A stretch of 64,000 nucleotides of DNA from Bacteroidota bacterium. GTDB taxonomy: Bacteria > Bacteroidota > Ignavibacteria > Kapaibacteriales > UBA961. The stretch spans positions 1,043 to 65,042 of the forward strand of contig JAFDZU010000022.1 of assembly GCA_018266765.1 (NCBI GenBank), given 5' to 3'. This document shows positions 1 to 64,000 of the stretch, one piece after another. The notes below the pieces were generated by a model. That model ran no database searches. It was not told the DNA's origin and saw only the letters and a list, made by a program, of their open reading frames with translations. The translations under genes were made by a program, and so were the position numbers. Each line of letters starts with the position of its first letter. The stretch's first letter is position 1.

Positions 1-74
1 ACTGAACTTGAATAGAAGCACAAATCTCCCAGTTTGCACATCACCCCGCCTGACGCAAAACCCGTGTTAGCGGC
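1..74 (-). repeat. attC-like element 1 (partial, cut by window edge)
   Basis: This is the right half of a cassette-boundary element. It starts with the conserved block ACTGAACTTGAA..GAAGCACAAA (1-24), continues with CGCCTGACGCAAAACCCG, and ends in the core GTTAGCGGC at 66-74. The same block order occurs in the elements at 606-742 and 1332-1467. It lies just downstream of the minus-strand gene ending at 103, as expected for a cassette's own attC. Confidence 0.65.
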
Positions 75-102
75 TGTTTTTTTTAAAACAAAGTGTTTTA
101 GT

Positions 103-576
103 TTAGATCCACCTTCTCACTTTATTTTTGTACTCTAAAAACTCTTGCCCAAAAGCACGTTCAAGATACCTTTCTTCTTTTATTATTACCAGTTGATTAA
201 TTACAAATATTACGAGAGGAATTAAAATAAATGTCCACCAGTTTCCCTTAAATAAAGCTATTCCTATGTATATAAAGAGTAGCCCCAGATACATTGGATT
301 GCGTGAAATCGAATAAATACCTTTTGTCTGAAGCGATTTTGCTGGCAGAATTGTTACAAGTGTATTCTTTGATTTAAAAAAAGTTATTAGAGCTGGTATA
401 ACGGAAATAACTCCAAGTCCGATAAATATTGGAACAAGATAATGGCTTATATTGCCTTCAAAAAAATCTCTTGGTATTGAAATGTAGTTTTGTAATAGAA
501 TTGAAATAAAGAATATTACAACATAGAAAAGTGGTGGTGGTGGATAAACTCCTGGGCTGTCTTTTTTTTGTTTCAT
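103..576 (-). CDS. Isoprenylcysteine carboxyl methyltransferase-like membrane protein
   Basis: The protein has about 157 residues and four or so hydrophobic segments. Its C-terminal half carries the pattern of the ICMT/PEMT-type membrane methyltransferases: G-I-Y-S-I-S-R-N-P-M-Y-L-G (R-x-P-x-Y), then a hydrophobic hairpin, then E-E-R-Y-L and F-G-x-E-F-x-E-Y near the end. Family members methylate small or lipid substrates with S-adenosylmethionine at a membrane; the substrate here is unknown. I place the start at the ATG at 576, because the upstream in-frame extension runs through the neighbouring recombination element. It is the single gene of the cassette between elements 1 and 2. Confidence 0.75.
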   Translation of the reverse strand: MKQKKDSPGVYPPPPLFYVVIFFISILLQNYISIPRDFFEGNISHYLVPIFIGLGVISVIPALITFFKSKNTLVTILPAKSLQTKGIYSISRNPMYLGLLFIYIGIALFKGNWWTFILIPLVIFVINQLVIIKEERYLERAFGQEFLEYKNKVRRWI

Positions 577-605
577 TATTTTTAGGTTATTTGTTATTGT
601 TAATA

Positions 606-742
606 GCCGATAACGTTTTGCCGCTTTGCGTAGTGGCGGATTTGTAGCACAAAAGTTTAATCGAAGAACTGAACTTGAACTTAGCACAAAACTGTCATAC
701 TAAGCACTGCACCCGCCATTACGCAAAACGGCTGTTAGTGGC
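606..742 (-). repeat. attC-like element 2
   Basis: The element is 137 bp. The outer cores are GCCGATAAC (606-614) and GTTAGTGGC (734-742). Inside them are inverted arms around TTTGCGTAGTGGCGG (left) and CCGCCATTACGCAAA (right). The conserved central block ACTGAACTTGAAC..AGCACAAA starts at 668 and matches elements 1 and 3. It separates two minus-strand genes, which fits a cassette recombination site better than a terminator. Confidence 0.7.
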
Positions 743-791
743 TGGCATTCTTATTGTCCTAAAATTCATCATTGTCATTGTGATTGCTATA

Positions 792-1262
792 TCAATTTTG
801 TCCTTGCATTATTAACTTTTTAATCAATGAAACTTGTCCTAAATGATAATAACTATGTTCAATTTGAGCTTCAATATTTCGTAAATAACTTCCGTATTCT
901 TCTTTTACAAATGTTTGTGTCAATAAGCTGTCTTCCATTTTTTCAACGTGATTTATAAACTTTTCGGCATTGCTTACAAAGTCGTCCACCAAGTTAAGCC
1001 AATCCGTTTCAGATGTAATTTCTGGCATATCAAAACTGAATTTGTCTTTAATTTCAAGATTTCCACCTTCAAACACCTTCAATAATCCTTTTAAATAATA
1101 GTTTACGTGAAATGTCAATAATGCAATAGTGTTTAAGTTTTCAACCTTTTCAATTGCTTGTTTCCAACTTATACTTGTTATCTGTTCCTTGAAATTGGTA
1201 TTAGCAATCCATTTTCCGTTAAGTAGAACTTCTCTTAGTCGGTTTGCCAAATCATTATTCAT
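792..1262 (-). CDS. DinB-like (DfsB/DUF1572-type) four-helix protein
   Basis: The protein has 156 residues and is helical throughout. The C-terminal E-H-S-Y-Y-H-L-G-Q motif (about residues 137-145) and an earlier histidine in L-T-F-H-V-N-Y-Y (about 52) match the metal-binding triad of the DinB/YfiT superfamily. Several members act as thiol-dependent transferases, and many have no known role. It is the only gene in its cassette, lying between elements 2 and 3. Cassette-borne DinB-like genes are common passengers, so its function may be unrelated to its neighbours. The start at 1262 lies some 70 bp inside the recombination core, typical of cassette genes. Confidence 0.72.
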   Translation of the reverse strand: MNNDLANRLREVLLNGKWIANTNFKEQITSISWKQAIEKVENLNTIALLTFHVNYYLKGLLKVFEGGNLEIKDKFSFDMPEITSETDWLNLVDDFVSNAEKFINHVEKMEDSLLTQTFVKEEYGSYLRNIEAQIEHSYYHLGQVSLIKKLIMQGQN

Positions 1263-1331
1263 TTATTTTATTTTTTTGTTTTGCATTTTGATTGTTGGTT
1301 ATTTCAGTTGGTGGTGTCGCTCGTTATGCTT

Positions 1332-1467
1332 GCCACTAACGTTTTGCGGCTACAAGAAGTTGGCGATTTCGGAGACGAAAACTGTCTGCCAGCACTGAAC
1401 TTGATACGAAGCACAAAGCATCATTTAGCCACTGAACCGCCAATTTCTTGTAGGTGCTGTTAGCAGC
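1332..1467 (-). repeat. attC-like element 3
   Basis: The element is 136 bp. The outer cores are GCCACTAAC (1332-1340) and GTTAGCAGC (1459-1467). The inverted arms are strong: GGCTACAAGAAGTTGGCG on the left against CGCCAATTTCTTGTAGG on the right. The conserved block ACTGAACTTGAT..GAAGCACAAA starts at 1394. It lies directly downstream of the gene ending at 1490 and upstream of the gene starting at 1262. On the minus strand, the sequence past the GTTA core resembles the junction at 3462-3493. Confidence 0.72.
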
Positions 1468-1489
1468 TGGTGTTCTGCCATTCGTATGA

Positions 1490-2455
1490 TTAGATTTCAA
1501 TGTCTCGCAGTATATATTCATATTTTTCTTTTCCAGTCGCAGCATTAAAAATTATTGTTTTCAAAATTGTCCCTTTGCAAAAGTCGCCAACGTGTAGTTG
1601 CTTTATTTGTTCAATTAACTCGTTTGGAAATGTACCGTAGAATCTTTCTTTGTCAGTCGAGAATATTTCAAAACGTCCTTTTAAACTAAGCGTAATAATT
1701 TCACCTTCAAAGCTAATTTCTTCTGGTTCTGAAAGTTTAATGCTGTTGAGAGTGTTGTATAGCGATAGGATTTTTTCTTTTGTACCATCCCATTTTTTTA
1801 CAGTTTCATTTGGTGTATGCCAAGTTAAATCTAATTCCAAATCATCTTTATTTAACTCTTCAAAAAAATCTGAGTAATATTTTATGCTTCTTGAACCAAC
1901 AATAGAAATATTGTCAATTATCTGTTCTGGACTTTGAGAATTCAACAAATCAAAAACATTATCGAGTGAGTTTTGAATCACGCTATTTCCAAAAAGGTCG
2001 GGCGAAGTTTTGGCTGATAAATAAAAGATAGTTGAACCTCTCCCAAGTCCTTCAAGCCTTAAATCAATTGTCTCATTAATTATATTATCTATCTTAACTC
2101 CGCCCTTGTTACCAAATTGAAAATATTTTGAAGTATTGAATACTGCATTAGAAAATGAATTTGTAAGACCACCAACTAGCGATAACGGAAATGTTCCAAA
2201 TCTTGCTAATTTACCTTTGAAACGAAGTTGAACAATCTCCTTTTCTCTTTTTAAATTCTCTTGATATAATTGATTCTGCAAATCATCTATTTGACTCTTT
2301 AAATTGTCAATTGTAATTTTTAAAGAAAAATTTTGCGGCTCTTTATTTAATGCAATACCATATTCTTCAACTACGCTTGATAGTTGAGAAATATTATCTG
2401 TTATTTTCTTAATTGATGCCATAGTATAATCTTGGGATTCCTTTTGGTTGTTCAT
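1490..2455 (-). CDS. Coiled-coil protein of unknown function, third gene of the cassette
   Basis: I do not recognise this protein. It has about 321 residues and no signal peptide or membrane segment. Residues 30-85 form a probable coiled coil rich in Q, N, K and E. The middle contains a beta-rich stretch with R-G-S-T-I-F-Y-L-S-A-K, and a mixed alpha/beta tail follows. It overlaps the 3' end of the nucleotidyltransferase gene by up to about 47 bp, so the two are probably translationally coupled. Starts at 2470, 2455 and 2422 are all possible and none has a clear ribosome binding site; 2422 would cut the overlap to 14 bp. It may be the effector or partner of the two genes before it. Confidence 0.7.
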   Translation of the reverse strand: MNNQKESQDYTMASIKKITDNISQLSSVVEEYGIALNKEPQNFSLKITIDNLKSQIDDLQNQLYQENLKREKEIVQLRFKGKLARFGTFPLSLVGGLTNSFSNAVFNTSKYFQFGNKGGVKIDNIINETIDLRLEGLGRGSTIFYLSAKTSPDLFGNSVIQNSLDNVFDLLNSQSPEQIIDNISIVGSRSIKYYSDFFEELNKDDLELDLTWHTPNETVKKWDGTKEKILSLYNTLNSIKLSEPEEISFEGEIITLSLKGRFEIFSTDKERFYGTFPNELIEQIKQLHVGDFCKGTILKTIIFNAATGKEKYEYILRDIEI

Positions 2456-2855
2456 TTCTTGAAAATCCAAACCAGCCTCTCCAGTAGCTTCTGTTATTTA
2501 TGTCATTTGATGGCAATAATAATACATCAATCGAATATCTAATTTTTGAAAGTTCTCTGTCAAAAAGCTCCTGCAATAAAGGTCTTTTTTCCATTGGTAG
2601 ATTATTTACTTCATCTACATCAAATACAATCAGAATATCCATATCCCCCGGTTCAGGTTTTTTTGTAGAATAAGAACCATCAAGCCAAATTTCTGCTTTT
2701 AATCCTAATTCCGAGAATTTCTCGATATATGCCCTAAATCTATCAGTTAAATATTTCCTTCTTTCTGTATCTTCAAATGGTGTAACAAATATTTCATCAA
2801 GACTATCAAATGGGATGTCATGAAAACCAGCAGGATATAGTGGATCAAATTCCAT
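2409..2855 (-). CDS. Nucleotidyltransferase-fold protein, DUF6932-like
   Basis: The protein has 148 residues. The pattern G60-S61, D71-x-D73 (in K-K-P-E-P-G-D-M-D-I-L) and a third acid at D110 (R-Y-S-I-D-V-L-L) is the full catalytic signature of the DNA polymerase beta-type nucleotidyltransferase fold. The P-E-P-G-D-x-D context is what I recall from the DUF6932 family. The active site looks intact, so transfer of a nucleotide to a protein or RNA is plausible. It starts 3 bp after the protease gene stops and overlaps the coiled-coil gene. Minimal nucleotidyltransferases often serve as antitoxins or effectors in defence modules, but that role here is inference. Confidence 0.75.
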   Translation of the reverse strand: MEFDPLYPAGFHDIPFDSLDEIFVTPFEDTERRKYLTDRFRAYIEKFSELGLKAEIWLDGSYSTKKPEPGDMDILIVFDVDEVNNLPMEKRPLLQELFDRELSKIRYSIDVLLLPSNDINNRSYWRGWFGFSRNEQPKGIPRLYYGIN

Positions 2856-2858
2856 AGG

Positions 2859-3452
2859 TTATTCTTCTCCCATTCTTTTGAAATTGTGTTTTATGAATAT
2901 AGCTACAATTTCTGATTTCAAAAGTGTTTTATTTGCTGAACTCATTAATGCTTCTGCTAGTGAACTTATTACCTCCCAATTTTCTTTAGAACGTATTATG
3001 GCTGTCATATTTTTGACCATTTCATTTACGTAATTTTCGCTACGAGGTTTGTCAATGATACTCATAACATATTCGCAAGCATTAATACCTTCTGCATCTG
3101 GGTCTGCAAAACCAATTGCTAAACTTCCTTCAAATTCGATACCTTGTTTATGAATTGCCTCTGCAACACCTCCAGCAATAAGGGTGCAACAGATTTTGGT
3201 TGTTGCTTGTGGAGTTCTTGACCTACTTTCTTTCGGTAGTGAATTAAAAAAAGATGGGTCTTTTTTAGCATTTAAAATACCTGCAATAACTAAACCGTCA
3301 GCACCATAGTCAAACTTAGTGCGTCCACTTCCTGGGTCTGTCTCCAATAAAATAATGTCGTCTATTTGAAACCCCATATAATAGCCAATTACTGCGTGTC
3401 CCGATTCGTGAAATGCTCCTATTTGAAAAAGTTCTTTGCTCATTATTTTCAA
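2859..3452 (-). CDS. Stand-alone M41 (FtsH-type) metalloprotease domain protein
   Basis: The protein has 197 residues. H15-E-S-G-H19 is the zinc motif. L-I-A-G-G-V-A-E-A-I (about 91-100) and G-F-A-D-P-D-A-E (about 114-121) line up with [10 protein letters not shown] and G-A-S-S-D-L-E-R of the FtsH protease domain, which supplies the third zinc ligand (D117 or D119). There is no AAA+ domain and no membrane segment, so it would need another unfoldase or act on unfolded or small substrates. It is the first gene of the cassette, next to the attI-like junction. The start at 3452 (ATG) has an in-frame alternative at 3443. Confidence 0.75.
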   Translation of the reverse strand: MKIMSKELFQIGAFHESGHAVIGYYMGFQIDDIILLETDPGSGRTKFDYGADGLVIAGILNAKKDPSFFNSLPKESRSRTPQATTKICCTLIAGGVAEAIHKQGIEFEGSLAIGFADPDAEGINACEYVMSIIDKPRSENYVNEMVKNMTAIIRSKENWEVISSLAEALMSSANKTLLKSEIVAIFIKHNFKRMGEE

Positions 3453-3459
3453 TGTTTAT

Positions 3460-3493
3460 TGCCGTGTTGTCGTTTCTTACACTTGCTGCTAAC
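3460..3493 (-). other. attI-like recombination junction
   Basis: On the minus strand the site reads GTTAGCAGCAAG and continues TAAGAAACGACAACAC. It matches the sequence following the GTTA core of element 3 (1311-1340) at about 22 of 30 positions. The same GTTAGnnGC core is repeated at every cassette boundary. It lies between the recombinase fragment and the first cassette gene, where an integron's primary insertion site belongs. Function is inferred from position and similarity only. Confidence 0.5.
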
Positions 3494-3561
3494 TCGTTTA
3501 TTGGTGTAACAAAAATACACAAATATCTCAACTAATGGTTGGCTTGGTGTAATTATTTTCA

Positions 3562-3703
3562 TTACAAATCATCAAATGGACTTTTTATTTGTTGCAGACT
3601 TTTCGTACTTACGTGCGTGTAAATTTCTGTTGTCTTGCTGCTGTTATGTCCTAATAGCTCCTGAATGAAACGCAAATCCGTACCGCCTTCGTGTCTGGTC
3701 AGT
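3562..3703 (-). pseudogene. 3' remnant of a tyrosine recombinase (integron-type or XerD-like)
   Basis: The minus-strand frame ending at 3562 encodes the C-terminal end of a tyrosine integrase: [11 protein letters not shown], then [10 protein letters not shown], the nucleophile context I-Y-T-H-V-S-T, and finally I-K-S-P-F-D-D-L before the stop. Similarity ends abruptly near 3700, and an in-frame stop lies just upstream, so the catalytic arginine and N-terminal domains are gone. The fragment cannot be active. It reads towards the cassettes. It is too short to show the IntI-specific patch, so an ordinary phage or Xer-type origin cannot be excluded. Confidence 0.78.
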
Positions 3704-3768
3704 TGTTACCACCACAACCTTCTTTCATATTTTATGTATGGAGTACTGAACGGTCTTAACTGTTGAAA

Positions 3769-3830
3769 TTTGGCTAAAGCCGATTATTATACTATAATTA
3801 TCCACCGGCTGAAACCGGTGACAATTGATA
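3769..3830. repeat. REP-like palindromic element, possibly the glyA terminator
   Basis: Two short palindromic units are paired: TTTGGCTAAAGCC (3769-3781), and CACCGG with a six-base loop and CCGGTG (3803-3820), followed by ACAATTGATAA. This resembles the dispersed REP/RAYT-type repeats common in Bacteroidota genomes. Only one copy was seen. It follows the glyA stop at 3858 and could end glyA transcription. Confidence 0.5.
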
Positions 3831-3857
3831 ATTCAAAATTAAAGATAGCACAACAAT

Positions 3858-5273
3858 TTATTTCTTTCCGACAACATTCTGGATTTCCTCTCCGACGCTT
3901 TGCATGAACTTCCCGACACCATCGAGCATAGTTCCGATGCTTTCTTCGATTCGTTTTGTGCTTTCTTCAAATGAATGGTCAATAGTCGGATAGAGAGGGA
4001 ATTGACGGCAGAAGTGTTTCACATCTTCTTTGACAGCAGTATAGACTTCGACATTCCCCACATTATTCAGTACTCGGTCAATCAATCGTGCGATGTGGCG
4101 CATATCATCTTCGCGCATACCGCGCGAAGTAACGGCTGCACTACCCAAACGAATTCCCGAAGTTATCAACGGAGATTGCGTATCGAAAGGCACGGCGTTT
4201 TTATTACACGTAATACCGGAGGCATCCAACGCTTCTTCTGCTTTCTTTCCTGTTAGATTGCGATTCCGCAAATCAACTAACATCAGATGATTGTCCGTTC
4301 CGCCGCTGATAATGGAATATCCTAACTCAACAAGTGTACTTGCCATTGCTTGCGCATTAAGAATTACTTGCTGTGCATAATCTCCGAATTCATCAGTAAG
4401 GCATTCGCCGAAGGCAACTGCCTTTGCAGTGATAACGTGCATCAACGGGCCGCCTTGGATTCCGGGCATTACCATTGAGTCAATGAGTTCGCTCATCATT
4501 TTTACGCGTCCGCTTTTGGGTGCTATTTGTCCGAAGGGGTTCTCGACATTTTTTCCCATGAGAATCACGCCACCGCGAGGGCCTCTTAGTGTTTTGTGGG
4601 TTGTTGAAGTAACAATATCACAAAATTCAATAGGACTTCCGAGAAAATTCTTTGCAATTAAACCCGCCGGATGTGCTATATCCGCAAAAAGAAACGCTCC
4701 TACTTTATCGGCAATCTGTCTGAAGGCAGAATAATCTATTACTCGTGAATACGCAGACGCTCCTACGGTAATCATTTTAGGTTTGTGTTCGTATGCAAGT
4801 TCCTCGACTCGGTTATAGTCAATTAATCCGGTTTCTTTGTCAATTCCATAGGGAACAAATTTATAAAACTTACCGGAGAAATTCACGGGAGAGCCATGAG
4901 TGAGGTGTCCGCCATGGGATAAATCCATTCCGAGAACGGTATCACCGGGTTTGAGATACGTAAAATAGACTGCCATGTTTGCGCCGCTTCCTGAATGCGG
5001 CTGAACATTTGCATATTCCGCACCGAAGAGTTGTTTTACTCGGTCAATTGCGAGATTTTCGGCGATGTCCACCCATTCGCATCCACCATAATAGCGTTTG
5101 AAAGGATATCCCTCGGCGTATTTATTAGTAAGAATCGAACCTTGTGCTTGCATAACTGCGAGTGAAGTATAGTTTTCGCTTGCGATAAGTTCAAGTTTGT
5201 CTCGTTGGCGTTCGTATTCACCCAATAGAACATTAAAAATTGCTTCGTCTTGATGTTTGAGTTGTGAGTACAT
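3858..5273 (-). CDS. glyA: Serine hydroxymethyltransferase
   Basis: This PLP enzyme interconverts serine and glycine and supplies 5,10-methylene-tetrahydrofolate in the cytoplasm. Visible signatures are L-I-A-S-E-N-Y near 29-35, the H-G-G-H-L-T-H-G substrate loop near 120-127, and the PLP lysine K227 in [13 protein letters not shown]. It has 471 residues, some 40-50 more than the usual 415-430. The excess is mostly a C-terminal tail after residue 430 (I-E-E-S-I-G-T-M-L and onwards) that looks like an amphipathic helix. It is monocistronic, between the integron remnant and a secreted-protein gene on the same strand. Confidence 0.97.
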
Positions 5274-5324
5274 ATATTAATACTAAAGTAAAAAGTTAAA
5301 GAAAAAATAATTTGATTGATTTAG

Positions 5325-6248
5325 TTAATTCTGAATGACAATCGGCTTTGTTATTATGTTTTTACCGTTAGAATACTTGACAAAATAGACTCCGTCGTCA
5401 AGTCCATCTAATGGAATGATAATTCTTTCACTGATATTGGTCGAAACTGAAAACTGTTGGATACTTCGTCCGATGGAATTGAAGAGTTCAATCGAAACGG
5501 TGGGTGAGTAAAGTTCATTTGGAATGAAGATTGTTGCTTGATGCGATGCAGGATTAGGAGTAATTGATATGGACGAAGTTTGAATGTCTTCATCAACAGC
5601 CGTAATGGTTTGGCATTTAGTTTCTCCGGTTGTTCCATTCACTTCGCAAACCATCGTACCTTTTCCGGTTGTCGGTGGAAACGTAAGTTGCCAGAGTAGT
5701 GTGTTACGAGGGAAGAATCGCGCAGTCGGGTAGAATCCAAGAGGAATAAGAAATGGTTTGCTATTTGGATTTGCAGTCATGAATGCTTTATGTTCGGCGT
5801 TTGCATTAATATTTTTCATCATGATATCACTATCAGTGAATTTAGCAGGGATTACCGAGTCTTTTGCAAAGAAACCGCCGACTGCACCAATTCCTAAGTC
5901 AAGATTAATTGGTTGAAACAAGATTCCGGCAATCGCGACTACACCAATACTAATCGTAGTATCAGTAGTTTTACCAATTGTTTTTCCTCGATAAAAATAA
6001 AGCCACCCCTGTGAAGTTCCATTAGAATAATCCAAAAATTTAACAGGAATAGGCAATTGAATTGCTGAAGTTGTATCTCCGAGAGTTAAAATACCAACTA
6101 ATTGAGCAGAGGTCATCACAGAATCAGCCGACTTCTTTGCAGTTTTAATACCGGCACTTGCTTTAAAACTACCAAGTAATTGACCATTTGCAGTTGATGA
6201 TGTCAAATACATTACTGCAACAAAAAAAAGTATAAAGAGAGATTTCAT
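5325..6248 (-). CDS. Secreted protein with T9SS C-terminal sorting domain
   Basis: The protein has 307 residues. An N-terminal signal peptide ends about residue 23 (T-A-N-G-Q). The body, about 24-215, is not recognised. It contains a glycine-rich hydrophobic stretch (I-N-L-D-L-G-I-G-A-V-G-G-F) and two cysteines near 203-213 that may pair. The last 80 residues begin S-I-S-I-T-P-N-P-A-S and end K-P-I-V-I-Q-N, the type A sorting domain used for export by the type IX system. It is 51 bp upstream of glyA on the same strand, with its own leader. Its role at the cell surface is unknown. Confidence 0.72.
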   Translation of the reverse strand: MKSLFILFFVAVMYLTSSTANGQLLGSFKASAGIKTAKKSADSVMTSAQLVGILTLGDTTSAIQLPIPVKFLDYSNGTSQGWLYFYRGKTIGKTTDTTISIGVVAIAGILFQPINLDLGIGAVGGFFAKDSVIPAKFTDSDIMMKNINANAEHKAFMTANPNSKPFLIPLGFYPTARFFPRNTLLWQLTFPPTTGKGTMVCEVNGTTGETKCQTITAVDEDIQTSSISITPNPASHQATIFIPNELYSPTVSIELFNSIGRSIQQFSVSTNISERIIIPLDGLDDGVYFVKYSNGKNIITKPIVIQN

Positions 6249-6399
6249 GTGAATATGAGAGAATATAGATTAATATGACTGAATATTTATATGCAAATTA
6301 TTGAATTTCCTAATCACTTGAAAAAACTTTTTAATTGGTGGTGAATTCTCTCACAAAAAGGAAACCAACTTGTATTCTTTTTTTTCAATTCATACAAGT

Positions 6400-6432
6400 T
6401 TTGAAGTGAACGAAGGTTTTTTCGTAATTTTG
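6400..6432 (+). promoter_or_regulatory. Bacteroidota-type promoter for the E1 gene
   Basis: TTTG at 6400-6403 is followed after 21 bp by TAATTTTG at 6425-6432, matching the -33/-7 consensus TTTG-N19-TAnnTTTG within normal spacing. Transcription would start near 6440, consistent with translation from the ATG at 6472. Confidence 0.55.
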
Positions 6433-6471
6433 CGACCAATGAAACGAATTTTACTCAACAAAGGACAACAG

Positions 6472-8520
6472 ATGACCAAAAAGGACTGGCTTTTTACCGC
6501 GAAAATGCTGCTTACTTCTCGTTTGATGGATATAATCGAAGAAACTGAACTCGCACCTTCGGGAAAAGTGTTGTACCAGTTCTCTGCTCGCGGGCATGAG
6601 CTTGCTCAAATTTTATTGGCAGTTGCATTGAAAGGCAACCATAATGCTGCTTCGGTATATTATCGTTCTCGTCCATTTGTTTTGGCTTCTGGAATGACAA
6701 TAGAAGAAGGTTTTGCCGGGCCTCTTGCTAAATCAGGCAGTCGGAACGGCGGTCGAGATATTGGTGTAGTGCATAACCTCACACCACGTAACGGAGGAAT
6801 AACTGTACTACCCGCAAGTGGCGATGTCGGTGCTCAATATACACCGGCTGTAGGATGGGCGCAAGCCGCAGTTTATCGTTCTTCGGTATTGAATGAAAAA
6901 GATTGGAATGAGTCTTGTGCTGTTGCATTAGGCGGAGATGCTTCTACGGCTACGAATGGTTTTTGGTCGGCACTTACAATTGCTACAACGCAAAATTATC
7001 CGATGATATTCTTCATTGAAGATAATAATTATGGAATTTCCGTTCCGGGTAATTATCAAACACCTGGATCTAATATTGCTGAAAATCTTGCTTCATTTAA
7101 AAATCTAATGATATTGGACGGTGACGGAGCAAATCCTGAAGAAACAGCTCAATTAATTAAAAAAGCAGTTGATGCTGTTCGGAATAGAACTTCTCCTGTA
7201 CTATTGCGAATGAGAGTTCCTCGTTTGTGCGGACATTCGGGAGCTGATAATCAATCATATAAAACTATTGAAACTAAAGAAGATGAGTTGGAACGCGACC
7301 CACTGCCACGTCTTAAAGCTTTTTTACAAAAAAAGAAAATACTAACAGTAAAGGAATGGAATGTTCTTGAAACTGAAGTTGAACACGAGGTAAGAGCAGG
7401 GCTTGCATTAGCACTAAATCAAGCTGAACCGAATGTTGCATCTACACTCGACCATGTTTTTTTTAACGGCGCATCTATTCAACAAGTTGGTGGTATTCTT
7501 GCCGAGAAACAGCTTCCTCGAACTACAAGTTCTGAAAATGAAGGTCAGCGAGTTAATCTAATTCATGCTGTACGAATGACATTAGAGCAAGAACTTGTAA
7601 CTAATGACAGAGTCTTGGTTTTTGGCGAAGATGTTGGGGTAAAGGGTGGGGTTCACGGTGCAACGGTTGATTTGCAAACAAAGTTTTCTGAGCAAAGAGT
7701 TTTTGATACTTCACTCTCCGAAGAGGGAATTATTGGAAGGTCGATTGGACTTGCTTTCGCCGGACTACTGCCTGTTCCCGAGATTCAATTCAGAAAATAT
7801 TTAGACCCTGCAATGGAACAAATCAATGATACCGGAACGATTCGTTGGCGAACAAATAATCAATTTGCCGCACCGATGGTCTTGAGAATTCCGGTAGGTC
7901 ACAGCAAGCGCACAGGTGACCCATGGCATAGTGTTTCAGGTGAAGCAATATTTGCTCATACGCTTGGCTGGAGAGTAGCAATGCCTTCCAATGCAAGAGA
8001 TGCCGTTGGATTGCTTCGCACAGCCCTCCGAGGAAACGACCCAACTTTTTTCTTGGAACATAGAAACCTTTTAGATACTTCACCGGGTCGGGCGAACTAT
8101 CCGGGTAATGACTTTTTGATTCCGTTTGGTGTTGCTTCTATTATACAATCTGGAACTAAAGCTACTATTGTTACATGGGGTGAGATGGTTCATAGAGCAA
8201 TTGAAGCAGTCAAAACTATGAAAGAATCAATAGAAATCATAGATCTACGGACAATAGTTCCTTGGGATAAACAAACAGTTTTAGATTCAATCAAGAAAAC
8301 TAATCGATGTTTAATCTTGCATGAAGATACTATTACAAGTGGATTCGGCGCAGAAATTTCCGCAATTATTGCCAAAGAAACGTTTGCTTTTCTTGATGCA
8401 CCGATTGAACGACTTGCAACGCCAGATGTTCCGATTCCTTATAATCTCGGCATGATGGATGTAGTAATTCCTACTCCTGATAATATCATTGAACGCTTAC
8501 AATTTTTACTTAACTATTAA
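6472..8520 (+). CDS. 2-oxoacid dehydrogenase E1, fused alpha-beta subunits
   Basis: This thiamine-diphosphate enzyme oxidatively decarboxylates 2-oxoacids, probably branched-chain 2-oxoisovalerate type or pyruvate, as the E1 part of a dehydrogenase complex. The first half carries the alpha-subunit TPP motif G-G-D-A-S-T-A-T-N-G with E-D-N-N-Y-G-I-S. The second half is a full beta subunit from about residue 365, with L-V-F-G-E-D-V-G. The two are in one frame, a fusion common in this group, so it is not an assembly error. I chose the ATG at 6472 because AAAGGA lies 7 bp upstream and the promoter places the transcript start near 6440. ATG 6439 is an alternative. No E2 or E3 genes are nearby. Confidence 0.92.
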   Translation: MTKKDWLFTAKMLLTSRLMDIIEETELAPSGKVLYQFSARGHELAQILLAVALKGNHNAASVYYRSRPFVLASGMTIEEGFAGPLAKSGSRNGGRDIGVVHNLTPRNGGITVLPASGDVGAQYTPAVGWAQAAVYRSSVLNEKDWNESCAVALGGDASTATNGFWSALTIATTQNYPMIFFIEDNNYGISVPGNYQTPGSNIAENLASFKNLMILDGDGANPEETAQLIKKAVDAVRNRTSPVLLRMRVPRLCGHSGADNQSYKTIETKEDELERDPLPRLKAFLQKKKILTVKEWNVLETEVEHEVRAGLALALNQAEPNVASTLDHVFFNGASIQQVGGILAEKQLPRTTSSENEGQRVNLIHAVRMTLEQELVTNDRVLVFGEDVGVKGGVHGATVDLQTKFSEQRVFDTSLSEEGIIGRSIGLAFAGLLPVPEIQFRKYLDPAMEQINDTGTIRWRTNNQFAAPMVLRIPVGHSKRTGDPWHSVSGEAIFAHTLGWRVAMPSNARDAVGLLRTALRGNDPTFFLEHRNLLDTSPGRANYPGNDFLIPFGVASIIQSGTKATIVTWGEMVHRAIEAVKTMKESIEIIDLRTIVPWDKQTVLDSIKKTNRCLILHEDTITSGFGAEISAIIAKETFAFLDAPIERLATPDVPIPYNLGMMDVVIPTPDNIIERLQFLLNY

Positions 8521-8559
8521 ATCATCTTATTTTTTTTATCCAAATAAAGGAATGTAATC

Positions 8560-8988
8560 ATGCACTCGATACAAAGTTTTGAAGGCGAACGGTATTACTT
8601 CGATGTTGTCGCTCAAACAAAAGGTGGAAAACAAACATTTGAAATACGATCTACTTGTGTTGATTCCGGTGCCTCTGCAATTGTCACAAATGTAAAAGAA
8701 GTAATGAATGTAGTTCTCGACGGAGCAAAACCTGATCCTCGATTTTTAGAACCTACTTGGGTTGTTACCGGTAAAGAAGCAGAAGAATTTTTCGACCATA
8801 CGGTTAGTATATTCTCAGACGAAGAAAAATTAAAACTGATGGAAGACGCAATGAACGACGACCGCACAAACGGCAAATGGACAAATGAGGAAGACTTCAT
8901 TGGTGACGACCTCGCATTCGATGACGAAGAAGATGATGAATGGGGGGATTTGGAACCGGATGACAGCGAAATCACTGACGATTTCTAA
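8560..8988 (+). CDS. Hypothetical acidic protein
   Basis: I do not recognise this 142-residue cytoplasmic protein. The first 95 residues look like a small mixed alpha/beta domain, with G-K-E-A-E-E-F-F-D-H near 72-81. The last 35 residues are strongly acidic (runs of D and E around E-D-F-I-G-D-D-L and D-E-E-D-D-E-W). AAAGGA stands upstream of the ATG at a normal distance. It follows the E1 gene by 39 bp with no visible terminator, so it may be co-transcribed. The acidic tail suggests a protein or cation interaction surface. Confidence 0.7.
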   Translation: MHSIQSFEGERYYFDVVAQTKGGKQTFEIRSTCVDSGASAIVTNVKEVMNVVLDGAKPDPRFLEPTWVVTGKEAEEFFDHTVSIFSDEEKLKLMEDAMNDDRTNGKWTNEEDFIGDDLAFDDEEDDEWGDLEPDDSEITDDF

Positions 8989-9075
8989 TGAGAATATTTC
9001 AAATAAAGTAAATATATAAACTCAATTTCTTTGGTGTTAGGTTATTTAATCTGAAACACTTCCTTAACTACTCTT

Positions 9076-9591
9076 ATGAAACAAATTATACAAGCTATTG
9101 CTGTTCACAAGAAAAAAATACTTATCGGATTTGTTAGTATAATAGTTATAATTCAGTTTTTTCGTCCGGAACGGAATGATGGAAGCGTTTCTTCACCGAA
9201 TGATATAACCGTCGCAACAGCTATGTCACCTGAAGTCAAGGGAATTCTTGAAACTTCGTGTTTTGATTGTCATTCCGACCGAACAAACTATCCTTGGTAC
9301 ACAAATATTCAACCGGTGGGATGGTTTCTGGCAAATCATGTAACCGATGGGAAGCAAGAAATCAATTTTTCTCAGTTTAACACCTATTCAATTAGAAGAA
9401 AAGTTAAAAAATTCCATGAAATATCAGAGCAACTTGAAAAAGGTGAAATGCCGCTCGATTCATATTTGTGGATTCATAGAGATGCTGTTCTAAATGAGGG
9501 ACAAAAAAAAATTCTAATGGATTGGGCTAACAAAAATCGAATGATATTAGAAAAAAAATATCCTGATTCCGTTAAAAAGAATCGTTTTTGA
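9076..9591 (+). CDS. Membrane-anchored haem-binding domain protein
   Basis: The protein has 171 residues. One N-terminal membrane segment (about 14-28) is followed by a periplasmic domain with the haem c attachment motif C62-F-D-C65-H66, then S-D-R-T-N-Y-P-W-Y and N-H-V-x-D-G-K-x-E-I-N-F. This is the pattern of the Haem_bd family (Pfam PF14376) widespread in Bacteroidota. Members are thought to act in periplasmic electron transfer or redox sensing, but no specific partner is known. It stands alone, with no clear operon partner in either direction. Confidence 0.85.
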   Translation: MKQIIQAIAVHKKKILIGFVSIIVIIQFFRPERNDGSVSSPNDITVATAMSPEVKGILETSCFDCHSDRTNYPWYTNIQPVGWFLANHVTDGKQEINFSQFNTYSIRRKVKKFHEISEQLEKGEMPLDSYLWIHRDAVLNEGQKKILMDWANKNRMILEKKYPDSVKKNRF

Positions 9592-9699
9592 TTAAGATGA
9601 GAGTTGTTGAACTGTTTTTAATAATTATAATTAATTGAAATACTTGTACTTTGATCGCTTATAAACTTTTATTCAAATCAATTTAACTAATAAAACAAT

Positions 9700-10902
9700 A
9701 TGAAATTTCTCTATTATTCGATTGTTTTAATGATGTTTACTTCATGTCAGAATGACCAAACATTAGTAGGAGAAAGGATAAATCTTTATGGAGGTTCATC
9801 AAGAACAAGTTCTTATGAACAATTCGGCAATTTTATAGCAAGTGCTTCAAATAATGAAAAAATAAACTCCTCTGATTCATCAGGTTCAATGATTCCACCG
9901 CTTGCAATTTCATCATATCAAACCGTTATAGCAACGGTCGAGGGTTCAATTCATCAATTTACGTCAGCAATGGTTGAGTGGTCGGCTAAACTTGATGATG
10001 GAGCGTATGTAGTAGCCGGAATGTGCTTAGATGATAAGCATAATGTATATGCTATAGCTTCAGATGGCTGTATCTATTCGATTTCTACTGAAGGTAAACG
10101 AAGGTTTAGAACTCAAGTTGCACCAAAAGAATCTGCAACATTTAATGATATTCTCGCTTCTACTGACGGAATTATTATAAGTTCTACAAGTGGATTAATA
10201 TCAAAAATATCCATTGATGGCAACATAGTTTGGCAATACAAAACTACTCTTTCACCTCTCGGCGCACCAAGTTCTGACCCTCGAAATAATATCTATATTT
10301 CACTCACTCATAACGATTATACAGCAAATGATTCTCTTCTCTGTTTATCACCATCAGGAAAAATACAATGGGAAATAGGTTTCCCAACCACTCGTATTTT
10401 AACAGCTCCAATAGTTGGAAAAGATAATATACTTGTTGGAGTAGTGATATCAGGTGATATTCCGATTGTACATTCAATTGATTTTGACGGTAAGTTAATT
10501 TGGAATAAAACATTAAGAGCAACTCCACGTGCAATCTCAATTGCTTCAGACGGTAGTATTATTACTGTTAGCTATAACTCCGGTATTGGCATTTCCCAAA
10601 GTGTAATTGAACAATTTACATCAAAAGGGATTTCTGAATGGAATATCAATTTTGATTCGAAAATTACTTCACCTGCATTAATCGGTAAAGAAAATATTGC
10701 GCTTATTGGTGTTAAGTCTTCTGCTATTGGAGTCTATCTATTGCAACGAAACGGTGTTTTAGATTCTTTTCTATCTCTTGATACAGCTCCATCATTAATT
10801 CTTAAACCGACCGTTGCTCCCGGTATGAGTATAATATTTGCAGTTGCAGAAAAAGGATATATAACGAGAGTAGGTGCAAAAAGGGGATTACTGCCAATTT
10901 GA
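9700..10902 (+). CDS. PQQ-like beta-propeller lipoprotein
   Basis: The protein has 400 residues. The N-terminus ends in the lipobox F-T-S-C16, so it is probably lipidated. From about residue 60 onwards it is a run of beta-propeller blades, each with a motif of the type D-G-x-I/L-x-W (for example D-G-N-I-V-W-Q-Y, S-G-K-I-Q-W-E-I, D-G-K-L-I-W-N-K). These resemble PQQ/WD40-like propellers such as BamB. There is no enzyme signature, so it may be a scaffold or carbohydrate-contact protein at the cell surface. Its stop is 21 bp from the convergent uracil-DNA glycosylase gene. Confidence 0.75.
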   Translation: MKFLYYSIVLMMFTSCQNDQTLVGERINLYGGSSRTSSYEQFGNFIASASNNEKINSSDSSGSMIPPLAISSYQTVIATVEGSIHQFTSAMVEWSAKLDDGAYVVAGMCLDDKHNVYAIASDGCIYSISTEGKRRFRTQVAPKESATFNDILASTDGIIISSTSGLISKISIDGNIVWQYKTTLSPLGAPSSDPRNNIYISLTHNDYTANDSLLCLSPSGKIQWEIGFPTTRILTAPIVGKDNILVGVVISGDIPIVHSIDFDGKLIWNKTLRATPRAISIASDGSIITVSYNSGIGISQSVIEQFTSKGISEWNINFDSKITSPALIGKENIALIGVKSSAIGVYLLQRNGVLDSFLSLDTAPSLILKPTVAPGMSIIFAVAEKGYITRVGAKRGLLPI

Positions 10903-10923
10903 TAGATTATTATTCATTGTAGC

Positions 10924-11748
10924 TTATGATTCCTTACTTTCATCATAAAGTTTTCTGAGCAATTGTACATCTTCCCAAGTTGCTTGCTTCCAATTTGGAT
11001 TACGAAGTAATGCAGCAGGATGATAGGTTACAATCATGGATATACCATGAAAATCAATCACCTTTCCGCGAATTTCACCCATTTTATTATCGGATTTCAA
11101 TAGAGTATTTGTAGCCGTCAAGCCAACTGCCAGAATAAATTTGGGTTGAATCAATTCGATTTGCTTCATTAAATATGGTTCACATTGTTCGGTTTCATTC
11201 TTCTCTGGACGGCGATTGTTTGGAGGGCGACATTTAATAATATTAGCGATATAAACGTCCGAACGTTCAAATCCGATAGCCGCTAGAATTTTGGTCAGTA
11301 ATTGACCTGCCGCACCGACAAATGGTTCTCCTTGTGCATCTTCATCCGCTCCGGGTGCTTCTCCAATTATCATTACATCTGCATTTGGATTTCCTGAACC
11401 AAATACGAATTTATTGCGAGTAGAACCTAATGCGCAGTTCTGACATGTATGAATCTGACTGTATAGAATTGATAAATCAGCCGCGCTCATCCATGCAGGA
11501 GTATCTGCAAAAAGTAAATCTGTTGTTCGTTGTGGCATAATAAATAGTTTGTCAAGTTCTAAAGATGTTTGATTGTTGTTTTCAACTGAAATTGTCTTTT
11601 CCTCTTCAACTTCTTGTATCAGATTATCATTGTTTAGAAGTTTTGGTACTGTTATCTCATGTTTTGGTTCAACATAAAGAATAGTTCCGAAAACTTCTTG
11701 CTGTTGACGGAGATAGGAATCAATCTTATCAATAATTGTATCCTTCAT
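10924..11748 (-). CDS. Family 4 uracil-DNA glycosylase
   Basis: It removes uracil from DNA in base-excision repair. Four cysteines (C102, C105, C173, C189) in the typical family 4 spacing would hold a [4Fe-4S] cluster. G-E-A-P-G (129-133) is the active-site motif, [10 protein letters not shown] follows C173, and V-T-Y-H-P-A-A lies near the C-terminus. The catalytic core begins about residue 90. The first 90 residues, partly acidic (E-V-E-E-E-K), are an N-terminal extension often seen in Bacteroidota members. It lies 15 bp downstream of a membrane-protein gene in the same orientation and is likely co-transcribed. Confidence 0.93.
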
Positions 11749-11763
11749 AATTTAGAATAATAG

Positions 11764-13614
11764 TTAATTGAGAATAGTTTTAGAGTCAATAAATGAAGAT
11801 TTTATCCAAATTTCATTATCATTAATAGTTCGATATGGCTTAAAATTACGATAGAAGTACTCCATAAAAATAGGTAATATTTTATTTTTAGCAGACGGTT
11901 CAGCAAAATTAGCCCAATGCAAATTATGATAAAGTACAAACTTTACATTTCTTTTTTGAAGTGAATCTACAATTTCGTGTTGGAATGCCGGGTGGATTGC
12001 ATGCATGACAATATTAAACCGTATTGGGCATGGTTTATTAAGATAATAATACCAGATTGCTTCGTCGGTTAACGTCAAGAAATCATCGTTCTTTCCTAAG
12101 TTTTTTTGTAAAAAATCAATTGCAGGTTTATCTTTCTCAGGAATAAATTCGATATCCTTAGTACCCAATGGAAAGTTGTCCGATAATGCTTGACGTTTTG
12201 CAATTAAATAAGAAGGAAAAATACAAAGTAAAAGTAAAATAGAAAAGATTACTATGCCATTCTGAAGGTATTGAATTTTCGATTGAAGTATTGGAAGAAT
12301 ATCTTTTGAGAATACGATGAAAATATATGAGAGAATACCAAACCAACTATAATTAATATGTGTCCAGTCAGCCCGACCAAGAGCACTCCTAAATATAAGT
12401 AGAGCAAACAAAAGAACAGCAAATTCATTTAAATATTTTGCAACGAAATCCTTTAAAGTTTGATATAGTGAAAGTGAACTATAACGTGAATATTCAAGAA
12501 ATTTCCAAATTATGATATAGGTAGCAATTGGATAGGTAAGTGCAGGAATACCAAATCGAGGAGCAAACATCGTATAAACAAATCCATCCATCAGGTCTTT
12601 ATATTCCGGCATTCTCACAAAACAAAACTCGATGAATCCACTAAAGTTCCAGTGAAGAATTTGCCCTAAAATAAAAAAACCGACACAACTTCCTCCCAGT
12701 AATCCTATTAAAAACAACGTGTTGTAATAACTTTTTTTAAAATAGAAGAAATATAAAAGTGGCACAAAAACTAAACTCATTGCTCCATAATATACACCTC
12801 TGTCAACTGACATTCCAAGACCGATTATTGGTAAAAATACAAGCGCGAAACTTGCCGCAACAAAAGGAATCTTATGTACATCTTTGGAAGAAATCGCCCT
12901 TAAAAACACTGGAAATGACATTAGATAGAGGATTGAAGTAATATCCCTCGGCATGATGGTAATTGCTTTAATAGAAGAAAGAATCCCTAAACATCCTAAA
13001 ACAAATACAGATTGAACTATTTGCCAATCAAAAACCTGAAGAAGAAATAATCCAAATAGAACCCACATTATTAATTTAATGATTGACTCGTAAGTTCTCA
13101 CTGCTCCAATAGATCTCCCAAATATTGAAAATGCAATTACCGAACGCATTGGATCTTGATATACGCCATGAATCATTACATAATCTTTATAGGGAATCTG
13201 ACCAGCTTGTACTGAAATTGCAGGACCTAAACTTTCTCCTTCGTGAAAAGGGTCAAATTTCTCAGATGCAATAAACGTTGGACTTGCCAAGCCAAAAAGA
13301 ATTGCCACAATACTTGTAATAAGTATTGAAATATGTTTCTTTGGTTTTGGGAAGGTGAGTATGGGGTTTTCTACAATAGATAGAGTTTTGTAAGATTTAG
13401 AATAAAATCTTGAAGCAAGAAGCAAAATGATAATCGGGGAAGCAATTAACACTAAAAATCGAATCGTATTATTTGTAGGGTTAAACCCAATGGAAGCAAT
13501 CTCACTGGTTATATGAAACGGATTACTAAACGGTAACCACAAATGATTCCAAACTAATAATGCAATTGAAATTCCAATAAGAAGCGGGAGCAAAAACAAC
13601 AAAATACGTTTCAT
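11764..13614 (-). CDS. Polytopic membrane protein, probable GT-C type glycosyltransferase
   Basis: The protein has 616 residues with about 11-12 hydrophobic segments over the first 470, then a soluble C-terminal domain. After the second or third membrane segment comes F-D-P-F-H-E-G-E-S-L-G, where GT-C enzymes (Dol-P-Man or undecaprenyl-P-sugar dependent) carry their catalytic acidic motif. The large soluble tail with K-D-I-E-F-I-P-E-K-D-K-P-A also fits PMT/ArnT-like proteins. A transfer of sugars at the outer face of the cytoplasmic membrane is therefore likely but not proven. It is upstream of the uracil-DNA glycosylase gene, an apparently chance operon. Confidence 0.65.
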   Translation of the reverse strand: MKRILLFLLPLLIGISIALLVWNHLWLPFSNPFHITSEIASIGFNPTNNTIRFLVLIASPIIILLLASRFYSKSYKTLSIVENPILTFPKPKKHISILITSIVAILFGLASPTFIASEKFDPFHEGESLGPAISVQAGQIPYKDYVMIHGVYQDPMRSVIAFSIFGRSIGAVRTYESIIKLIMWVLFGLFLLQVFDWQIVQSVFVLGCLGILSSIKAITIMPRDITSILYLMSFPVFLRAISSKDVHKIPFVAASFALVFLPIIGLGMSVDRGVYYGAMSLVFVPLLYFFYFKKSYYNTLFLIGLLGGSCVGFFILGQILHWNFSGFIEFCFVRMPEYKDLMDGFVYTMFAPRFGIPALTYPIATYIIIWKFLEYSRYSSLSLYQTLKDFVAKYLNEFAVLLFALLIFRSALGRADWTHINYSWFGILSYIFIVFSKDILPILQSKIQYLQNGIVIFSILLLLCIFPSYLIAKRQALSDNFPLGTKDIEFIPEKDKPAIDFLQKNLGKNDDFLTLTDEAIWYYYLNKPCPIRFNIVMHAIHPAFQHEIVDSLQKRNVKFVLYHNLHWANFAEPSAKNKILPIFMEYFYRNFKPYRTINDNEIWIKSSFIDSKTILN

Positions 13615-13644
13615 TAGATATCGAATGTCGGATTGAACAAATAC

Positions 13645-13682
13645 AAATAAAAACGGTCGGCTGATGTATTTGCAACCGACCG
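13645..13682 (-). terminator. Rho-independent terminator of gyrB
   Basis: CGGTCGG (13654-13660) pairs with CCGACCG (13676-13682). On the minus strand the stem is followed by TTTTTATTTG. It lies 30 bp past the gyrB stop. Confidence 0.8.
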
Positions 13683-13712
13683 AATTAGATTCTAATAATT
13701 GAAGTGGATTAT

Positions 13713-15707
13713 TTACACATCCAAATTTTTTACGTATTGAGCATTACGCTCGATGAATTCACGACGTGGTTCAACTTTTTCTCCCATAAGTGTATCAAAC
13801 ACATGAGTTGCTTCGGTAACACTTTCAATTGTTACTTGGAGGAGCGTTCTTTTTTCAGGGTTCATCGTTGTAGTCCATAACTGCTCCGGATTCATCTCAC
13901 CAAGACCTTTGAATCGAGAAATAATGATACCGTCTGATGTTGCACCTTCGAGAATTTCTTCACCTTTATCATCGAGTACAATTTTGTCTTTACGAATTCT
14001 ACGGATAACTTCATCACGCTCAGCTTCGTTATATGCGTAATATTCTTGTTTACCTTTTTTCACTTTATAAAGTGGGGGTTGAGCTATATATAATTTTCCT
14101 TGATGAATTAAATCGCGCATGTGTAAGAAGAAAAAAGTTAGGAGAAGTGTACGAATGTGCGAACCATCAACATCAGCATCTGCCATCAAAATAATTTTAC
14201 CATAACGAGATTTATCTGCATCGAATTCCTCACCGAAACCTGCACCTATTGCAGTAATAATTGTACGAATTTCTTCATTATCCAATACCTTGTGCATTCG
14301 AGCACGGTGAGTATTTAAAATCTTACCACGTAAAGGAAGAATTGCTTGAAAACGACGGTCACGACCTTGTTTAGCCGAGCCACCTGCCGAATCACCTTCA
14401 ACCAAATACACTTCTGTATCTTCAGCTGTTCTGAGTGAACAATCGGCTAATTTACCCGGAAGAGAAGAAAATTCTAATGCACTTTGACGGCGAACAAGTT
14501 CACGAGATTTCTTTGCTGCCATGCGAGCTTCTGCTGCAAGTGTAGCTTTTTCTATCATCTTTTTTGCAACTTTTGGATTACTGTCAAGATATATTGCAAG
14601 TTGTTCATTAATAATTGAACGAACTACACCTTCAACATCACTATTACCAAGTTTAGTTTTGGTTTGACCTTCAAACTGTGGCTCGGCAACTTTAGCAGAT
14701 ATTATTGCTGTTAATCCTTCACGGAAATCTTCACCTGAAAGTGCCGTTTTTATTAGATTGTTATTAACTGCATAGGAGTTAACAGTTCTTGTAAGTGCTG
14801 ATCTAAAGCCCGTTACATGTGTTCCTCCTTCAACAGTATTAATATTATTAACATACGAAAGCAAAGTTTCACTATAACTGTCATTATATTCAAAACAAAT
14901 TTCAACAATCGTATCAGCGCCTGAATCACTTTTGCCCGAGCCTGAAATTAACACCGGTTCGACAACACTTGTAACACTTTCATCCACATATCGAACAAAA
15001 TCAACCAACCCCCCCGGATAACAAAATACTTCTTTTGTTCCTTCTTCACGCTCGTCTTCAAGTGTCATAATAATATCTGGATTCAAAAATGCAAGCTCAC
15101 GTAAACGGTCAGCAACTTTCTCAGCGCGAAAATGAACAGTTTTGAAAATTGTACTATCAGGTAAGAATCTGATTGTTGTTCCGGTTTTTTCGGTTGTTCC
15201 AATAATTTCAACAGGAGTTTGAGGGTCACCTTTAGAATACCGTTGTTGATAAATACTTCCCTCACGGTGAATTGTAGCTGTGAAATCCATAGATAGTGCA
15301 TTTACACATGAAACTCCAACACCATGCAAACCACCTGATACTTTATAACTGCCTTTATCAAATTTTCCGCCGGCATGAAGAGTGCACAACACAACTTCAA
15401 GTGTCGAAATCATTTTCACAGGGTGGGGGCCGGTTGGAATTCCACGACCGTCATCCTGCACCGAACATGATCCATCAGCATGAAGAGTCACATAAATATT
15501 TTTACAGTAGCCGGCGAGTGCTTCATCTATTGAATTATCGACAACTTCTTGAATCAAATGATGCAGACCGCGGTCACTGACATCACCGATATACATAGCA
15601 GGACGCAAACGGACGGCTTCAAGACCTTCGAGAACTTTAATACTATCTTCGGAATAGGTGTTTTGTTTGGGGAGTTCGTTTTCTTCGGGGAGTATTTCTT
15701 CGTTCAT
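13713..15707 (-). CDS. gyrB: DNA gyrase subunit B
   Basis: This is the ATPase subunit of the topoisomerase that introduces negative supercoils. It has 664 residues, normal for the short GyrB of this group. The GHKL ATPase domain comes first (E-V-V-D-N-S-I-D-E-A-L-A; D-D-G-R-G-I-P-T-G; G-G-L-H-G-V-G). The transducer domain and then the TOPRIM region with E-G-D-S-A-G-G-S-A-K-Q and D-A-D-V-D-G-S-H-I follow. The C-terminus has F-K-G-L-G-E-M-N-P-E-Q-L-W. It is transcribed alone, with its own promoter-like element at 15763 and a terminator. No gyrA or dnaA is nearby, so the window is not evidently at the origin. Confidence 0.98.
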   Translation of the reverse strand: MNEEILPEENELPKQNTYSEDSIKVLEGLEAVRLRPAMYIGDVSDRGLHHLIQEVVDNSIDEALAGYCKNIYVTLHADGSCSVQDDGRGIPTGPHPVKMISTLEVVLCTLHAGGKFDKGSYKVSGGLHGVGVSCVNALSMDFTATIHREGSIYQQRYSKGDPQTPVEIIGTTEKTGTTIRFLPDSTIFKTVHFRAEKVADRLRELAFLNPDIIMTLEDEREEGTKEVFCYPGGLVDFVRYVDESVTSVVEPVLISGSGKSDSGADTIVEICFEYNDSYSETLLSYVNNINTVEGGTHVTGFRSALTRTVNSYAVNNNLIKTALSGEDFREGLTAIISAKVAEPQFEGQTKTKLGNSDVEGVVRSIINEQLAIYLDSNPKVAKKMIEKATLAAEARMAAKKSRELVRRQSALEFSSLPGKLADCSLRTAEDTEVYLVEGDSAGGSAKQGRDRRFQAILPLRGKILNTHRARMHKVLDNEEIRTIITAIGAGFGEEFDADKSRYGKIILMADADVDGSHIRTLLLTFFFLHMRDLIHQGKLYIAQPPLYKVKKGKQEYYAYNEAERDEVIRRIRKDKIVLDDKGEEILEGATSDGIIISRFKGLGEMNPEQLWTTTMNPEKRTLLQVTIESVTEATHVFDTLMGEKVEPRREFIERNAQYVKNLDV

Positions 15708-15762
15708 TATTGCAGAACCTTTCTTTATGTTGATATCGTTAATTATATAGCTTTTATACCTA

Positions 15763-15770
15763 CAAAAATA
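15763..15770 (-). promoter_or_regulatory. -7 element (TATTTTTG) upstream of gyrB
   Basis: An exact TAnnTTTG match on the minus strand, 56 bp upstream of the gyrB start. No convincing -33 TTTG was found. Confidence 0.4.
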
Positions 15771-15789
15771 CGAAATTTTATCGACGTGT

Positions 15790-16207
15790 GAACCATCATA
15801 AACCGTAAAAGTTTTGCACTCAAAACAAATGAATGTTTTAAATAAATTATATTGAAATTCTGAGTGGAAAGTAGTATTTGAATAATGTATTTCAATGTTT
15901 TAGTAAGAGCATACTATTTAGTTATATAGTTGTCTTATTAAGTGTTGTTAAATATCTAATTTTGCAATGGAAGAGGTTAGTTTTAATTATCGGTAGCTAT
16001 AATTGTGATATATGGGGATTTCCCTATGATTCATAAATGAATTAAGTTGTTTAAATTGATTGATTCCGAATTCTTAAGAATTTATATTGGCATTTTAGAA
16101 GAATTTAATCCTTTTACTCTAAGTATCACAAATTTGAAATTTATGCTGAAAAGTAATTTACATCAAATTCCAAAATCAAATGATGCTTTTTAGTGCAAAT
16201 AATTCTT
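15790..16207. other. Non-coding gap with no recognised feature
   Basis: About 420 bp of AT-rich DNA between the gyrB promoter region and the stop of the small outer-membrane-like gene. I see no open frame with a credible start, no strong hairpin with a T-run and no RNA-gene signature. Confidence 0.5.
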
Positions 16208-16675
16208 TCATTCCGGAGGTGAAGATTTACTTGATTCGTTTGTAAAATTCCAAGAAAGACCTAATCTGGTTCTAAGATTACCACCACTGCAATCTTTATT
16301 AATATAAGGTGATATTTCAAACACTAATTGAAGATTACGAAGTTTATCAAATGGTTTTGCTCTGATACCAAAATCGATGAAGTATCCGTTTGTAATTGGT
16401 AAGTCAGCGTAAGAATTAACAGGATTTATACTGATACCTATCCCAGTATAATAGTTTACATTATCTAAACTTTTAAAATTGATTTTAGGTGAAAATTCCA
16501 TGTTAAGATTAGAAATAAAAGTATTAGTTTCTAACTTAAAGTCAGCAAAAAATAGTTTGTTTGTATTAGTTGAAATCGATAAAATAGATTGAAGTGGATA
16601 ATAACTAATTGTAACTTGAGAGAAAAGTTGTTGTTGAGTTATTAAACAAAAGAGTAAGAGCAATATTAAATTCAT
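16208..16675 (-). CDS. Small secreted beta-rich protein, probable outer-membrane type
   Basis: The protein has 155 residues. A signal peptide ends about residue 20 (Q-L-F-S-Q). The rest shows alternating hydrophobic strands and aromatic residues, ending in L-R-T-R-L-G-L-S-W-N-F, which resembles the closing strands of a small outer-membrane barrel. A short S/P/E tail follows. Its start overlaps the xylanase stop by 4 bp (ATGA), so the two are translationally coupled and probably work together at the surface. No family is recognised. Confidence 0.62.
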   Translation of the reverse strand: MNLILLLLFCLITQQQLFSQVTISYYPLQSILSISTNTNKLFFADFKLETNTFISNLNMEFSPKINFKSLDNVNYYTGIGISINPVNSYADLPITNGYFIDFGIRAKPFDKLRNLQLVFEISPYINKDCSGGNLRTRLGLSWNFTNESSKSSPPE

Positions 16676-17721
16676 AAAACTTTAAATATTTTGTAATAGC
16701 ATGGCTTAGGCATATAGTTGTCATCATATAATAAAGGATAATCCTCTCTATTGTAAAAACTCCGAATCCAACTATTCTTATCACTAATACCCCAAAAAGT
16801 TATACCGTATTGATATTGTTTTGGAATCTGATTATAATTCAAAACAATACTTCCCAGTAAATTTGCTTGTTCGTTAAAAAGAGATTCACTTAGTATAATA
16901 TTTTTGCCTAATGGATTAACAGAAATATCCAATTCTGAAAGGTGTATTTTGAATTTGTCAGCAATGATTTCCTGAAATGCAATTGCAATTTGTGTAGGTT
17001 CCGGATAATAAGTACTTACGTGCATTTGAACTCCAATGCCATCAACTTTCACACCTCTATTCCTAAGATTTTTCAGTAAAGATAAAACACTGTTGCGCTT
17101 TATTGGGTTTGATTCAAGATTATAATCATTATAAAACAACAAAGCGTTTGGGTTCGCTTCATTTGCAAATAGAAAAGCTTTTTCTATATAGCCGACTCCG
17201 ATTTTTTGTTTCCATATGGTATTTCTTAATGTCCCATCTTCGTTAAATGCTTCATTGACAACATCCCATGCTGTAACTTTGTTTTTAAAATGCTTAACGA
17301 TTGTTTGAATATGCACTTTCATCAATTGTTCCCATTCATATGGACTACCTTGATAATCAATAATCCACTGTGGTAATTGATTGTGCCAAATCAAAGTGTG
17401 TCCATGTATTCTTTTGTTATAAGTCAGAAAAAAAGATACTAAACTATCTGCCTCTGTCCAATTGAAAGTTAATGGTTTAGGTTGTAAAGCCTCAGCTTTA
17501 AAAATATTTTCAGGTGTTATACTATTAAACTCTTTTAAAGATATAGATTTATATATAGCGTTTGATTCTAATTCATTAATATCAATTGCAGTCCCAATTG
17601 GATAACTTGAATAGGAAAATAATCCAATACTACTGTTGGTTATATAATTTTCTTCTCTTTGACAACCTGAAATTAATATCACTAGAAATGTGAGGTTTAT
17701 TGTAAATTTGGTTTTTAACAT
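16672..17721 (-). CDS. GH10 endo-1,4-beta-xylanase-like lipoprotein
   Basis: The protein has 349 residues. The lipobox L-I-S-G-C20 suggests lipid anchoring in the envelope. The glycoside hydrolase 10 barrel follows. H-G-H-T-L-I-W-H (106-113) forms the subsite. The acid/base is E157 in D-V-V-N-E, and the nucleophile is E263 in L-S-E-L-D-I-S-V. The late T-F-W-G-I-S-D-K-N-S-W is also typical. GH10 enzymes cut xylan backbones internally. The catalytic set is complete. There is no SusC/SusD pair, other glycosidase or regulator around it, so this is not a polysaccharide utilisation locus; it is coupled only to the small barrel-like gene downstream. Confidence 0.9.
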   Translation of the reverse strand: MLKTKFTINLTFLVILISGCQREENYITNSSIGLFSYSSYPIGTAIDINELESNAIYKSISLKEFNSITPENIFKAEALQPKPLTFNWTEADSLVSFFLTYNKRIHGHTLIWHNQLPQWIIDYQGSPYEWEQLMKVHIQTIVKHFKNKVTAWDVVNEAFNEDGTLRNTIWKQKIGVGYIEKAFLFANEANPNALLFYNDYNLESNPIKRNSVLSLLKNLRNRGVKVDGIGVQMHVSTYYPEPTQIAIAFQEIIADKFKIHLSELDISVNPLGKNIILSESLFNEQANLLGSIVLNYNQIPKQYQYGITFWGISDKNSWIRSFYNREDYPLLYDDNYMPKPCYYKIFKVL

Positions 17722-18035
17722 TAGATATAACTTTGAGAAAACGTGTCACAATACCAGTTGAAAAAACCTTAATTAGTACTTTAATCAAATATTAAATAAG
17801 ACTATGACTTCTTAAAAATAAATTAATTTTATAGATTAATTTCAAAAGTAGTTTATACATTTTCTAAACTCGAAAGTAAATTATGAATTCCTCTTCTAAA
17901 TTATTTATTAGATATTTATTAACAAGAATGTTACAACTTATTTGACTTTAATATCGTAAAGAAATCTTAAAGAGTTTTAACGATTATAACTCTAAGAATT
18001 ATGATCTATATGTATTCATTTAGTGAGAAGATACT
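17722..18035. other. Non-coding gap with no recognised feature
   Basis: About 310 bp of very AT-rich DNA between pgeF (its stop side) and the xylanase start. It must hold the xylanase promoter, but I could not pick out a TAnnTTTG element with confidence, and no RNA gene or repeat is evident. Confidence 0.4.
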
Positions 18036-18788
18036 TTATTTGAGTCCAATAAAAACAGCCATTCTTCCTGATAACTTCCCATCTCGCCGATACGAATGAA
18101 ACCGTGTATCACGAATCGAACATTCTTTGCTTACGGTAATGTTACCGTCTAAAAGTCCTGCACCTTGGATAAGTTGCTCTTTAATGCACGCTCGATTATC
18201 AAACAAATATTTCGTTTCGTTGAGTTTGGATATTCCTGTTATGAATAAATCTGCTACATCGTGTTGCACTTCATAATTTTCACCGGAAGCGCACGGAGAA
18301 AGATATGCTTTAAGTTCTTGTGGATTTGTTCCAAATTCTCGTTTCATTGCCAAAACTGCCTCTTTTGCGATGCCAAGATGAGTTCCTCGCCATCCCGAAT
18401 GAATACAACCAATTGCCTGATTGATGTGGTCATACAATACTATTCCGCAACAGTCAGCAAGCAGAGCGCACAGTACAATTCCACGTTCGTTAGTAATTAA
18501 TCCGTCGGATTCTTCTGCCGGAGATTCCTTTGTAATTCTCCGAACAAACGAGCCATGCACTTGATTTTGAAACCGAAGAGCTTTTCGGCTTACGCCAATA
18601 GCTTTTGAGAAAACCATGCGATGAAATTCACATTCTTCATCAGTTAGAATAAGTCCTTTTGCAAGAGATAATCCATACGGTTGAAATGAAGTTTCGCTTC
18701 TTACTGTAACACCTACGGTTACGTTTTCACCCCATTCAATGGGACGCATAATTTCTACTTGAGAAGTAGATTCACTTTGTTGTGTCAT
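18036..18788 (-). CDS. pgeF: Purine nucleoside phosphorylase/laccase-domain protein (YfiH family)
   Basis: The protein has 250 residues. The family signatures are L-A-D-C-C-G-I-V-L near 113-121 and H-S-G-W-R-G-T near 134-140, which give the Cys-His zinc site, and S-P-C-A-S-G-E-N-Y-E-V. The family was first called polyphenol oxidase or laccase. Later work showed adenosine/inosine phosphorylase activity and, in E. coli PgeF, a peptidoglycan editing role. The start overlaps the queG 3' end by 17 bp, so the two are in one operon. The cytoplasmic purine-salvage role is the safer reading. Confidence 0.88.
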   Translation of the reverse strand: MTQQSESTSQVEIMRPIEWGENVTVGVTVRSETSFQPYGLSLAKGLILTDEECEFHRMVFSKAIGVSRKALRFQNQVHGSFVRRITKESPAEESDGLITNERGIVLCALLADCCGIVLYDHINQAIGCIHSGWRGTHLGIAKEAVLAMKREFGTNPQELKAYLSPCASGENYEVQHDVADLFITGISKLNETKYLFDNRACIKEQLIQGAGLLDGNITVSKECSIRDTRFHSYRRDGKLSGRMAVFIGLK

Positions 18789-19728
18789 GTTGCTTTCCTT
18801 TTAGTAATTCACGTGCATTTCGTTTCAAACCAAGTAGTTTCGTTCGTTTTATCGGACTGTTGCGGAAACGAGTGGAAAACTCATCTTGAGTTAATTCTTG
18901 GATGTTTTCAAGTGAAAGTGTTAGTTCTTCGTTGCGAGGTTCAAAACGAGATTCGGAAGTTGGAACACTAAAGCGATTCCACGGACAAACATTCTGACAT
19001 TCATCACATCCGAAAATCCAACCATCCATATTGGAATTAATTTCAAGCGGAAATTCTATGTCAGGTTTAGTTTCAATTGTCCAAAACGACAAACACTTAG
19101 AGCCGTCAACGACGTAAGGTTGAACGATTGCCTTTGTTGGACAGGCATCAATACAAGCGGTGCACGTTCCGCAAAAATCTTCGATAGGGGAATCGTAATT
19201 TAAACGAGCAGTTGTTATAATTATTCCAATAAAAAACCAAGAACCATGAATTCGAGAAATTATATTGGAGTGTTTTCCTTGCCATCCGATGCCTGCACGA
19301 ACAGCCCATGCTTTTTCCAAGAGATGTCCGGTATCGGTATAAACTTTTGTAGAACTTTCGGGAAATAGTCGTTCAACTTCGATAGCAATTTCGCGGAGTT
19401 TGGGTGGAAGAACATCGTGATAATCATCGCCCCACGCATAACGGGAAACTTTTCCGATTGCTTCGGGTTGATGGTGATTAGGTGTGTAATAGTTTTGAGC
19501 TACTACGATAACAGATTGAGCATTTGGGAGAACTAAACGAATATCTTCGCGCCTATCGAGGTTTCGTTCTAAATAGTTCATCGTTCCGTAGTATCCTAAG
19601 TTAAGCCATTGATGGTAGCGTTCCATTTCATCGGTTAGAATTTCTGCATGAGCAATTCCAACACTGCTAAATCCAAGATTTAATGCAAATAGCTTGATAT
19701 TGTTTGTAGATTCTGTTTGATTATCCAT
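18772..19728 (-). CDS. queG: Epoxyqueuosine reductase
   Basis: It performs the last step of queuosine tRNA modification, reducing epoxyqueuosine at the tRNA wobble position using cobalamin and iron-sulfur clusters. It has 318 residues. R-Y-A-W-G-D-D-Y-H lies near 88-96. The ferredoxin-like motif is C-G-T-C-T-A-C-I-D-A-C-P, and the second cluster set is C-D-E-C-Q-N-V-C-P-W-N, in the right order. It is the first gene of a two-gene operon with pgeF. The promoter-like element at 19777 lies 49 bp upstream of the start. Confidence 0.95.
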   Translation of the reverse strand: MDNQTESTNNIKLFALNLGFSSVGIAHAEILTDEMERYHQWLNLGYYGTMNYLERNLDRREDIRLVLPNAQSVIVVAQNYYTPNHHQPEAIGKVSRYAWGDDYHDVLPPKLREIAIEVERLFPESSTKVYTDTGHLLEKAWAVRAGIGWQGKHSNIISRIHGSWFFIGIIITTARLNYDSPIEDFCGTCTACIDACPTKAIVQPYVVDGSKCLSFWTIETKPDIEFPLEINSNMDGWIFGCDECQNVCPWNRFSVPTSESRFEPRNEELTLSLENIQELTQDEFSTRFRNSPIKRTKLLGLKRNARELLKGKQHDTTK

Positions 19729-19776
19729 AGCGAAAGTTTACGTAATGTGTCGACAAGTCAAGTTGAAGTCAATATA

Positions 19777-19784
19777 CAAAAATA
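19777..19784 (-). promoter_or_regulatory. -7 element (TATTTTTG) upstream of queG
   Basis: An exact TAnnTTTG match on the minus strand, 49 bp upstream of the queG start codon. Confidence 0.4.
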
Positions 19785-19878
19785 TATTTCTAAGTTAATG
19801 AAGGATTGAAAATATTCTGTCGTCTAAAGTTTAAAAATTATCAAGCAACTTTAATAAATTTCAAAATAGGAATACATT

Positions 19879-22044
19879 ATGAAAAAAAACTATGTTTTAT
19901 TACTTGTGCTGATATTTGGTAGTATGCCAATTGTCGCACAAACGAATCCTGCTATAACTTCTTGGTTGATAAATACTACGAACATTATGGGGCGTCATTA
20001 TGTAAAAGGGAATTCAACACCTATTAATGATAATGTACTCGCCAATGTGCAAAAAGTACAATATTCTGCTACATCAGTCTATATTAGTACAAAAGGAATT
20101 CCTGCATATATAACAGGGCCCTTCTTAGATGGAAATCCTTCTCTTGCATCAGACCAAAACACATCATTTAAAATACCATTAAATCCTGTTAAAAATACCG
20201 GAACTTCAACAAGTACAACTCCGGGCAATATAGGAATATTCATTAACGGCGTTGCATTATTTGATTATAGAGATGGAGTTTCATGGCAAAATTCATCAAA
20301 TTCACTTAAAGGCGGGCCTTTAATGGGAATGGGTGATAATGTTTGGAATCGTGATGCCGTTGTTGGTGAACGCTTAGGATTTGATTGCGCTAAGGCACAT
20401 CCGGCTAAAGGAAATTATCATCATCATCAAAATCCAAGTGCATTTAATTTAGATTTGAAAGTAATTTCAAATGTATGTGATTTATATGCCGCTGATGGTT
20501 TGTATGCAATAGATGAAACTAAGCATTCACCACTAATTGGTTTTGCTTATGACGGTTTCCCGATTTACGGAGCTTATGCTTATAAAAATACAGATGGTAC
20601 AGGCGGAATCGTTAGAATGAAATCAAGTTATGTTCTTAGAAATATAACAACAAGAACTACCTATTCAAATGGAAATTCAGTTACTCCGGGCCCAGCAGTC
20701 AGTACCACATATCCATTAGGTTATTTCCGAGAAGATTATCAGTATAATGCTACTTCGTCCGCTACTCCTGATTATTTAGATGAACATAACGGCAGATACT
20801 GCATTACTCCCGAGTATCCGAACGGAATATATTGCTATTTTGCCACAGTAGACGAAAATTGGAATTCTGCCTATCCATATATCGTCGGTCCAACATTTTA
20901 TGGGGTTAAATCAGTAGTGCAGAATCCAACAATCTCAGAAAGTGTAACTAATTATACTAAATCATTAACGTTAGCAATTTCTACAGTTGAATTATTACTT
21001 GGTTCCGCTGCAAACAGCTCTAAAACATTTGACATTACTTCTAATACAGATTGGACTGTATCAAGTGACCAAACTTGGCTTTCAGTTAGCAAATCATCCG
21101 GCAACGGTAATGAAACTATTATAGCTTCAGCACAAGAAAATTCCTCAGTTTCATCTCGAACGGCATTTATTACAGTTGTCGGAATAGGTGCTTCCACCAA
21201 AACAATCGCAGTAACGCAAGAAGGAATTGCACCAACACTTGCAGTATCAACGAATAATCTGACAATCGCTTCTCCGGCAAACAGTACAAAAACATTTGAT
21301 ATTACATCTAATGTGCAGTGGACTGTTACGAGCAATCAAACATGGTTAGTTCCAAGTAAATTATCTGGTTTGGGTAATGAGTCAATTGTATTAACTGCTC
21401 AAGAAAATAGTAATTTATCAAGTCGATCTGCTACAATAACTGTATTGGGAACAGGAACATCTACACAACTTATAACTGTTATCCAAGATGGAACAGGCCC
21501 AACACTTTATATTTCTAAAGATACATTGACTATTGGTGCATCTGCAGGCAGTAAAATCTCATTTGATGTTATGTCGAATACAGATTGGACTGTTTCAAGT
21601 TCACAAAACTGGCTAACCTCAAGTATACCGTCAAAAAAAGGTGATGCTACTATTATATTGACTGCTCAAGAAAATCCTGATACTGTAAGAAGGATTGCTT
21701 CGGTAATTGTTTCAGCATCCGGAGTAAGTTCACATAATATAACTGTTATTCAAGAGCCCCAAAAACCTATAAGTGTAGCAGAAAACAATTTGACTCAAAA
21801 TAAGATTTCAATTTTCCCAAATCCGGCAAGTGACGCTGTTGCGATTCAAATAAATTCAATTAATTATGAAAATATTGATGTAGAATTATTTGATTTTAAC
21901 GGTAAGTTTCTAAAGAAAACAACGCTGTTTCAAGGAAGTACAATTGCATTTTTTGATACTAAAACACTCTACAACGGAGAATATATAATTAGAATATCCA
22001 TTGGAAGCAATGCAATTTCTAAAACATTCATATTAAACAAATAA
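19879..22044 (+). CDS. Secreted YHYH-domain protein with three BACON domains and T9SS tail
   Basis: The protein has 721 residues. A signal peptide ends at about 20 (I-V-A-Q). Residues 25-345 form a YHYH-type domain, with the histidine cluster Y180-H-H-H-Q-N-P and G-F-A-Y-D-G-F-P-I-Y-G-A-Y. Three tandem BACON domains (about 363-455, 455-545, 545-640) follow, each with the T-F-D-I-T-S-N-x-x-W-T-V and N-x-T-I-I-x-x-A-Q-E-N patterns. The C-terminal 75 residues are a T9SS sorting domain (I-F-P-N-P-A-S). YHYH proteins are extracellular and of unclear function, and the histidines suggest metal contact. It is first in an operon with a multicopper oxidase carrying the same BACON triplet. Confidence 0.85.
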   Translation: MKKNYVLLLVLIFGSMPIVAQTNPAITSWLINTTNIMGRHYVKGNSTPINDNVLANVQKVQYSATSVYISTKGIPAYITGPFLDGNPSLASDQNTSFKIPLNPVKNTGTSTSTTPGNIGIFINGVALFDYRDGVSWQNSSNSLKGGPLMGMGDNVWNRDAVVGERLGFDCAKAHPAKGNYHHHQNPSAFNLDLKVISNVCDLYAADGLYAIDETKHSPLIGFAYDGFPIYGAYAYKNTDGTGGIVRMKSSYVLRNITTRTTYSNGNSVTPGPAVSTTYPLGYFREDYQYNATSSATPDYLDEHNGRYCITPEYPNGIYCYFATVDENWNSAYPYIVGPTFYGVKSVVQNPTISESVTNYTKSLTLAISTVELLLGSAANSSKTFDITSNTDWTVSSDQTWLSVSKSSGNGNETIIASAQENSSVSSRTAFITVVGIGASTKTIAVTQEGIAPTLAVSTNNLTIASPANSTKTFDITSNVQWTVTSNQTWLVPSKLSGLGNESIVLTAQENSNLSSRSATITVLGTGTSTQLITVIQDGTGPTLYISKDTLTIGASAGSKISFDVMSNTDWTVSSSQNWLTSSIPSKKGDATIILTAQENPDTVRRIASVIVSASGVSSHNITVIQEPQKPISVAENNLTQNKISIFPNPASDAVAIQINSINYENIDVELFDFNGKFLKKTTLFQGSTIAFFDTKTLYNGEYIIRISIGSNAISKTFILNK

Positions 22045-22068
22045 ATTTTACGAACCTCGTTAAACTAA

Positions 22069-24591
22069 ATGTCAATCCCAATGAAACTTACATTCAATAG
22101 AAAAACTCTCGAAGTTGTAATCATGTGTCTTGGATTATTGCTATCCAATACTCTAAGTGCTCAATATAATAACCTTTGGATACCGGATACTTTATCCGGC
22201 AAAACATTCGACTTAAACTTATTAGATTCTTATTCTCAATTAAGACCCGGCAACCAAACTATAACCGCAGGAGTAAATAATAAATTCTGGGGTTCAACTT
22301 TGTTTTTTAATAAAGGCGATACAGTTCATATAAATGTTCAAAATTCTCTGAACGATTCAACAACTATTCATTGGCATGGATTTCACTTACCGGCTGTTAT
22401 GGATGGCGGCCCTCATCAAGTAATTCCACCGGGAACTATTTGGAAACCATATTGGAAAGTAACTAATAATGCCGCAACATATTGGTATCATCCTCATCTA
22501 CACGAGATGACACAAGAGCAAATGACAAAAGGAGTCGGTGGATTTATTATAGTGAGAGATGATGAAGAATCTAAACTAGTATTACCCAGAACCTATGGTG
22601 TGGATGATATTCCACTTGCTTTAACTAGTAGAAGATATGATGCTTCAAATGCTTTTGTCTATACCAATACATCGTATGGCGATTATATGTTAACAAACGG
22701 TACACCTAATGCACAGGTCAGTTTGCCGAAACAATACGTTCGTCTGCGTATTTTAAATGCTGAAATGGAACGTGCTTATAATTTGGGGTTTAGCGATAAT
22801 AGGACTTTTTATTTAATTACGACTGACGGGGGATTAGTAAATGCTCCAATTCCTTTAACTAGAATTATTCTTGGGGTAGGAGAGAGAGCTGAAATCCTTG
22901 TTGATTTAAGTAATGATGCGGTTGGTTCAAGTATAGATTTAAAAGCATATAATGCAGGTTTTTCTTTGGGATTTCCAGGTGGTGAACCAAATACCGGAGG
23001 TCAATTTGGTAGTCTGTTAAACAACAAAGTATTTACTGTTTTACACATAAATATTGCTCCAACCACTTCAAATCCAATTACTACAAAACCGACTATTTTG
23101 GCAAATAATACTTATTGGACTGCATCGGATGCAACTGTTAATAGAACAGTTACCGTAACCGGTGGTCAAGGACCAAATCCATTTACATTTGATAATTCCG
23201 CTTTTGCATTAACAAGAATCAATAAAACTGTTGAAATGAACACAGTTGAAAAATGGACAATTACGAATAATAATATTTTTGGACATTCTTTTCATATTCA
23301 TGATGTTCAATTTAAAATTATCTCTCGAAGTAATGGCCCTGTTTCGGCTTACGAAGAAGGATGGAAAGACGTTCTGTTTTTACCTATCAATGCTTCTGCA
23401 ACCTTTGTAGCCAAATTCGCTGATTATTCAGATTCAATTCATCCATTTATGTATCATTGTCATTTTGCTCCACACGAAGACGCCGGAATGATGGGGCAAT
23501 TCGTGGTTAAAAGTAATTATAGTTTAAATGTTTCAACAAATTCTATAGTAATTCCTTCTATTGCAAACAATACAAATACTTTTGATATAACATCAAATAC
23601 AAAATGGACAATAAAAAGTAATCAAACATGGTTATCTGTAAATATTCAGAATGGTAACGGAAACTCTACTATTACGATTTCAGCAGAAGAGAATAAAAAT
23701 ACTTTTTCGAGAACTGCATTAATTTTAGTCTCCGGTGTAGGAGTTACCTCAAAAACAATTACTATTACACAAGAAGCAAGTAGCCCTACTTTATTGGTAT
23801 CCAAAAACAGTCTGACAATTGCCGCACCTGCCAAAAGCACTAAGTCATTCGATATTTTATCCAATGTATCTTGGAATATAGAAAGTGACCAACCTTGGCT
23901 AACTCCAAATAAAATTTCAGGAAATGGAAATGAAACGATCGAACTGACTGCACTGGGAAATTCTGCAACTTCTACGAGAATTGCAACAATAACAGTGGAA
24001 GGGACAGGTGTAAATTCACAAATGATTACTGTTATACAAGACGGAGTTGGCCCAACATTAACGGTCTCAAAAACATTGTTTTCTATTCAAGCATTGAATA
24101 TGAGTAAACTGTCGTTTGAAATAATGTCGAATACAAGTTGGAAGACAACAAGTAATAAAAATTGGTTGATGGTTGATAAAACAAGTGGTTCTGGAGATGC
24201 AGTCGTACATCTTTCTGTTGAAGAAAATACCGATACAGTAAGTAGAACCGGTACGATTTCAGTTACTGCGTCCGGTGTTACCACTCAACAAATAATCGTA
24301 AATCAAGAAGCAAAAGCTCCATCCGGAGTTGAGTATGAAATTGAAACTCTTGGATTCTCAATTTATCCAAACCCTGCAAAAAACAAAATATATGTACGGT
24401 ACTCAACCCCAACAATGATACCTTATTACGTTAAAATACTGGATGCTATAGGCAGAACACTTTATATGCTTCCTCGCCCACAATTACAAGAAGGTATCGA
24501 TATCAGTAAACTATCAACAGGAACATATTTTGTAGTGTTAACTGATGAAAAAACAAAGCAGACATTCTCCCAACAATTTATTAAAGAATAA
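22069..24591 (+). CDS. Secreted multicopper oxidase with three BACON domains and T9SS tail
   Basis: The protein has 840 residues. After the signal peptide (to about 31) comes a three-cupredoxin oxidase of the laccase/CotA/bilirubin oxidase type. All four copper-binding motifs are present: H-W-H-G-F-H (101-106), H-P-H-L-H (141-145), H-S-F-H-I-H (406-411) and H-C-H-F-A-P-H-E-D-A-G-M (463-474), the last giving the type 1 Cys and a methionine axial ligand. BACON repeats cover about 485-760, and a T9SS sorting domain (I-Y-P-N-P-A-K) ends it. It would oxidise phenols, metals or bilirubin-like substrates outside the cell with O2. The ATG at 22081 is an equally good start. Confidence 0.9.
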   Translation: MSIPMKLTFNRKTLEVVIMCLGLLLSNTLSAQYNNLWIPDTLSGKTFDLNLLDSYSQLRPGNQTITAGVNNKFWGSTLFFNKGDTVHINVQNSLNDSTTIHWHGFHLPAVMDGGPHQVIPPGTIWKPYWKVTNNAATYWYHPHLHEMTQEQMTKGVGGFIIVRDDEESKLVLPRTYGVDDIPLALTSRRYDASNAFVYTNTSYGDYMLTNGTPNAQVSLPKQYVRLRILNAEMERAYNLGFSDNRTFYLITTDGGLVNAPIPLTRIILGVGERAEILVDLSNDAVGSSIDLKAYNAGFSLGFPGGEPNTGGQFGSLLNNKVFTVLHINIAPTTSNPITTKPTILANNTYWTASDATVNRTVTVTGGQGPNPFTFDNSAFALTRINKTVEMNTVEKWTITNNNIFGHSFHIHDVQFKIISRSNGPVSAYEEGWKDVLFLPINASATFVAKFADYSDSIHPFMYHCHFAPHEDAGMMGQFVVKSNYSLNVSTNSIVIPSIANNTNTFDITSNTKWTIKSNQTWLSVNIQNGNGNSTITISAEENKNTFSRTALILVSGVGVTSKTITITQEASSPTLLVSKNSLTIAAPAKSTKSFDILSNVSWNIESDQPWLTPNKISGNGNETIELTALGNSATSTRIATITVEGTGVNSQMITVIQDGVGPTLTVSKTLFSIQALNMSKLSFEIMSNTSWKTTSNKNWLMVDKTSGSGDAVVHLSVEENTDTVSRTGTISVTASGVTTQQIIVNQEAKAPSGVEYEIETLGFSIYPNPAKNKIYVRYSTPTMIPYYVKILDAIGRTLYMLPRPQLQEGIDISKLSTGTYFVVLTDEKTKQTFSQQFIKE

Positions 24592-25191
24592 GTGAATAGT
24601 ATTAATAAAATAATATGGTTATCTGTTTTATCAATTATATTGATGAGCTTTAATTCTACGTATGAAAAAACTGTTCAAGATTTCGAGTTACTTAATGTAG
24701 ATGGAACTATGGTATCTTTGTCAAATTACCCGAAAGCAAAAGGTTTTATTATTGTATTCACATGTAATCATTGTCCTTTTGCTAAATTATATCCACCTCG
24801 TTTAAATGAATTGATTGATAAGTATTCTGAGTTGGGTGTTCCATTAATAGCTATTAGTTCTACAGATACAATTATGTACCAAGAAGATACTTACATCAAA
24901 ATGGTTGAAAAATCTAAAATAGAGCATTTTAAATTTCCCTATTTGATTGATGGGAACCAGAATGTAGCTAAAAATTTTAGTGCACAAAAAACTCCGCATG
25001 CTTTTGTCATTTGGAAAGAAAATAATCAATGGAAAGTAAAATATAATGGTGCAATAGATGATAATGGTGCAGAATCCAAAAAAGTTCAGCATCATTATCT
25101 ATCAGATGCTGTTGATGAATTACTTGCCGGTAAAAAAGTTGGAATGAATGAAACAAAGTCAGTTGGATGTCAAATTTATTTTAGGAAGTAA
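24592..25191 (+). CDS. Thioredoxin-fold redoxin protein, exported
   Basis: The protein has 199 residues. A hydrophobic N-terminus of about 20 residues suggests export. It is an AhpC/TSA-like redoxin domain with the motif C58-N-H-C61-P-F-A-K, followed by L-I-D-G-N-Q-N-V-A-K-N-F and the cis-proline context K-T-P-H-A-F-V. Such proteins reduce disulfides or peroxides in the periplasm. The start is GTG directly after the TAA of the oxidase gene with no spacing, so it depends on translational coupling. Its position between a copper oxidase and a sulfatase suggests a role in their folding or copper-site redox, which is inference. Confidence 0.82.
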   Translation: MNSINKIIWLSVLSIILMSFNSTYEKTVQDFELLNVDGTMVSLSNYPKAKGFIIVFTCNHCPFAKLYPPRLNELIDKYSELGVPLIAISSTDTIMYQEDTYIKMVEKSKIEHFKFPYLIDGNQNVAKNFSAQKTPHAFVIWKENNQWKVKYNGAIDDNGAESKKVQHHYLSDAVDELLAGKKVGMNETKSVGCQIYFRK

Positions 25192-26784
25192 ATGATTAAA
25201 TTATTTAAGAAACTAATTTATCTCATAACATTATTATTTATATTAAGTTCAGTTTCTGCTCAAAGAAACGTCATTCTTATAATCGCAGATGATTTAGGTA
25301 CTGATTATTGCGGATTTTATGAAAATCATTTAGATACTGTAAATCTTCCTAATGTAAGAAGACTCCTTGCAAAGGGTGTTCGATTTAAAAATGCTTGGTC
25401 AAATCCTTTGTGTTCACCCACTCGGGCAGGAATTTTAACCGGACGATATAGTTTTCGAACAGGTGTGGGTGATGCTGTTGGGGGAGTTGGTTCAGCAGTT
25501 TTAGATACTTCTGAAATTACAATCCCACGAATTTTGAATATTTTTACTCCAAATGGCATTGCAAAAGCTAACATCGGGAAATGGCATCTACATTCTCCGA
25601 TGCCAAAATCAAATTTATTTTTACCCAATACAATGGGTTATGATCACTTTGAAGGTAATTTCATAGGAATGCTAAATAGTTATTTTGATTGGACTAAAGT
25701 AACGAATGGCATTTCAAATAATGTAACAAACTATGCTACAACAGAAACTATAAATAATGCAATTGCATGGATCAAAAAGCAAAATAATAAACCATTTTTC
25801 CTGTGGCTTGCCTTTAACGCCCCTCATACTCCATACCATCTACCACCATTAAATTTACATTCTTATTCTGGATTAAGCGGAACTGATGCTGATATAACAG
25901 CTAATCCTAAAGCATATTTTAAAGCTATGAATGAAGCTATGGATCATGAAATTGGTAGATTGTTCGATTCATTGCAAGTAATTAAAAAATATGACAGTAC
26001 AGATATAATTTTTATTGGTGATAATGGCAATGATAAGTTAGTATCACAAAATTCTGGAAGTGCAAAAGGTAGTATTTATCAGGAAGGTGTGAGTGTTCCT
26101 TTTATTATTTCCGGACCTTCAATTATCAATCCAAATCGTTCAAGTGAAGCTTTGGTCAGTACACATGACTTATTCGCAACAATAATAGAATTATACGGTT
26201 ATGACAACTGGAAAAGCCAAATACCTGTTAATAAACCAGTAGATAGCAAGAGTATTATTCCAATATTAAAAGATAAATCTAATGATGTTCGCTCTTGGGT
26301 TTTTACTGAAGTTTTCAAAAATCCAACTGTGACCGGTGATGGTAAAACTATAAGAAATAAGACTTATAAACTATTAGATTTTGATAATGGTTCTCAAGAA
26401 TTCTATAATTTGAAAAATGATCCAAACGAAAATAAGAATTTACTTTCAGGCACTATGAATTCAGAGGAAATTAATAATTATAATGAATTATGTTCAGAAA
26501 TGACAACGTTAATAGGTAATGGTTTACATTGTAAAAATATTAGTGGAGTTCAAAATAATGAAGATTCAAGTATGGTGACTGAATATCCAAATCCATTTAC
26601 ATCGTATATTTTTCTACCAAACTCTACAGGGAATGAAGTGTTTGAATTAAGTAATAATTTAGGTCAGATAGTTTTTAAGGGAAAACATATAGAATTACAA
26701 AATTTTTCAAATCTTATAAAAGGAAATTATATTTTGAAAGTAGAAGGAAATTCTAGTATGATATTAAAATTAATCAAAGAGTAG
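25192..26784 (+). CDS. Secreted sulfatase with T9SS tail
   Basis: The protein has 530 residues. A signal peptide ends about residue 23. The alkaline-phosphatase-superfamily sulfatase fold follows, with I-A-D-D-L-G (metal site D33-D34), the formylglycine motif C74-S-P-T-R, then G-K-W-H and, later, D-N-G-N-D with a lysine. The C-terminal 65 residues (T-E-Y-P-N-P-F) are a type IX sorting domain. Sulfatases remove sulfate esters, often from algal or animal polysaccharides. C74 needs a maturase, and none is in the window. It starts right after the TAA of the redoxin gene, with AGGAAG upstream, so it is the fourth gene of the operon. Confidence 0.93.
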   Translation: MIKLFKKLIYLITLLFILSSVSAQRNVILIIADDLGTDYCGFYENHLDTVNLPNVRRLLAKGVRFKNAWSNPLCSPTRAGILTGRYSFRTGVGDAVGGVGSAVLDTSEITIPRILNIFTPNGIAKANIGKWHLHSPMPKSNLFLPNTMGYDHFEGNFIGMLNSYFDWTKVTNGISNNVTNYATTETINNAIAWIKKQNNKPFFLWLAFNAPHTPYHLPPLNLHSYSGLSGTDADITANPKAYFKAMNEAMDHEIGRLFDSLQVIKKYDSTDIIFIGDNGNDKLVSQNSGSAKGSIYQEGVSVPFIISGPSIINPNRSSEALVSTHDLFATIIELYGYDNWKSQIPVNKPVDSKSIIPILKDKSNDVRSWVFTEVFKNPTVTGDGKTIRNKTYKLLDFDNGSQEFYNLKNDPNENKNLLSGTMNSEEINNYNELCSEMTTLIGNGLHCKNISGVQNNEDSSMVTEYPNPFTSYIFLPNSTGNEVFELSNNLGQIVFKGKHIELQNFSNLIKGNYILKVEGNSSMILKLIKE

Positions 26785-26840
26785 AATTTATTGTTTCATA
26801 ATCAAACTAAACAAAATAGTCTTTTTTTATTTCCTACTAT

Positions 26841-26866
26841 ATCTAACTTCATTATCTAACTTCATT
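26841..26866. repeat. 13-bp direct tandem repeat
   Basis: ATCTAACTTCATT occurs twice back to back (26841-26853 and 26854-26866) in the gap after the sulfatase gene. No function is evident, and it may be a slippage product. Confidence 0.6.
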
Positions 26867-27085
26867 GTAAGAATGTTGAAAGGTTTCCCCTGTAAATTAT
26901 TACCAACCTAAAATAACATTTACGAATTTAATTTATTCCTAAAGAAAAGTTTTTTATAAGTTTATTAAGTTTTAAAATTTTAAAAAAAATGCTTATTGAT
27001 GTGTTTTTCTGTTTTTTATTGTAAAAAATACGGTAAATTGTAGCAAAAATTGTGTTTTTATAATGTATACGTTGGGAAAATTTCT

Positions 27086-28285
27086 ATGGCAGTTGAGACA
27101 ACTCTATCAAAAAACATCTTGGATTTGGTTGTAGTTCGAGATAACAGCGTAAATTCACGCTACAAAAACGGTGTGAAAGTACCGATTACTACTTTTATCG
27201 AAGATTACATGAACGGCCGTGTAGATGTAACTTGTGATATTCAAAGATTACTTCAAAGCCGAACTCATTTCTTTAATTACAAGTACGTCGGTCATCATCT
27301 TAAATTCCTATTTGGACAATTTATTCCACAAGTTACAATACACTCTAAAAAACAAGATGAGCGTGTTATTCGCGATCATTATGACAGAGGAAATGATTTC
27401 TTTGGTTCGTTCTTGGGTGACAGAATGATTTATACCTCTGCATTCTTTAAAACCGGACTCGAAGATCTCGAAACGGCCCAAGATCAGAAACTTGATTTAG
27501 TTTGCCAAAAGATGCAACTAAAAAAAGGTGAACGCTTATTAGATATTGGTTGTGGGTGGGGAACACTTGCCGCACATTCAGCGAAATATTATGGTACTGA
27601 TTCTACCGGAATTACAATCGCTCAAGCAGGAGCAGATTATGCAAATGCACAAATAGAACGTTGGGGTGTAAAAGACAGAGCACGTGTGAATCGCATGGAT
27701 TATCGTAGTATTCCTGCTGATAAATATGATAAAATTTCTTGTTTAGAAATGGCAGAACATGTGGGAGTTAAGAATTTTACCAAGTTCATGAAACAAATCT
27801 CAGGATTAATGAAAGATGATGGAATCTTCTATCTGCAAATTGCAGGATTGCGTGCAGGTTATCATCAAGAATCTCTAATTTGGGGTGGATTTATGGGAGA
27901 GTATATTTTTCCCGGGGCTGACGCAAGTATGCCTCTTTCATTCGTTGTTAAAAGACTTGAAAAAGCAGGATTTGAAATTCATAGTGTTGAAAATATCGGG
28001 ATTCATTATTCACAAACAATACAATTATGGTATCATAACTGGCAACGCAATAAAGAACATGTGTTAAGTGCTTATGGACAGTGGTGGTTCCGTTGTTGGG
28101 AGATATTCTTAGGTTGGTCTGTTGATATTGCAAAACAAGGCAATTCAACTTGTTTCCAAATAATTTGTAATAAAAATAAAGATGAATATAATCGCCGACG
28201 TTGGTTCAATCAAGTAAATCTTGGTGAGCGCGATTTAGACACTAATGTAAAACTCCCAAGGGGAGGATTAGGCGAAACAGTTTAA
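27086..28285 (+). CDS. SAM-dependent methyltransferase, sphingolipid C9-methyltransferase-like (CfaS superfamily)
   Basis: The protein is about 399 residues from the ATG at 27086, with a weak upstream site; the in-frame extension to 27050 looks non-coding. The SAM-binding core is L-L-D-I-G-C-G-W-G-T-L-A. Around it are D-R-G-N-D-F-F, R-M-I-Y-T-S-A-F-F, C-L-E-M-A-E-H-V-G-V, L-Q-I-A-G-L-R, Y-I-F-P-G-A-D-A-S and N-I-G-I-H-Y-S. I recall this set from fungal sphingolipid C9-methyltransferases rather than from ordinary cyclopropane synthases. A role in methylating a membrane lipid is likely, but the substrate is inferred. It is monocistronic with a strong terminator. Confidence 0.85.
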   Translation: MAVETTLSKNILDLVVVRDNSVNSRYKNGVKVPITTFIEDYMNGRVDVTCDIQRLLQSRTHFFNYKYVGHHLKFLFGQFIPQVTIHSKKQDERVIRDHYDRGNDFFGSFLGDRMIYTSAFFKTGLEDLETAQDQKLDLVCQKMQLKKGERLLDIGCGWGTLAAHSAKYYGTDSTGITIAQAGADYANAQIERWGVKDRARVNRMDYRSIPADKYDKISCLEMAEHVGVKNFTKFMKQISGLMKDDGIFYLQIAGLRAGYHQESLIWGGFMGEYIFPGADASMPLSFVVKRLEKAGFEIHSVENIGIHYSQTIQLWYHNWQRNKEHVLSAYGQWWFRCWEIFLGWSVDIAKQGNSTCFQIICNKNKDEYNRRRWFNQVNLGERDLDTNVKLPRGGLGETV

Positions 28286-28316
28286 TAGAAATAATACCAA
28301 TAATTATTAGTACAAT

Positions 28317-28361
28317 GGAGATGTAGATTCCAATTTTTTGGATGAACATCTCCTTTTTTAT
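28317..28361 (+). terminator. Rho-independent terminator of the lipid methyltransferase gene
   Basis: GGAGATGT (28317-28324) pairs with ACATCTCC (28346-28353), followed by TTTTTTA. Confidence 0.85.
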
Positions 28362-28494
28362 TAATTATAGTAAATAATTGTTATTAAAGTAGATAGCTTA
28401 AAAATAACATAATTTAAGTCGTTTATCTAAAAATTGTAGAATTGATTAAATAAAGTGTATTAATTATTCTATAAATATTACATTGAAAAATTAT

Positions 28495-28502
28495 TAATTT
28501 TG
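28495..28502 (+). promoter_or_regulatory. -7 element (TAATTTTG) upstream of the M43 protease
   Basis: A TAnnTTTG match about 90 bp upstream of the protease start. That distance would give a leader containing a 24-codon frame (28514-28588, starting M-W-S-P-E-T-T and stopping at TAG) and a small GTGG/CCAC hairpin. Neither is certain to be used. Confidence 0.35.
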
Positions 28503-28593
28503 TATATTAATTTTATGTGGAGTCCAGAAACCACTTTAAAAAACGGGGCGAATCTGAAAAGCCATAAGAGTAAGACAATTTTGGGGTAGTTTT

Positions 28594-29868
28594 ATGAAAC
28601 TAATTTACTGCTTGACAACTGTATTCTGTTTTTTTTCTTCTACTTTAGTTTTTAGTGGAGAAGGCAATAAATGTACAACAATGAAAATTCTAGAAGAAAG
28701 GATTAAGAAGGATCCTTCGCTAAAGTTGAGAATGGAAGAATCTGAAATTCAAACTCAACAAAGAATTTTGAAACGTTCTAAAAATCCAACTATTCATCAA
28801 ACAATTTCTATTCCTATTGTTGTACATGTAATCTGGCATGATCCTTCTGAAAATATTTCACTTGAACAAATTCAATCACAAATTGATATTTTAAACAAAG
28901 ATTTTCAATTGAAAAATTCTGATACTCTTACAAGTTCTCACCCTTTCCATGAATTTGTGGGTAATGCCAATATTGAATTTTGTTTAGCAAATAAAGATCC
29001 AGAAGGTAAGGCAACTGATGGAATTACAAGAACATATACAGATTCTGTTTCTTTTTCCGGTAATGGAACTGAAAAAAAATCATCATCAGGTGGTCAAGAT
29101 AATTGGAATCCTACCAAATATATGAATTTATGGGTATGTAATATTAGTGGTAGTAAAGACGGTGGAGGTACACTTGGATATGCAACGTTTCCATCTGATT
29201 TAGCTTCAAATCCGGGAGAAGATGGTGTAGTTATCAGTACTAAAGCTTTTGGGACTCTTGGGACTGCCACAGCACCTAATAATTTAGGAAGAACAGGTAC
29301 ACATGAAGTTGGTCATTGGTTGAATCTAAGACATATTTGGGGAGATAATCAGCCCGATTGTGGAGATGATTTTGTAGCCGATACTAAACCATCTGACAGC
29401 ATGAACTACGGTTGTCCAACTTTTCCACATAAACCTAATAACAAATGTGGAACTGACGCAAATGGTGAGATGTATATGAATTATATGGATTATGTTGATG
29501 ATGCTTGCATGAATATGTTTACCAAAGGTCAGGTAGTGAGAATGTTAGATGCAATTAATGGAGAAAGAGTTGGTTTACTAACTTCTGCTGGTTGCTCTGG
29601 AACTTCAGGAGTTAATGAAGAATTAGCTGAAAATTCTGTTGAAGTTTATCCTAACCCCAATAACAGTACCTTCACAGTAAATTTTAACAATTCTCATTAT
29701 AAAACAATAACAATATTTGATGTTTTTGGAAAAAAAGTTTTAAATCTATATAATGTATCCGGTAATTCAGCACAAATTAATCTGCCTGAAGTTAGATCAG
29801 GGGTGTATTATATTCAAATTAATTCAAGCAATTCTATGATTACAAAAAAAGTATTTATTGCTAAGTAA
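28594..29868 (+). CDS. Secreted zinc metalloprotease, M43 (pappalysin/cytophagalysin-like), T9SS cargo
   Basis: The protein has 424 residues. A signal peptide ends about residue 22. A propeptide-like region with I-P-I-V-V-H-V-I (73-80) leads into the catalytic zinc motif H237-E-V-G-H241-W-L-N-L-R-H247, followed by a downstream Met-turn region with M-N-Y-M-D-Y. This places it with the metzincin M43 proteases. The last 75 residues (V-Y-P-N-P-N-N to K-V-F-I-A-K) are a type A sorting domain for type IX secretion. The likely job is extracellular protein digestion. It is monocistronic or paired with the small lipoprotein gene 36 bp downstream. Confidence 0.92.
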   Translation: MKLIYCLTTVFCFFSSTLVFSGEGNKCTTMKILEERIKKDPSLKLRMEESEIQTQQRILKRSKNPTIHQTISIPIVVHVIWHDPSENISLEQIQSQIDILNKDFQLKNSDTLTSSHPFHEFVGNANIEFCLANKDPEGKATDGITRTYTDSVSFSGNGTEKKSSSGGQDNWNPTKYMNLWVCNISGSKDGGGTLGYATFPSDLASNPGEDGVVISTKAFGTLGTATAPNNLGRTGTHEVGHWLNLRHIWGDNQPDCGDDFVADTKPSDSMNYGCPTFPHKPNNKCGTDANGEMYMNYMDYVDDACMNMFTKGQVVRMLDAINGERVGLLTSAGCSGTSGVNEELAENSVEVYPNPNNSTFTVNFNNSHYKTITIFDVFGKKVLNLYNVSGNSAQINLPEVRSGVYYIQINSSNSMITKKVFIAK

Positions 29869-29904
29869 TAATAGCTTGAAATTTTTTCATAATTTAATAA
29901 AAAA

Positions 29905-30306
29905 ATGAAAATATTTATCTTAATAATTGCATTTGCCCTAGTAATCGGTTCTTGTAAAAGTGTAAAAAACACTTCAGAAACCTCGCAAACTCAATTAACC
30001 GAAAAGACGATGAAGTTAGATAGTGTCTATCGTTTTACAGTTTCATTTATAAGTATTGGTTCAGGAATTGACCATAAAGCACAAGAGCTATTCAATAAAT
30101 ACATTAACGATTATCGTGAAAAAAATAATCAAACAATCGTTGTAGAAACTTCAAAATGGGGGCGTGAAGGTGAAATAGATTACTGTATGAATTTAAATGA
30201 GCTTACGGTTAGTCAGCAGGAATTATTCATTGCTGACATTAAGAATTTATTAAAAACATCTACTCGAATTAAATATAAAGAGAATAGTATTTGCATTCCT
30301 CATTAA
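29905..30306 (+). CDS. Small lipoprotein of unknown function
   Basis: The protein has 133 residues. It has the lipobox V-I-G-S-C17. The rest is a compact alpha/beta domain with no family I recognise. It contains S-I-G-S-G-I-D-H and W-G-R-E-G-E-I-D-Y-C-M. Conserved-looking L-N-E-L-T-V-S-Q-Q-E and the short length suggest a stand-alone envelope protein. It follows the protease gene by 36 bp with no terminator between, so it may be co-transcribed. It ends before the palindrome at 30395. Confidence 0.65.
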   Translation: MKIFILIIAFALVIGSCKSVKNTSETSQTQLTEKTMKLDSVYRFTVSFISIGSGIDHKAQELFNKYINDYREKNNQTIVVETSKWGREGEIDYCMNLNELTVSQQELFIADIKNLLKTSTRIKYKENSICIPH

Positions 30307-30394
30307 TACAGCTTTTGAATCTAATTTTTTTTTGACAATTAAAGTGTTAATATTCCGATTAATGACTATTATATTCCGATGATAGTTCAAAATT

Positions 30395-30420
30395 TAAAGG
30401 CGTTCATATGAACGCCTTTA
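30395..30420. terminator. Bidirectional terminator
   Basis: A perfect 26-bp palindrome centred on CATATG. Its arms are AAAGGCGTT and AACGCCTTT, with A/T tracts on both sides. It lies between two convergent genes (stops at 30306 and 30437), so it can serve both. Confidence 0.85.
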
Positions 30421-30436
30421 TTATTATATTGTACTA

Positions 30437-30841
30437 TTATTTATGTTCTTTCTTCTCTTCGCGTCTGTGTTTACGTTCTTCTTTTTGGTCTAACTTCCAT
30501 TGTTCATATTTCTTTGCTTGATCAGGAGTTAGAACAGCAATTATATTTGATTCCAATGTCTTAGACCGTTCTTTACTTGCGGCACGTTTTGCTTTAGCAT
30601 CTGTTTCAGAAGCTGCCGCTTTACCTTGTTCACGACTCTCTTTTGTTAGGGTTTGAATTTTAACAATTTGTTCGTCTGAAAGCGAAAGTGCATCTTTCAT
30701 CTCTTGGAGTTTCTTGCTTATTCGAGTTTTCTTTTCGCTTTTGCTACCTTTAACTGTATAGGTAGTTTGAGCAAAAGAGAAGTGAACAGAAACAAAAGTT
30801 AAAGCAACGAATACAACCAAAAATCTTAATATGAATTTCAT
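30437..30841 (-). CDS. Spy/CpxP-like periplasmic protein
   Basis: The protein has 134 residues. A signal peptide ends about residue 24 (F-S-F-A-Q). The rest is helical, with L-S-D-E-Q-I-V-K-I (about 54-62) and L-T-P-D-Q-A-K-K-Y-E-Q-W-K (about 104-116), the paired LTxxQ-type motifs of the Spy/CpxP or DUF4890-like family. The tail is highly charged with K, E and R. Such proteins are small periplasmic chaperones or metal-stress proteins. The assignment rests on short motifs, so the exact family is tentative. Confidence 0.72.
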   Translation of the reverse strand: MKFILRFLVVFVALTFVSVHFSFAQTTYTVKGSKSEKKTRISKKLQEMKDALSLSDEQIVKIQTLTKESREQGKAAASETDAKAKRAASKERSKTLESNIIAVLTPDQAKKYEQWKLDQKEERKHRREEKKEHK

Positions 30842-30944
30842 AGAAATTCTCCTGTAAATAGTTAGAAAAGTAAAAAGTAAATTGCTTACAAAATAAAATT
30901 AAACAAAATCAAAATAGTAACCAAACTCTATTTTTAAAATAAAA

Positions 30945-31943
30945 ATGAATACACTCAAATTAGGTATATCTCAGTGCTTGGAAGTACTTACTTGGACAAA
31001 AAATATTGTTATAACAACACACCAAAATCCTGACGGAGATGCAATCGGATCTTCACTTGGATTATATCATTTTGCCAAAAAACTGGGAATTAACGCAAAA
31101 ATTATCAATAACAGCCCTACACCTTCAAATTTAGCATTTCTGCCTTCAGCAGACCAAATTCATGTATATAATTCTGAACTTGACGATGAATTTATTGATA
31201 CTGCTGATGCTATTTTTATTCTTGATTTAAATAGTAGTAAAAGGTTACAAAATATGGAGGATAAGATAATAAATTCATCAGCTAAAAAGATTTTAATAGA
31301 TCATCATCAAAACCCAAGTATAATTTCGGACATTGCAATAATTAATACGGATGCTTGTTCTACTTGTGAATTAATTTATCAGATTATTAAGTTATCAGGC
31401 GAGTTTATTACAGAAGAAATAGCTACTTCATTATATACAGGAATTATGACCGATACCGGTAGTTTTCGATTTTCGAGAACAAATGCTGAAGTATTTAGAA
31501 TTGCAAGTGAATTAGTTGATTGTGGAGCAAATCCTGTGTATATTGCCGAAAATGTTTTTAATTCTTCAGGTTTTAATAGAACGGTATTACTTGGTAAAGC
31601 ACTCGGATCAATGAAATTATATTATAACGGTAAATTATCTGTTATGACAGTTACTGCTGAAGACTTTTTACAAACTTTAGCGTTGGAAGAAGATACAGAG
31701 GGCTTTGTACAACATACATTGACTATTTCCGGAGTAGTGATGGGGATATTATTTATTGAGTTACCAAGTTCAAATACAATCAAAATATCAATTCGTTCAA
31801 AAGGGAATATCCGCGCAAATAGTTTGGCTATGGAGTTTAATGGTGGAGGTCATTTAAATGCCGCGGCGACAAGAATAAATAATATATCACTTGAGGATAC
31901 TCGTACATTATTAATCGAAAAGGCAGAGATTTATTTAGAATAA
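30945..31943 (+). CDS. nrnA: DHH-family phosphoesterase NrnA (oligoribonuclease/pAp phosphatase)
   Basis: The protein has 332 residues. The N-terminal DHH domain has N-P-D-G-D-A-I-G-S-S (about 24-33), F-I-L-D-L-N and L-I-D-H-H-Q-N. M-T-D-T-G-S-F-R-F-S follows. The C-terminal DHHA1 domain ends with N-G-G-G-H-L-N-A-A-A. These enzymes degrade very short RNAs and dephosphorylate 3'-phosphoadenosine-5'-phosphate in the cytoplasm. Length and motif order match NrnA, and no fusion or truncation is apparent. A small exported-protein gene follows after 19 bp. Confidence 0.92.
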   Translation: MNTLKLGISQCLEVLTWTKNIVITTHQNPDGDAIGSSLGLYHFAKKLGINAKIINNSPTPSNLAFLPSADQIHVYNSELDDEFIDTADAIFILDLNSSKRLQNMEDKIINSSAKKILIDHHQNPSIISDIAIINTDACSTCELIYQIIKLSGEFITEEIATSLYTGIMTDTGSFRFSRTNAEVFRIASELVDCGANPVYIAENVFNSSGFNRTVLLGKALGSMKLYYNGKLSVMTVTAEDFLQTLALEEDTEGFVQHTLTISGVVMGILFIELPSSNTIKISIRSKGNIRANSLAMEFNGGGHLNAAATRINNISLEDTRTLLIEKAEIYLE

Positions 31944-31962
31944 TTTTGAAAGTAAGTTTTAT

Positions 31963-32481
31963 ATGATCCTAACATATATAGCATTTATATTTTCTTTTTT
32001 ATGTTTTTCAGACAGTTTTGCGCTCGATGGAAATATTCGAGAAAATAAAGTACTTATAGAAGTTATCGAAAATAGTATAGGTAAATCAGTAATATATTTT
32101 TACAACCAATTAGAAATAAACAGTTTACATCCTGAAAACTTTTCTGTGACTGCGATAGAAGACGAAGACCACCAAGTATTTGGGGTTGAAATGAAAATTC
32201 TAATAGAAAAACAAAAAAATAACTCTGAAATTGTTATAAGAGTGAGATTTGATTTACGAAAACAAATGAGTGATTCTTTGCTTGAAAAATATCAACTTAA
32301 CTTAAAAAAGCAACCTGTTATTATTCAGAAGAATGGTAATTTTACTATAGAATTTATACGAGTACTTGAGTATAAAAATAACAAAGTAATTTATAACAGA
32401 ATATTTGATAAATCTACAGGATTTTATATTTCACCAACTGCCGATTATATTTCAAACAGAAAGTCAAATCACCGTAAGTAA
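31963..32481 (+). CDS. Hypothetical exported protein
   Basis: The protein has 172 residues. The first 20 residues form a likely signal peptide (F-C-F-S-D-S-F-A). The remainder alternates charged and hydrophobic strands, for example S-E-I-V-I-R-V-R-F-D-L-R, with no catalytic motif I recognise. The tail is basic. It begins 19 bp after nrnA and is probably in the same transcript. It converges with sixA, whose stop lies 46 bp away, and I see no hairpin terminator between them. Confidence 0.58.
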   Translation: MILTYIAFIFSFLCFSDSFALDGNIRENKVLIEVIENSIGKSVIYFYNQLEINSLHPENFSVTAIEDEDHQVFGVEMKILIEKQKNNSEIVIRVRFDLRKQMSDSLLEKYQLNLKKQPVIIQKNGNFTIEFIRVLEYKNNKVIYNRIFDKSTGFYISPTADYISNRKSNHRK

Positions 32482-32526
32482 TCTTTTGATTTACAAATTA
32501 ATTACAGTAAATAGTTAATAATATAA

Positions 32527-33018
32527 TTAAACAGATTCGATAATCTCTTCTGCACTTGCAAACCAATAAAGTGAACCCCGTATAGTCGGGATACTCTCAA
32601 CGATTACACAACATATACTTGCTGGAGAAAATCCATAAACTCTGTCAGCATTGCTTGCACATAATGTTGTTGAAAATTCACTTACTGCAGGTTCATGACT
32701 AATAATCATTAATGAAGATTTATCAGAATTTTCAAGCAATATTTCTTGTAAAAATGTCATTGTAGCATTTGGCATCAACCTATTATCGGTTTCTATACTA
32801 TTAGTATACTTTAATCCGTTTGCTAATAAATCTGCTGTTTGTTTTGCTCGTAAGTATGGACTTGAAATTATTAAATCCGGTTTTACTCCTTTTGAATTGA
32901 GTGCGTTGGCAAGTTTAGAGACAATAGCAGTACCTTCGCTTGTGAGTGAACGGTCTTTATCAGGTAAAAATCCTGTTGGTTTCTCAGCAATTCCGTGGCG
33001 AATAATATAGAGTAACAT
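32527..33018 (-). CDS. sixA: Phosphohistidine phosphatase SixA-like
   Basis: The protein has 163 residues of the histidine phosphatase (phosphoglycerate mutase-like) fold. R7-H8-G9 near the N-terminus carries the phosphorylated histidine. R-S-L-T-S-E-G, S-S-P-Y-L-R-A-K-Q-T-A and I-I-S-H-E-P supply the other catalytic residues. SixA removes phosphate from phosphohistidine in signalling proteins such as phosphorelay domains. The family is broad, so the exact substrate is not certain. It is transcribed divergently from purB; a TAATTTTG element for it is at 33090. Confidence 0.85.
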   Translation of the reverse strand: MLLYIIRHGIAEKPTGFLPDKDRSLTSEGTAIVSKLANALNSKGVKPDLIISSPYLRAKQTADLLANGLKYTNSIETDNRLMPNATMTFLQEILLENSDKSSLMIISHEPAVSEFSTTLCASNADRVYGFSPASICCVIVESIPTIRGSLYWFASAEEIIESV

Positions 33019-33089
33019 TTTTATTTTTAAAATAATAAGATATTAATTTTTAATTTTATAATAGAATACTATAATCTTAGCATTCTTTA

Positions 33090-33097
33090 CAAAATTA
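33090..33097 (-). promoter_or_regulatory. -7 element (TAATTTTG) upstream of sixA
   Basis: A minus-strand TAnnTTTG match 72 bp upstream of the sixA start in the divergent sixA/purB region. Confidence 0.35.
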
Positions 33098-33199
33098 CAA
33101 AAAAAACTAACTATAATGCTGTAGAATACTTTTTTGAATTTAGCATAAAGATTCAACTGACAACATACCATTCATATCCCAAATAAAAGAAAAATGATG

Positions 33200-33207
33200 T
33201 ATTTTTG
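33200..33207 (+). promoter_or_regulatory. -7 element (TATTTTTG) upstream of purB
   Basis: A plus-strand TAnnTTTG match 43 bp upstream of the purB ATG. It lies opposite the sixA element in the same 231-bp divergent gap. Confidence 0.4.
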
Positions 33208-33249
33208 TTTGATTATTGAACAAAAATTATTAAAAAGAAAGAGAAACTA

Positions 33250-34545
33250 ATGATAAAACGATATACTCGCCCCGAAATGGGGGAAATTTGGAGTGAGCAA
33301 AATAAATATGCAATTTGGTTAGAAATAGAAATATTAGCATGTGAAGCACAGTCAGAACTTGGAATAATTCCACCTGAAGCAGTTGTAGAAATTCGAGAAA
33401 AAGCACAATTTAATGTCGCTCGAATTCTTGAAATTGAAGAAACGACAAAACATGATGTTATTGCTTTTCTTACTAATGTCTCCGAATATGTTGGACCAGC
33501 TTCAAGATTTATTCATTTAGGAATGACTTCAAGCGATGTGTTAGACACATGTCTGGCTGTTCAATTAAAACAAGCCGGTGAAATTTTACTTAACGATTTG
33601 TATCGTCTTAAAGATGTTTTAGAACGTAGAGCTAAAGAATTCAAATATACATTATGTGTGGGGCGTTCTCACGGAATTCATGCAGAACCAACAACTTTTG
33701 GTCTTAAACTCGCTCTTTGGTACGAAGAATGTAAACGTAATATTTCTCGGTTAGATTATTCATTAACAACAATTTCAACAGGAATGATTAGTGGTGCGGT
33801 GGGTACTTTTGAACATTTATCTCCAAAAGTTGAAGAGTATGTTTGTTTAAAATTAGGTCTAACACCCGAACCTGTTTCCACTCAAGTTATTCAACGTGAC
33901 AGACACTCAGAATTTCTTTCTACACTTGCAATAATAGGTTCTTCCCTCGAAAAAATTGCTATGGAAATCAGGCATTTACAACGATCTGAAGTATTAGAGG
34001 CAGAAGAGTTCTTCTCGAAAGGACAGAAGGGAAGTTCAGCAATGCCTCATAAACGAAATCCAATAGTTTCAGAGAGAATTTGTGGATTAGCTCGATTACT
34101 CAGAGCTAATTCGATGGCAGCTTTCGAAAACAACGCTTTATGGCATGAACGTGATATTTCTCATAGTAGTGTTGAGCGAGTAATTTGCCCGGATTCGACG
34201 ATAACACTAAATTATATGCTTCATCTTGCTATAAATCTTGTGGATAAATTGCTAGTGTATCCGGAAAATATGCTACGCAATATTAATATTACTCATGGTT
34301 TAGTATTTTCTCAAACTGTTTTATTAGAATTGGTTCGAAGAGGCATCACTCGTGAGGAAAGTTATGCACTTGTTCAACAGGCGGCAATGAAAACATGGAG
34401 AGATGGTTGTCCTTTACTCGAAACTTTACAAGAAAATCCTGAAATTATGAGTCTTATAAGTTCCGAAGAACTAACTGAATTATTTACATCGGGAAATAAA
34501 GTATTTAAAAGCGTTGATTATATTTTTGAACGTTGTGGATTGTAA
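33250..34545 (+). CDS. purB: Adenylosuccinate lyase
   Basis: It cleaves SAICAR and adenylosuccinate in purine synthesis, releasing fumarate. It has 431 residues, normal length. Signatures are the opening [17 protein letters not shown] (substrate binding), [22 protein letters not shown], and the fumarase/aspartase loop [11 protein letters not shown] with its catalytic serine. It is preceded by AAAGAAAGAG at the ribosome-binding position. It is a single gene between sixA and ald. Confidence 0.97.
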
Positions 34546-34714
34546 ATTAAGTACAGTTTAGATTACCCTTTACAATAACTTTAAAGTTGAAAATTATAAA
34601 TTTATACAAGCTAAATCATAAAATTCTTTCGTCAAGTCCGAAAAAGGGTGCAATTTTGTAATCTACAAAAGTGTATTTTATCAAAATCAACTAGTTATTA
34701 TCAAGGAAAAAACA

Positions 34715-35830
34715 ATGATTATTGGAGTTCCAAAAGAAATTAAAAACAATGAAAACCGAGTAGCAGTGACACCCGGTGGCGTTGAAGTTCTTAAACAAAA
34801 TGGACATAGAGTTATCGTAGAAACAATTGCCGGAGTAGGTACAGGTTTCTCCGATGAAGAATATATAAAAGCAGGTGCTGAGATTATTTCTTCTGCCGAT
34901 GAAGTATTTGCTCAAGCCGAAATGATTATGAAAGTAAAAGAACCAATTGCTCAGGAATACGGGCTTATCCGAGAAGGACAAATTGTCTTTACTTACTTTC
35001 ATTATGCAGCTTCTCGTGAACTAACCGAAGCAATGCTGAAACAAAAAGCAATAACAATAGCGTATGAAACAGTTCAAAAAACAGATGGTTCTCTTCCACT
35101 GCTGATACCAATGAGTGAAGTGGCAGGACGTATGGCCCCTCAAGAAGGTGCTAAATATTTAGAGAAACCTATGGGAGGTCGTGGCGTACTTTTGGGTGGA
35201 GTACCCGGTACTCCTCCTGCTCATGTATTAGTAATTGGTGGAGGAGTTGTTGGAACAAATGCCGCTAAAATAGCTGCAGGATTTGGTGCTAGAGTTACCA
35301 TAATGGATAATAATCTCTATAGATTACGTTATTTAGATGATGTAATGCCTCGCAATGTGATTACAATGATGTCAACTTCGGCAAACATCCGTAAAGAATC
35401 TTTAACTGCAGATTTAGTAATAGGTGGAGTTTTAATAGCTGGAGCTAAAGCGCCACACTTGATTACAAGAGAAATGTTAAAAGATATGAAACTTGGGAGT
35501 GTTATTGTAGATGTATCTGTTGACCAAGGGGGATGTATTGAAACTGGAAAAGCAACAACACACGAAAACCCTGTATATGTTGTTGATGGTGTAGTACATT
35601 ATTGTGTAGCAAATATGCCCGGAGCAGTTCCATTTACTTCTACCTTTGCTTTGACAAATGCAACTTTGCCGTATGCAGTTCAACTTGCCAATAAGGGGTG
35701 GAAAACAGCCGTAAAAGAGAATAAAGAATTGTTTCTAGGTTTGAATACAATTGGCGACCATATTGTTTATGAAAAAGTTGCCGAAGCATTCGATATGCCA
35801 TATACAGATGCCGCTTTACTTCTAAATTAA
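34715..35830 (+). CDS. ald: Alanine dehydrogenase
   Basis: It catalyses NAD-dependent oxidative deamination of L-alanine to pyruvate and ammonia. It has 371 residues, the usual size. M-I-I-G-V-P-K-E-I-K-N-N-E-N-R-V-A is the classic start. The substrate region has F-T-Y-F-H-Y-A-A, and the NAD-binding Rossmann fold is V-L-V-I-G-G-G-V-V-G-T-N-A. V-D-V-S-V-D-Q-G-G-C-I-E-T lies further on. AAGGAAAAAAC precedes the ATG. It is a single gene with a strong downstream terminator. Confidence 0.97.
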   Translation: MIIGVPKEIKNNENRVAVTPGGVEVLKQNGHRVIVETIAGVGTGFSDEEYIKAGAEIISSADEVFAQAEMIMKVKEPIAQEYGLIREGQIVFTYFHYAASRELTEAMLKQKAITIAYETVQKTDGSLPLLIPMSEVAGRMAPQEGAKYLEKPMGGRGVLLGGVPGTPPAHVLVIGGGVVGTNAAKIAAGFGARVTIMDNNLYRLRYLDDVMPRNVITMMSTSANIRKESLTADLVIGGVLIAGAKAPHLITREMLKDMKLGSVIVDVSVDQGGCIETGKATTHENPVYVVDGVVHYCVANMPGAVPFTSTFALTNATLPYAVQLANKGWKTAVKENKELFLGLNTIGDHIVYEKVAEAFDMPYTDAALLLN

Positions 35831-35855
35831 ACTACTGTATGTGGTTAAATAATAT

Positions 35856-35891
35856 GCGGCAGTTGAGCTTCTCTCACTGCCGCTTTTGTTT
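35856..35891 (+). terminator. Rho-independent terminator of ald
   Basis: GCGGCAGT (35856-35863) pairs with ACTGCCGC (35876-35883), followed by TTTTGTTT. It is 25 bp past the ald stop. Confidence 0.88.
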
Positions 35892-35948
35892 AGTAACCAC
35901 TTAGTGGTATAAATACGTTTATCAATTATTATACTATAAAGGATTATT

Positions 35949-36431
35949 ATGACTCCTAGTGATTTTTTTGTAACATTTTCAGATATTCTCGAGCATGAAT
36001 TTTTCTACATGGAATTGCCTGATCATCTTCGTGAGGATTTTACTGCTCAGAATGTAAGTATTACCCTAAATTTTAATTTTGGTTGGCAAGTAAGCGAAAG
36101 TTTGTTTGGTGTTAAATCTTCAATTATATATAAATATCCCAGTGAAGAAGGTTGGTTCCAAATGTTGAACTATGAGAGTTCGACAGTTTTCAAAGTAGAT
36201 AACTTATTGGATTATCTAACTATAATGGGTGATAAGAGTTTCGAAATGCAAGATGATTTACTTCATCATATTTTGCAATTAACTACTTCAACAGCTCGTG
36301 GAATTTTAGCAATGAAAACAGCGGGAACACCTATTGCGAAAATTTATCTACCTGTAATTACAACGGTCGAGTTTCTTTCACCTGAAAATTCAGAAATAGA
36401 AGAAGTATCAATCGAAGTTGATGCTGAATAA
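35949..36431 (+). CDS. Conserved-looking cytoplasmic protein, possibly SecB-like
   Basis: The protein has 160 residues with no signal peptide. I do not recognise it firmly. The beta-rich first half (N-V-S-I-T-L-N-F-N-F-G-W) is followed by a helix and then S-T-A-R-G-I-L-A-M-K-T-A-G-T-P near 112-126 and Y-L-P-V-I-T. This strand-helix layout and the R-G-x-L-x-x-K-T-x-G-T stretch recall small SecB-like chaperone-fold proteins of Bacteroidota, but that is a weak match. AAAGGATTATT precedes the ATG. It is flanked by two terminators, so it is expressed alone. Confidence 0.6.
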   Translation: MTPSDFFVTFSDILEHEFFYMELPDHLREDFTAQNVSITLNFNFGWQVSESLFGVKSSIIYKYPSEEGWFQMLNYESSTVFKVDNLLDYLTIMGDKSFEMQDDLLHHILQLTTSTARGILAMKTAGTPIAKIYLPVITTVEFLSPENSEIEEVSIEVDAE

Positions 36432-36452
36432 ACAATAAGTTAAGAATCTTAA

Positions 36453-36485
36453 AAGCCACACAAATTTATTATTTGTGTGGCTTAT
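36453..36485. terminator. Bidirectional terminator
   Basis: A 13-bp perfect stem: AAGCCACACAAAT (36453-36465) with ATTTGTGTGGCTT (36471-36483) and a 5-base loop. It lies between convergent genes ending at 36431 and 36537. Confidence 0.85.
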
Positions 36486-36536
36486 TCGTTTATAAATAGT
36501 TTTTAACTGTCTTTAAAATTGAAGAGAAAATAAGTA

Positions 36537-39173
36537 TTATAATCTTCTTCGAGCAATATCTTGTCGAACAAAAGCAACAGCAATTCGCAACTCAGGAAAA
36601 TCATATTGTCCGTCGAGCATACTTCGAATTTCTCGTAAAATTGCTCTTGGTTGTGATTGAAGTGCTGAACGAACTAATTCGTATAATTCATTTGAAAATA
36701 AATATGTTCTGTCAAGTTCAACGCCTGCTTCGAGAGCTTCTTGAATATGTTGTGCGATTTTTGCCGGCATAAGATCTCGTTCAGAGGCAATTGTGCCGAT
36801 TGATTTTTTTTGCTTGACTAACTTAACAGTTTCTATGACTGCTTTGGGGAGTAATTTTTTATGTTTGTCTTGTATTTCTGAATTTGAAAGTCGTTCTCGA
36901 ACAATTTTAAAAATATGGGAAGAGTATCGAGTAATGACTGTATCATTAATGCCTTGTATAGAACGAAGTTCGGTGATTGTTGTTGGGAATAATCGAGCAA
37001 TTGACATCATAGTTGAATTATCAAATATCATCGACGGTGGAATATTTTCTTTTGATGATATTTCCATCCTTAGGGAGGTTAATCTATCGAAGATTTGTTG
37101 ATCAAATTTCGTCTGTGTATGTGTTTGTTCAATAAAGATTGTTTGTTTATTCGATATGTTTTGTTTGTCTTTTGTAACAATTGATACTGTTGGGTTTGGT
37201 TCTCTACTCAGTTTAAGTAGTTGATCTGAAATACACTTGTCTATTTCTTCTAAAACTTCTTTTCGACTAAAATCTCCCGCTTCTCCAAAGTTTTCCAATT
37301 CTGTAAGTTTTGCTTGTTTAATTTTAGCAGGAGTTGCTCCAACTGCTATATCTGCAATCATAGTACGTCCGTATCTATTGTCAATTTCCGCAACGAGTGC
37401 AAGAACTACTCTTCTTAAAAATTCCTGCCTTTCAGACCGCTTAATTGGTACATCCGAAGGATTAAGACATGAAGAGCATCTACCACAATTTTGATGAGTA
37501 TCTTCATGAAAATAATTTAAAATAAAGTTTCGCTTACATTCACCGGTTTCGGCATACCTTTGAACAATATCAAGTTTTGAGTATGCTCTTTCTCGTCTTG
37601 CTTCAAAAGCAGTTAAGTCAATTGGAACATTTTCGAATGGCATTCGTTCTGTTGTTAAAGAAATTCCACTTGTTGCGGCAGGTGGTTCGTATTTTATCAA
37701 TCGTGCATATTCTAATGCACGGATAGCACTTGCGAATTGTTCAGGTGCAATTTCATGTTTATAAAAGAGTTCTGAAAGTTCTATTTGTGTAGATGTTGTT
37801 AGTGCACCTGCTCCAACAGACCGTAATAACGCTGTTAATACTTTTTGTCTATCAGATGTAGTATTTCGATGATATTCTTTAATTCTTTCGTTAGTTGTGG
37901 TAAAATGAATACTTGCCAAACCTGACGAACCACCCATATAGATTATTCCATGCCGTTGGAATAAATTTAATATTGACCCAACTGAAGCAGAGTGAATTCC
38001 AGTTCTCTTTGATAGAGAATCTTGATCAACCATCATTGGAATAGTAGGTTTCATTCCAATTGGTGTTTGTTGTAAATCATAGAGTACATTATATATTGTT
38101 TTAATATGTTCTATCTGTGGATAGGTATGGACTAAGAAAAACTCCATAAGTTTTCGGTCAGTCGGATGATATAACATAAAACAATTACTTGACTTGTCAT
38201 CTCGTCCTGCTCGTCCTGCTTCTTGATAATATGCTTCGAGCGTAAGAGTTATATCACAATGAATTACATTTCGCACATCAGATTTATCTATTCCCATTCC
38301 AAATGCTGAAGTTGCTACTAAGATTTTACATTCTCCGGATATAAATTGTTCCTGAGCATACTTTCGATGAATATCAAGTAAACCTGCATGATATCCGAGT
38401 GCAAATAGTTTATATTTTCGAAGTGTTTCAGTGAACTCTTCAACTCTTTTTCGAGTACCGCAATAAATAATCGTTGAACCTGAAGGAGTGTCGTTACAAA
38501 TATCTGTAATTCTCTCAGCTTTGCGATTCGTATTTTCTACGATATAATTGAGATTGGGTCTATCAAACCCTTTAATAATTTTTTTAGGAGATTTCATTCC
38601 AAGACTGCGAACGATATCTTCTTGAACTTCCGGTGTTGCTGTAGCAGTTAGTGCAATAATTGGAATTTGAGGTAGGGTTTCAAGTGTTTTTGCAATTTCC
38701 AAATATGCCGGACGAAAATCATGTCCCCATTCAGAAATGCAATGTGCTTCATCAACTGCTATAAATGAAATGTCTATTTGTTTTAATGCTTCGATAAATG
38801 CACGATTAGATAGTCGTTCCGGGGCAATATAGATTAGTTTATAGTTACCATGTTGTGCCTCGACAAGTATTTGTGCAATATCATCAGTTCGAAGAGTTGA
38901 ATTAATAAATGTGGCAGGAATTTTAGCTTTAGTCAAAACATCTGTTTGGTCTTTCATTAATGCAATCAGCGGAGATATAACGAGTGCAGTTCCATTGCAG
39001 ATAAGTGCAGGTATTTGATAACAAAGAGATTTACCACCGCCAGTCGGCATAATAACTAATGTGTTGTTTTTATTGACTATTGAAGAAATAATATCTTCCT
39101 GACCTGTTCTGAACTGTGAATAGCCAAAGTGAAGTTGTAAAAGTTCGTGTGCGTATGATGAGGAATAATCCAT
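36537..39173 (-). CDS. recQ: ATP-dependent DNA helicase RecQ
   Basis: This 3'-5' helicase acts in recombination and repair. Its motifs in order are P-T-G-G-G-K-S-L-C-Y-Q (Walker A, about 43-53), D-E-A-H-C-I-S-E-W-G-H-D-F-R (DEAH box), T-A-T-A-T-P, and Q-E-A-G-R-A-G-R-D (motif VI, about 333-341). The zinc-binding cysteines of the RQC region follow (C-K-R-N and C-G-R-C-S-S-C). An HRDC-like helical domain lies about 680-755, and a C-terminal helix-turn-helix region with I-G-T-I-A-S-E-R about 770-860. At 878 residues it is longer than the 600-730 typical of RecQ, because of the linker before HRDC and the C-terminal HTH region. Confidence 0.95.
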   Translation of the reverse strand: MDYSSSYAHELLQLHFGYSQFRTGQEDIISSIVNKNNTLVIMPTGGGKSLCYQIPALICNGTALVISPLIALMKDQTDVLTKAKIPATFINSTLRTDDIAQILVEAQHGNYKLIYIAPERLSNRAFIEALKQIDISFIAVDEAHCISEWGHDFRPAYLEIAKTLETLPQIPIIALTATATPEVQEDIVRSLGMKSPKKIIKGFDRPNLNYIVENTNRKAERITDICNDTPSGSTIIYCGTRKRVEEFTETLRKYKLFALGYHAGLLDIHRKYAQEQFISGECKILVATSAFGMGIDKSDVRNVIHCDITLTLEAYYQEAGRAGRDDKSSNCFMLYHPTDRKLMEFFLVHTYPQIEHIKTIYNVLYDLQQTPIGMKPTIPMMVDQDSLSKRTGIHSASVGSILNLFQRHGIIYMGGSSGLASIHFTTTNERIKEYHRNTTSDRQKVLTALLRSVGAGALTTSTQIELSELFYKHEIAPEQFASAIRALEYARLIKYEPPAATSGISLTTERMPFENVPIDLTAFEARRERAYSKLDIVQRYAETGECKRNFILNYFHEDTHQNCGRCSSCLNPSDVPIKRSERQEFLRRVVLALVAEIDNRYGRTMIADIAVGATPAKIKQAKLTELENFGEAGDFSRKEVLEEIDKCISDQLLKLSREPNPTVSIVTKDKQNISNKQTIFIEQTHTQTKFDQQIFDRLTSLRMEISSKENIPPSMIFDNSTMMSIARLFPTTITELRSIQGINDTVITRYSSHIFKIVRERLSNSEIQDKHKKLLPKAVIETVKLVKQKKSIGTIASERDLMPAKIAQHIQEALEAGVELDRTYLFSNELYELVRSALQSQPRAILREIRSMLDGQYDFPELRIAVAFVRQDIARRRL

Positions 39174-39291
39174 TACTACAGTTTGAAGTTTATGGAGAAC
39201 AAGTAAAATTCATTTCACCTAATTTAGCGAAATTTTATCTTTTGGGTGCTACTTCCATAATTGAAAGTATATATTTTTACCTTAAGATTTG

Positions 39292-39299
39292 TATCTTTG
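39292..39299 (+). promoter_or_regulatory. -7 element (TATCTTTG) upstream of prmC
   Basis: An exact TAnnTTTG match 41 bp upstream of the ATG at 39340. It sits inside the longest in-frame extension, arguing that the extension (TTG at 39289) is not translated. Confidence 0.45.
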
Positions 39300-39339
39300 T
39301 AAAAAAATATGCTTCACTTGCATTAAGAGTTTTATCCAA

Positions 39340-40236
39340 ATGTCCGAACAAAGTTTTAACATCACCAAAATTTGGACTGCTTTGGAATTATTAAAATGGG
39401 GAACTTCATATTTTATTGAAAAAGATATTGAAAGCCCACGCCTTACTATGGAATTAATGTTATGCGAAGTTTTGAAATGCAGTAGAATTCAATTATATGT
39501 ACAATACGAAAAACCTTTGACTGATAAAGAATTATCTGACCTAAAATTGATGATTTCTAAAAGGGTACAGAGAGAACCACTACAATACATTATTGGCAAA
39601 ACTGAATTTTACGGCTTACCGTTCTTTGTGAATGCCTCGGTTTTAATACCACGCCCTGAAACCGAAATCTTAGTTCAGAAAACAATTCACTATATTCAAA
39701 CTTTATCGGAAAAATCTAATCTGTCAATTATAGATATTGGAACAGGTTCTGGATGTATTGCAATTTGTTTGGCAAAACATTTAATGCGAAATAGAATAGT
39801 TGGAATTGATATTTCCGAAAGTGCATTAAAAGTTGCTCGTCAAAATGCAACAACAAATGAAGTGAATGTTGAATTTATACGAAGAGATATTTTTAAAGAA
39901 TTGAAAGTGAAGCAACCTTTTGATATTATTATATCTAACCCACCTTATATCTCTTCGGAAGATATGCAAGAATTAGAACCCGAACTATTAAATTATGAAC
40001 CCAAAATAGCACTTACTGACTCAAGTGATGGTTTTGAATTTTATAGACGGTTTGTTAAAATCTTTAAAGATATCTTATCGATTGGCGGAACATTTTTCTT
40101 GGAGTTTGGTTTTGGGCAATCCGATAAAATTTTAGAATTGTTTACTTGTGATTATGAATGTATAATTCACAATGATTTATCAGGCATTCCAAGAATAATT
40201 CAAGGGAAACATAAAACCAGTATTATCGAAAAGTAA
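39340..40236 (+). CDS. prmC: Release factor glutamine methyltransferase
   Basis: It methylates the GGQ glutamine of peptide chain release factors. It is about 298 residues from the ATG at 39340. An N-terminal helical domain is followed by L-I-P-R-P-E-T-E-I-L-V, the SAM-binding D-I-G-T-G-S-G-C-I-A-I and the substrate motif N-P-P-Y-I-S-S. All are diagnostic of PrmC/HemK. I rejected the TTG at 39289 because a promoter element overlaps it. It is divergent from recQ with 166 bp between them. No prfA or prfB is adjacent. Confidence 0.93.
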   Translation: MSEQSFNITKIWTALELLKWGTSYFIEKDIESPRLTMELMLCEVLKCSRIQLYVQYEKPLTDKELSDLKLMISKRVQREPLQYIIGKTEFYGLPFFVNASVLIPRPETEILVQKTIHYIQTLSEKSNLSIIDIGTGSGCIAICLAKHLMRNRIVGIDISESALKVARQNATTNEVNVEFIRRDIFKELKVKQPFDIIISNPPYISSEDMQELEPELLNYEPKIALTDSSDGFEFYRRFVKIFKDILSIGGTFFLEFGFGQSDKILELFTCDYECIIHNDLSGIPRIIQGKHKTSIIEK

Positions 40237-40302
40237 TATTAATTTGATTGAAAATGTTTTATCTTTGATGCTTCACTTAAATTATTTTAGTAAGAAATAG
40301 TT

Positions 40303-40704
40303 ATGAAACGAGTTCATTATTCTACAGGAACACCTTGGGAACCACTTGTTGGATATTCGAGAGCAGTTCGAGTGGGGAATGTTATTCATGTTTCAGGAAC
40401 AACAGCAATTGATGAAAATGGTGAAGTTATCTCACCCGAAAATAGTTTTTTACAAACTGAAGCAATTCTAAAGAAAATTCAAACTGCAATTGAATATTTA
40501 GGTGGGAGAATAGAAGATGTGGTTAGAACGAGAATTTATGTCGTAAATATTCAAGATTGGGAGCAAATCGGACGTGCACATGGTGAAATATTTCGGAATA
40601 TACGTCCTGCCTCAACAATGGTAGAAGTACAATCGCTAATTTCACCCTTCCTATTAGTTGAAATTGAAGCTGAAGCAATTGTAGTACCTATCTCAAACCT
40701 ATAA
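40303..40704 (+). CDS. RidA/YjgF-family protein
   Basis: The protein has 133 residues. The pattern Y-S-R-A-V-R-V-G-N-V-I-H-V-S-G-T-T near 18-34 and T-R-I-Y-V-V-N-I (104-111 region), with R-P-A-S-T-M-V-E-V and a final I-E-A-E-A-I-V, matches the RidA superfamily. The arginine of the imine/enamine deaminase site seems to be R106. Members deaminate reactive enamine intermediates, and others have unknown substrates. It lies 66 bp after prmC in the same direction with no terminator between them. Confidence 0.88.
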   Translation: MKRVHYSTGTPWEPLVGYSRAVRVGNVIHVSGTTAIDENGEVISPENSFLQTEAILKKIQTAIEYLGGRIEDVVRTRIYVVNIQDWEQIGRAHGEIFRNIRPASTMVEVQSLISPFLLVEIEAEAIVVPISNL

Positions 40705-40887
40705 TGTTACGTGTAAAAAAAATTAATTATCAACTCTCTTTCAAACAGTATTTCAGACAATTATAATTATTATCTGATGTAACTATTTGTTAATTTCGAG
40801 TGTCTGTAGTAATGTATGATAAGTCAAAAAAACATATAATTACGATATAAAAAGGAATAAGTTGCTTTCAGATTTTGAAAATTTTAG

Positions 40888-40895
40888 TAGATTTG
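40888..40895 (+). promoter_or_regulatory. -7 element (TAGATTTG) upstream of the STAS gene
   Basis: A TAnnTTTG match 41 bp upstream of the ATG at 40936. The gene also has CAAAGGAG just before its start. Confidence 0.4.
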
Positions 40896-40935
40896 ACAAA
40901 AAGCAAATCAAATTGATTGTTCCAAAGGAGTAAAA

Positions 40936-41277
40936 ATGTCTCAAATTAGAAAAGAAGAAAATGCCGGAATCATTGTTCTGCACTTACGCGGACAGTTTAT
41001 TGGTGGAGATGAAACCGACGAACTTCGTTCAACATTGACGGAAGCTGCAGAACATTTACATTCAAAACTTATTGTCAATCTTGAAAATGTATCGTATCTC
41101 AACTCGACAGCATTAGGAGTGTTGATTTCAGCACATACAAATTTTGTGAAGCGTGACGGAAAAATTGCTCTTTGTAGCGTTAGTAAATCTATTGAGAATA
41201 TATTTGTGATAACCAAACTTACACTCGTATTTTCGATTTATTCAACACTTGATGAAGCAATTAAACAACTTAGTTAA
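40936..41277 (+). CDS. STAS-domain anti-sigma factor antagonist
   Basis: The protein has 113 residues, a single STAS domain. V-S-Y-L-N-S57-T-A-L-G holds the serine that an anti-sigma kinase phosphorylates in SpoIIAA/RsbV proteins. I-V-N-L-E-N-V and K-I-A-L-C-S-V match the fold. It would sequester or release an anti-sigma factor or act as an output-partner switch. No kinase or sigma factor is adjacent. A strong Shine-Dalgarno CAAAGGAG precedes the ATG. It is 77 bp upstream of the exbB-like gene, in the same direction. Confidence 0.85.
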   Translation: MSQIRKEENAGIIVLHLRGQFIGGDETDELRSTLTEAAEHLHSKLIVNLENVSYLNSTALGVLISAHTNFVKRDGKIALCSVSKSIENIFVITKLTLVFSIYSTLDEAIKQLS

Positions 41278-41353
41278 TGTAAAAAACCGCAAGGTTTGTA
41301 ATATCATTTGTTAGTAATATTTTTTTATTTTATTATATTTACAAAGGTTTAGT

Positions 41354-42133
41354 ATGAAAAACATGTTTAATATATTAGTGGTTGTATTATCACAGATAGT
41401 ATCCGGTATTATTTGGTGGTTTTGGCTTGGCAATCCTGCAAATTTCAAAGATGGAATACTTCGTCACGATCCGATTAATACATATGGAACTATACACACC
41501 GGAGGCCCGCTTGTTGCTGTGCTTCTAGGGCTATTGATTATTGCAATTACCTTTATTATTGAACGTTTCCTTTCAATAAACAAAGCAAAAGGAAATGGCG
41601 ATTTATCTATGTTTATCAAGTCTATTTCCTCGAATCTCGCGGGTGGAAATATCAGTGCTGCTTTATCAGAATGCGAAAAACAACGTGGTTCACTTTCTAA
41701 TATCGTTCGTTCTGGGTTAGAGCGTTTTCAACAAATCGAAAATGATAAAGAATATGATCCTGAAAAGAAAATCGCTGAAGTTCAACGAGCAATTGACGAA
41801 GCTGTAAACCTCGAAACTCCATTACTCGAAAAGAACTTGGTTATTATATCAACTGTTTCTTCTATTTCAACAATGATTGGACTTTTAGGAACAACACTTG
41901 GTATGATTCGTGCTTTTGCGGCATTAGGTGCAAGTGGCGGGGCAGTGTCTGCTCAAGCACTTTCGATTGGTATTTCTGAGGCGTTATATAATACTGCTTT
42001 TGGACTTGCAGCGGCAATTATTTCGATTGTTGCATATAACTTCTTTACAACCAAGGTTGATAATTTTGTGTATATGATAGATGAAGCTATTTTAAGTGTA
42101 ATGGAAATCCTGACTATCAAGGTTAAAAAGTAA
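41354..42133 (+). CDS. exbB: ExbB/TolQ-type proton channel
   Basis: The protein has 259 residues. Three membrane segments lie at about 8-25, 53-70 and 165-200, followed by a fourth region near 215-235. The ExbB family motif appears as I-S-T-M-I-G-L-L-G-T-T-L-G-M-I-R-A-F (about 175-192) and A-L-Y-N-T-A-F-G-L-A-A-A-I (about 215-227). It forms the inner-membrane proton channel that powers TonB. The next genes encode two ExbD proteins and TonB. It starts 77 bp after the STAS gene. AAAGG is upstream of the ATG. Confidence 0.92.
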   Translation: MKNMFNILVVVLSQIVSGIIWWFWLGNPANFKDGILRHDPINTYGTIHTGGPLVAVLLGLLIIAITFIIERFLSINKAKGNGDLSMFIKSISSNLAGGNISAALSECEKQRGSLSNIVRSGLERFQQIENDKEYDPEKKIAEVQRAIDEAVNLETPLLEKNLVIISTVSSISTMIGLLGTTLGMIRAFAALGASGGAVSAQALSIGISEALYNTAFGLAAAIISIVAYNFFTTKVDNFVYMIDEAILSVMEILTIKVKK

Positions 42134-42218
42134 TTTTTGTCATTAAGTTAATTGGATTTGACTTGTTGGTAGTTTTTATAACATCTTTCAAATCAATGCC
42201 ATCAATAAGGAGAACGAT

Positions 42219-42737
42219 ATGTCAAAAGTGAAAATGAAGCGGACAGGATTTGTACTTGATATGACTCCGCTTGTAGATATTGCATTCTTGCTGTTAACTT
42301 TTTTTATGTTTACTGCAAAATTCAAATCTGAAGCTGAAAGCGAACAAAAATTTCAAATCAAACGTCCGAAAGCATCAGCAGATACTTCTAAAATTCCTGA
42401 TAAAAACTTAGCAATTATCAAAATAGCGATAGACTCAGCGAATATTGGTGATACTTCGTATTATTATGAAATGACTAATGAAAAAGATAGAGCTGTTGTC
42501 TATGCTACTGCAAAAGGAATAGATGATGCACAACGGCTTAAAATGCAAATAAAAGCTACGCTTCCAAATCTAGAGGAATTAGTCCAAGAAACAAGAATTC
42601 AAAATCCAAGTACAAAATTTGCAATAGATGCTGATAAACGCATACGATTTAAATGGTTGAATGATTGTATGGATGTAATGCGAAAGAAAAAAGCAACTGC
42701 ATTTAATTTGGTAACTGACAAAAAGCAGGGGATGTAA
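42219..42737 (+). CDS. exbD: Biopolymer transporter ExbD (first copy)
   Basis: The protein has 172 residues. One N-terminal membrane segment has the proton-carrying aspartate in D-M-T-P-L-V-D-I-A-F-L-L-L-T-F-F-M-F. The periplasmic part is rich in lysine and holds K-I-P-D-K-N-L-A-I-I-K-I. It works with ExbB to drive TonB. Two different ExbD genes in a row are typical of the FCB locus. It begins 85 bp after exbB with AAGGAGAACG before the ATG. Confidence 0.93.
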   Translation: MSKVKMKRTGFVLDMTPLVDIAFLLLTFFMFTAKFKSEAESEQKFQIKRPKASADTSKIPDKNLAIIKIAIDSANIGDTSYYYEMTNEKDRAVVYATAKGIDDAQRLKMQIKATLPNLEELVQETRIQNPSTKFAIDADKRIRFKWLNDCMDVMRKKKATAFNLVTDKKQGM

Positions 42738-42825
42738 TTTACTTGCTAACATAATGAAAAACAATTACTTCAAAGCCGAAACGAAGTAATTATTCTAACT
42801 ATAAAATTAAATCTCGGAGGATATT

Positions 42826-43374
42826 ATGGCTGGTGGTGGAACCCTTGGTGCCGGACGCGAGCGTGCTAAACGTGGCAAACCGTCTAAAAGAAAAAAGAAA
42901 AAACGCGTTGGTTTTGTGTTGGATATGACTCCACTTGTGGATATTGCATTCTTGCTTCTGACATTCTTTATGTTCACTACAACAATGACAACTCCGCAAA
43001 TTATGCAGATGTTTATCCCACCTGATCCAACAGATGTTGAAGTAAAAATGTCTGAATTATTTACTTTAAGAGTTCGAGGTGATGATAAAGTATTTTATAA
43101 TCCGGGAATTGATGAACCTCAATTAGTTCTTTTGAAGGACTTAAAAAAAATGATGGTTGAAGCGAATATTAAACTTAAAAACCGTTTGATAACTGTTCTA
43201 AAAGTTGATGATAATGCTTCTTATGATGTTGTGATTAAAGTATTGGATGAATTGAATCTCGCAGAAGCTGACATTACTCCCGCATTATTAAAAGATTTCA
43301 ACTTGCCTCGAGAAAGAAGATTTACTATTGCCCCGATGACAGAAAAAGATTTAGAGGAGATTAAACCATTATGA
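42826..43374 (+). CDS. exbD: Biopolymer transporter ExbD (second copy)
   Basis: The protein has 182 residues. A basic cytoplasmic N-terminus (K-R-G-K-P-S-K-R-K-K-K-K-R) precedes the same D-M-T-P-L-V-D-I-A-F-L-L-L-T segment as the first ExbD. Beyond it the periplasmic part differs, with D-P-T-D-V-E-V-K-M-S-E-L. Pairs of unlike ExbDs are thought to form mixed complexes. CGGAGGATATT is an excellent Shine-Dalgarno. The TonB gene starts 4 bp before its stop (ATGA). Confidence 0.93.
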   Translation: MAGGGTLGAGRERAKRGKPSKRKKKKRVGFVLDMTPLVDIAFLLLTFFMFTTTMTTPQIMQMFIPPDPTDVEVKMSELFTLRVRGDDKVFYNPGIDEPQLVLLKDLKKMMVEANIKLKNRLITVLKVDDNASYDVVIKVLDELNLAEADITPALLKDFNLPRERRFTIAPMTEKDLEEIKPL

Positions 43375-44135
43375 GCACTGCAAGTATAGCCCTTACAGCC
43401 AAAAGCTATGGTGCTTTTGAGATGAAAGAATATATTCGGAAATCAACGGTAAAAGCTACTATTATTACAATGTCAATTTTATTGTTACTGTTGTTAATTT
43501 ATGTAGTAGTAAAAGTAGTTGCAAAACCTTCTCTTAAAATTGTTGCGCCAATAACAAAAATGAAATTGGAGAATTTGCCGCCACCACCGGTTGATAATGC
43601 TCCGCCTCCGCCTCCACCTCCGCCGGAAGTATATACTGGCCCTGCGGCAAGAGCCGGAACTCCTGTTCCTGTTCCTGATGCAGAAATAGCGCCGGATGTA
43701 AAAGACTTTGCAAAAAATGATGAAGTAGCTCGGGCAAGTGCCGAAGGTGGTGACGGTCAAGATTTTGGTGGCTTTGCATCGAATGTGAAGGTTGACCAAC
43801 CAATAAATGTTAAAAAAGAAGCTGAGCCAAGTCTTGATGATTTTATTGCTACTGAAAAAGACCCTGAACCAAATTATGCTCAACTTCAAAAAAACATAGT
43901 TTATCCAGAAATGGCTCGTAGAGCAGGACTCGAAGGTAAAGTTATCATTAGAGTGTTAGTTGGCAAAGACGGTAAGCCAAAACCAGGAAAAGTGCGTGTG
44001 GAAGATTCCACGAATGAGCTTTTTAATCAAGCGGCTTTGGATGCTATTATGAAAACAAGCTTTACTCCGGCTATTCAAAATGGACAACCGATAGAAGTTC
44101 CGGTAACTGTTCCGATCGTTTTCCGTTTAAGATAA
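43371..44135 (+). CDS. tonB: Energy transducer TonB
   Basis: The protein has 254 residues. A short cytoplasmic start (K-S-Y-G-A-F-E-M-K-E-Y) leads into the membrane anchor, about 33-50. A long proline-rich linker follows (runs of P with P-E-V-Y-T, about 65-85), then an acidic G-rich segment and the C-terminal TonB domain, about 165-254, with Y-P-E-M-A-R-R-A-G-L-E-G-K-V and V-P-V-T-V-P-I-V-F-R-L. It transmits proton-motive energy to outer-membrane receptors. It overlaps the second exbD by 4 bp, so the two are translationally coupled. Confidence 0.95.
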   Translation: MSTASIALTAKSYGAFEMKEYIRKSTVKATIITMSILLLLLLIYVVVKVVAKPSLKIVAPITKMKLENLPPPPVDNAPPPPPPPPEVYTGPAARAGTPVPVPDAEIAPDVKDFAKNDEVARASAEGGDGQDFGGFASNVKVDQPINVKKEAEPSLDDFIATEKDPEPNYAQLQKNIVYPEMARRAGLEGKVIIRVLVGKDGKPKPGKVRVEDSTNELFNQAALDAIMKTSFTPAIQNGQPIEVPVTVPIVFRLR

Positions 44136-44244
44136 GTATCGTTTTATTAGAAAGTTGGTTCGATTCTTATTTGTTTGAAAATTAAACTTAGGTGACATAG
44201 TTTTTTGTTTAGTTTATGTTTCATTTTTTATGAGGATAATCGCC

Positions 44245-45018
44245 ATGAAAACTGTTCAAGTAAAACGCTATTCTAAAAGCTATGGAGCTTTTGAAATGAA
44301 AGAGTTTATCAGTAAATCTACACTCAAATCATTCACTATTACGATGGTAATGATTATAGTGATACCGTTGGTATTTATTGCTTTGCAAGGTTCGGTAACT
44401 CCATCATTAGATGTGATTCATATTCCTCAGATTACAACGGTACTTCTTCAGAATCCAACAGTTAAGCAACCAATTTCTACGGTACAGCCGCCATTGGTTC
44501 AGAACGCAACAACTCCTTTTTCCAATAGTACAAATAGCAAATCGGGAAGTCAAATTATAGCAGTAACTGAACCTACTAAAAATATTGAAATTAGTAATAA
44601 CTCAATCCAAAATCTGAATTCTAATTCTAATAGTTCGGTTATTATAAATAATAATAACAATAGTACCGTAGTCGAATCAGCAAAATCGTTTGTGATAGTA
44701 GAAAATAGTGGAAGTGAAGAAGTTTTCTTTGATGTTGATTCATATCCTGAACTGAATTACTCACAACTACAGCAAAATTTAGTTTATCCGGAATTAGCTC
44801 TTCGAAATGGAATAGAAGGAAAAGTTTTATTAAGAGTAGTAGTCGGCAAGAATGGAAAGCCCGTTCTCGGTAAGGTCAAAGTGATGGATTCGTCGAATGA
44901 TTTATTTAATCAATCAGCAATTGAAGCGATTAACAAATCAATATTCACACCTGCAACTGTTAATAAACAGCCGATTGAAGTTCCTATTATAGTTCCGATT
45001 GTTTTTCGATTGCATTAA
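44245..45018 (+). CDS. Second TonB-family protein with Asn/Ser-rich linker
   Basis: It is about 257 residues from the ATG at 44245, chosen because AGGATAATCGCC is at the Shine-Dalgarno position and the ATG at 44230 has none. The N-terminus is nearly identical in layout to the preceding TonB (K-S-Y-G-A-F-E-M-K-E-F). After the membrane anchor comes a linker of N, S and Q instead of the usual proline-rich region (for example N-S-N-S-S-V-I-I-N-N-N-N-N-S). The C-terminal TonB domain (Y-P-E-L-A-L-R-N-G-I-E-G-K-V) is complete. It seems to be a paralogue duplicated from the gene before it. Confidence 0.88.
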   Translation: MKTVQVKRYSKSYGAFEMKEFISKSTLKSFTITMVMIIVIPLVFIALQGSVTPSLDVIHIPQITTVLLQNPTVKQPISTVQPPLVQNATTPFSNSTNSKSGSQIIAVTEPTKNIEISNNSIQNLNSNSNSSVIINNNNNSTVVESAKSFVIVENSGSEEVFFDVDSYPELNYSQLQQNLVYPELALRNGIEGKVLLRVVVGKNGKPVLGKVKVMDSSNDLFNQSAIEAINKSIFTPATVNKQPIEVPIIVPIVFRLH

Positions 45019-45054
45019 TTAACGTATTCAATTCAGCATAACAATATTATTTAT

Positions 45055-45104
45055 ACGCTGTTTCCGCAAAATAAACTAACAAAAGGCGGAACAGCGTTTT
45101 TTAT
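45055..45104 (+). terminator. Rho-independent terminator after the second tonB-like gene
   Basis: ACGCTGTTTCCGC (45055-45067) pairs, with one bulge, with GGCGGAACAGCGT (45085-45097), followed by TTTTTTAT. It splits the locus into two transcription units unless read through. Confidence 0.8.
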
Positions 45105-45113
45105 GATACCAAC

Positions 45114-45341
45114 GTGATAATTCTCATACTCAATTATATTGTTCGGAGCATAACAATTCTTATTGGCTTGTTTCTGCTTTTGTATCCGTTTCCGGCATTT
45201 CAAGCCGACCCAACGTTTGTAAAAACAATGGGTGGTGTTGTAATGACTTTTGGAATTATACGATTAGCACTTTTTATTCGTCAACAAAAACGAATTCGTG
45301 AATCTGAAGAAATGGAGGAACAAGATGAAAACGTTGAATAA
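45114..45341 (+). CDS. Small two-segment membrane protein
   Basis: The protein has 75 residues. Two hydrophobic segments (about 5-26 and 38-56) are followed by an acidic-basic tail (R-E-S-E-E-M-E-E-Q-D-E-N). The start is GTG at 45114; I found no in-frame ATG upstream. It lies 16 bp after the terminator and its stop overlaps the start of the PstS-like gene (45325). I recognise no family, but small membrane proteins sit at this position in TonB loci of related bacteria. The short length makes the call moderate. Confidence 0.55.
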   Translation: MIILILNYIVRSITILIGLFLLLYPFPAFQADPTFVKTMGGVVMTFGIIRLALFIRQQKRIRESEEMEEQDENVE

Positions 45342-46248
45342 AATATTAATAGCTCTATTTGTAATTATACTTACAAGTTGCGACGATAAACCCCAAAAGC
45401 AGGGAACTGAAAACATTGAAACAGTCCTTGCAGGAAAAGTAGAAATTCTCTGCGATCAACAAATTTATAAACTTATACAAAACATCACTCCGGTTTATGA
45501 TACAGCTTTTCCCGATGCTAAAATTACTTTAAAACCGATAGAAGCAAGAGAAGCAATGTCTGAGCTTTTTGCTCTAAAATCTCGTGGAATAATAATTGCC
45601 CGAGATTATATGCACGATGAGGATTCTGTATTAAAAGCCAATAAACGAACAGAACACACAAGATTTTTAATTGCAAAAGATGCTTTAGTATTTTATGTTT
45701 CAAAAGATTTTCCGCTTGATACTATTTCTAAAAATCAATTAATTCAGATTTTACTTAATTCTAAACAGACATTTAAAAGCTATTTTCCTTCGCTCAAATC
45801 AGAACCTGCCTTAGTAATGCCTTCGGAACAATCATCAGAATATGCCAATATTCTTTGGCTTCTTACAAACAATCAATTACTAAAACATTCGTATATTGCA
45901 GTAGAATCTCCCGATTCGGTAATAATGCGAGTTAAAAACAATAATACTGTCGGAGTTGGGTATTTGTCGCAAATTGTTAAGGATGTAACTTTGAAAGCAT
46001 TACGGATTGGCTATGACGACTCAACGGGGACGCATATCTATCCTAAACCAGTCCATCAATCGTATATTGTTATGGAAAAATATCCTTTTGTAGTTCCTAT
46101 ATTTGGATATTTACAAGAAGACAGACAGAATTTACCGTGGGGATTCTTAACTTTTATGAGAAAAGACCCTCGTATTCAGCAATATTTTCTGAATGCGGGT
46201 GTTGTGCCGGGATTCGGCAAATTTGATTTAGTTCCTTTGGAGGATTAA
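45325..46248 (+). CDS. PstS-like substrate-binding lipoprotein
   Basis: It is about 307 residues from ATG 45325, chosen because GGAGGAACAAG precedes it. The lipobox is L-T-S-C. The fold follows PstS: L-I-Q-N-I-T-P-V-Y, I-A-K-D-A-L-V-F-Y-V-S, P-S-E-Q-S-S-E-Y, V-G-V-G-Y-L-S-Q-I, and W-G-F-L-T-F-M. No pstABC genes follow. PstS-like proteins next to exbB/exbD/tonB and TPR genes are a known FCB arrangement whose role is uncertain, so phosphate binding should not be assumed. The next gene begins immediately after the stop. Confidence 0.82.
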   Translation: MKTLNKILIALFVIILTSCDDKPQKQGTENIETVLAGKVEILCDQQIYKLIQNITPVYDTAFPDAKITLKPIEAREAMSELFALKSRGIIIARDYMHDEDSVLKANKRTEHTRFLIAKDALVFYVSKDFPLDTISKNQLIQILLNSKQTFKSYFPSLKSEPALVMPSEQSSEYANILWLLTNNQLLKHSYIAVESPDSVIMRVKNNNTVGVGYLSQIVKDVTLKALRIGYDDSTGTHIYPKPVHQSYIVMEKYPFVVPIFGYLQEDRQNLPWGFLTFMRKDPRIQQYFLNAGVVPGFGKFDLVPLED

Positions 46249-47169
46249 ATGAGAATAGTAAAAATTATAATTCTTTTTGTAGTTACAAGTAGTGTTTCTT
46301 TTTCACAGTCAAATCTTGACAAAGCTAAAAAAACATTTTATGAAGGTAATTACAAAAAAGCGGTTGATTATTCATTAGCTGCAATAAAGGAAAATTCTAA
46401 AAATGTTGAAGCATTAATTATAGCCGGTGATGCGTATTTAGAAATAGGGAAGTTAGATTCTGCGATGTATTTTTTAAAAAATGCTGAAAAAGTAAGTCCT
46501 AAAAATGCTGCTGCTGTTCGTAAAATAGGAAGAGTTCAAGCAAAACAAGGAAATGTTTCCGATGCAGTTAAAACGATTCAACGAGCAGTAAAATTGAATG
46601 ATAAAGATGAGTATTCTTATATTGCATTAGGTGAAATACTCCTTAAATCCTCAACTCCAGACCAAGCAGAACAGCAATTTCTCAAGGCGAAAGAACTAAA
46701 CAAACAAAATTTGCAAGTATGTGAAATGCTTGGAGATTATTATCAATCTCGCGGCAAAGCTGATCCTGCTCGATCTAATTATGAAGATGCTCTGCGAATT
46801 GATGCGAATCAATTAGACATTCGTAAAAAATTAGCTTCTGTTACTCTCGATGATAATGAACGTGATCCGGCTCGCGATGAACCAATCGCAGTAGATAAAG
46901 AGCCATACGTTGATTTATCTGCTTTAAATAGAAGTGTCATTTATCCATCAGTTGCAAAACGTGCCGGAATTGAGGGGAAAGTATCTGTACGTGTTTTGGT
47001 TCGTAAAGATGGTAAACCCAAAAAGAATTTTATAGTAGATTCTGAATCAGAATTACTCAATAAAAGTGCGGTTGATGCTGTAATGCAGGCAAGATTTTTA
47101 CCAGCAATTCAGAATGGAAAGCCGCTTGCTTGCTGGATTACAGTTCCAATCTCATTTAAATTAAAATAA
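46249..47169 (+). CDS. TPR protein fused to a TonB C-terminal domain
   Basis: The protein has 306 residues. A cleavable signal peptide (ending V-S-F-S-Q-S, about 20) precedes four to five tetratricopeptide repeats, about 22-205. A TonB-type domain follows about 222-306, with Y-P-S-V-A-K-R-A-G-I-E-G-K-V, K-S-A-V-D-A-V-M and the ending V-P-I-S-F-K-L. There is no membrane anchor apart from the signal peptide and no proline linker, so the protein should be soluble in the periplasm and may not couple to ExbB-ExbD directly. It starts right after the PstS-like gene and is followed by another TPR gene. Confidence 0.85.
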   Translation: MRIVKIIILFVVTSSVSFSQSNLDKAKKTFYEGNYKKAVDYSLAAIKENSKNVEALIIAGDAYLEIGKLDSAMYFLKNAEKVSPKNAAAVRKIGRVQAKQGNVSDAVKTIQRAVKLNDKDEYSYIALGEILLKSSTPDQAEQQFLKAKELNKQNLQVCEMLGDYYQSRGKADPARSNYEDALRIDANQLDIRKKLASVTLDDNERDPARDEPIAVDKEPYVDLSALNRSVIYPSVAKRAGIEGKVSVRVLVRKDGKPKKNFIVDSESELLNKSAVDAVMQARFLPAIQNGKPLACWITVPISFKLK

Positions 47170-47235
47170 ATCATAGAAATAAAATTTTAATTATATAAAA
47201 ACGGTAAATAGTAAAACCAAAGGAAGCCCAACTTT

Positions 47236-48954
47236 ATGAAATGTATAATTGTATTTATAGCATTGATTTTAGTACCAATTTCGGGATATGCACAAACAAA
47301 TTATGAAAAAGCAAAATATTTTGTAGCAGACCATGACTACCTAAACGCCTACCCATATGTCCTTCCAGCTGTAAAAGATTCCCCTAAAAATATTGAAGTA
47401 TTACTACTTGCAGGTGATATATACTTAGAGATGGAAAAACCTGATTCAGCTGTGATATTTTATTCAAGAGCAGAAGAGATAGATGACAAACCTATAGTTA
47501 TCCGTAAGTTAGGAACAGGTCTAGCAAGTGCCGGTAAATATAATGAAGCAATAAAAATTCTAAAAAAAGCAATTAAAAAAGACGAGAAAGACGCATATAA
47601 TTTACTTGCTCTCGCTGATGTTTACTTAAAGGCCGACTCCCTCAAACAAGCTGAAATGACTATTATATCAGCAAAAGATATTAACAAAAAAATTCCGGAT
47701 GGATTTGTTGCATTGGGTGATCTATATTTTGCCCAAAGAATATATGAACTTGCAAGAATGAACTATGAAGAAGCATTAAAATTAGATGAAAATCTGACAT
47801 CTGCACGAATAAAACTTGCTACTGCTTATTATAAATTAGCAAATGCAGAACCAGACCAAGATCTCTCAAATGAACTATTCGGAAGGTCGCTTAAAGAATG
47901 GAATACAGTGACAAAAGCAGATCCTAAAAATGCAACTGCTTTTTTTGAACAAGGTAAAATATTCTTTCTCGCAGATAAATATGGAGAAGCCGCTAAATCT
48001 TTTTACCAATACACATTACTTCGTCCGGAAGGTTGGAAAGGATTATGGTATCTTGCTCAGTCTTCATTTAAAATAGGGCAATACGATTCGGCTGTAAAAC
48101 AGCTCGAACTCGTTAGAATGAAGATTGATACATTAAAAGATCAAGCAACATTAATGATAGCTCAAAGTCAGTTTAATTTAAAAGAATATAAAGATTGTGC
48201 ATATAATTATTCTGTATCTAAAAAAGCGGCTGGGATTAATCCAAACCTAAAGTTTGAACCTGCTGACTTGGAGAGATGGGGGTATGCGGCAATTCTATCT
48301 GGTGATACTACAACAGCCATTAAAAACTTCACACAACTTATTAATGAAGATAATACTCGTTGTAATCTGATGTTTCGGTTCGGTTATTTACTAAAAGAAA
48401 GAAAACAATACAAAGAATCTATTGCGATGTTTCGTAAGTTAATTTCAGCTGATTGTCCTGACAGCAGTTCGATTATCAATAGTATTAAAGCACGACTATT
48501 AATTGGAATGTCTTATTATTCAGATGATAAACCGGATTCTGCAATTATTGTTTTAAGAGAATTTTTAGCATTAGATCCAACTAATCTTTACGGACGTATT
48601 ATGTTGGCAAATTCCTTTGCTGCTATCAAAAATACAGATTCATCTAAAAATACGCTTCTTGAAGCACTCGAAATAGGGAAACAAAATCCTAATACGAGTA
48701 AACGAGATCTGGAAAATGTACTCTCAGAATTATGCAGAATTTATATTGAAGCGAAAGAATATAATAATCTCCTCAAATATTCCAAAATGTGGACAGAAGT
48801 AAATCCTGAATCTGTATATGCCTATCTATATACAGCAGTTGCATATCAAGGAAATACCGACAAAGATAATGCATGTAAAAACTACCGCGAAGTCTTAAAA
48901 CGTGACAAAGATAATAAGACAGCAAAACAAAATCTAAAAGCACTCGGTTGTTAA
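47236..48954 (+). CDS. Periplasmic TPR-repeat protein
   Basis: The protein has 572 residues. A signal peptide ends about residue 19 (G-Y-A-Q). From there to the end it is a solenoid of tetratricopeptide repeats, at least twelve units, with the familiar A-x-x-x-L-x-x-A-L/I-x-x-D/N-P pattern (for example Y-E-E-A-L-K-L-D-E-N-L and L-R-E-F-L-A-L-D-P-T-N). Its N-terminal 190 residues resemble those of the TPR-TonB gene just upstream. It lacks the TonB domain. It probably organises proteins at the TonB complex. Confidence 0.85.
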   Translation: MKCIIVFIALILVPISGYAQTNYEKAKYFVADHDYLNAYPYVLPAVKDSPKNIEVLLLAGDIYLEMEKPDSAVIFYSRAEEIDDKPIVIRKLGTGLASAGKYNEAIKILKKAIKKDEKDAYNLLALADVYLKADSLKQAEMTIISAKDINKKIPDGFVALGDLYFAQRIYELARMNYEEALKLDENLTSARIKLATAYYKLANAEPDQDLSNELFGRSLKEWNTVTKADPKNATAFFEQGKIFFLADKYGEAAKSFYQYTLLRPEGWKGLWYLAQSSFKIGQYDSAVKQLELVRMKIDTLKDQATLMIAQSQFNLKEYKDCAYNYSVSKKAAGINPNLKFEPADLERWGYAAILSGDTTTAIKNFTQLINEDNTRCNLMFRFGYLLKERKQYKESIAMFRKLISADCPDSSSIINSIKARLLIGMSYYSDDKPDSAIIVLREFLALDPTNLYGRIMLANSFAAIKNTDSSKNTLLEALEIGKQNPNTSKRDLENVLSELCRIYIEAKEYNNLLKYSKMWTEVNPESVYAYLYTAVAYQGNTDKDNACKNYREVLKRDKDNKTAKQNLKALGC

Positions 48955-49000
48955 TATTTATTTTTACTACTTTTTTTTACTATTTAATTAACTGGATTAT

Positions 49001-49726
49001 ATGATTCAATTTATGTCGTGCTTCACAATTGTTTTTGCACTTTTAACTTCTACACTACAAGCACAAATTGGCGTTACTGCACTTGTTAAAACAACATTTA
49101 CTGATGCTAAAACCGGTGCTCCACTTTCGCTTAAATATGAACTAATCCCGGAAAGTGGGGCTACAAAAATCAGAGGAAGTACTCCATCGGACGGTACATT
49201 TGAGCAAATTCTCAGACCGGGAGAAACTTACAAAGTAATATGTAAGAAATCTGATGGTATTGTTTTTCCGTTTTCATTTACATTGCGGCCTAGCTCATCT
49301 TATTATGAAGAATCTCAGACTTTACCGGTTACGTTTCTAAGAAAAGGAGATGCATTAGGTGAATGGATGTTGTTTGCTAAGGATAAAATTGATTTACTTT
49401 CAGAGAAAGAACTAACTTCTTTGGTAGATTTAATTTCGGCAAATCGTGGATTGTCAATAATAATTTCAGTCACAGTAGACCCGGAAGTTAAATTAACGGG
49501 AAAAACATCTAAATCTTCTAAAAAGAAGTCCAAACCTTCCAAAAAATTTAAAAAAGAAACAACACCAACAGTAGATGTCGTTGCAGAAAGAATTTCTATT
49601 ATAAATGGATTCTTTGCACAAAAAGTAAAACCGGAAGCATTAAAACGGATTACGGTCAAAGCTGACTCGCCGTTATCCGGTGTAAATGTTTGGGCAACTA
49701 TAAACGATATTAAATCAATGGATTAA
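49001..49726 (+). CDS. Hypothetical exported protein, possibly a degenerate OmpA-type domain
   Basis: The protein has 241 residues with a signal peptide ending about residue 21 (L-Q-A-Q). The first half is a beta-rich region with T-D-A-K-T-G-A-P-L, resembling an Ig-like or carboxypeptidase-regulatory domain that precedes OmpA domains in some envelope proteins. The second half (I-S-V-T-V-D-P-E-V to R-I-T-V-K-A-D) weakly recalls the OmpA peptidoglycan-binding fold, interrupted by a K/S-rich insert. The key Asp and Arg of OmpA are not clear, so this is tentative. It closes the TonB locus and ends at a strong terminator. Confidence 0.55.
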   Translation: MIQFMSCFTIVFALLTSTLQAQIGVTALVKTTFTDAKTGAPLSLKYELIPESGATKIRGSTPSDGTFEQILRPGETYKVICKKSDGIVFPFSFTLRPSSSYYEESQTLPVTFLRKGDALGEWMLFAKDKIDLLSEKELTSLVDLISANRGLSIIISVTVDPEVKLTGKTSKSSKKKSKPSKKFKKETTPTVDVVAERISIINGFFAQKVKPEALKRITVKADSPLSGVNVWATINDIKSMD

Positions 49727-49751
49727 TGTATGTTTACAAAACAGCAATTGT

Positions 49752-49778
49752 AAAAAACCGGTTGTTAGCCGGTTTTTT
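49752..49778. terminator. Bidirectional terminator
   Basis: AAAAAACCGG (49752-49761) pairs with CCGGTTTTTT (49769-49778), with a 7-base loop. It lies between convergent genes ending at 49726 and 49802. Confidence 0.88.
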
Positions 49779-49801
49779 TATGAGTAATGTTGTTGTTTGA
49801 C

Positions 49802-51082
49802 TTATCCTTTATTTTCGGGTTGAGTAAGTGTGAATAGAGTTATTTCCGGTTCAATTGCAATTCTGATTGGTGGTCCTACCATTCCCATCCCTCGGTTCAC
49901 ATAAAGTACTTGGTTATTATCGTAATACATTCCAGCCCATTGTTTATAGACCATTCTGGCAAAGCTTAAATCTTCACCCAAGATATGTACTCCAACTTGA
50001 CCACCATGAGTATGCCCAGATAACATTACATCCACTGAAGGAATTTTACAACGGATTTCATTGTCCCAAAAAGTAGGGTCATGTGCCATAAGAATTGTTG
50101 GATAAGCTTTATTTAATCCTTGCAGTGCTTCGTCAATTCGTCCAAACTTCTGACCAAGTCCAGTATTGTCAATAGCGGCGATGTTTAATTTACTTCCATC
50201 TACACTTATAATTGAATTACTATTTACCAGTAGATTGATACCGGAATCTCTTATTCCTTTTTTTAATAACTCATGACTGTTAATAGACATATAATGATCA
50301 TGATTACCAATTGAGGCATAGACTCCAAGCGGTGCAGTTAATTTTTTTAACTCAGGAAAGGTAATATTTAGTTCTTCAGGTTGAAAATTAACAAAATCTC
50401 CGGTTATTAGTATAATATCAGGTTGTAAATTTTCTATTATTCTTCTTACTTCTTGCATTGGTTTTGATGATGCGAACGACCCGGAATGTATATCAGATAT
50501 TTGAACAATTCTAAGTCCTTCTAACTGACTTGGTAATCCTTTAATAGGTAAATTGTGGTGATATGTTTCAAAATCAAATGCTGTACGAAACATTCCATTA
50601 GTTGCAATTATAAAAGGAGTTCCAGCGGCAGTCCATGCTACTTTTTGGATAAACTCCCTTCTTTGTCTATTTGGAGGAGTTGGTTGTTCAATGATATTGA
50701 CTTCTATAATTTCCGGTTTAGATTTAGACAATATTTTTTGAAATAGAATTCTGATTCTTGAGTAAATATAACTAATACCTCTAATAATATCTTTTATTAG
50801 TAACACAATGGCAATTAGTATTTTGGGTAAATACCATAAAAATGCTACAATCTGAAAAAAACGACTATTTGAAACATTAGTATTTAATGATAGTAATAGG
50901 GGACTTGAATAAAAACTTCCTGCTAAAACTAATGCGGCAATTAACCACATAGATAGATACCAAAATTTGGAGTAATTATAACGCTTTATAAATTTTTGCC
51001 AATTATAAAGAACATAAGAATCTAATAAAATTCCGAGCGTAACGAAAATAATCCAAAAAAAAGAAAATCGTTCAGGGTGCAT
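49802..51082 (-). CDS. Membrane-anchored metallophosphoesterase
   Basis: The protein has 426 residues. The first 110 residues hold three to four membrane segments. A K/R-rich loop and a hydrophobic stretch follow, then the calcineurin-like domain from about 185. Its dimetal motifs are I-S-D-I-H-S-G (D-x-H), G-D-F-V-N-F (GD), G-N-H-D-H-Y (GNHD) and S-G-H-T-H-G-G-Q (GHTH). The catalytic set is complete. The family includes YkuE-like lipid or nucleotide phosphohydrolases with unknown natural substrates. It is on the same strand as ftsH, downstream of the ftsH terminator. Confidence 0.9.
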   Translation of the reverse strand: MHPERFSFFWIIFVTLGILLDSYVLYNWQKFIKRYNYSKFWYLSMWLIAALVLAGSFYSSPLLLSLNTNVSNSRFFQIVAFLWYLPKILIAIVLLIKDIIRGISYIYSRIRILFQKILSKSKPEIIEVNIIEQPTPPNRQRREFIQKVAWTAAGTPFIIATNGMFRTAFDFETYHHNLPIKGLPSQLEGLRIVQISDIHSGSFASSKPMQEVRRIIENLQPDIILITGDFVNFQPEELNITFPELKKLTAPLGVYASIGNHDHYMSINSHELLKKGIRDSGINLLVNSNSIISVDGSKLNIAAIDNTGLGQKFGRIDEALQGLNKAYPTILMAHDPTFWDNEIRCKIPSVDVMLSGHTHGGQVGVHILGEDLSFARMVYKQWAGMYYDNNQVLYVNRGMGMVGPPIRIAIEPEITLFTLTQPENKG

Positions 51083-51104
51083 ATTTTGCTAGAGAAAGAG
51101 TGAG

Positions 51105-51147
51105 ATAAAAAAAGGGCAAACCGCTTTAGTAAGAACGTGCTTGCCCT
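51105..51147 (-). terminator. Rho-independent terminator of ftsH
   Basis: AGGGCAA (51113-51119) pairs with TTGCCCT (51141-51147). On the minus strand the stem is followed by a run of seven or eight T. It lies 30 bp past the ftsH stop. Confidence 0.8.
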
Positions 51148-51176
51148 GAATAATCACAGTTATTATATGATATTAC

Positions 51177-53219
51177 TTAAACTACTTCTTCACCTTTAAC
51201 ACTAATATTAGGAGTATTAGTAATCGGTGACATATTAATTTTAGGAGCTAATTCTTCTCCGCGAATTATTTGGTCGAGTTCAGCTCCATCAAGGATTTCA
51301 CGTTCAAGTAATATTTTTGAAGTTTTATGTAATAAATCTATGTTGTCTCTAAGTAATTGTTCGGATTGTTCCATTGACTCAGTGAGTATTCTACGAACTT
51401 CATTATCAATCAGACGAGCCGTTTCTTCACTATGATCACGTGGTTGAGCAATTTCACGTCCCAAAAACACTTCTTCATGTTTATTGGCAAATGTAACAGG
51501 GCCGATAACATCACTCATACCCCATTCACAAACCATTTTACGAGCGAGTGTAGATGCACGTTCTAAATCACTGCTTGCACCTGTATTCATTTGACCGAAA
51601 ACAATTTTTTCAGCGGCACGACCGGCAAGTAAGGTTACAATTTGAGTTTCTATGAAATCTTTGGAATATGTATGTGCATCTTCATTGGGTAAATAGGATG
51701 TAACACCTAAAGCTCTTCCTCGTGGAATAATTGTTACCTTATGAACAGGATTACTGTGTGGAAGTAATTTACCGACGAGTGCATGTCCCATTTCATGATA
51801 AGCGGTTGTTTCTTTTTCTTTATCAGAAATAACCATACTTTTGCGCTCAACACCCATTAATATTTTATCTTTCGCACTTTCAAAGTCGTACATGGTAACC
51901 ATTTCGCCATTTCGCCTTGCGGCAAAAAGAGCCGCTTCATTCACAAGATTAGCTAAATCGGCACCGGAAAGTCCGGGAGTACCACGAGCAATAGTTTCAA
52001 GATTAACTTCTGAACTCAGTGGAATTGTTTTAGTGTGTACTTTTAAGATGCCTTCACGACCCCTAACATCAGGTCGGTCTACGACAACCTGACGGTCGAA
52101 TCTTCCGGGGCGTAATAGAGCCGAATCAAGAACATCCGGACGATTGGTAGCGGCGATGATGATAACACCCAAATTCTGTTCAAAGCCATCCATTTCCACC
52201 AGAAGTTGATTAAGTGTTTGTTCGCGCTCATCATGACCTCCTCCTAAACCTGCTCCTCTTGAACGACCAACAGCATCAATTTCATCTATAAAAACAAGAC
52301 ACGGAGCACTGCGCTTAGCTTGCTCAAATAAATCCCTAACACGACTTGCACCAACACCAACAAACATTTCTACGAAATCAGCACCTGAGATTGAGAAAAA
52401 AGGAACATTTGCCTCACCGGATACAGCACGTGCTAATAAAGTTTTACCCGTACCCGGAGGGCCAAGAAGTAAAACACCACGAGGAATTTTACCTCCTAAT
52501 TTTTGAAATTTTGCGGGTTCTTTGAGAAATTCAATAATCTCTTGGAGTTCATATTTTGCTTCATCACATCCTGCAACATCAGCAAATGTTTTCTTATTGA
52601 CACCCGTTTCGTTTAATAATCGTGCTCTTGATTTTCCAAACGTAAAAATTCCCTTAGAACCACCATTATTCATTCGTCGCATCATAAAAAAGAATACTCC
52701 AAATATCAAAGCCCAAGGAAGTATAGAATATAACAGCATTGACCATATATTCTCACTGTCTTTATACTTCCATGTCATACCTTTTGAAGTCCAAATTTCT
52801 TCGGTTTTAGAATCAACCACACCAAGTTTGGTAACAAAATTTGTAACGATTTCTTCGCGTCCACTACGATTTACTTTACTTGAACTACTTAAAGTTCCGT
52901 GCATTTCAAAATCATTTAATTGTGATTTTTCTATAACTGCTGATGCTATTTTACCATTGTTTAGGAAATACATGTACTCTGTATAAGTAACAGGTACTTC
53001 CGTATGTTCTTTGCTGTTTATAAAATTAAACAAAATGAATAGTCCAATTGCTCCAACGCCCCATATAAGTATAGATTTCAATACTTTACTCATTGGATCA
53101 TTATCATTGTTGTTATTTCCACCTGAGCCGAATTTATTATTGAAAGGAGGTTTTGGGGATGGCTTTTTATTATTTGGAGAGCCGTCATTTTTCATTTCAT
53201 TCATGAGAAGTGTTTCCAT
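51177..53219 (-). CDS. ftsH: ATP-dependent zinc metalloprotease FtsH
   Basis: This membrane AAA+ protease degrades misfolded and regulatory proteins. It has 680 residues. Two membrane segments (about 47-67 and 158-180) enclose a periplasmic loop. Walker A is G-P-P-G-T-G-K-T (253-260), and Walker B is V-F-I-D-E-I-D (about 309-315). The zinc site is H475-E-M-G-H479, and the distal acid is in G-A-S-S-D-L-E-R. The extended Gly/Asn-rich N-terminus is normal in this group. Starts at 53204 and 53195 are possible. Its M41 domain is a useful comparison for the cassette protease at 2859. Confidence 0.97.
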
Positions 53220-53436
53220 AAGTTAAATTTATTTATCTGAAAAGGGTAGAATTATTATCGTATTTATTACTTTTTGACTTCAAAAATTAAGAAAATTGAG
53301 TGGAGAGATGGTAATAATAATACCATTCGTCGCATTGACTATTAGGTAAGACGAATGAAGTTTTACTGAAATTGCTTTTGATGATGAATTTAGAGAAAAA
53401 AAGTTGAAGTAATGATTTAAAGAATTGGCTTTTAAA

Positions 53437-53470
53437 CAAAGCAGGCAAATCAATTGATTCGCCTGCTTTG
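53437..53470 (-). terminator. Terminator-like hairpin after the ABC permease gene
   Basis: CAAAGCAGGC (53437-53446) pairs with GCCTGCTTTG (53461-53470), and the inner AATCAATTGATT is self-complementary. On the minus strand it is followed by a T-rich but broken tract. It lies just past the permease stop at 53490. Confidence 0.65.
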
Positions 53471-53489
53471 AAAAACTGTTAAAATATTT

Positions 53490-54740
53490 TTAAGATTTTG
53501 CTTTGAGCAAATGCCATACTTCGGCTAATGTTAATCGTTTACCGTAGGATAAAATTCCGACGGTGAATATTTTGGAGGACAAGTAAATTACGCCTGCAAT
53601 TGATACAAGCATAACTACAATTGACAAAAGTATTTCCCAAAGTTCAGGAGTTTGAACCGAAATACGAAACGTCATAATTGAAGGCGTTAGAAAGGGGATA
53701 TAACTTAAAACTTTAGCCATAGTTCCATTCGGATTTTCCAATAGTACCATAATAAACATGAATGGCATTACTGAAAGCATGATAATATATCCGGTAATAT
53801 TTTGGGCTTCTTGTTCGGTTGTAGCGGTAGAGCCGATTCCAATCATCAGTGAAGCATAAAACAGATAGCCAAGAATAGCATAGAGAAGTATGATAGGCAG
53901 ATGGGCAGTTAATGCCAATCCTGAACCTATTTGAGAACTTGCAATCACAGCCAATAGTCCCCAAACCCCACCTTGTACTAAACCAAGACCACCTAAACCA
54001 AGTAATTTACCAAACATTAATTCACGAGAAGAACATGAAGAAAGCAACACTTCCATTATACGATTATTCTTTTCTTCGAGCAAACTTCTAACGAGTGCTT
54101 GTCCGGTTGTTGTTATTAATATTATTATCAAAAATAACGAAGCATACGCCCCCATAAATTGTTTGAGAAAATCAGATTCTTCAGTCTTACCATCTTTTGT
54201 TACTTTTATAAGTTCGGTATCTAATGGCTTGCTGATTGCGCGATATTTTGCTATATCAACATTGTTTTTGCGAAGTTCATCTTCAATAATTATTTTCTCA
54301 ATTACATTCCCAATGCGTTCAATTTCTCGAACATTCGCTACGTTCGGACTATAATAAGTGAGTTTTCTATCTTTTTTAATACCGGCTGGTATAATAAATA
54401 TACCAACAAATTCCTGACTTAATACACGAAGTTTATATTCAGAAATAATCTTGTCTAAATTAGTGCCAACTGCAGGAACGAGCTGATACATTGGTTTCCC
54501 GTTTTTCAATATGTATTTAGAATTTATAGTTTCTTGAACTGTTTTTGAAAGTAATCCTGTGCCGTCGTATAAAGCAAAAGTTTTTTCTTCGTCATTTTCT
54601 TTGGTTGCTAGTAATGTTGGAATTATACTAAAAGCAACTGTTAGTAACGGTGTTAAGAATAATGCTACAAGAAATGCTTTTGTTCTAATCTTCTCGGTAA
54701 ATTCCCACCGAGCTACCATTAATAATTTAGAAAGTGTCAT
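53490..54740 (-). CDS. ABC-2 type exporter permease, NatB-like
   Basis: The protein has 416 residues. One membrane segment near the N-terminus (about 20-42) is followed by a large extracytoplasmic domain of about 150 residues, then a cluster of five membrane segments, about 200-400, with the sequence E-E-K-N-N-R-I-M-E-V-L-L-S-S between. That motif is characteristic of ABC-2 permeases of the NatB/YhaP group, which export sodium ions or peptides. It starts with TAATG overlap to the ATPase gene, so the two are translationally coupled. The actual substrate is unknown. Confidence 0.9.
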   Translation of the reverse strand: MTLSKLLMVARWEFTEKIRTKAFLVALFLTPLLTVAFSIIPTLLATKENDEEKTFALYDGTGLLSKTVQETINSKYILKNGKPMYQLVPAVGTNLDKIISEYKLRVLSQEFVGIFIIPAGIKKDRKLTYYSPNVANVREIERIGNVIEKIIIEDELRKNNVDIAKYRAISKPLDTELIKVTKDGKTEESDFLKQFMGAYASLFLIIILITTTGQALVRSLLEEKNNRIMEVLLSSCSSRELMFGKLLGLGGLGLVQGGVWGLLAVIASSQIGSGLALTAHLPIILLYAILGYLFYASLMIGIGSTATTEQEAQNITGYIIMLSVMPFMFIMVLLENPNGTMAKVLSYIPFLTPSIMTFRISVQTPELWEILLSIVVMLVSIAGVIYLSSKIFTVGILSYGKRLTLAEVWHLLKAKS

Positions 54741-55678
54741 TATTTTAACTCCTTTGAAGTTTGTGAAAGAAAGTCAGAAGTCAGGTTTTCTGCACCGACT
54801 ACAGAAGTAAATATTGAAAGAAGCGAAGGTGCTGATTTATCAAGATTATTGATTTGAATATGCGGAAGAATTTCAGATAAAAGTTGATTTGTAGAATAGC
54901 CATCTTCGAGTTCAATTTCTGCTTTTCCTGATTCTAATTTCGCAAGTCGAACCGAAGGTAATTGAGGTATAAAACTACCGTCACCTTCAAACTCTATTCT
55001 AATTGTATTATGAGTAAATTGTTGTTTTATTGATTCTAAACTTCCATTCAAAACTGCTTTCCCTTTATTGATTAAAAGTATATCGTCACAAATAGTTTCA
55101 GCACTTTCGAGTTGATGAGTACAAAAAATTATAGCTTTACCTTGTTTACGCAGGTCAAGCACAACTTCTTTAAATAAAATTTGATTCAGTGGGTCTAATC
55201 CTGAGAATGGTTCATCGAGAATTAAAAGATCAGGATTATGCAGCACTGCGGCAATAAATTGAACTTTTTGTTGATTTCCTTTTGATAATTCCTCAACCTT
55301 ACGTTTTCCCATTCCTCCAAGATTAAATCGTTCAAGCCAAGGTTCTATCATTTTTCGTGCAGTAGCAGGAGTTACTCGTTTGAGAGATGCAAAATAGAGA
55401 AGTGTATTTTCAATTGTACTTTTTTTATATAAACCCCTCTCTTCGGGTAAATATCCGAGTACATTTTTACTTGCTTCGGTTATTGGAAGATTATTAAGTG
55501 TAATTGATCCGAAATCGGGCTGGATAATATTTAGAATCATCCTGATTGTTGTAGTCTTCCCTGCACCATTCGGGCCTAATATCCCGCAAATTCTTTGGTC
55601 ATTTACAGAAAAAGAGAGGTCGTCAACAGCAACTACACCACCTCGAAAAGTCTTTGACAAATTGTTAATGTTAAGCAT
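54740..55678 (-). CDS. ABC transporter ATP-binding protein, NatA-like
   Basis: The protein has 312 residues. Walker A is G-P-N-G-A-G-K-T (35-42). The signature is L-S-K-G-N-Q-Q-K-V and Walker B is L-L-I-L-D-E-P-F-S-G-L-D-P. An extension after about 215 is typical of NatA/YhaQ ATPases. It works with the permease encoded 1 bp overlapping downstream. The pair is divergent from rsmE. I see no accessory membrane-fusion gene, which favours a simple exporter. Confidence 0.94.
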   Translation of the reverse strand: MLNINNLSKTFRGGVVAVDDLSFSVNDQRICGILGPNGAGKTTTIRMILNIIQPDFGSITLNNLPITEASKNVLGYLPEERGLYKKSTIENTLLYFASLKRVTPATARKMIEPWLERFNLGGMGKRKVEELSKGNQQKVQFIAAVLHNPDLLILDEPFSGLDPLNQILFKEVVLDLRKQGKAIIFCTHQLESAETICDDILLINKGKAVLNGSLESIKQQFTHNTIRIEFEGDGSFIPQLPSVRLAKLESGKAEIELEDGYSTNQLLSEILPHIQINNLDKSAPSLLSIFTSVVGAENLTSDFLSQTSKELK

Positions 55679-55858
55679 AAATTATATTTGAAAAATTGAT
55701 GAATAATTATGTTTTGTTCTTCATTTTTATATTTAAGAATTCTATTCTGATGTTTATAGAAATCTTTTTCAAATTCACTTTTAAAAACAACTATGAAAAA
55801 AAAGAGGAGATGTTTCATTTCTAAAAAAATTACGAATTAAAATGAGGTTCAAATTACG

Positions 55859-55866
55859 TAATTTTG
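55859..55866 (+). promoter_or_regulatory. -7 element (TAATTTTG) upstream of rsmE
   Basis: A TAnnTTTG match 52 bp upstream of the rsmE ATG. Confidence 0.4.
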
Positions 55867-55917
55867 CTCATATTTTAACTGAGAAAATACTGAAATAATA
55901 CCGTTTGTGATAAAAAA

Positions 55918-56625
55918 ATGGAATGTTTATATGTACCTGAATTGACAAGTGATATTGAGCAGACTACAATTGTAGGAGATGAATTTAAACATATTTGGGC
56001 TTTAAGATTACGTTTGGGTGAAACTATAATGTTGTCAAATGGTAAAGGCATTTGCTCAATAACTCAGCTTGTTAATATATCTAAATCCGAAGCTATCGTT
56101 AAGGTAATTGATGTACTTCATAACTTTGGTGAAAATCAAACAAGAATTGGACTTGGATTAGGAATTTTGGACAGTCGTGATCGCATGGAATTTGCTGTTG
56201 AAAAGTCTGTTGAACTTGGAATTACTGATTTTTATCCAATTATTTGTGAATTCTCACAAAAGAAAATTGTTTCGATTGAACGTCTCCAACATAAAGCGAT
56301 TGCAGCACTTAAACAATGCAAACGAGCATATCTGCCTATATTTTATCAGCCGATGACTCTAAAGCAGCTCTTGGAAAATTCAAATAGATGGAATGTTCTG
56401 TTTGTTGGAGATGTAAACGGAATCCAAGTTCCTCAAATTAGTTCAAATGATTCTGCTTTGATTTTAATTGGAACAGAAGGAGGGTTTTCCGAGAATGAAA
56501 CTAAACTTTTAAACGAAGAATCTCGAACTATAAATATTAAGTTGGCTCATCGTCGGCTTCGTGCAGAAACTGCTGCAATTGTAGCACTTAGTTTAGTTTC
56601 AAATATAAACAATCAAAATATTTAA
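55918..56625 (+). CDS. rsmE: 16S rRNA m3U1498 methyltransferase
   Basis: This SPOUT-fold enzyme methylates U1498 in 16S rRNA. It has 235 residues, normal length. The N-terminal PUA-like part has F-K-H-I-W-A-L-R-L-R-L-G-E. The C-terminal knot holds E-K-S-V-E-L-G-I (about 96-103), L-I-G-T-E-G-G-F-S-E-N-E and L-A-H-R-R-L-R-A-E-T-A-A-I. It is divergent from the ABC operon and followed at 76 bp by the beta-barrel gene. Confidence 0.95.
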   Translation: MECLYVPELTSDIEQTTIVGDEFKHIWALRLRLGETIMLSNGKGICSITQLVNISKSEAIVKVIDVLHNFGENQTRIGLGLGILDSRDRMEFAVEKSVELGITDFYPIICEFSQKKIVSIERLQHKAIAALKQCKRAYLPIFYQPMTLKQLLENSNRWNVLFVGDVNGIQVPQISSNDSALILIGTEGGFSENETKLLNEESRTINIKLAHRRLRAETAAIVALSLVSNINNQNI

Positions 56626-56655
56626 TTATTATTAGATTAAGAATATTTGGTTAGT

Positions 56656-56663
56656 TAATTTTG
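56656..56663 (+). promoter_or_regulatory. -7 element (TAATTTTG) upstream of the beta-barrel gene
   Basis: A TAnnTTTG match 39 bp upstream of the ATG at 56702. Confidence 0.4.
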
Positions 56664-56701
56664 CAATAATTCTATTAATTCTTTCATTTATTCTATACAA
56701 A

Positions 56702-57595
56702 ATGAGAAAAATATTTCTTGTATTTCTGATATTCTTAACTCCTTTAATAACAAAATCTCAAGGGCTAATAGACGGTTTTATGCGTGGAGCAGGGAAGGGT
56801 GTTGTGGCGTTGTCTTATTCATCAGAAAATTATAAAAATTTCTACAAAGGGACAACATTAGTTTCTGAGCCAAATTTAGGTACAATTACTACTCAAAGTA
56901 TTAGTTTATTCGCAGCTGTTGGGCTATTAAATCAATTGGATATAGTTGCTTCTCTTCCATATATCACCGCTTCCCCAAGCCAAGGTACATTGTCAAGTCA
57001 ATCAGCAATGCAAGATATTGCTATTGCTTTAAAATGGAAACCAATAGAACTAAAAATTGAAAATATTGGAACTGTATCTGGGATTGTTTCAGCAGGAGTA
57101 TCAACTCCTATGTCAGAATATGTTGCAGATGCCGCCGTTGCTGTAGGTCATCATTTTTCGAGTGGTGATGTACGTGTACTCGGTAATTTTATGACTGATT
57201 TTGGGCTGTTCGCATCAGTTCAAGCCGGATATAACAGACGAGGAGATGTCAATCTAGACCATGTTACTTTAGATGGAACTATGAAAACTACTGTACCTGA
57301 TGCAGTTGACATTTCAACTAAAATTGGATTTGGGACAAGTGAATATTATATTGATGCTTGGATTCAAAATCAAACTTCACGAGGTGGAACTGATATTGGA
57401 AACACGGATGCATCTTTTCCGTCAAATGGTGTATCATTTTCAAGAATTGGATTTACAGGATACTATCCCTTACCATTATTTGATAGAATGTTTGGCGTAA
57501 GTATTAGTGGTTCAAATACATTAGACGGAAGAAATGTTGGAAATTCAACTCGCTTCTCAGTTGGGTTAGTATATGGCTTAACACTCTGGAAATAA
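56702..57595 (+). CDS. Outer-membrane beta-barrel protein
   Basis: The protein has 297 residues. A signal peptide ends about residue 19 (T-K-S-Q). The remainder has regular amphipathic strands with aromatic girdles and turns containing G, N and D, ending in V-G-L-V-Y-G-L-T-L-W-K, whose terminal aromatic pattern fits BAM-inserted barrels. It resembles the 'transporter'/phenol-degradation-type outer-membrane family (compare L-L-N-Q-L-D-I-V-A-S-L-P-Y). No ligand is evident. It lies 39 bp upstream of the PAP2-like lipoprotein gene and may be in one operon with it. Confidence 0.75.
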   Translation: MRKIFLVFLIFLTPLITKSQGLIDGFMRGAGKGVVALSYSSENYKNFYKGTTLVSEPNLGTITTQSISLFAAVGLLNQLDIVASLPYITASPSQGTLSSQSAMQDIAIALKWKPIELKIENIGTVSGIVSAGVSTPMSEYVADAAVAVGHHFSSGDVRVLGNFMTDFGLFASVQAGYNRRGDVNLDHVTLDGTMKTTVPDAVDISTKIGFGTSEYYIDAWIQNQTSRGGTDIGNTDASFPSNGVSFSRIGFTGYYPLPLFDRMFGVSISGSNTLDGRNVGNSTRFSVGLVYGLTLWK

Positions 57596-57633
57596 AATAT
57601 TTAAGATCACAAATTATTACTATATAAATTACA

Positions 57634-59178
57634 ATGAAACGATTTACTGAATATATTAAAAATTTTACTTCTTCTTGGTTTTTGATATTAAGTTGTGCAA
57701 TCTCAATTGCAATATTTAATGGATGTAAGGAAGAAATATCTGCTCCTAATTACGCAACTTTACTTCCGGTCAGTAATGATACAACCGGAGGCACTTGGAA
57801 AACTTATCTAATAACTTCACCCGATGAAATTAAGCTTCCTGGCCCTTCTACAACACTTTCAACAGAATACCAAACCGAACTTATTGCTATGAAAAAAGCA
57901 ATGTCTTCACGGACTATTGAGCAATTAAATCAAGCAAAATATTGGGCTTCAGGTGCAGTTTTACGTTGGAATGAAATTGCTCGTAAACTTGTTGCCAAAT
58001 ACAATGTTGCGCCAAGTGCAGTTATTGGTGCAGACGGTAAAACTTCATATCCGGTTTTAAATGCTCCATTTGCTAATCCACCAATTGCTTCAAGAATTTA
58101 TGCGTATCTAAGTGTAGCACAATATGACGCTTTAGTTGCTACATGGAATTTTAAATATAAAATCAATCGTCCTGCGCCAAATTTAATAGATAATACAATT
58201 ATACCCGCGCTTGATATTCCTAAATTACCATCTTATCCTTCCGAACACTCTGCAATCGCCGCTGTTTCGTGCGAGGTTCTCGCTTTTTTCTTTCCTTCTG
58301 AGAAAGATTATTTAGTGAGTTTAGCAATGCAACACGAAGAATCTCGTATTCTTATTGGTGCTAATGTTATGAGCGATATTACAGCAGGTGACTCGTTAGG
58401 TAAGTTAATTTCAACTAAAGCAATTGCAAGGGCAAAAACTGATGGGGCTTCTACAGCAGGAAAAGAAGACACCTTGTATTATCCACATAGAACCGACGGT
58501 TGGAAAAGTATAGAAATTCCAATTTCCGGTGCTTCAGAACGCCCTGCAATGTTGCCAACTTGGGGGAAAGTAAAAACTTGGACTGTTCCGGATGTCGAAA
58601 AGGAACGTCCTGTTCCTCCTCCGGCTTTGAATTCAATTGAATATAAAACTGCACTTGCCGAAGTAAAAAGTATTTCTGAAAACCGAACTCGAGAGCAATG
58701 GCGAATTGCTGATTATTGGGCTGACGGTGGTGGAACTTTTACTCCACCCGGCAAATGGAATTATATTGCATCTAATCTAATTCGCAAAAATAATATGAGT
58801 GAACTTCGAACAGCTCGTACTTTTGCATTATTAAATATGGCGATAATGGATGCCGGAATTTGTTGTTGGGATGTGAAATATTATTATTATTTACCTAGAC
58901 CGTCACAAATAGATCCTTCAATCAAAACTTCAACAGGCATTCCAAATTTCCCATCTTATACTTCAGGTCATGCTACGTTTAGTGGTGCTGGAAGTACTGT
59001 CCTCGAATATATTTTCCCAAGTGAAGCAGCTTCACTGAAAGCCCAAGCCGACGAAGCCGCTTTATCTCGGTTATATGGAGGTATTCATTATCGTTTTGAT
59101 AATGAAACAGGGGTGTTTTGTGGCAGAAATATAGGAGCTCATGCTGTTATTCTTGGACGTGCCGACGGGTCGCCTTAA
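57634..59178 (+). CDS. PAP2 / vanadium haloperoxidase-like protein, probable lipoprotein
   Basis: The protein has 514 residues. The N-terminus may be a lipobox (I-F-N-G-C31), with moderate support. Both halves resemble the PAP2 phosphatase/haloperoxidase fold. The second half holds the full oxyanion site: K415-x6-R422-P, S444-G-H446, and R479 with H485 in S-R-L-Y-G-G-I-H. The first half has P-S-E-H205 but asparagine (N244) where the catalytic histidine should be. It therefore looks like an internal duplication with one active site. Lipid phosphatase, acid phosphatase and haloperoxidase are all possible. It ends at a strong terminator. Confidence 0.82.
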   Translation: MKRFTEYIKNFTSSWFLILSCAISIAIFNGCKEEISAPNYATLLPVSNDTTGGTWKTYLITSPDEIKLPGPSTTLSTEYQTELIAMKKAMSSRTIEQLNQAKYWASGAVLRWNEIARKLVAKYNVAPSAVIGADGKTSYPVLNAPFANPPIASRIYAYLSVAQYDALVATWNFKYKINRPAPNLIDNTIIPALDIPKLPSYPSEHSAIAAVSCEVLAFFFPSEKDYLVSLAMQHEESRILIGANVMSDITAGDSLGKLISTKAIARAKTDGASTAGKEDTLYYPHRTDGWKSIEIPISGASERPAMLPTWGKVKTWTVPDVEKERPVPPPALNSIEYKTALAEVKSISENRTREQWRIADYWADGGGTFTPPGKWNYIASNLIRKNNMSELRTARTFALLNMAIMDAGICCWDVKYYYYLPRPSQIDPSIKTSTGIPNFPSYTSGHATFSGAGSTVLEYIFPSEAASLKAQADEAALSRLYGGIHYRFDNETGVFCGRNIGAHAVILGRADGSP

Positions 59179-59202
59179 CTTAACTCTAAAAGTATAATTA
59201 GA

Positions 59203-59245
59203 AAAAGGATGAAGATTCAACGTTGAATTTCATCCTTTTTTTTGT
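59203..59245 (+). terminator. Rho-independent terminator of the PAP2-like gene
   Basis: AAGGATGAAGATTCAA (59205-59220) pairs, with one bulge, with TTGAATTTCATCCTT, followed by a run of eight T. Confidence 0.88.
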
Positions 59246-59312
59246 TAAAAATCATCTATGAACTTTAATAATATATTTGTAATATCGTTCAATTTTTATT
59301 ATCTGAATGACA

Positions 59313-59341
59313 TTGAAATAGAAGGTAGTTTAGTATCTTTG
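59313..59341 (+). promoter_or_regulatory. Promoter-like element upstream of the lipase gene
   Basis: TATCTTTG at 59334-59341 matches TAnnTTTG, with TTGA at 59313-59316 about 17 bp upstream. The gene starts at 59396. Confidence 0.45.
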
Positions 59342-59395
59342 CAAAAGTAATGTTTTTAAAATTTTAAGCAAAATCCTGCCTGGAATAATAATCAA

Positions 59396-62300
59396 ATGAA
59401 AATAAATTTTATAGTTCTCATAGTTTGTATTTTCTTTTCTTATGAAAAAGGATTCTCTGATGAATCATTGCAACCACCTGATTCTGTTCAGCTTATAGCA
59501 CCACCAAATAGAGCATTAGATGTTGTTGCTTCTAATAATTTCCTCGAATGGTCTCCTTCGGCTAATGCAGTAACGTATCGATTGCTCCTTACACTTGATG
59601 AAAATTGTACAGATACGGTATTATACGACGGAAACCTCGGTACTACGTTCTATATACTTCCAACCCTAGTTGAAAATACCATCTATTATTGGAAAGTTAG
59701 AGCTGAAAATAAAATTGTTGTTAGTCAGTGGTCAGAATTAAGACAGTTCCGTACTGCGATTCCTGATGGTGAAGCGTTGGTGTTAAATATAAATAATGCA
59801 GATTCTTTAGTTGGATATGTGGCACTTAATACACAAAAGAAGTGGAACGGAAATTTCCTATATTCAAAAGTAAAATCTTTGAGTAAAGATGGTTCTGTAA
59901 TTTTTACTGAAAAAGATTTTCCGGTGTTATTTGCTCAAGATTTTATGGTGCGTCGAATTGATTTTATTGGTCTTGACGGAAAAACTCTTATAGGACATAT
60001 TTTTGTAGAATATTTATTTTCAGATGCTTATCCTAGAACACCTCGAAAAGATATTATCGTTTTTTTTCACAACAAAAGTAAAATACCAAAGGAAAAATTC
60101 CCAAATTGGAAATATTATGATGAGAGCGAAATTCCTGTTACCGGTTTGATTCCACCGAAAGGACGATTGCAAACTGTCCGTCAAAAAACTGCTGAGCCAA
60201 TTGTTTTAGTACCTGGCTTAGGTGGGAATAATTGGGGAAAAACATCGGAACAATTATTCAATAATTCTATTGATGCATGGGAGTTTCTCTATCCTTTTTC
60301 TTTACCCATAGACAGTAGTGCATCGCTTCTATCCAAAGCAATTGATTTTACAAGTCAAAAATATAACAATAAACGTGTTGGAATTTCTGCTCACAGTTCT
60401 GGTGGATTAGTAGCTAGAGCAATGGTTCAACAAAAAAATTATAAAGAGAATGTAAGCAAACTACTGTTACTCGGCTCACCAAACTTCGGTTCATATCTAT
60501 GTTATAAAAAGGTGTATACAGATGAATTAGATGGAATAGGAAATTCATTCATTCAAAATCTTGAGAAATATTCGCCGTTACTTTCTGAATTAGTTCCCGC
60601 AAGTTCATTTCTTTTCAACCTAAATTCTCAATTTCCTAAAAAGTTATTTCCAAATTCTGAAATTAGCAATACTTATTTGGCTATTGCCGGAACAATGCCA
60701 ATGTCACTTGGTATACTTCATAATGAAATTGAATTGGAGGAAGATGGAGTTGTTTCAGTGGCAAGCGCAGGAATGTTGAAGTGGGATATACCGCTTGCAA
60801 CAGTTAGTTTGGTACATTCTCCAATTAATTTGGAAGACACAACTAAAAATTTGCTTTTAAATTCCCTAGAAATAATTCGTGGATTTTTCAGTAAAGAATA
60901 TTCACCTACTAATCTTACTTTACCATTAGAACTTGCAGTTGATGGATTCTGGCTACGGTGGAATTATACTATAAAACCGGACAGTCGTTTTATTCCCGGG
61001 AAATCTATGTTTCAAGTTTCTTTGAAAGATCTTCAAGAAAATAATTTTACTTTATTAACAAATTCATCAGAATCTTCAATAACTCTTGCACGGAAGTCTT
61101 ACTTTGAAAATTCAAAGGTAATTAGAATGGTTTCAATACCTAAAACCAATAATTATTTTTCGTTTGATGAACATAATAATGGACTGGGACTTACATTTGA
61201 AAATTCACCTCAAATAGTTCGGCTTGCTGATTGGATAAACGTTACAGATTTTCGTTCACAATTAATGGAACGTATTATACCAATATCGTGTACACCTAAT
61301 TCTTTAGATTTTCTACCACTTGAAACTACTATGGTAAATCTTAACCCTCGCTTTCAAATAATGAAATCTTGGCTTTTGGGAACTTTACGTCGTCAGGAAA
61401 AGCAGTTAGTATCGGATAATAAAAGTGACACTATTACATTTGTCGTTGATACATATATGGATACAATGGTTATTGCAAGAATTCAATCAGTAGATACAGT
61501 GCCACCCTTACAGAAAACGACGAATACTGTTTCATCTCTTCAAAATTTTCGTTTAATTGCTCCAAATGGAGTAATTATTGACACTTCAATTTCTCCAAAA
61601 GCAACGTTTTTACCTTATTCTAATATTGGTTACGAGAATTTTAAGTATGAAAATGTGTCGTATTATTTTATGAGCCAACCTCAACCGGGACGTTGGAAAA
61701 TTATTTCACCTAAATCAAATAATACTCAGTTTGTTCAATCTTACTTAAGTGATGTTTCAATAGGAATTATTCTAAACGATTCCTTATATAAACCGAAGGA
61801 CTTAGTACAATTTATTGTGTTACTTCCAAAGTTCTTTTATAGTAAACCAGTTTTGAAAGTACGTGTGTTTTCACCGATTGATGACACTGTTGGAACAGAA
61901 ATTACACTTAAGAGAAATGATACTTCGCAATTTGAATATTCCGGTGTGTTTTCTCCGATGAATAATGGAATTTACCGCATTGTTGCTGACTTTAGCTGTA
62001 TCTTTCCAGCCGGGATTATAAACCGTTCAGCATCAAAAAACATAGAAATACTTGATGCATTACCTAAGATACCAACATTATTATATCCTGTTAATAATGA
62101 ATTAAATTGTTCTCTATATACTTTCTTAGTATGGCAAAAAGATTCAAGAGCAACTTCTTATCAAGTTCAATTTTCAGAAAAACTGAAGTTCACTGAATTA
62201 ATGATTGACACAGTTGTAAGTGATTCAATATTCAGCTCATTACCTAAGCTAAAACCTATCACTTCATATTATTGGCGAGTTCGTGTTTATAATCGTCGGG

Positions 62301-63469
62301 GCTGGACTCCATGGTCAGAGCCATTTACGTTTCGCACAAGTAATTCGAGTCTAACTACTCCACAACTAATTGCTCCTAAAAGTGGAACTGTAACTATACA
62401 GCAAAATATTAAACTTGAGTGGTTGCAATCTTTTAGAGCTAACTCTTATCGTGTTCAAATATCTGTTGATTCATTATTCAAAACACCAACTTCAGTTGAT
62501 TCATCATTTAAAACGACAGCATTGCAATTTTCAATGAATAGTAATACTAAATATTACTGGCGAGTAAAAGCAATTGCTTCGGATAAAAGTGAAAGTGAGT
62601 GGTCACAAGTTTGGAATTTCAAGCGACTTTTGCCTTCTCCAACCCCAATATTACCTGAAAATAAAGCAGTGAATTTGCCATTAAATATCAGATTAAAATG
62701 GTTCTCTCCAGATTTGTCTCTTCGCTTTCAAGTTGAAATTTCATCCAAGCCAGATTTTTCAGAACTTGTATTTAATCAAACGACTCTTGGCGATACAATA
62801 ATGTATGCTGCACTCCCTTCTTATTTTACAACGTTTTATTGGAGAATTAAATGGATTTATTCAGACGGATCTGAAAGCGATTGGTCAGATGTTTGGTCAT
62901 TTACCACAATTCTAGGTCGTCCTCGTTTAGATTCTCCGGGTGATAAAGTAACCGGTGTAAACCTAAATCCTACACTGACTTGGAATTCTGTGCCCGGTGG
63001 AATTTTTTATCATCTTCAATTATCATCTGATTCGGAATTCAACCAAATGGTATTTGAAGATTCTTTGCTTTTGGTAATTGCTAAACCATTGAAATCATTG
63101 CAACCACTGACGAATTTCTACTGGCGCGTTCGTTCTAAAGTCTCAAGCGGTGCGAGTGAATGGTCGGATATTTGGAGTTTCAAAACTGGGGAAGAAGCTA
63201 CGGGAATGCATGAAGAAGTGCTAAATCAATCAATTCAAATAATTCCACAACCATCTCTTGGAATATCTACAATAGAAATAAACCTTCAGGAAACTTCCAA
63301 TGTTTCTATTTTAATTCTTGATTTACTCGGAAGTAAAATTATAGAAATTCCTCAAACAATTTTAGCTTTTGGTAAACATACTTTTCCTATTCATTTAAAT
63401 TCAAAAGGCGTTTATATCTGTAGGGTAATAATAGGTACAAGAATATATGAAAAGACTGTAATGTATTAG
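59396..63469 (+). CDS. Secreted lipase/esterase with fibronectin-type repeats and T9SS tail
   Basis: The protein has 1357 residues. A signal peptide ends about 21. The first fibronectin-like domain is about 28-122 (Y-Y-W-K-V-R, S-Q-W-S-E). The alpha/beta hydrolase domain follows: oxyanion loop P-G-L-G-G (273-277) and nucleophile S334 in S-A-H-S-S-G-G (331-337), as in lipases. Residues 500-890 are an unassigned beta-rich region. Four more fibronectin-like repeats, about 895-1270, share Y-Y-W-R-V and E-W-S-D-x-W-S-F. A type IX sorting domain ends it. It would hydrolyse lipids or esters outside the cell. Confidence 0.85.
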   Translation: MKINFIVLIVCIFFSYEKGFSDESLQPPDSVQLIAPPNRALDVVASNNFLEWSPSANAVTYRLLLTLDENCTDTVLYDGNLGTTFYILPTLVENTIYYWKVRAENKIVVSQWSELRQFRTAIPDGEALVLNINNADSLVGYVALNTQKKWNGNFLYSKVKSLSKDGSVIFTEKDFPVLFAQDFMVRRIDFIGLDGKTLIGHIFVEYLFSDAYPRTPRKDIIVFFHNKSKIPKEKFPNWKYYDESEIPVTGLIPPKGRLQTVRQKTAEPIVLVPGLGGNNWGKTSEQLFNNSIDAWEFLYPFSLPIDSSASLLSKAIDFTSQKYNNKRVGISAHSSGGLVARAMVQQKNYKENVSKLLLLGSPNFGSYLCYKKVYTDELDGIGNSFIQNLEKYSPLLSELVPASSFLFNLNSQFPKKLFPNSEISNTYLAIAGTMPMSLGILHNEIELEEDGVVSVASAGMLKWDIPLATVSLVHSPINLEDTTKNLLLNSLEIIRGFFSKEYSPTNLTLPLELAVDGFWLRWNYTIKPDSRFIPGKSMFQVSLKDLQENNFTLLTNSSESSITLARKSYFENSKVIRMVSIPKTNNYFSFDEHNNGLGLTFENSPQIVRLADWINVTDFRSQLMERIIPISCTPNSLDFLPLETTMVNLNPRFQIMKSWLLGTLRRQEKQLVSDNKSDTITFVVDTYMDTMVIARIQSVDTVPPLQKTTNTVSSLQNFRLIAPNGVIIDTSISPKATFLPYSNIGYENFKYENVSYYFMSQPQPGRWKIISPKSNNTQFVQSYLSDVSIGIILNDSLYKPKDLVQFIVLLPKFFYSKPVLKVRVFSPIDDTVGTEITLKRNDTSQFEYSGVFSPMNNGIYRIVADFSCIFPAGIINRSASKNIEILDALPKIPTLLYPVNNELNCSLYTFLVWQKDSRATSYQVQFSEKLKFTELMIDTVVSDSIFSSLPKLKPITSYYWRVRVYNRRGWTPWSEPFTFRTSNSSLTTPQLIAPKSGTVTIQQNIKLEWLQSFRANSYRVQISVDSLFKTPTSVDSSFKTTALQFSMNSNTKYYWRVKAIASDKSESEWSQVWNFKRLLPSPTPILPENKAVNLPLNIRLKWFSPDLSLRFQVEISSKPDFSELVFNQTTLGDTIMYAALPSYFTTFYWRIKWIYSDGSESDWSDVWSFTTILGRPRLDSPGDKVTGVNLNPTLTWNSVPGGIFYHLQLSSDSEFNQMVFEDSLLLVIAKPLKSLQPLTNFYWRVRSKVSSGASEWSDIWSFKTGEEATGMHEEVLNQSIQIIPQPSLGISTIEINLQETSNVSILILDLLGSKIIEIPQTILAFGKHTFPIHLNSKGVYICRVIIGTRIYEKTVMY

Positions 63470-63609
63470 ATTTACAATTTAAAATAAAACTGAAATCTAC
63501 TGCTACTTTGGTAATTTTATTTCGTTAAAGTATTTTTAGTTTGCAAGTCTTTTATTTTTTGTAATTTGCAAAATAATAAATTGGATTATTTCAATATTAG
63601 GAACAAATT

Positions 63610-64000
63610 ATGAAAAATCTATTGTTACTTTTTATTTCGTTATTTTTCTGTTCTTCATTTTTAATTGCACAACAAACAAACTCATCTTCACCCAGTGCTT
63701 ATTCTAAAATTGATGCTAAGCTCAAATTAAAAATTTACGAGCAACAAATTCTACAGCAGAAAAGTCCATCATCTGTTACCGACCCAATAATCTCATTACT
63801 TTTCAAATCAACATCTCTGGATGTTAAACAGTTGGTGGAAAAGTATAATGGGAAATTACATTCTATCATTGGGCAAATATGTACTGCTGAATTTCCCTTA
63901 AGCAAGATTATTGCATTTGCCTCTGAATCGGAAGTTATCAAACTCCAATCTTCCCAAAAAATTCAGATAACAAACGATAAAGCAAAAGTTAACATTGGAG
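63610..64000 (+). CDS. Start of a secreted protein, probably a subtilisin-type (S8) protease (partial)
   Basis: Only the first 130 codons are in the window; the frame is open to the end. A signal peptide (L-L-L-L-F-I-S-L-F-F to F-L-I-A-Q) is followed by K-I-D-A-K-L-K-L-K-I-Y and a propeptide-like region ending I-T-N-D-K-A-K-V-N-I-G. This recalls the I9-type propeptide before an S8 peptidase domain in Bacteroidota, but the catalytic domain lies beyond the window. The start is ATG 63610, with GGAACAAATT upstream. Confidence 0.6.
   Translation, partial: MKNLLLLFISLFFCSSFLIAQQTNSSSPSAYSKIDAKLKLKIYEQQILQQKSPSSVTDPIISLLFKSTSLDVKQLVEKYNGKLHSIIGQICTAEFPLSKIIAFASESEVIKLQSSQKIQITNDKAKVNIG

Follow-up and report, generated by a model that had tools for sequence, protein, structure and literature searches.

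A bacterial family of probable CMAS-type lipid C-methyltransferases, its partner desaturase, and a plausible link to sphingolipids

Methylation of the sphingoid base at C9 is described as a fungal trait that influences fungal growth and morphology (PMC9325734, PMC6920741, PMC13161914), and the sphingolipid C9-methyltransferase has been called fungal-specific (PMC9325734, PMC13161914). The N. crassa enzyme (NCU07859) consists of 525 aa and contains transmembrane (TM) helices at residues 53–75 and 87–109, a methyltransferase domain at 266–367, and a conserved EHV at 341 (PMC9325734). Among the mycobacterial enzymes, MmaA4 is reported to methylate mycolic acids next to their oxygenated group and MmaA1 to methylate beside a trans-cyclopropane, a role that according to the authors awaits a knock-out (PMC3245277). 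In bacterial ceramide synthesis, bCerS is an acyltransferase (PMC11087976).

The window, a 64,000-nucleotide stretch of bacterial DNA, contains a methyltransferase gene (Table 1) that had been read in an earlier note as encoding a bacterial relative of the fungal enzyme. Here we show how this gene compares with the systems above. Its product and the relatives of that product are best described as a new bacterial CMAS-type lipid C-methyltransferase family that is accompanied by a dedicated desaturase and for which sphingolipids are plausible substrates.

The gene and its family

The open reading frame starts with the ATG at 27086 and ends with the stop codon at 28283–28285, and the Pfam CMAS domain (PF02353) spans aa 86–359 of the product (E = 4e-67). 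The five motifs quoted in the earlier note were all located in the protein, at aa 219–227 (CLEMAEHVG), 250–256 (LQIAGLR), 273–281 (YIFPGADAS), 303–309 (NIGIHYS), and 356–359 (CFQI), and the gene is real. Loosened forms of the first four were found in 33–34 of the 34 family members, whereas none of the 34 sequences of the cyclopropane-synthase type or from the reference set had them; thus, the motif set is specific to the family and not due to chance. A promoter and terminator scan at the gene gave nothing above shuffles that bears on it. The + strand run just 5' of the gene (window 22069–26784) encodes a BACON-domain multicopper oxidase, a thioredoxin-like protein, and a sulfatase with a type IX sorting tail.

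Table 1. Positions in the window of the methyltransferase gene and of motifs and active-site residues of its product
Feature	Position	Strand	Remarks
C-methyltransferase gene	27086..28285	+	399 aa; product forms part of a new, discrete bacterial family within the CMAS superfamily
S118 (= E. coli CfaS C139 position)	27437..27439	+	S in 32/34 family, C in 25/28 CfaS-type
SAM-binding motif LDIGCGWGT (aa 152–160)	27539..27565	+	–
E221	27746..27748	+	family-invariant and shared with MmaA4 and MmaA1; G in cyclopropane synthases
E224 of EHVG (= E. coli CfaS E239 position)	27755..27757	+	conserved
Q251 (= E. coli H266)	27836..27838	+	34/34 family; H in most cyclopropane synthases, Q in MmaA4
A253 (= E. 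coli I268)	27842..27844	+	33/34 family; I in cyclopropane synthases, S in MmaA4
GADAS motif (aa 277–281)	27914..27928	+	family-invariant; absent from CfaS-type sequences
Y308 (= E. coli CfaS Y317 position)	28007..28009	+	conserved

The fold model of the protein (mean pLDDT 81.9) matched CfaS and mycolate methyltransferases best, as expected, and the best solved relatives by sequence and fold were the CfaS enzymes 7qos, 5z9o, and 6bqc. This result would fit an ordinary, if divergent, cyclopropane fatty acid synthase with phospholipids as its substrates, as would the retained ligands E224 and Y308 and the finding that the gene is the sole full-length CMAS of the 3.71-Mb genome (rated 100% complete, 0.29% contamination). 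Plant N-methyltransferases of the CMAS fold were also detectable as relatives. Coclaurine N-methyltransferase uses this fold, and the window protein could likewise methylate a nitrogen or oxygen atom in a small molecule or a lipid head group; however, lipid-chain enzymes are closer by both sequence and fold, and the co-occurrence with a membrane desaturase (see below) also makes such a role very improbable.

Thirty-five loci of the methyltransferase family, with 50–94% identity to the window protein, were taken from bacterial contigs representing one genome per species. The hosts were Kapabacteria-like MAGs, Saprospiraceae (including Aureispira), Flavobacteriales, and one Polyangiaceae MAG, and the nearest relatives (identity up to 93–94%) came from Ignavibacteria/Candidatus Kapaibacterium MAGs, which makes the organism of the window a Kapabacteria-like member of the Bacteroidota/Chlorobiota group. 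Eighteen members aligned over almost their full length with a mean column identity of 63%. When the family profile was compared with 297 genomes of the phylum (Bacteroidota), 10 genomes gave matches of 684–749 bits, and the next match anywhere was at most 227 bits. In a maximum-likelihood tree containing 34 family rows and CfaS-type, viral, and solved references, the family formed a single branch (support 100/100), which persisted in a tree without long or sister branches (SH-aLRT 100). The sister group and the root of the family tree are unsure because long branches meet; with the root not fixed, the window protein was not placed among the CfaS sequences of this tree. Its scores against the NCBIfam CfaS models were 208.9, 203.8, and 195.4 bits, all below the respective cut-offs of 400, 650, and 600 bits, and the mycolic acid methyltransferase model NF040660 gave 120.6 bits, below its cut-off of 390.

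The window gene has no operon partner, most family members are without conserved neighbors, and a search for a conserved methyltransferase neighborhood in the clade of the window protein found none. One subclade (L028, L030, L031, L032, L037, and L041) has a conserved ORF of 311–322 aa immediately upstream, usually with an OsmC-like protein in between.

An altered active site

The catalytic bicarbonate of E. coli CfaS is liganded by C139, E239, H266, I268, and Y317. The alignment showed that the bicarbonate/cation site reads S-E-E-Q-A-Y in the family and C-G-E-H-I-Y in cyclopropane synthases, and that the closest match to the family is the C-E-E-Q-S-Y of MmaA4 (Hma), the methyl-branching hydroxymycolate synthase. 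At the position of E221, the mycobacterial enzymes CmaA1, PcaA, and MmaA2 have glycine, in contrast with the glutamate of MmaA4 and MmaA1; UmaA, the product of which is uncertain, also has glycine. MmaA4 further resembles the family in having glutamine at position 251 and a small side chain at position 253. Both MmaA4 and MmaA1 nevertheless belong to another clade, show only ~24–27% identity in the fold comparison, lack the N-terminal domain, and act on mycolic acids. The CfaS enzymes (6bqc, 5z9o, and 7qos) share the fold, the N-terminal region plus SAM domain, and the E and Y ligands with the window protein, but the identity to CfaS-type proteins is ~30–35%, the family carries the C→S, G→E, H→Q, and I→A replacements, and the clades are separate. 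Since the site residues resemble those of MmaA4 and MmaA1 and not those of cyclopropane synthases, the family is predicted to make a methyl branch and not a cyclopropane ring.

An ordinary cyclopropane fatty acid synthase is improbable in the light of these results: nearly all of the 34 members have other residues at three ligand positions in addition to the G→E change at 221, the scores of 195–209 bits are far from the CfaS cut-offs of 400–650, the family is a separate clade set off by a large score gap, and its tie to one rare desaturase type is unexpected for a general CFA synthase. The leaning of the earlier note away from an ordinary cyclopropane synthase is supported by the separate clade, the altered site, and the low scores; a position within the bacterial cyclopropane synthases, which the note had regarded as contrary to its proposal, was not what the tree showed.

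Outside the family, a very divergent long-branch CMAS, CFA_L093 (G120:C20:33793–34617), also has S-E-E-Q at the altered site positions and is possibly another non-cyclopropanating methyltransferase.

The partner desaturase and candidate ceramide genes

At a Saprospiraceae family locus (L033), the methyltransferase ORF is preceded on the same strand by a PF00487 desaturase gene, the end of which is 9 bases away, and at a Flavobacteriales locus (L034), a homologous desaturase gene adjoins the methyltransferase gene tail to tail. The orthologue in the window genome (L060; G000:C90:19620–20504), which has 47% identity to the L033 desaturase, is not at the methyltransferase locus; the genome contains two more PF00487 desaturases, and a cytochrome b5 domain is present in 0 of the 3. 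The partner-type desaturase was found in 19 of the 297 phylum genomes, including 10 of the 10 methyltransferase-positive ones, while nine genomes have the desaturase without the methyltransferase. The unstratified probability of this co-occurrence is p = 7e-14, and the product of the within-taxonomic-family chances is ~0.01 as computed among family members in the matches listed. The fetched loci come from 33 genomes, a set that shares some members with the 10 positives of the phylum sample; in 31 of them there was a desaturase match of at least 260 bits, the Polyangiaceae genome included; G299 had no match and G303 only a weak one. Such one-way dependence would be expected if the methyltransferase acts on a double bond that the dedicated desaturase has introduced, and we infer that the two enzymes are paired on one substrate. 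In an Aureispira genome with the methyltransferase family (G324), two different partner-type desaturases are divergently adjacent (L206:4483–6925).

The window genome encodes one SPT-like alpha-oxoamine synthase (G000:C30:16162–17355) and a separate KBL. The best solved relative of the SPT-like protein was the Sphingobacterium SPT 3A2B (382.6 bits), with the next non-SPT structures (KBL/BioF) at ~270–271 bits and cysteate acyltransferase at 249 bits. Its best NCBIfam family was NF047600 (SPT), where the score of 477.5 bits is nevertheless under the cut-off of 640. In G204 and G128 (L164:7091–9583(+) and L167:5703–8090(−)), a GNAT acyltransferase domain is fused to the SPT-like protein, and the fusion is probably an SPT plus ceramide synthase in one polypeptide. 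The window genome has a stand-alone GNAT copy at C82:18919–20031 with 50% identity over 374 residues to the fused domain, which, judging from the fusion in relatives, fits a putative ceramide N-acyltransferase. Ceramide synthesis is thus plausible, because an SPT-like enzyme is accompanied by a GNAT acyltransferase of the type fused to SPT in relatives. Other SPT-GNAT-type frames of ~800–847 aa occur in several Kapabacteria-like and related genomes.

These genes would correspond to the SPT and the acyltransferase of the bacterial ceramide pathway (SPT, bCerS, and CerR) of Caulobacter and Bacteroidota, the difference being that the SPT of the window genome scores under the curated cut-off. The check for SPT and ceramide genes suggested in the earlier note yielded candidates for both the SPT (an SPT-like enzyme) and the ceramide N-acyltransferase, and the absence of sphingolipid genes that would have spoken against its proposal was not observed. 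In G144, G027, and G086 (L137:10659–12649, L138, and L166), an SDR gene directly follows the SPT gene and is in turn followed by a gene for a protein of 1257–1279 aa; the SDR is a possible 3-ketosphinganine or ceramide reductase. No CerR was assigned in the window genome, as SDR proteins are too generic.

The distance between the desaturase and SPT genes is 2–4 kb in G144 and G311 and ~10 kb in G027 and G310. This is weak support for a functional link, since the four genomes probably have their synteny in common through relatedness. Most methyltransferase-positive genomes have an SPT. However, SPT-like enzymes were found in 224 of the 297 genomes of the phylum sample, so their association with the methyltransferase says little, an SPT being necessary for a sphingolipid role but not discriminating, and SPT co-occurrence was dropped as a discriminating test. 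Two Flavobacteriales MAGs (G323 and G325) carry the methyltransferase and the desaturase together with only a KBL-type alpha-oxoamine synthase and no detected SPT, and G297, G303, G312, G321, and G328 lacked an SPT match at the threshold used. These seven genomes argue against a role confined to sphingolipids, as far as the MAGs can be taken as complete.

The same chemistry could therefore be applied to another lipid, so that the desaturase and methyltransferase would introduce a methyl branch (or a methylene group) into the fatty acyl chains of phospholipids or of some other lipid instead of modifying a sphingoid base. G323 and G325 fit this alternative, as do the two further desaturases of the window genome, and to our knowledge the bacterial CMAS enzymes of known function act on acyl chains. 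The proximity of desaturase and SPT in some Kapabacteria-like genomes, the presence of SPT in most methyltransferase-positive genomes, and the presumed resemblance of the motif set to fungal sphingolipid C9-methyltransferases argue against it. We regard a non-sphingoid substrate as a realistic option, although a less likely one than the sphingoid chain.

Relation to the fungal enzyme and proposed role

The double bond of the fungal substrate is made by a Δ8 sphingolipid desaturase of the cytochrome-b5-fusion family. The fungal C9-methyltransferases (EC 2.1.1.317; MTS1, Mt1/Mt2, and N. crassa NCU07859 scumbo) resemble the window protein in having a CMAS/CfaS-like SAM methyltransferase domain with EHV and in the probable pairing with a desaturase. 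They presumably also contain GADAS and LEMAEHVG, a motif likeness that serves as a lead only. The window protein has 223 residues before EHV and the N. crassa enzyme 340, the fungal enzyme being ~117 residues longer there; after EHV there are 173 residues in the window protein, 182 in the N. crassa enzyme (PMC9325734), and 141 in E. coli CfaS. With EHV at 224 as compared with 341, the window protein is equivalent to the fungal enzyme minus ~117 N-terminal residues, without both helices. The lengths on the two sides of EHV agree with a fungal kinship but do not prove it.

The N-terminal TM helix pair of the fungal enzyme was not found in the window protein, in which the highest 19-residue Kyte–Doolittle mean was 0.83, and the desaturases of the window genome differ from the fungal Δ8 desaturase in lacking the fused cytochrome b5. 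Since neither the helix pair nor such a desaturase is present, we rejected filing the protein as a fungal-type C9-methyltransferase. No fungal C9-methyltransferase was found among the PDB relatives or on the viral contigs, which contained ordinary CMAS relatives or none. The idea of a bacterial sphingolipid methyltransferase put forward in the earlier note has thus stood in part: it is plausible in view of the SPT-like enzyme, the GNAT protein, and the desaturase tie, whereas the helices and the b5-type desaturase of the fungal system are missing and some hosts have no detected SPT.

We tentatively favor a desaturase-paired lipid C-methyltransferase that introduces a methyl branch, with the sphingoid chain of ceramide as its most likely substrate, and would give this reading nearly even credence. 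The dedicated membrane desaturase (L060) would place a C=C double bond into a membrane-lipid chain, and the CMAS-superfamily SAM methyltransferase would transfer a methyl group to it. Because the cation/bicarbonate pocket carries changes like those of the methyl-branching enzymes of mycobacteria, the resulting carbocation would probably give a methyl-branched chain and not a cyclopropane; this chain would still be unsaturated if the enzyme works like the fungal one. A sphingolipid substrate is plausible; the sphingoid chain would be supplied as ceramide by the SPT and the GNAT-type acyltransferase of the organism, and the enzyme would then match the fungal sphingolipid C9-methyltransferase in function.

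Annotation of the family as cyclopropane synthase would be misleading. A family that has a methyl-branching-type site and is tied to a desaturase of its own, within genomes that carry ceramide genes, is a testable candidate for the production of bacterial methyl-branched sphingolipids. It is possible, if somewhat doubtful, that Kapabacteria-like bacteria, Saprospiraceae, and a few others make C-methyl-branched sphingoid bases by a sphingolipid desaturase–methyltransferase pathway involving an enzyme related to the fungal C9-methyltransferase. If true, such a bacterial pathway would end the view of sphingoid C-methylation as fungal-specific and would raise the question of a transfer between bacteria and fungi or of a bacterial origin.
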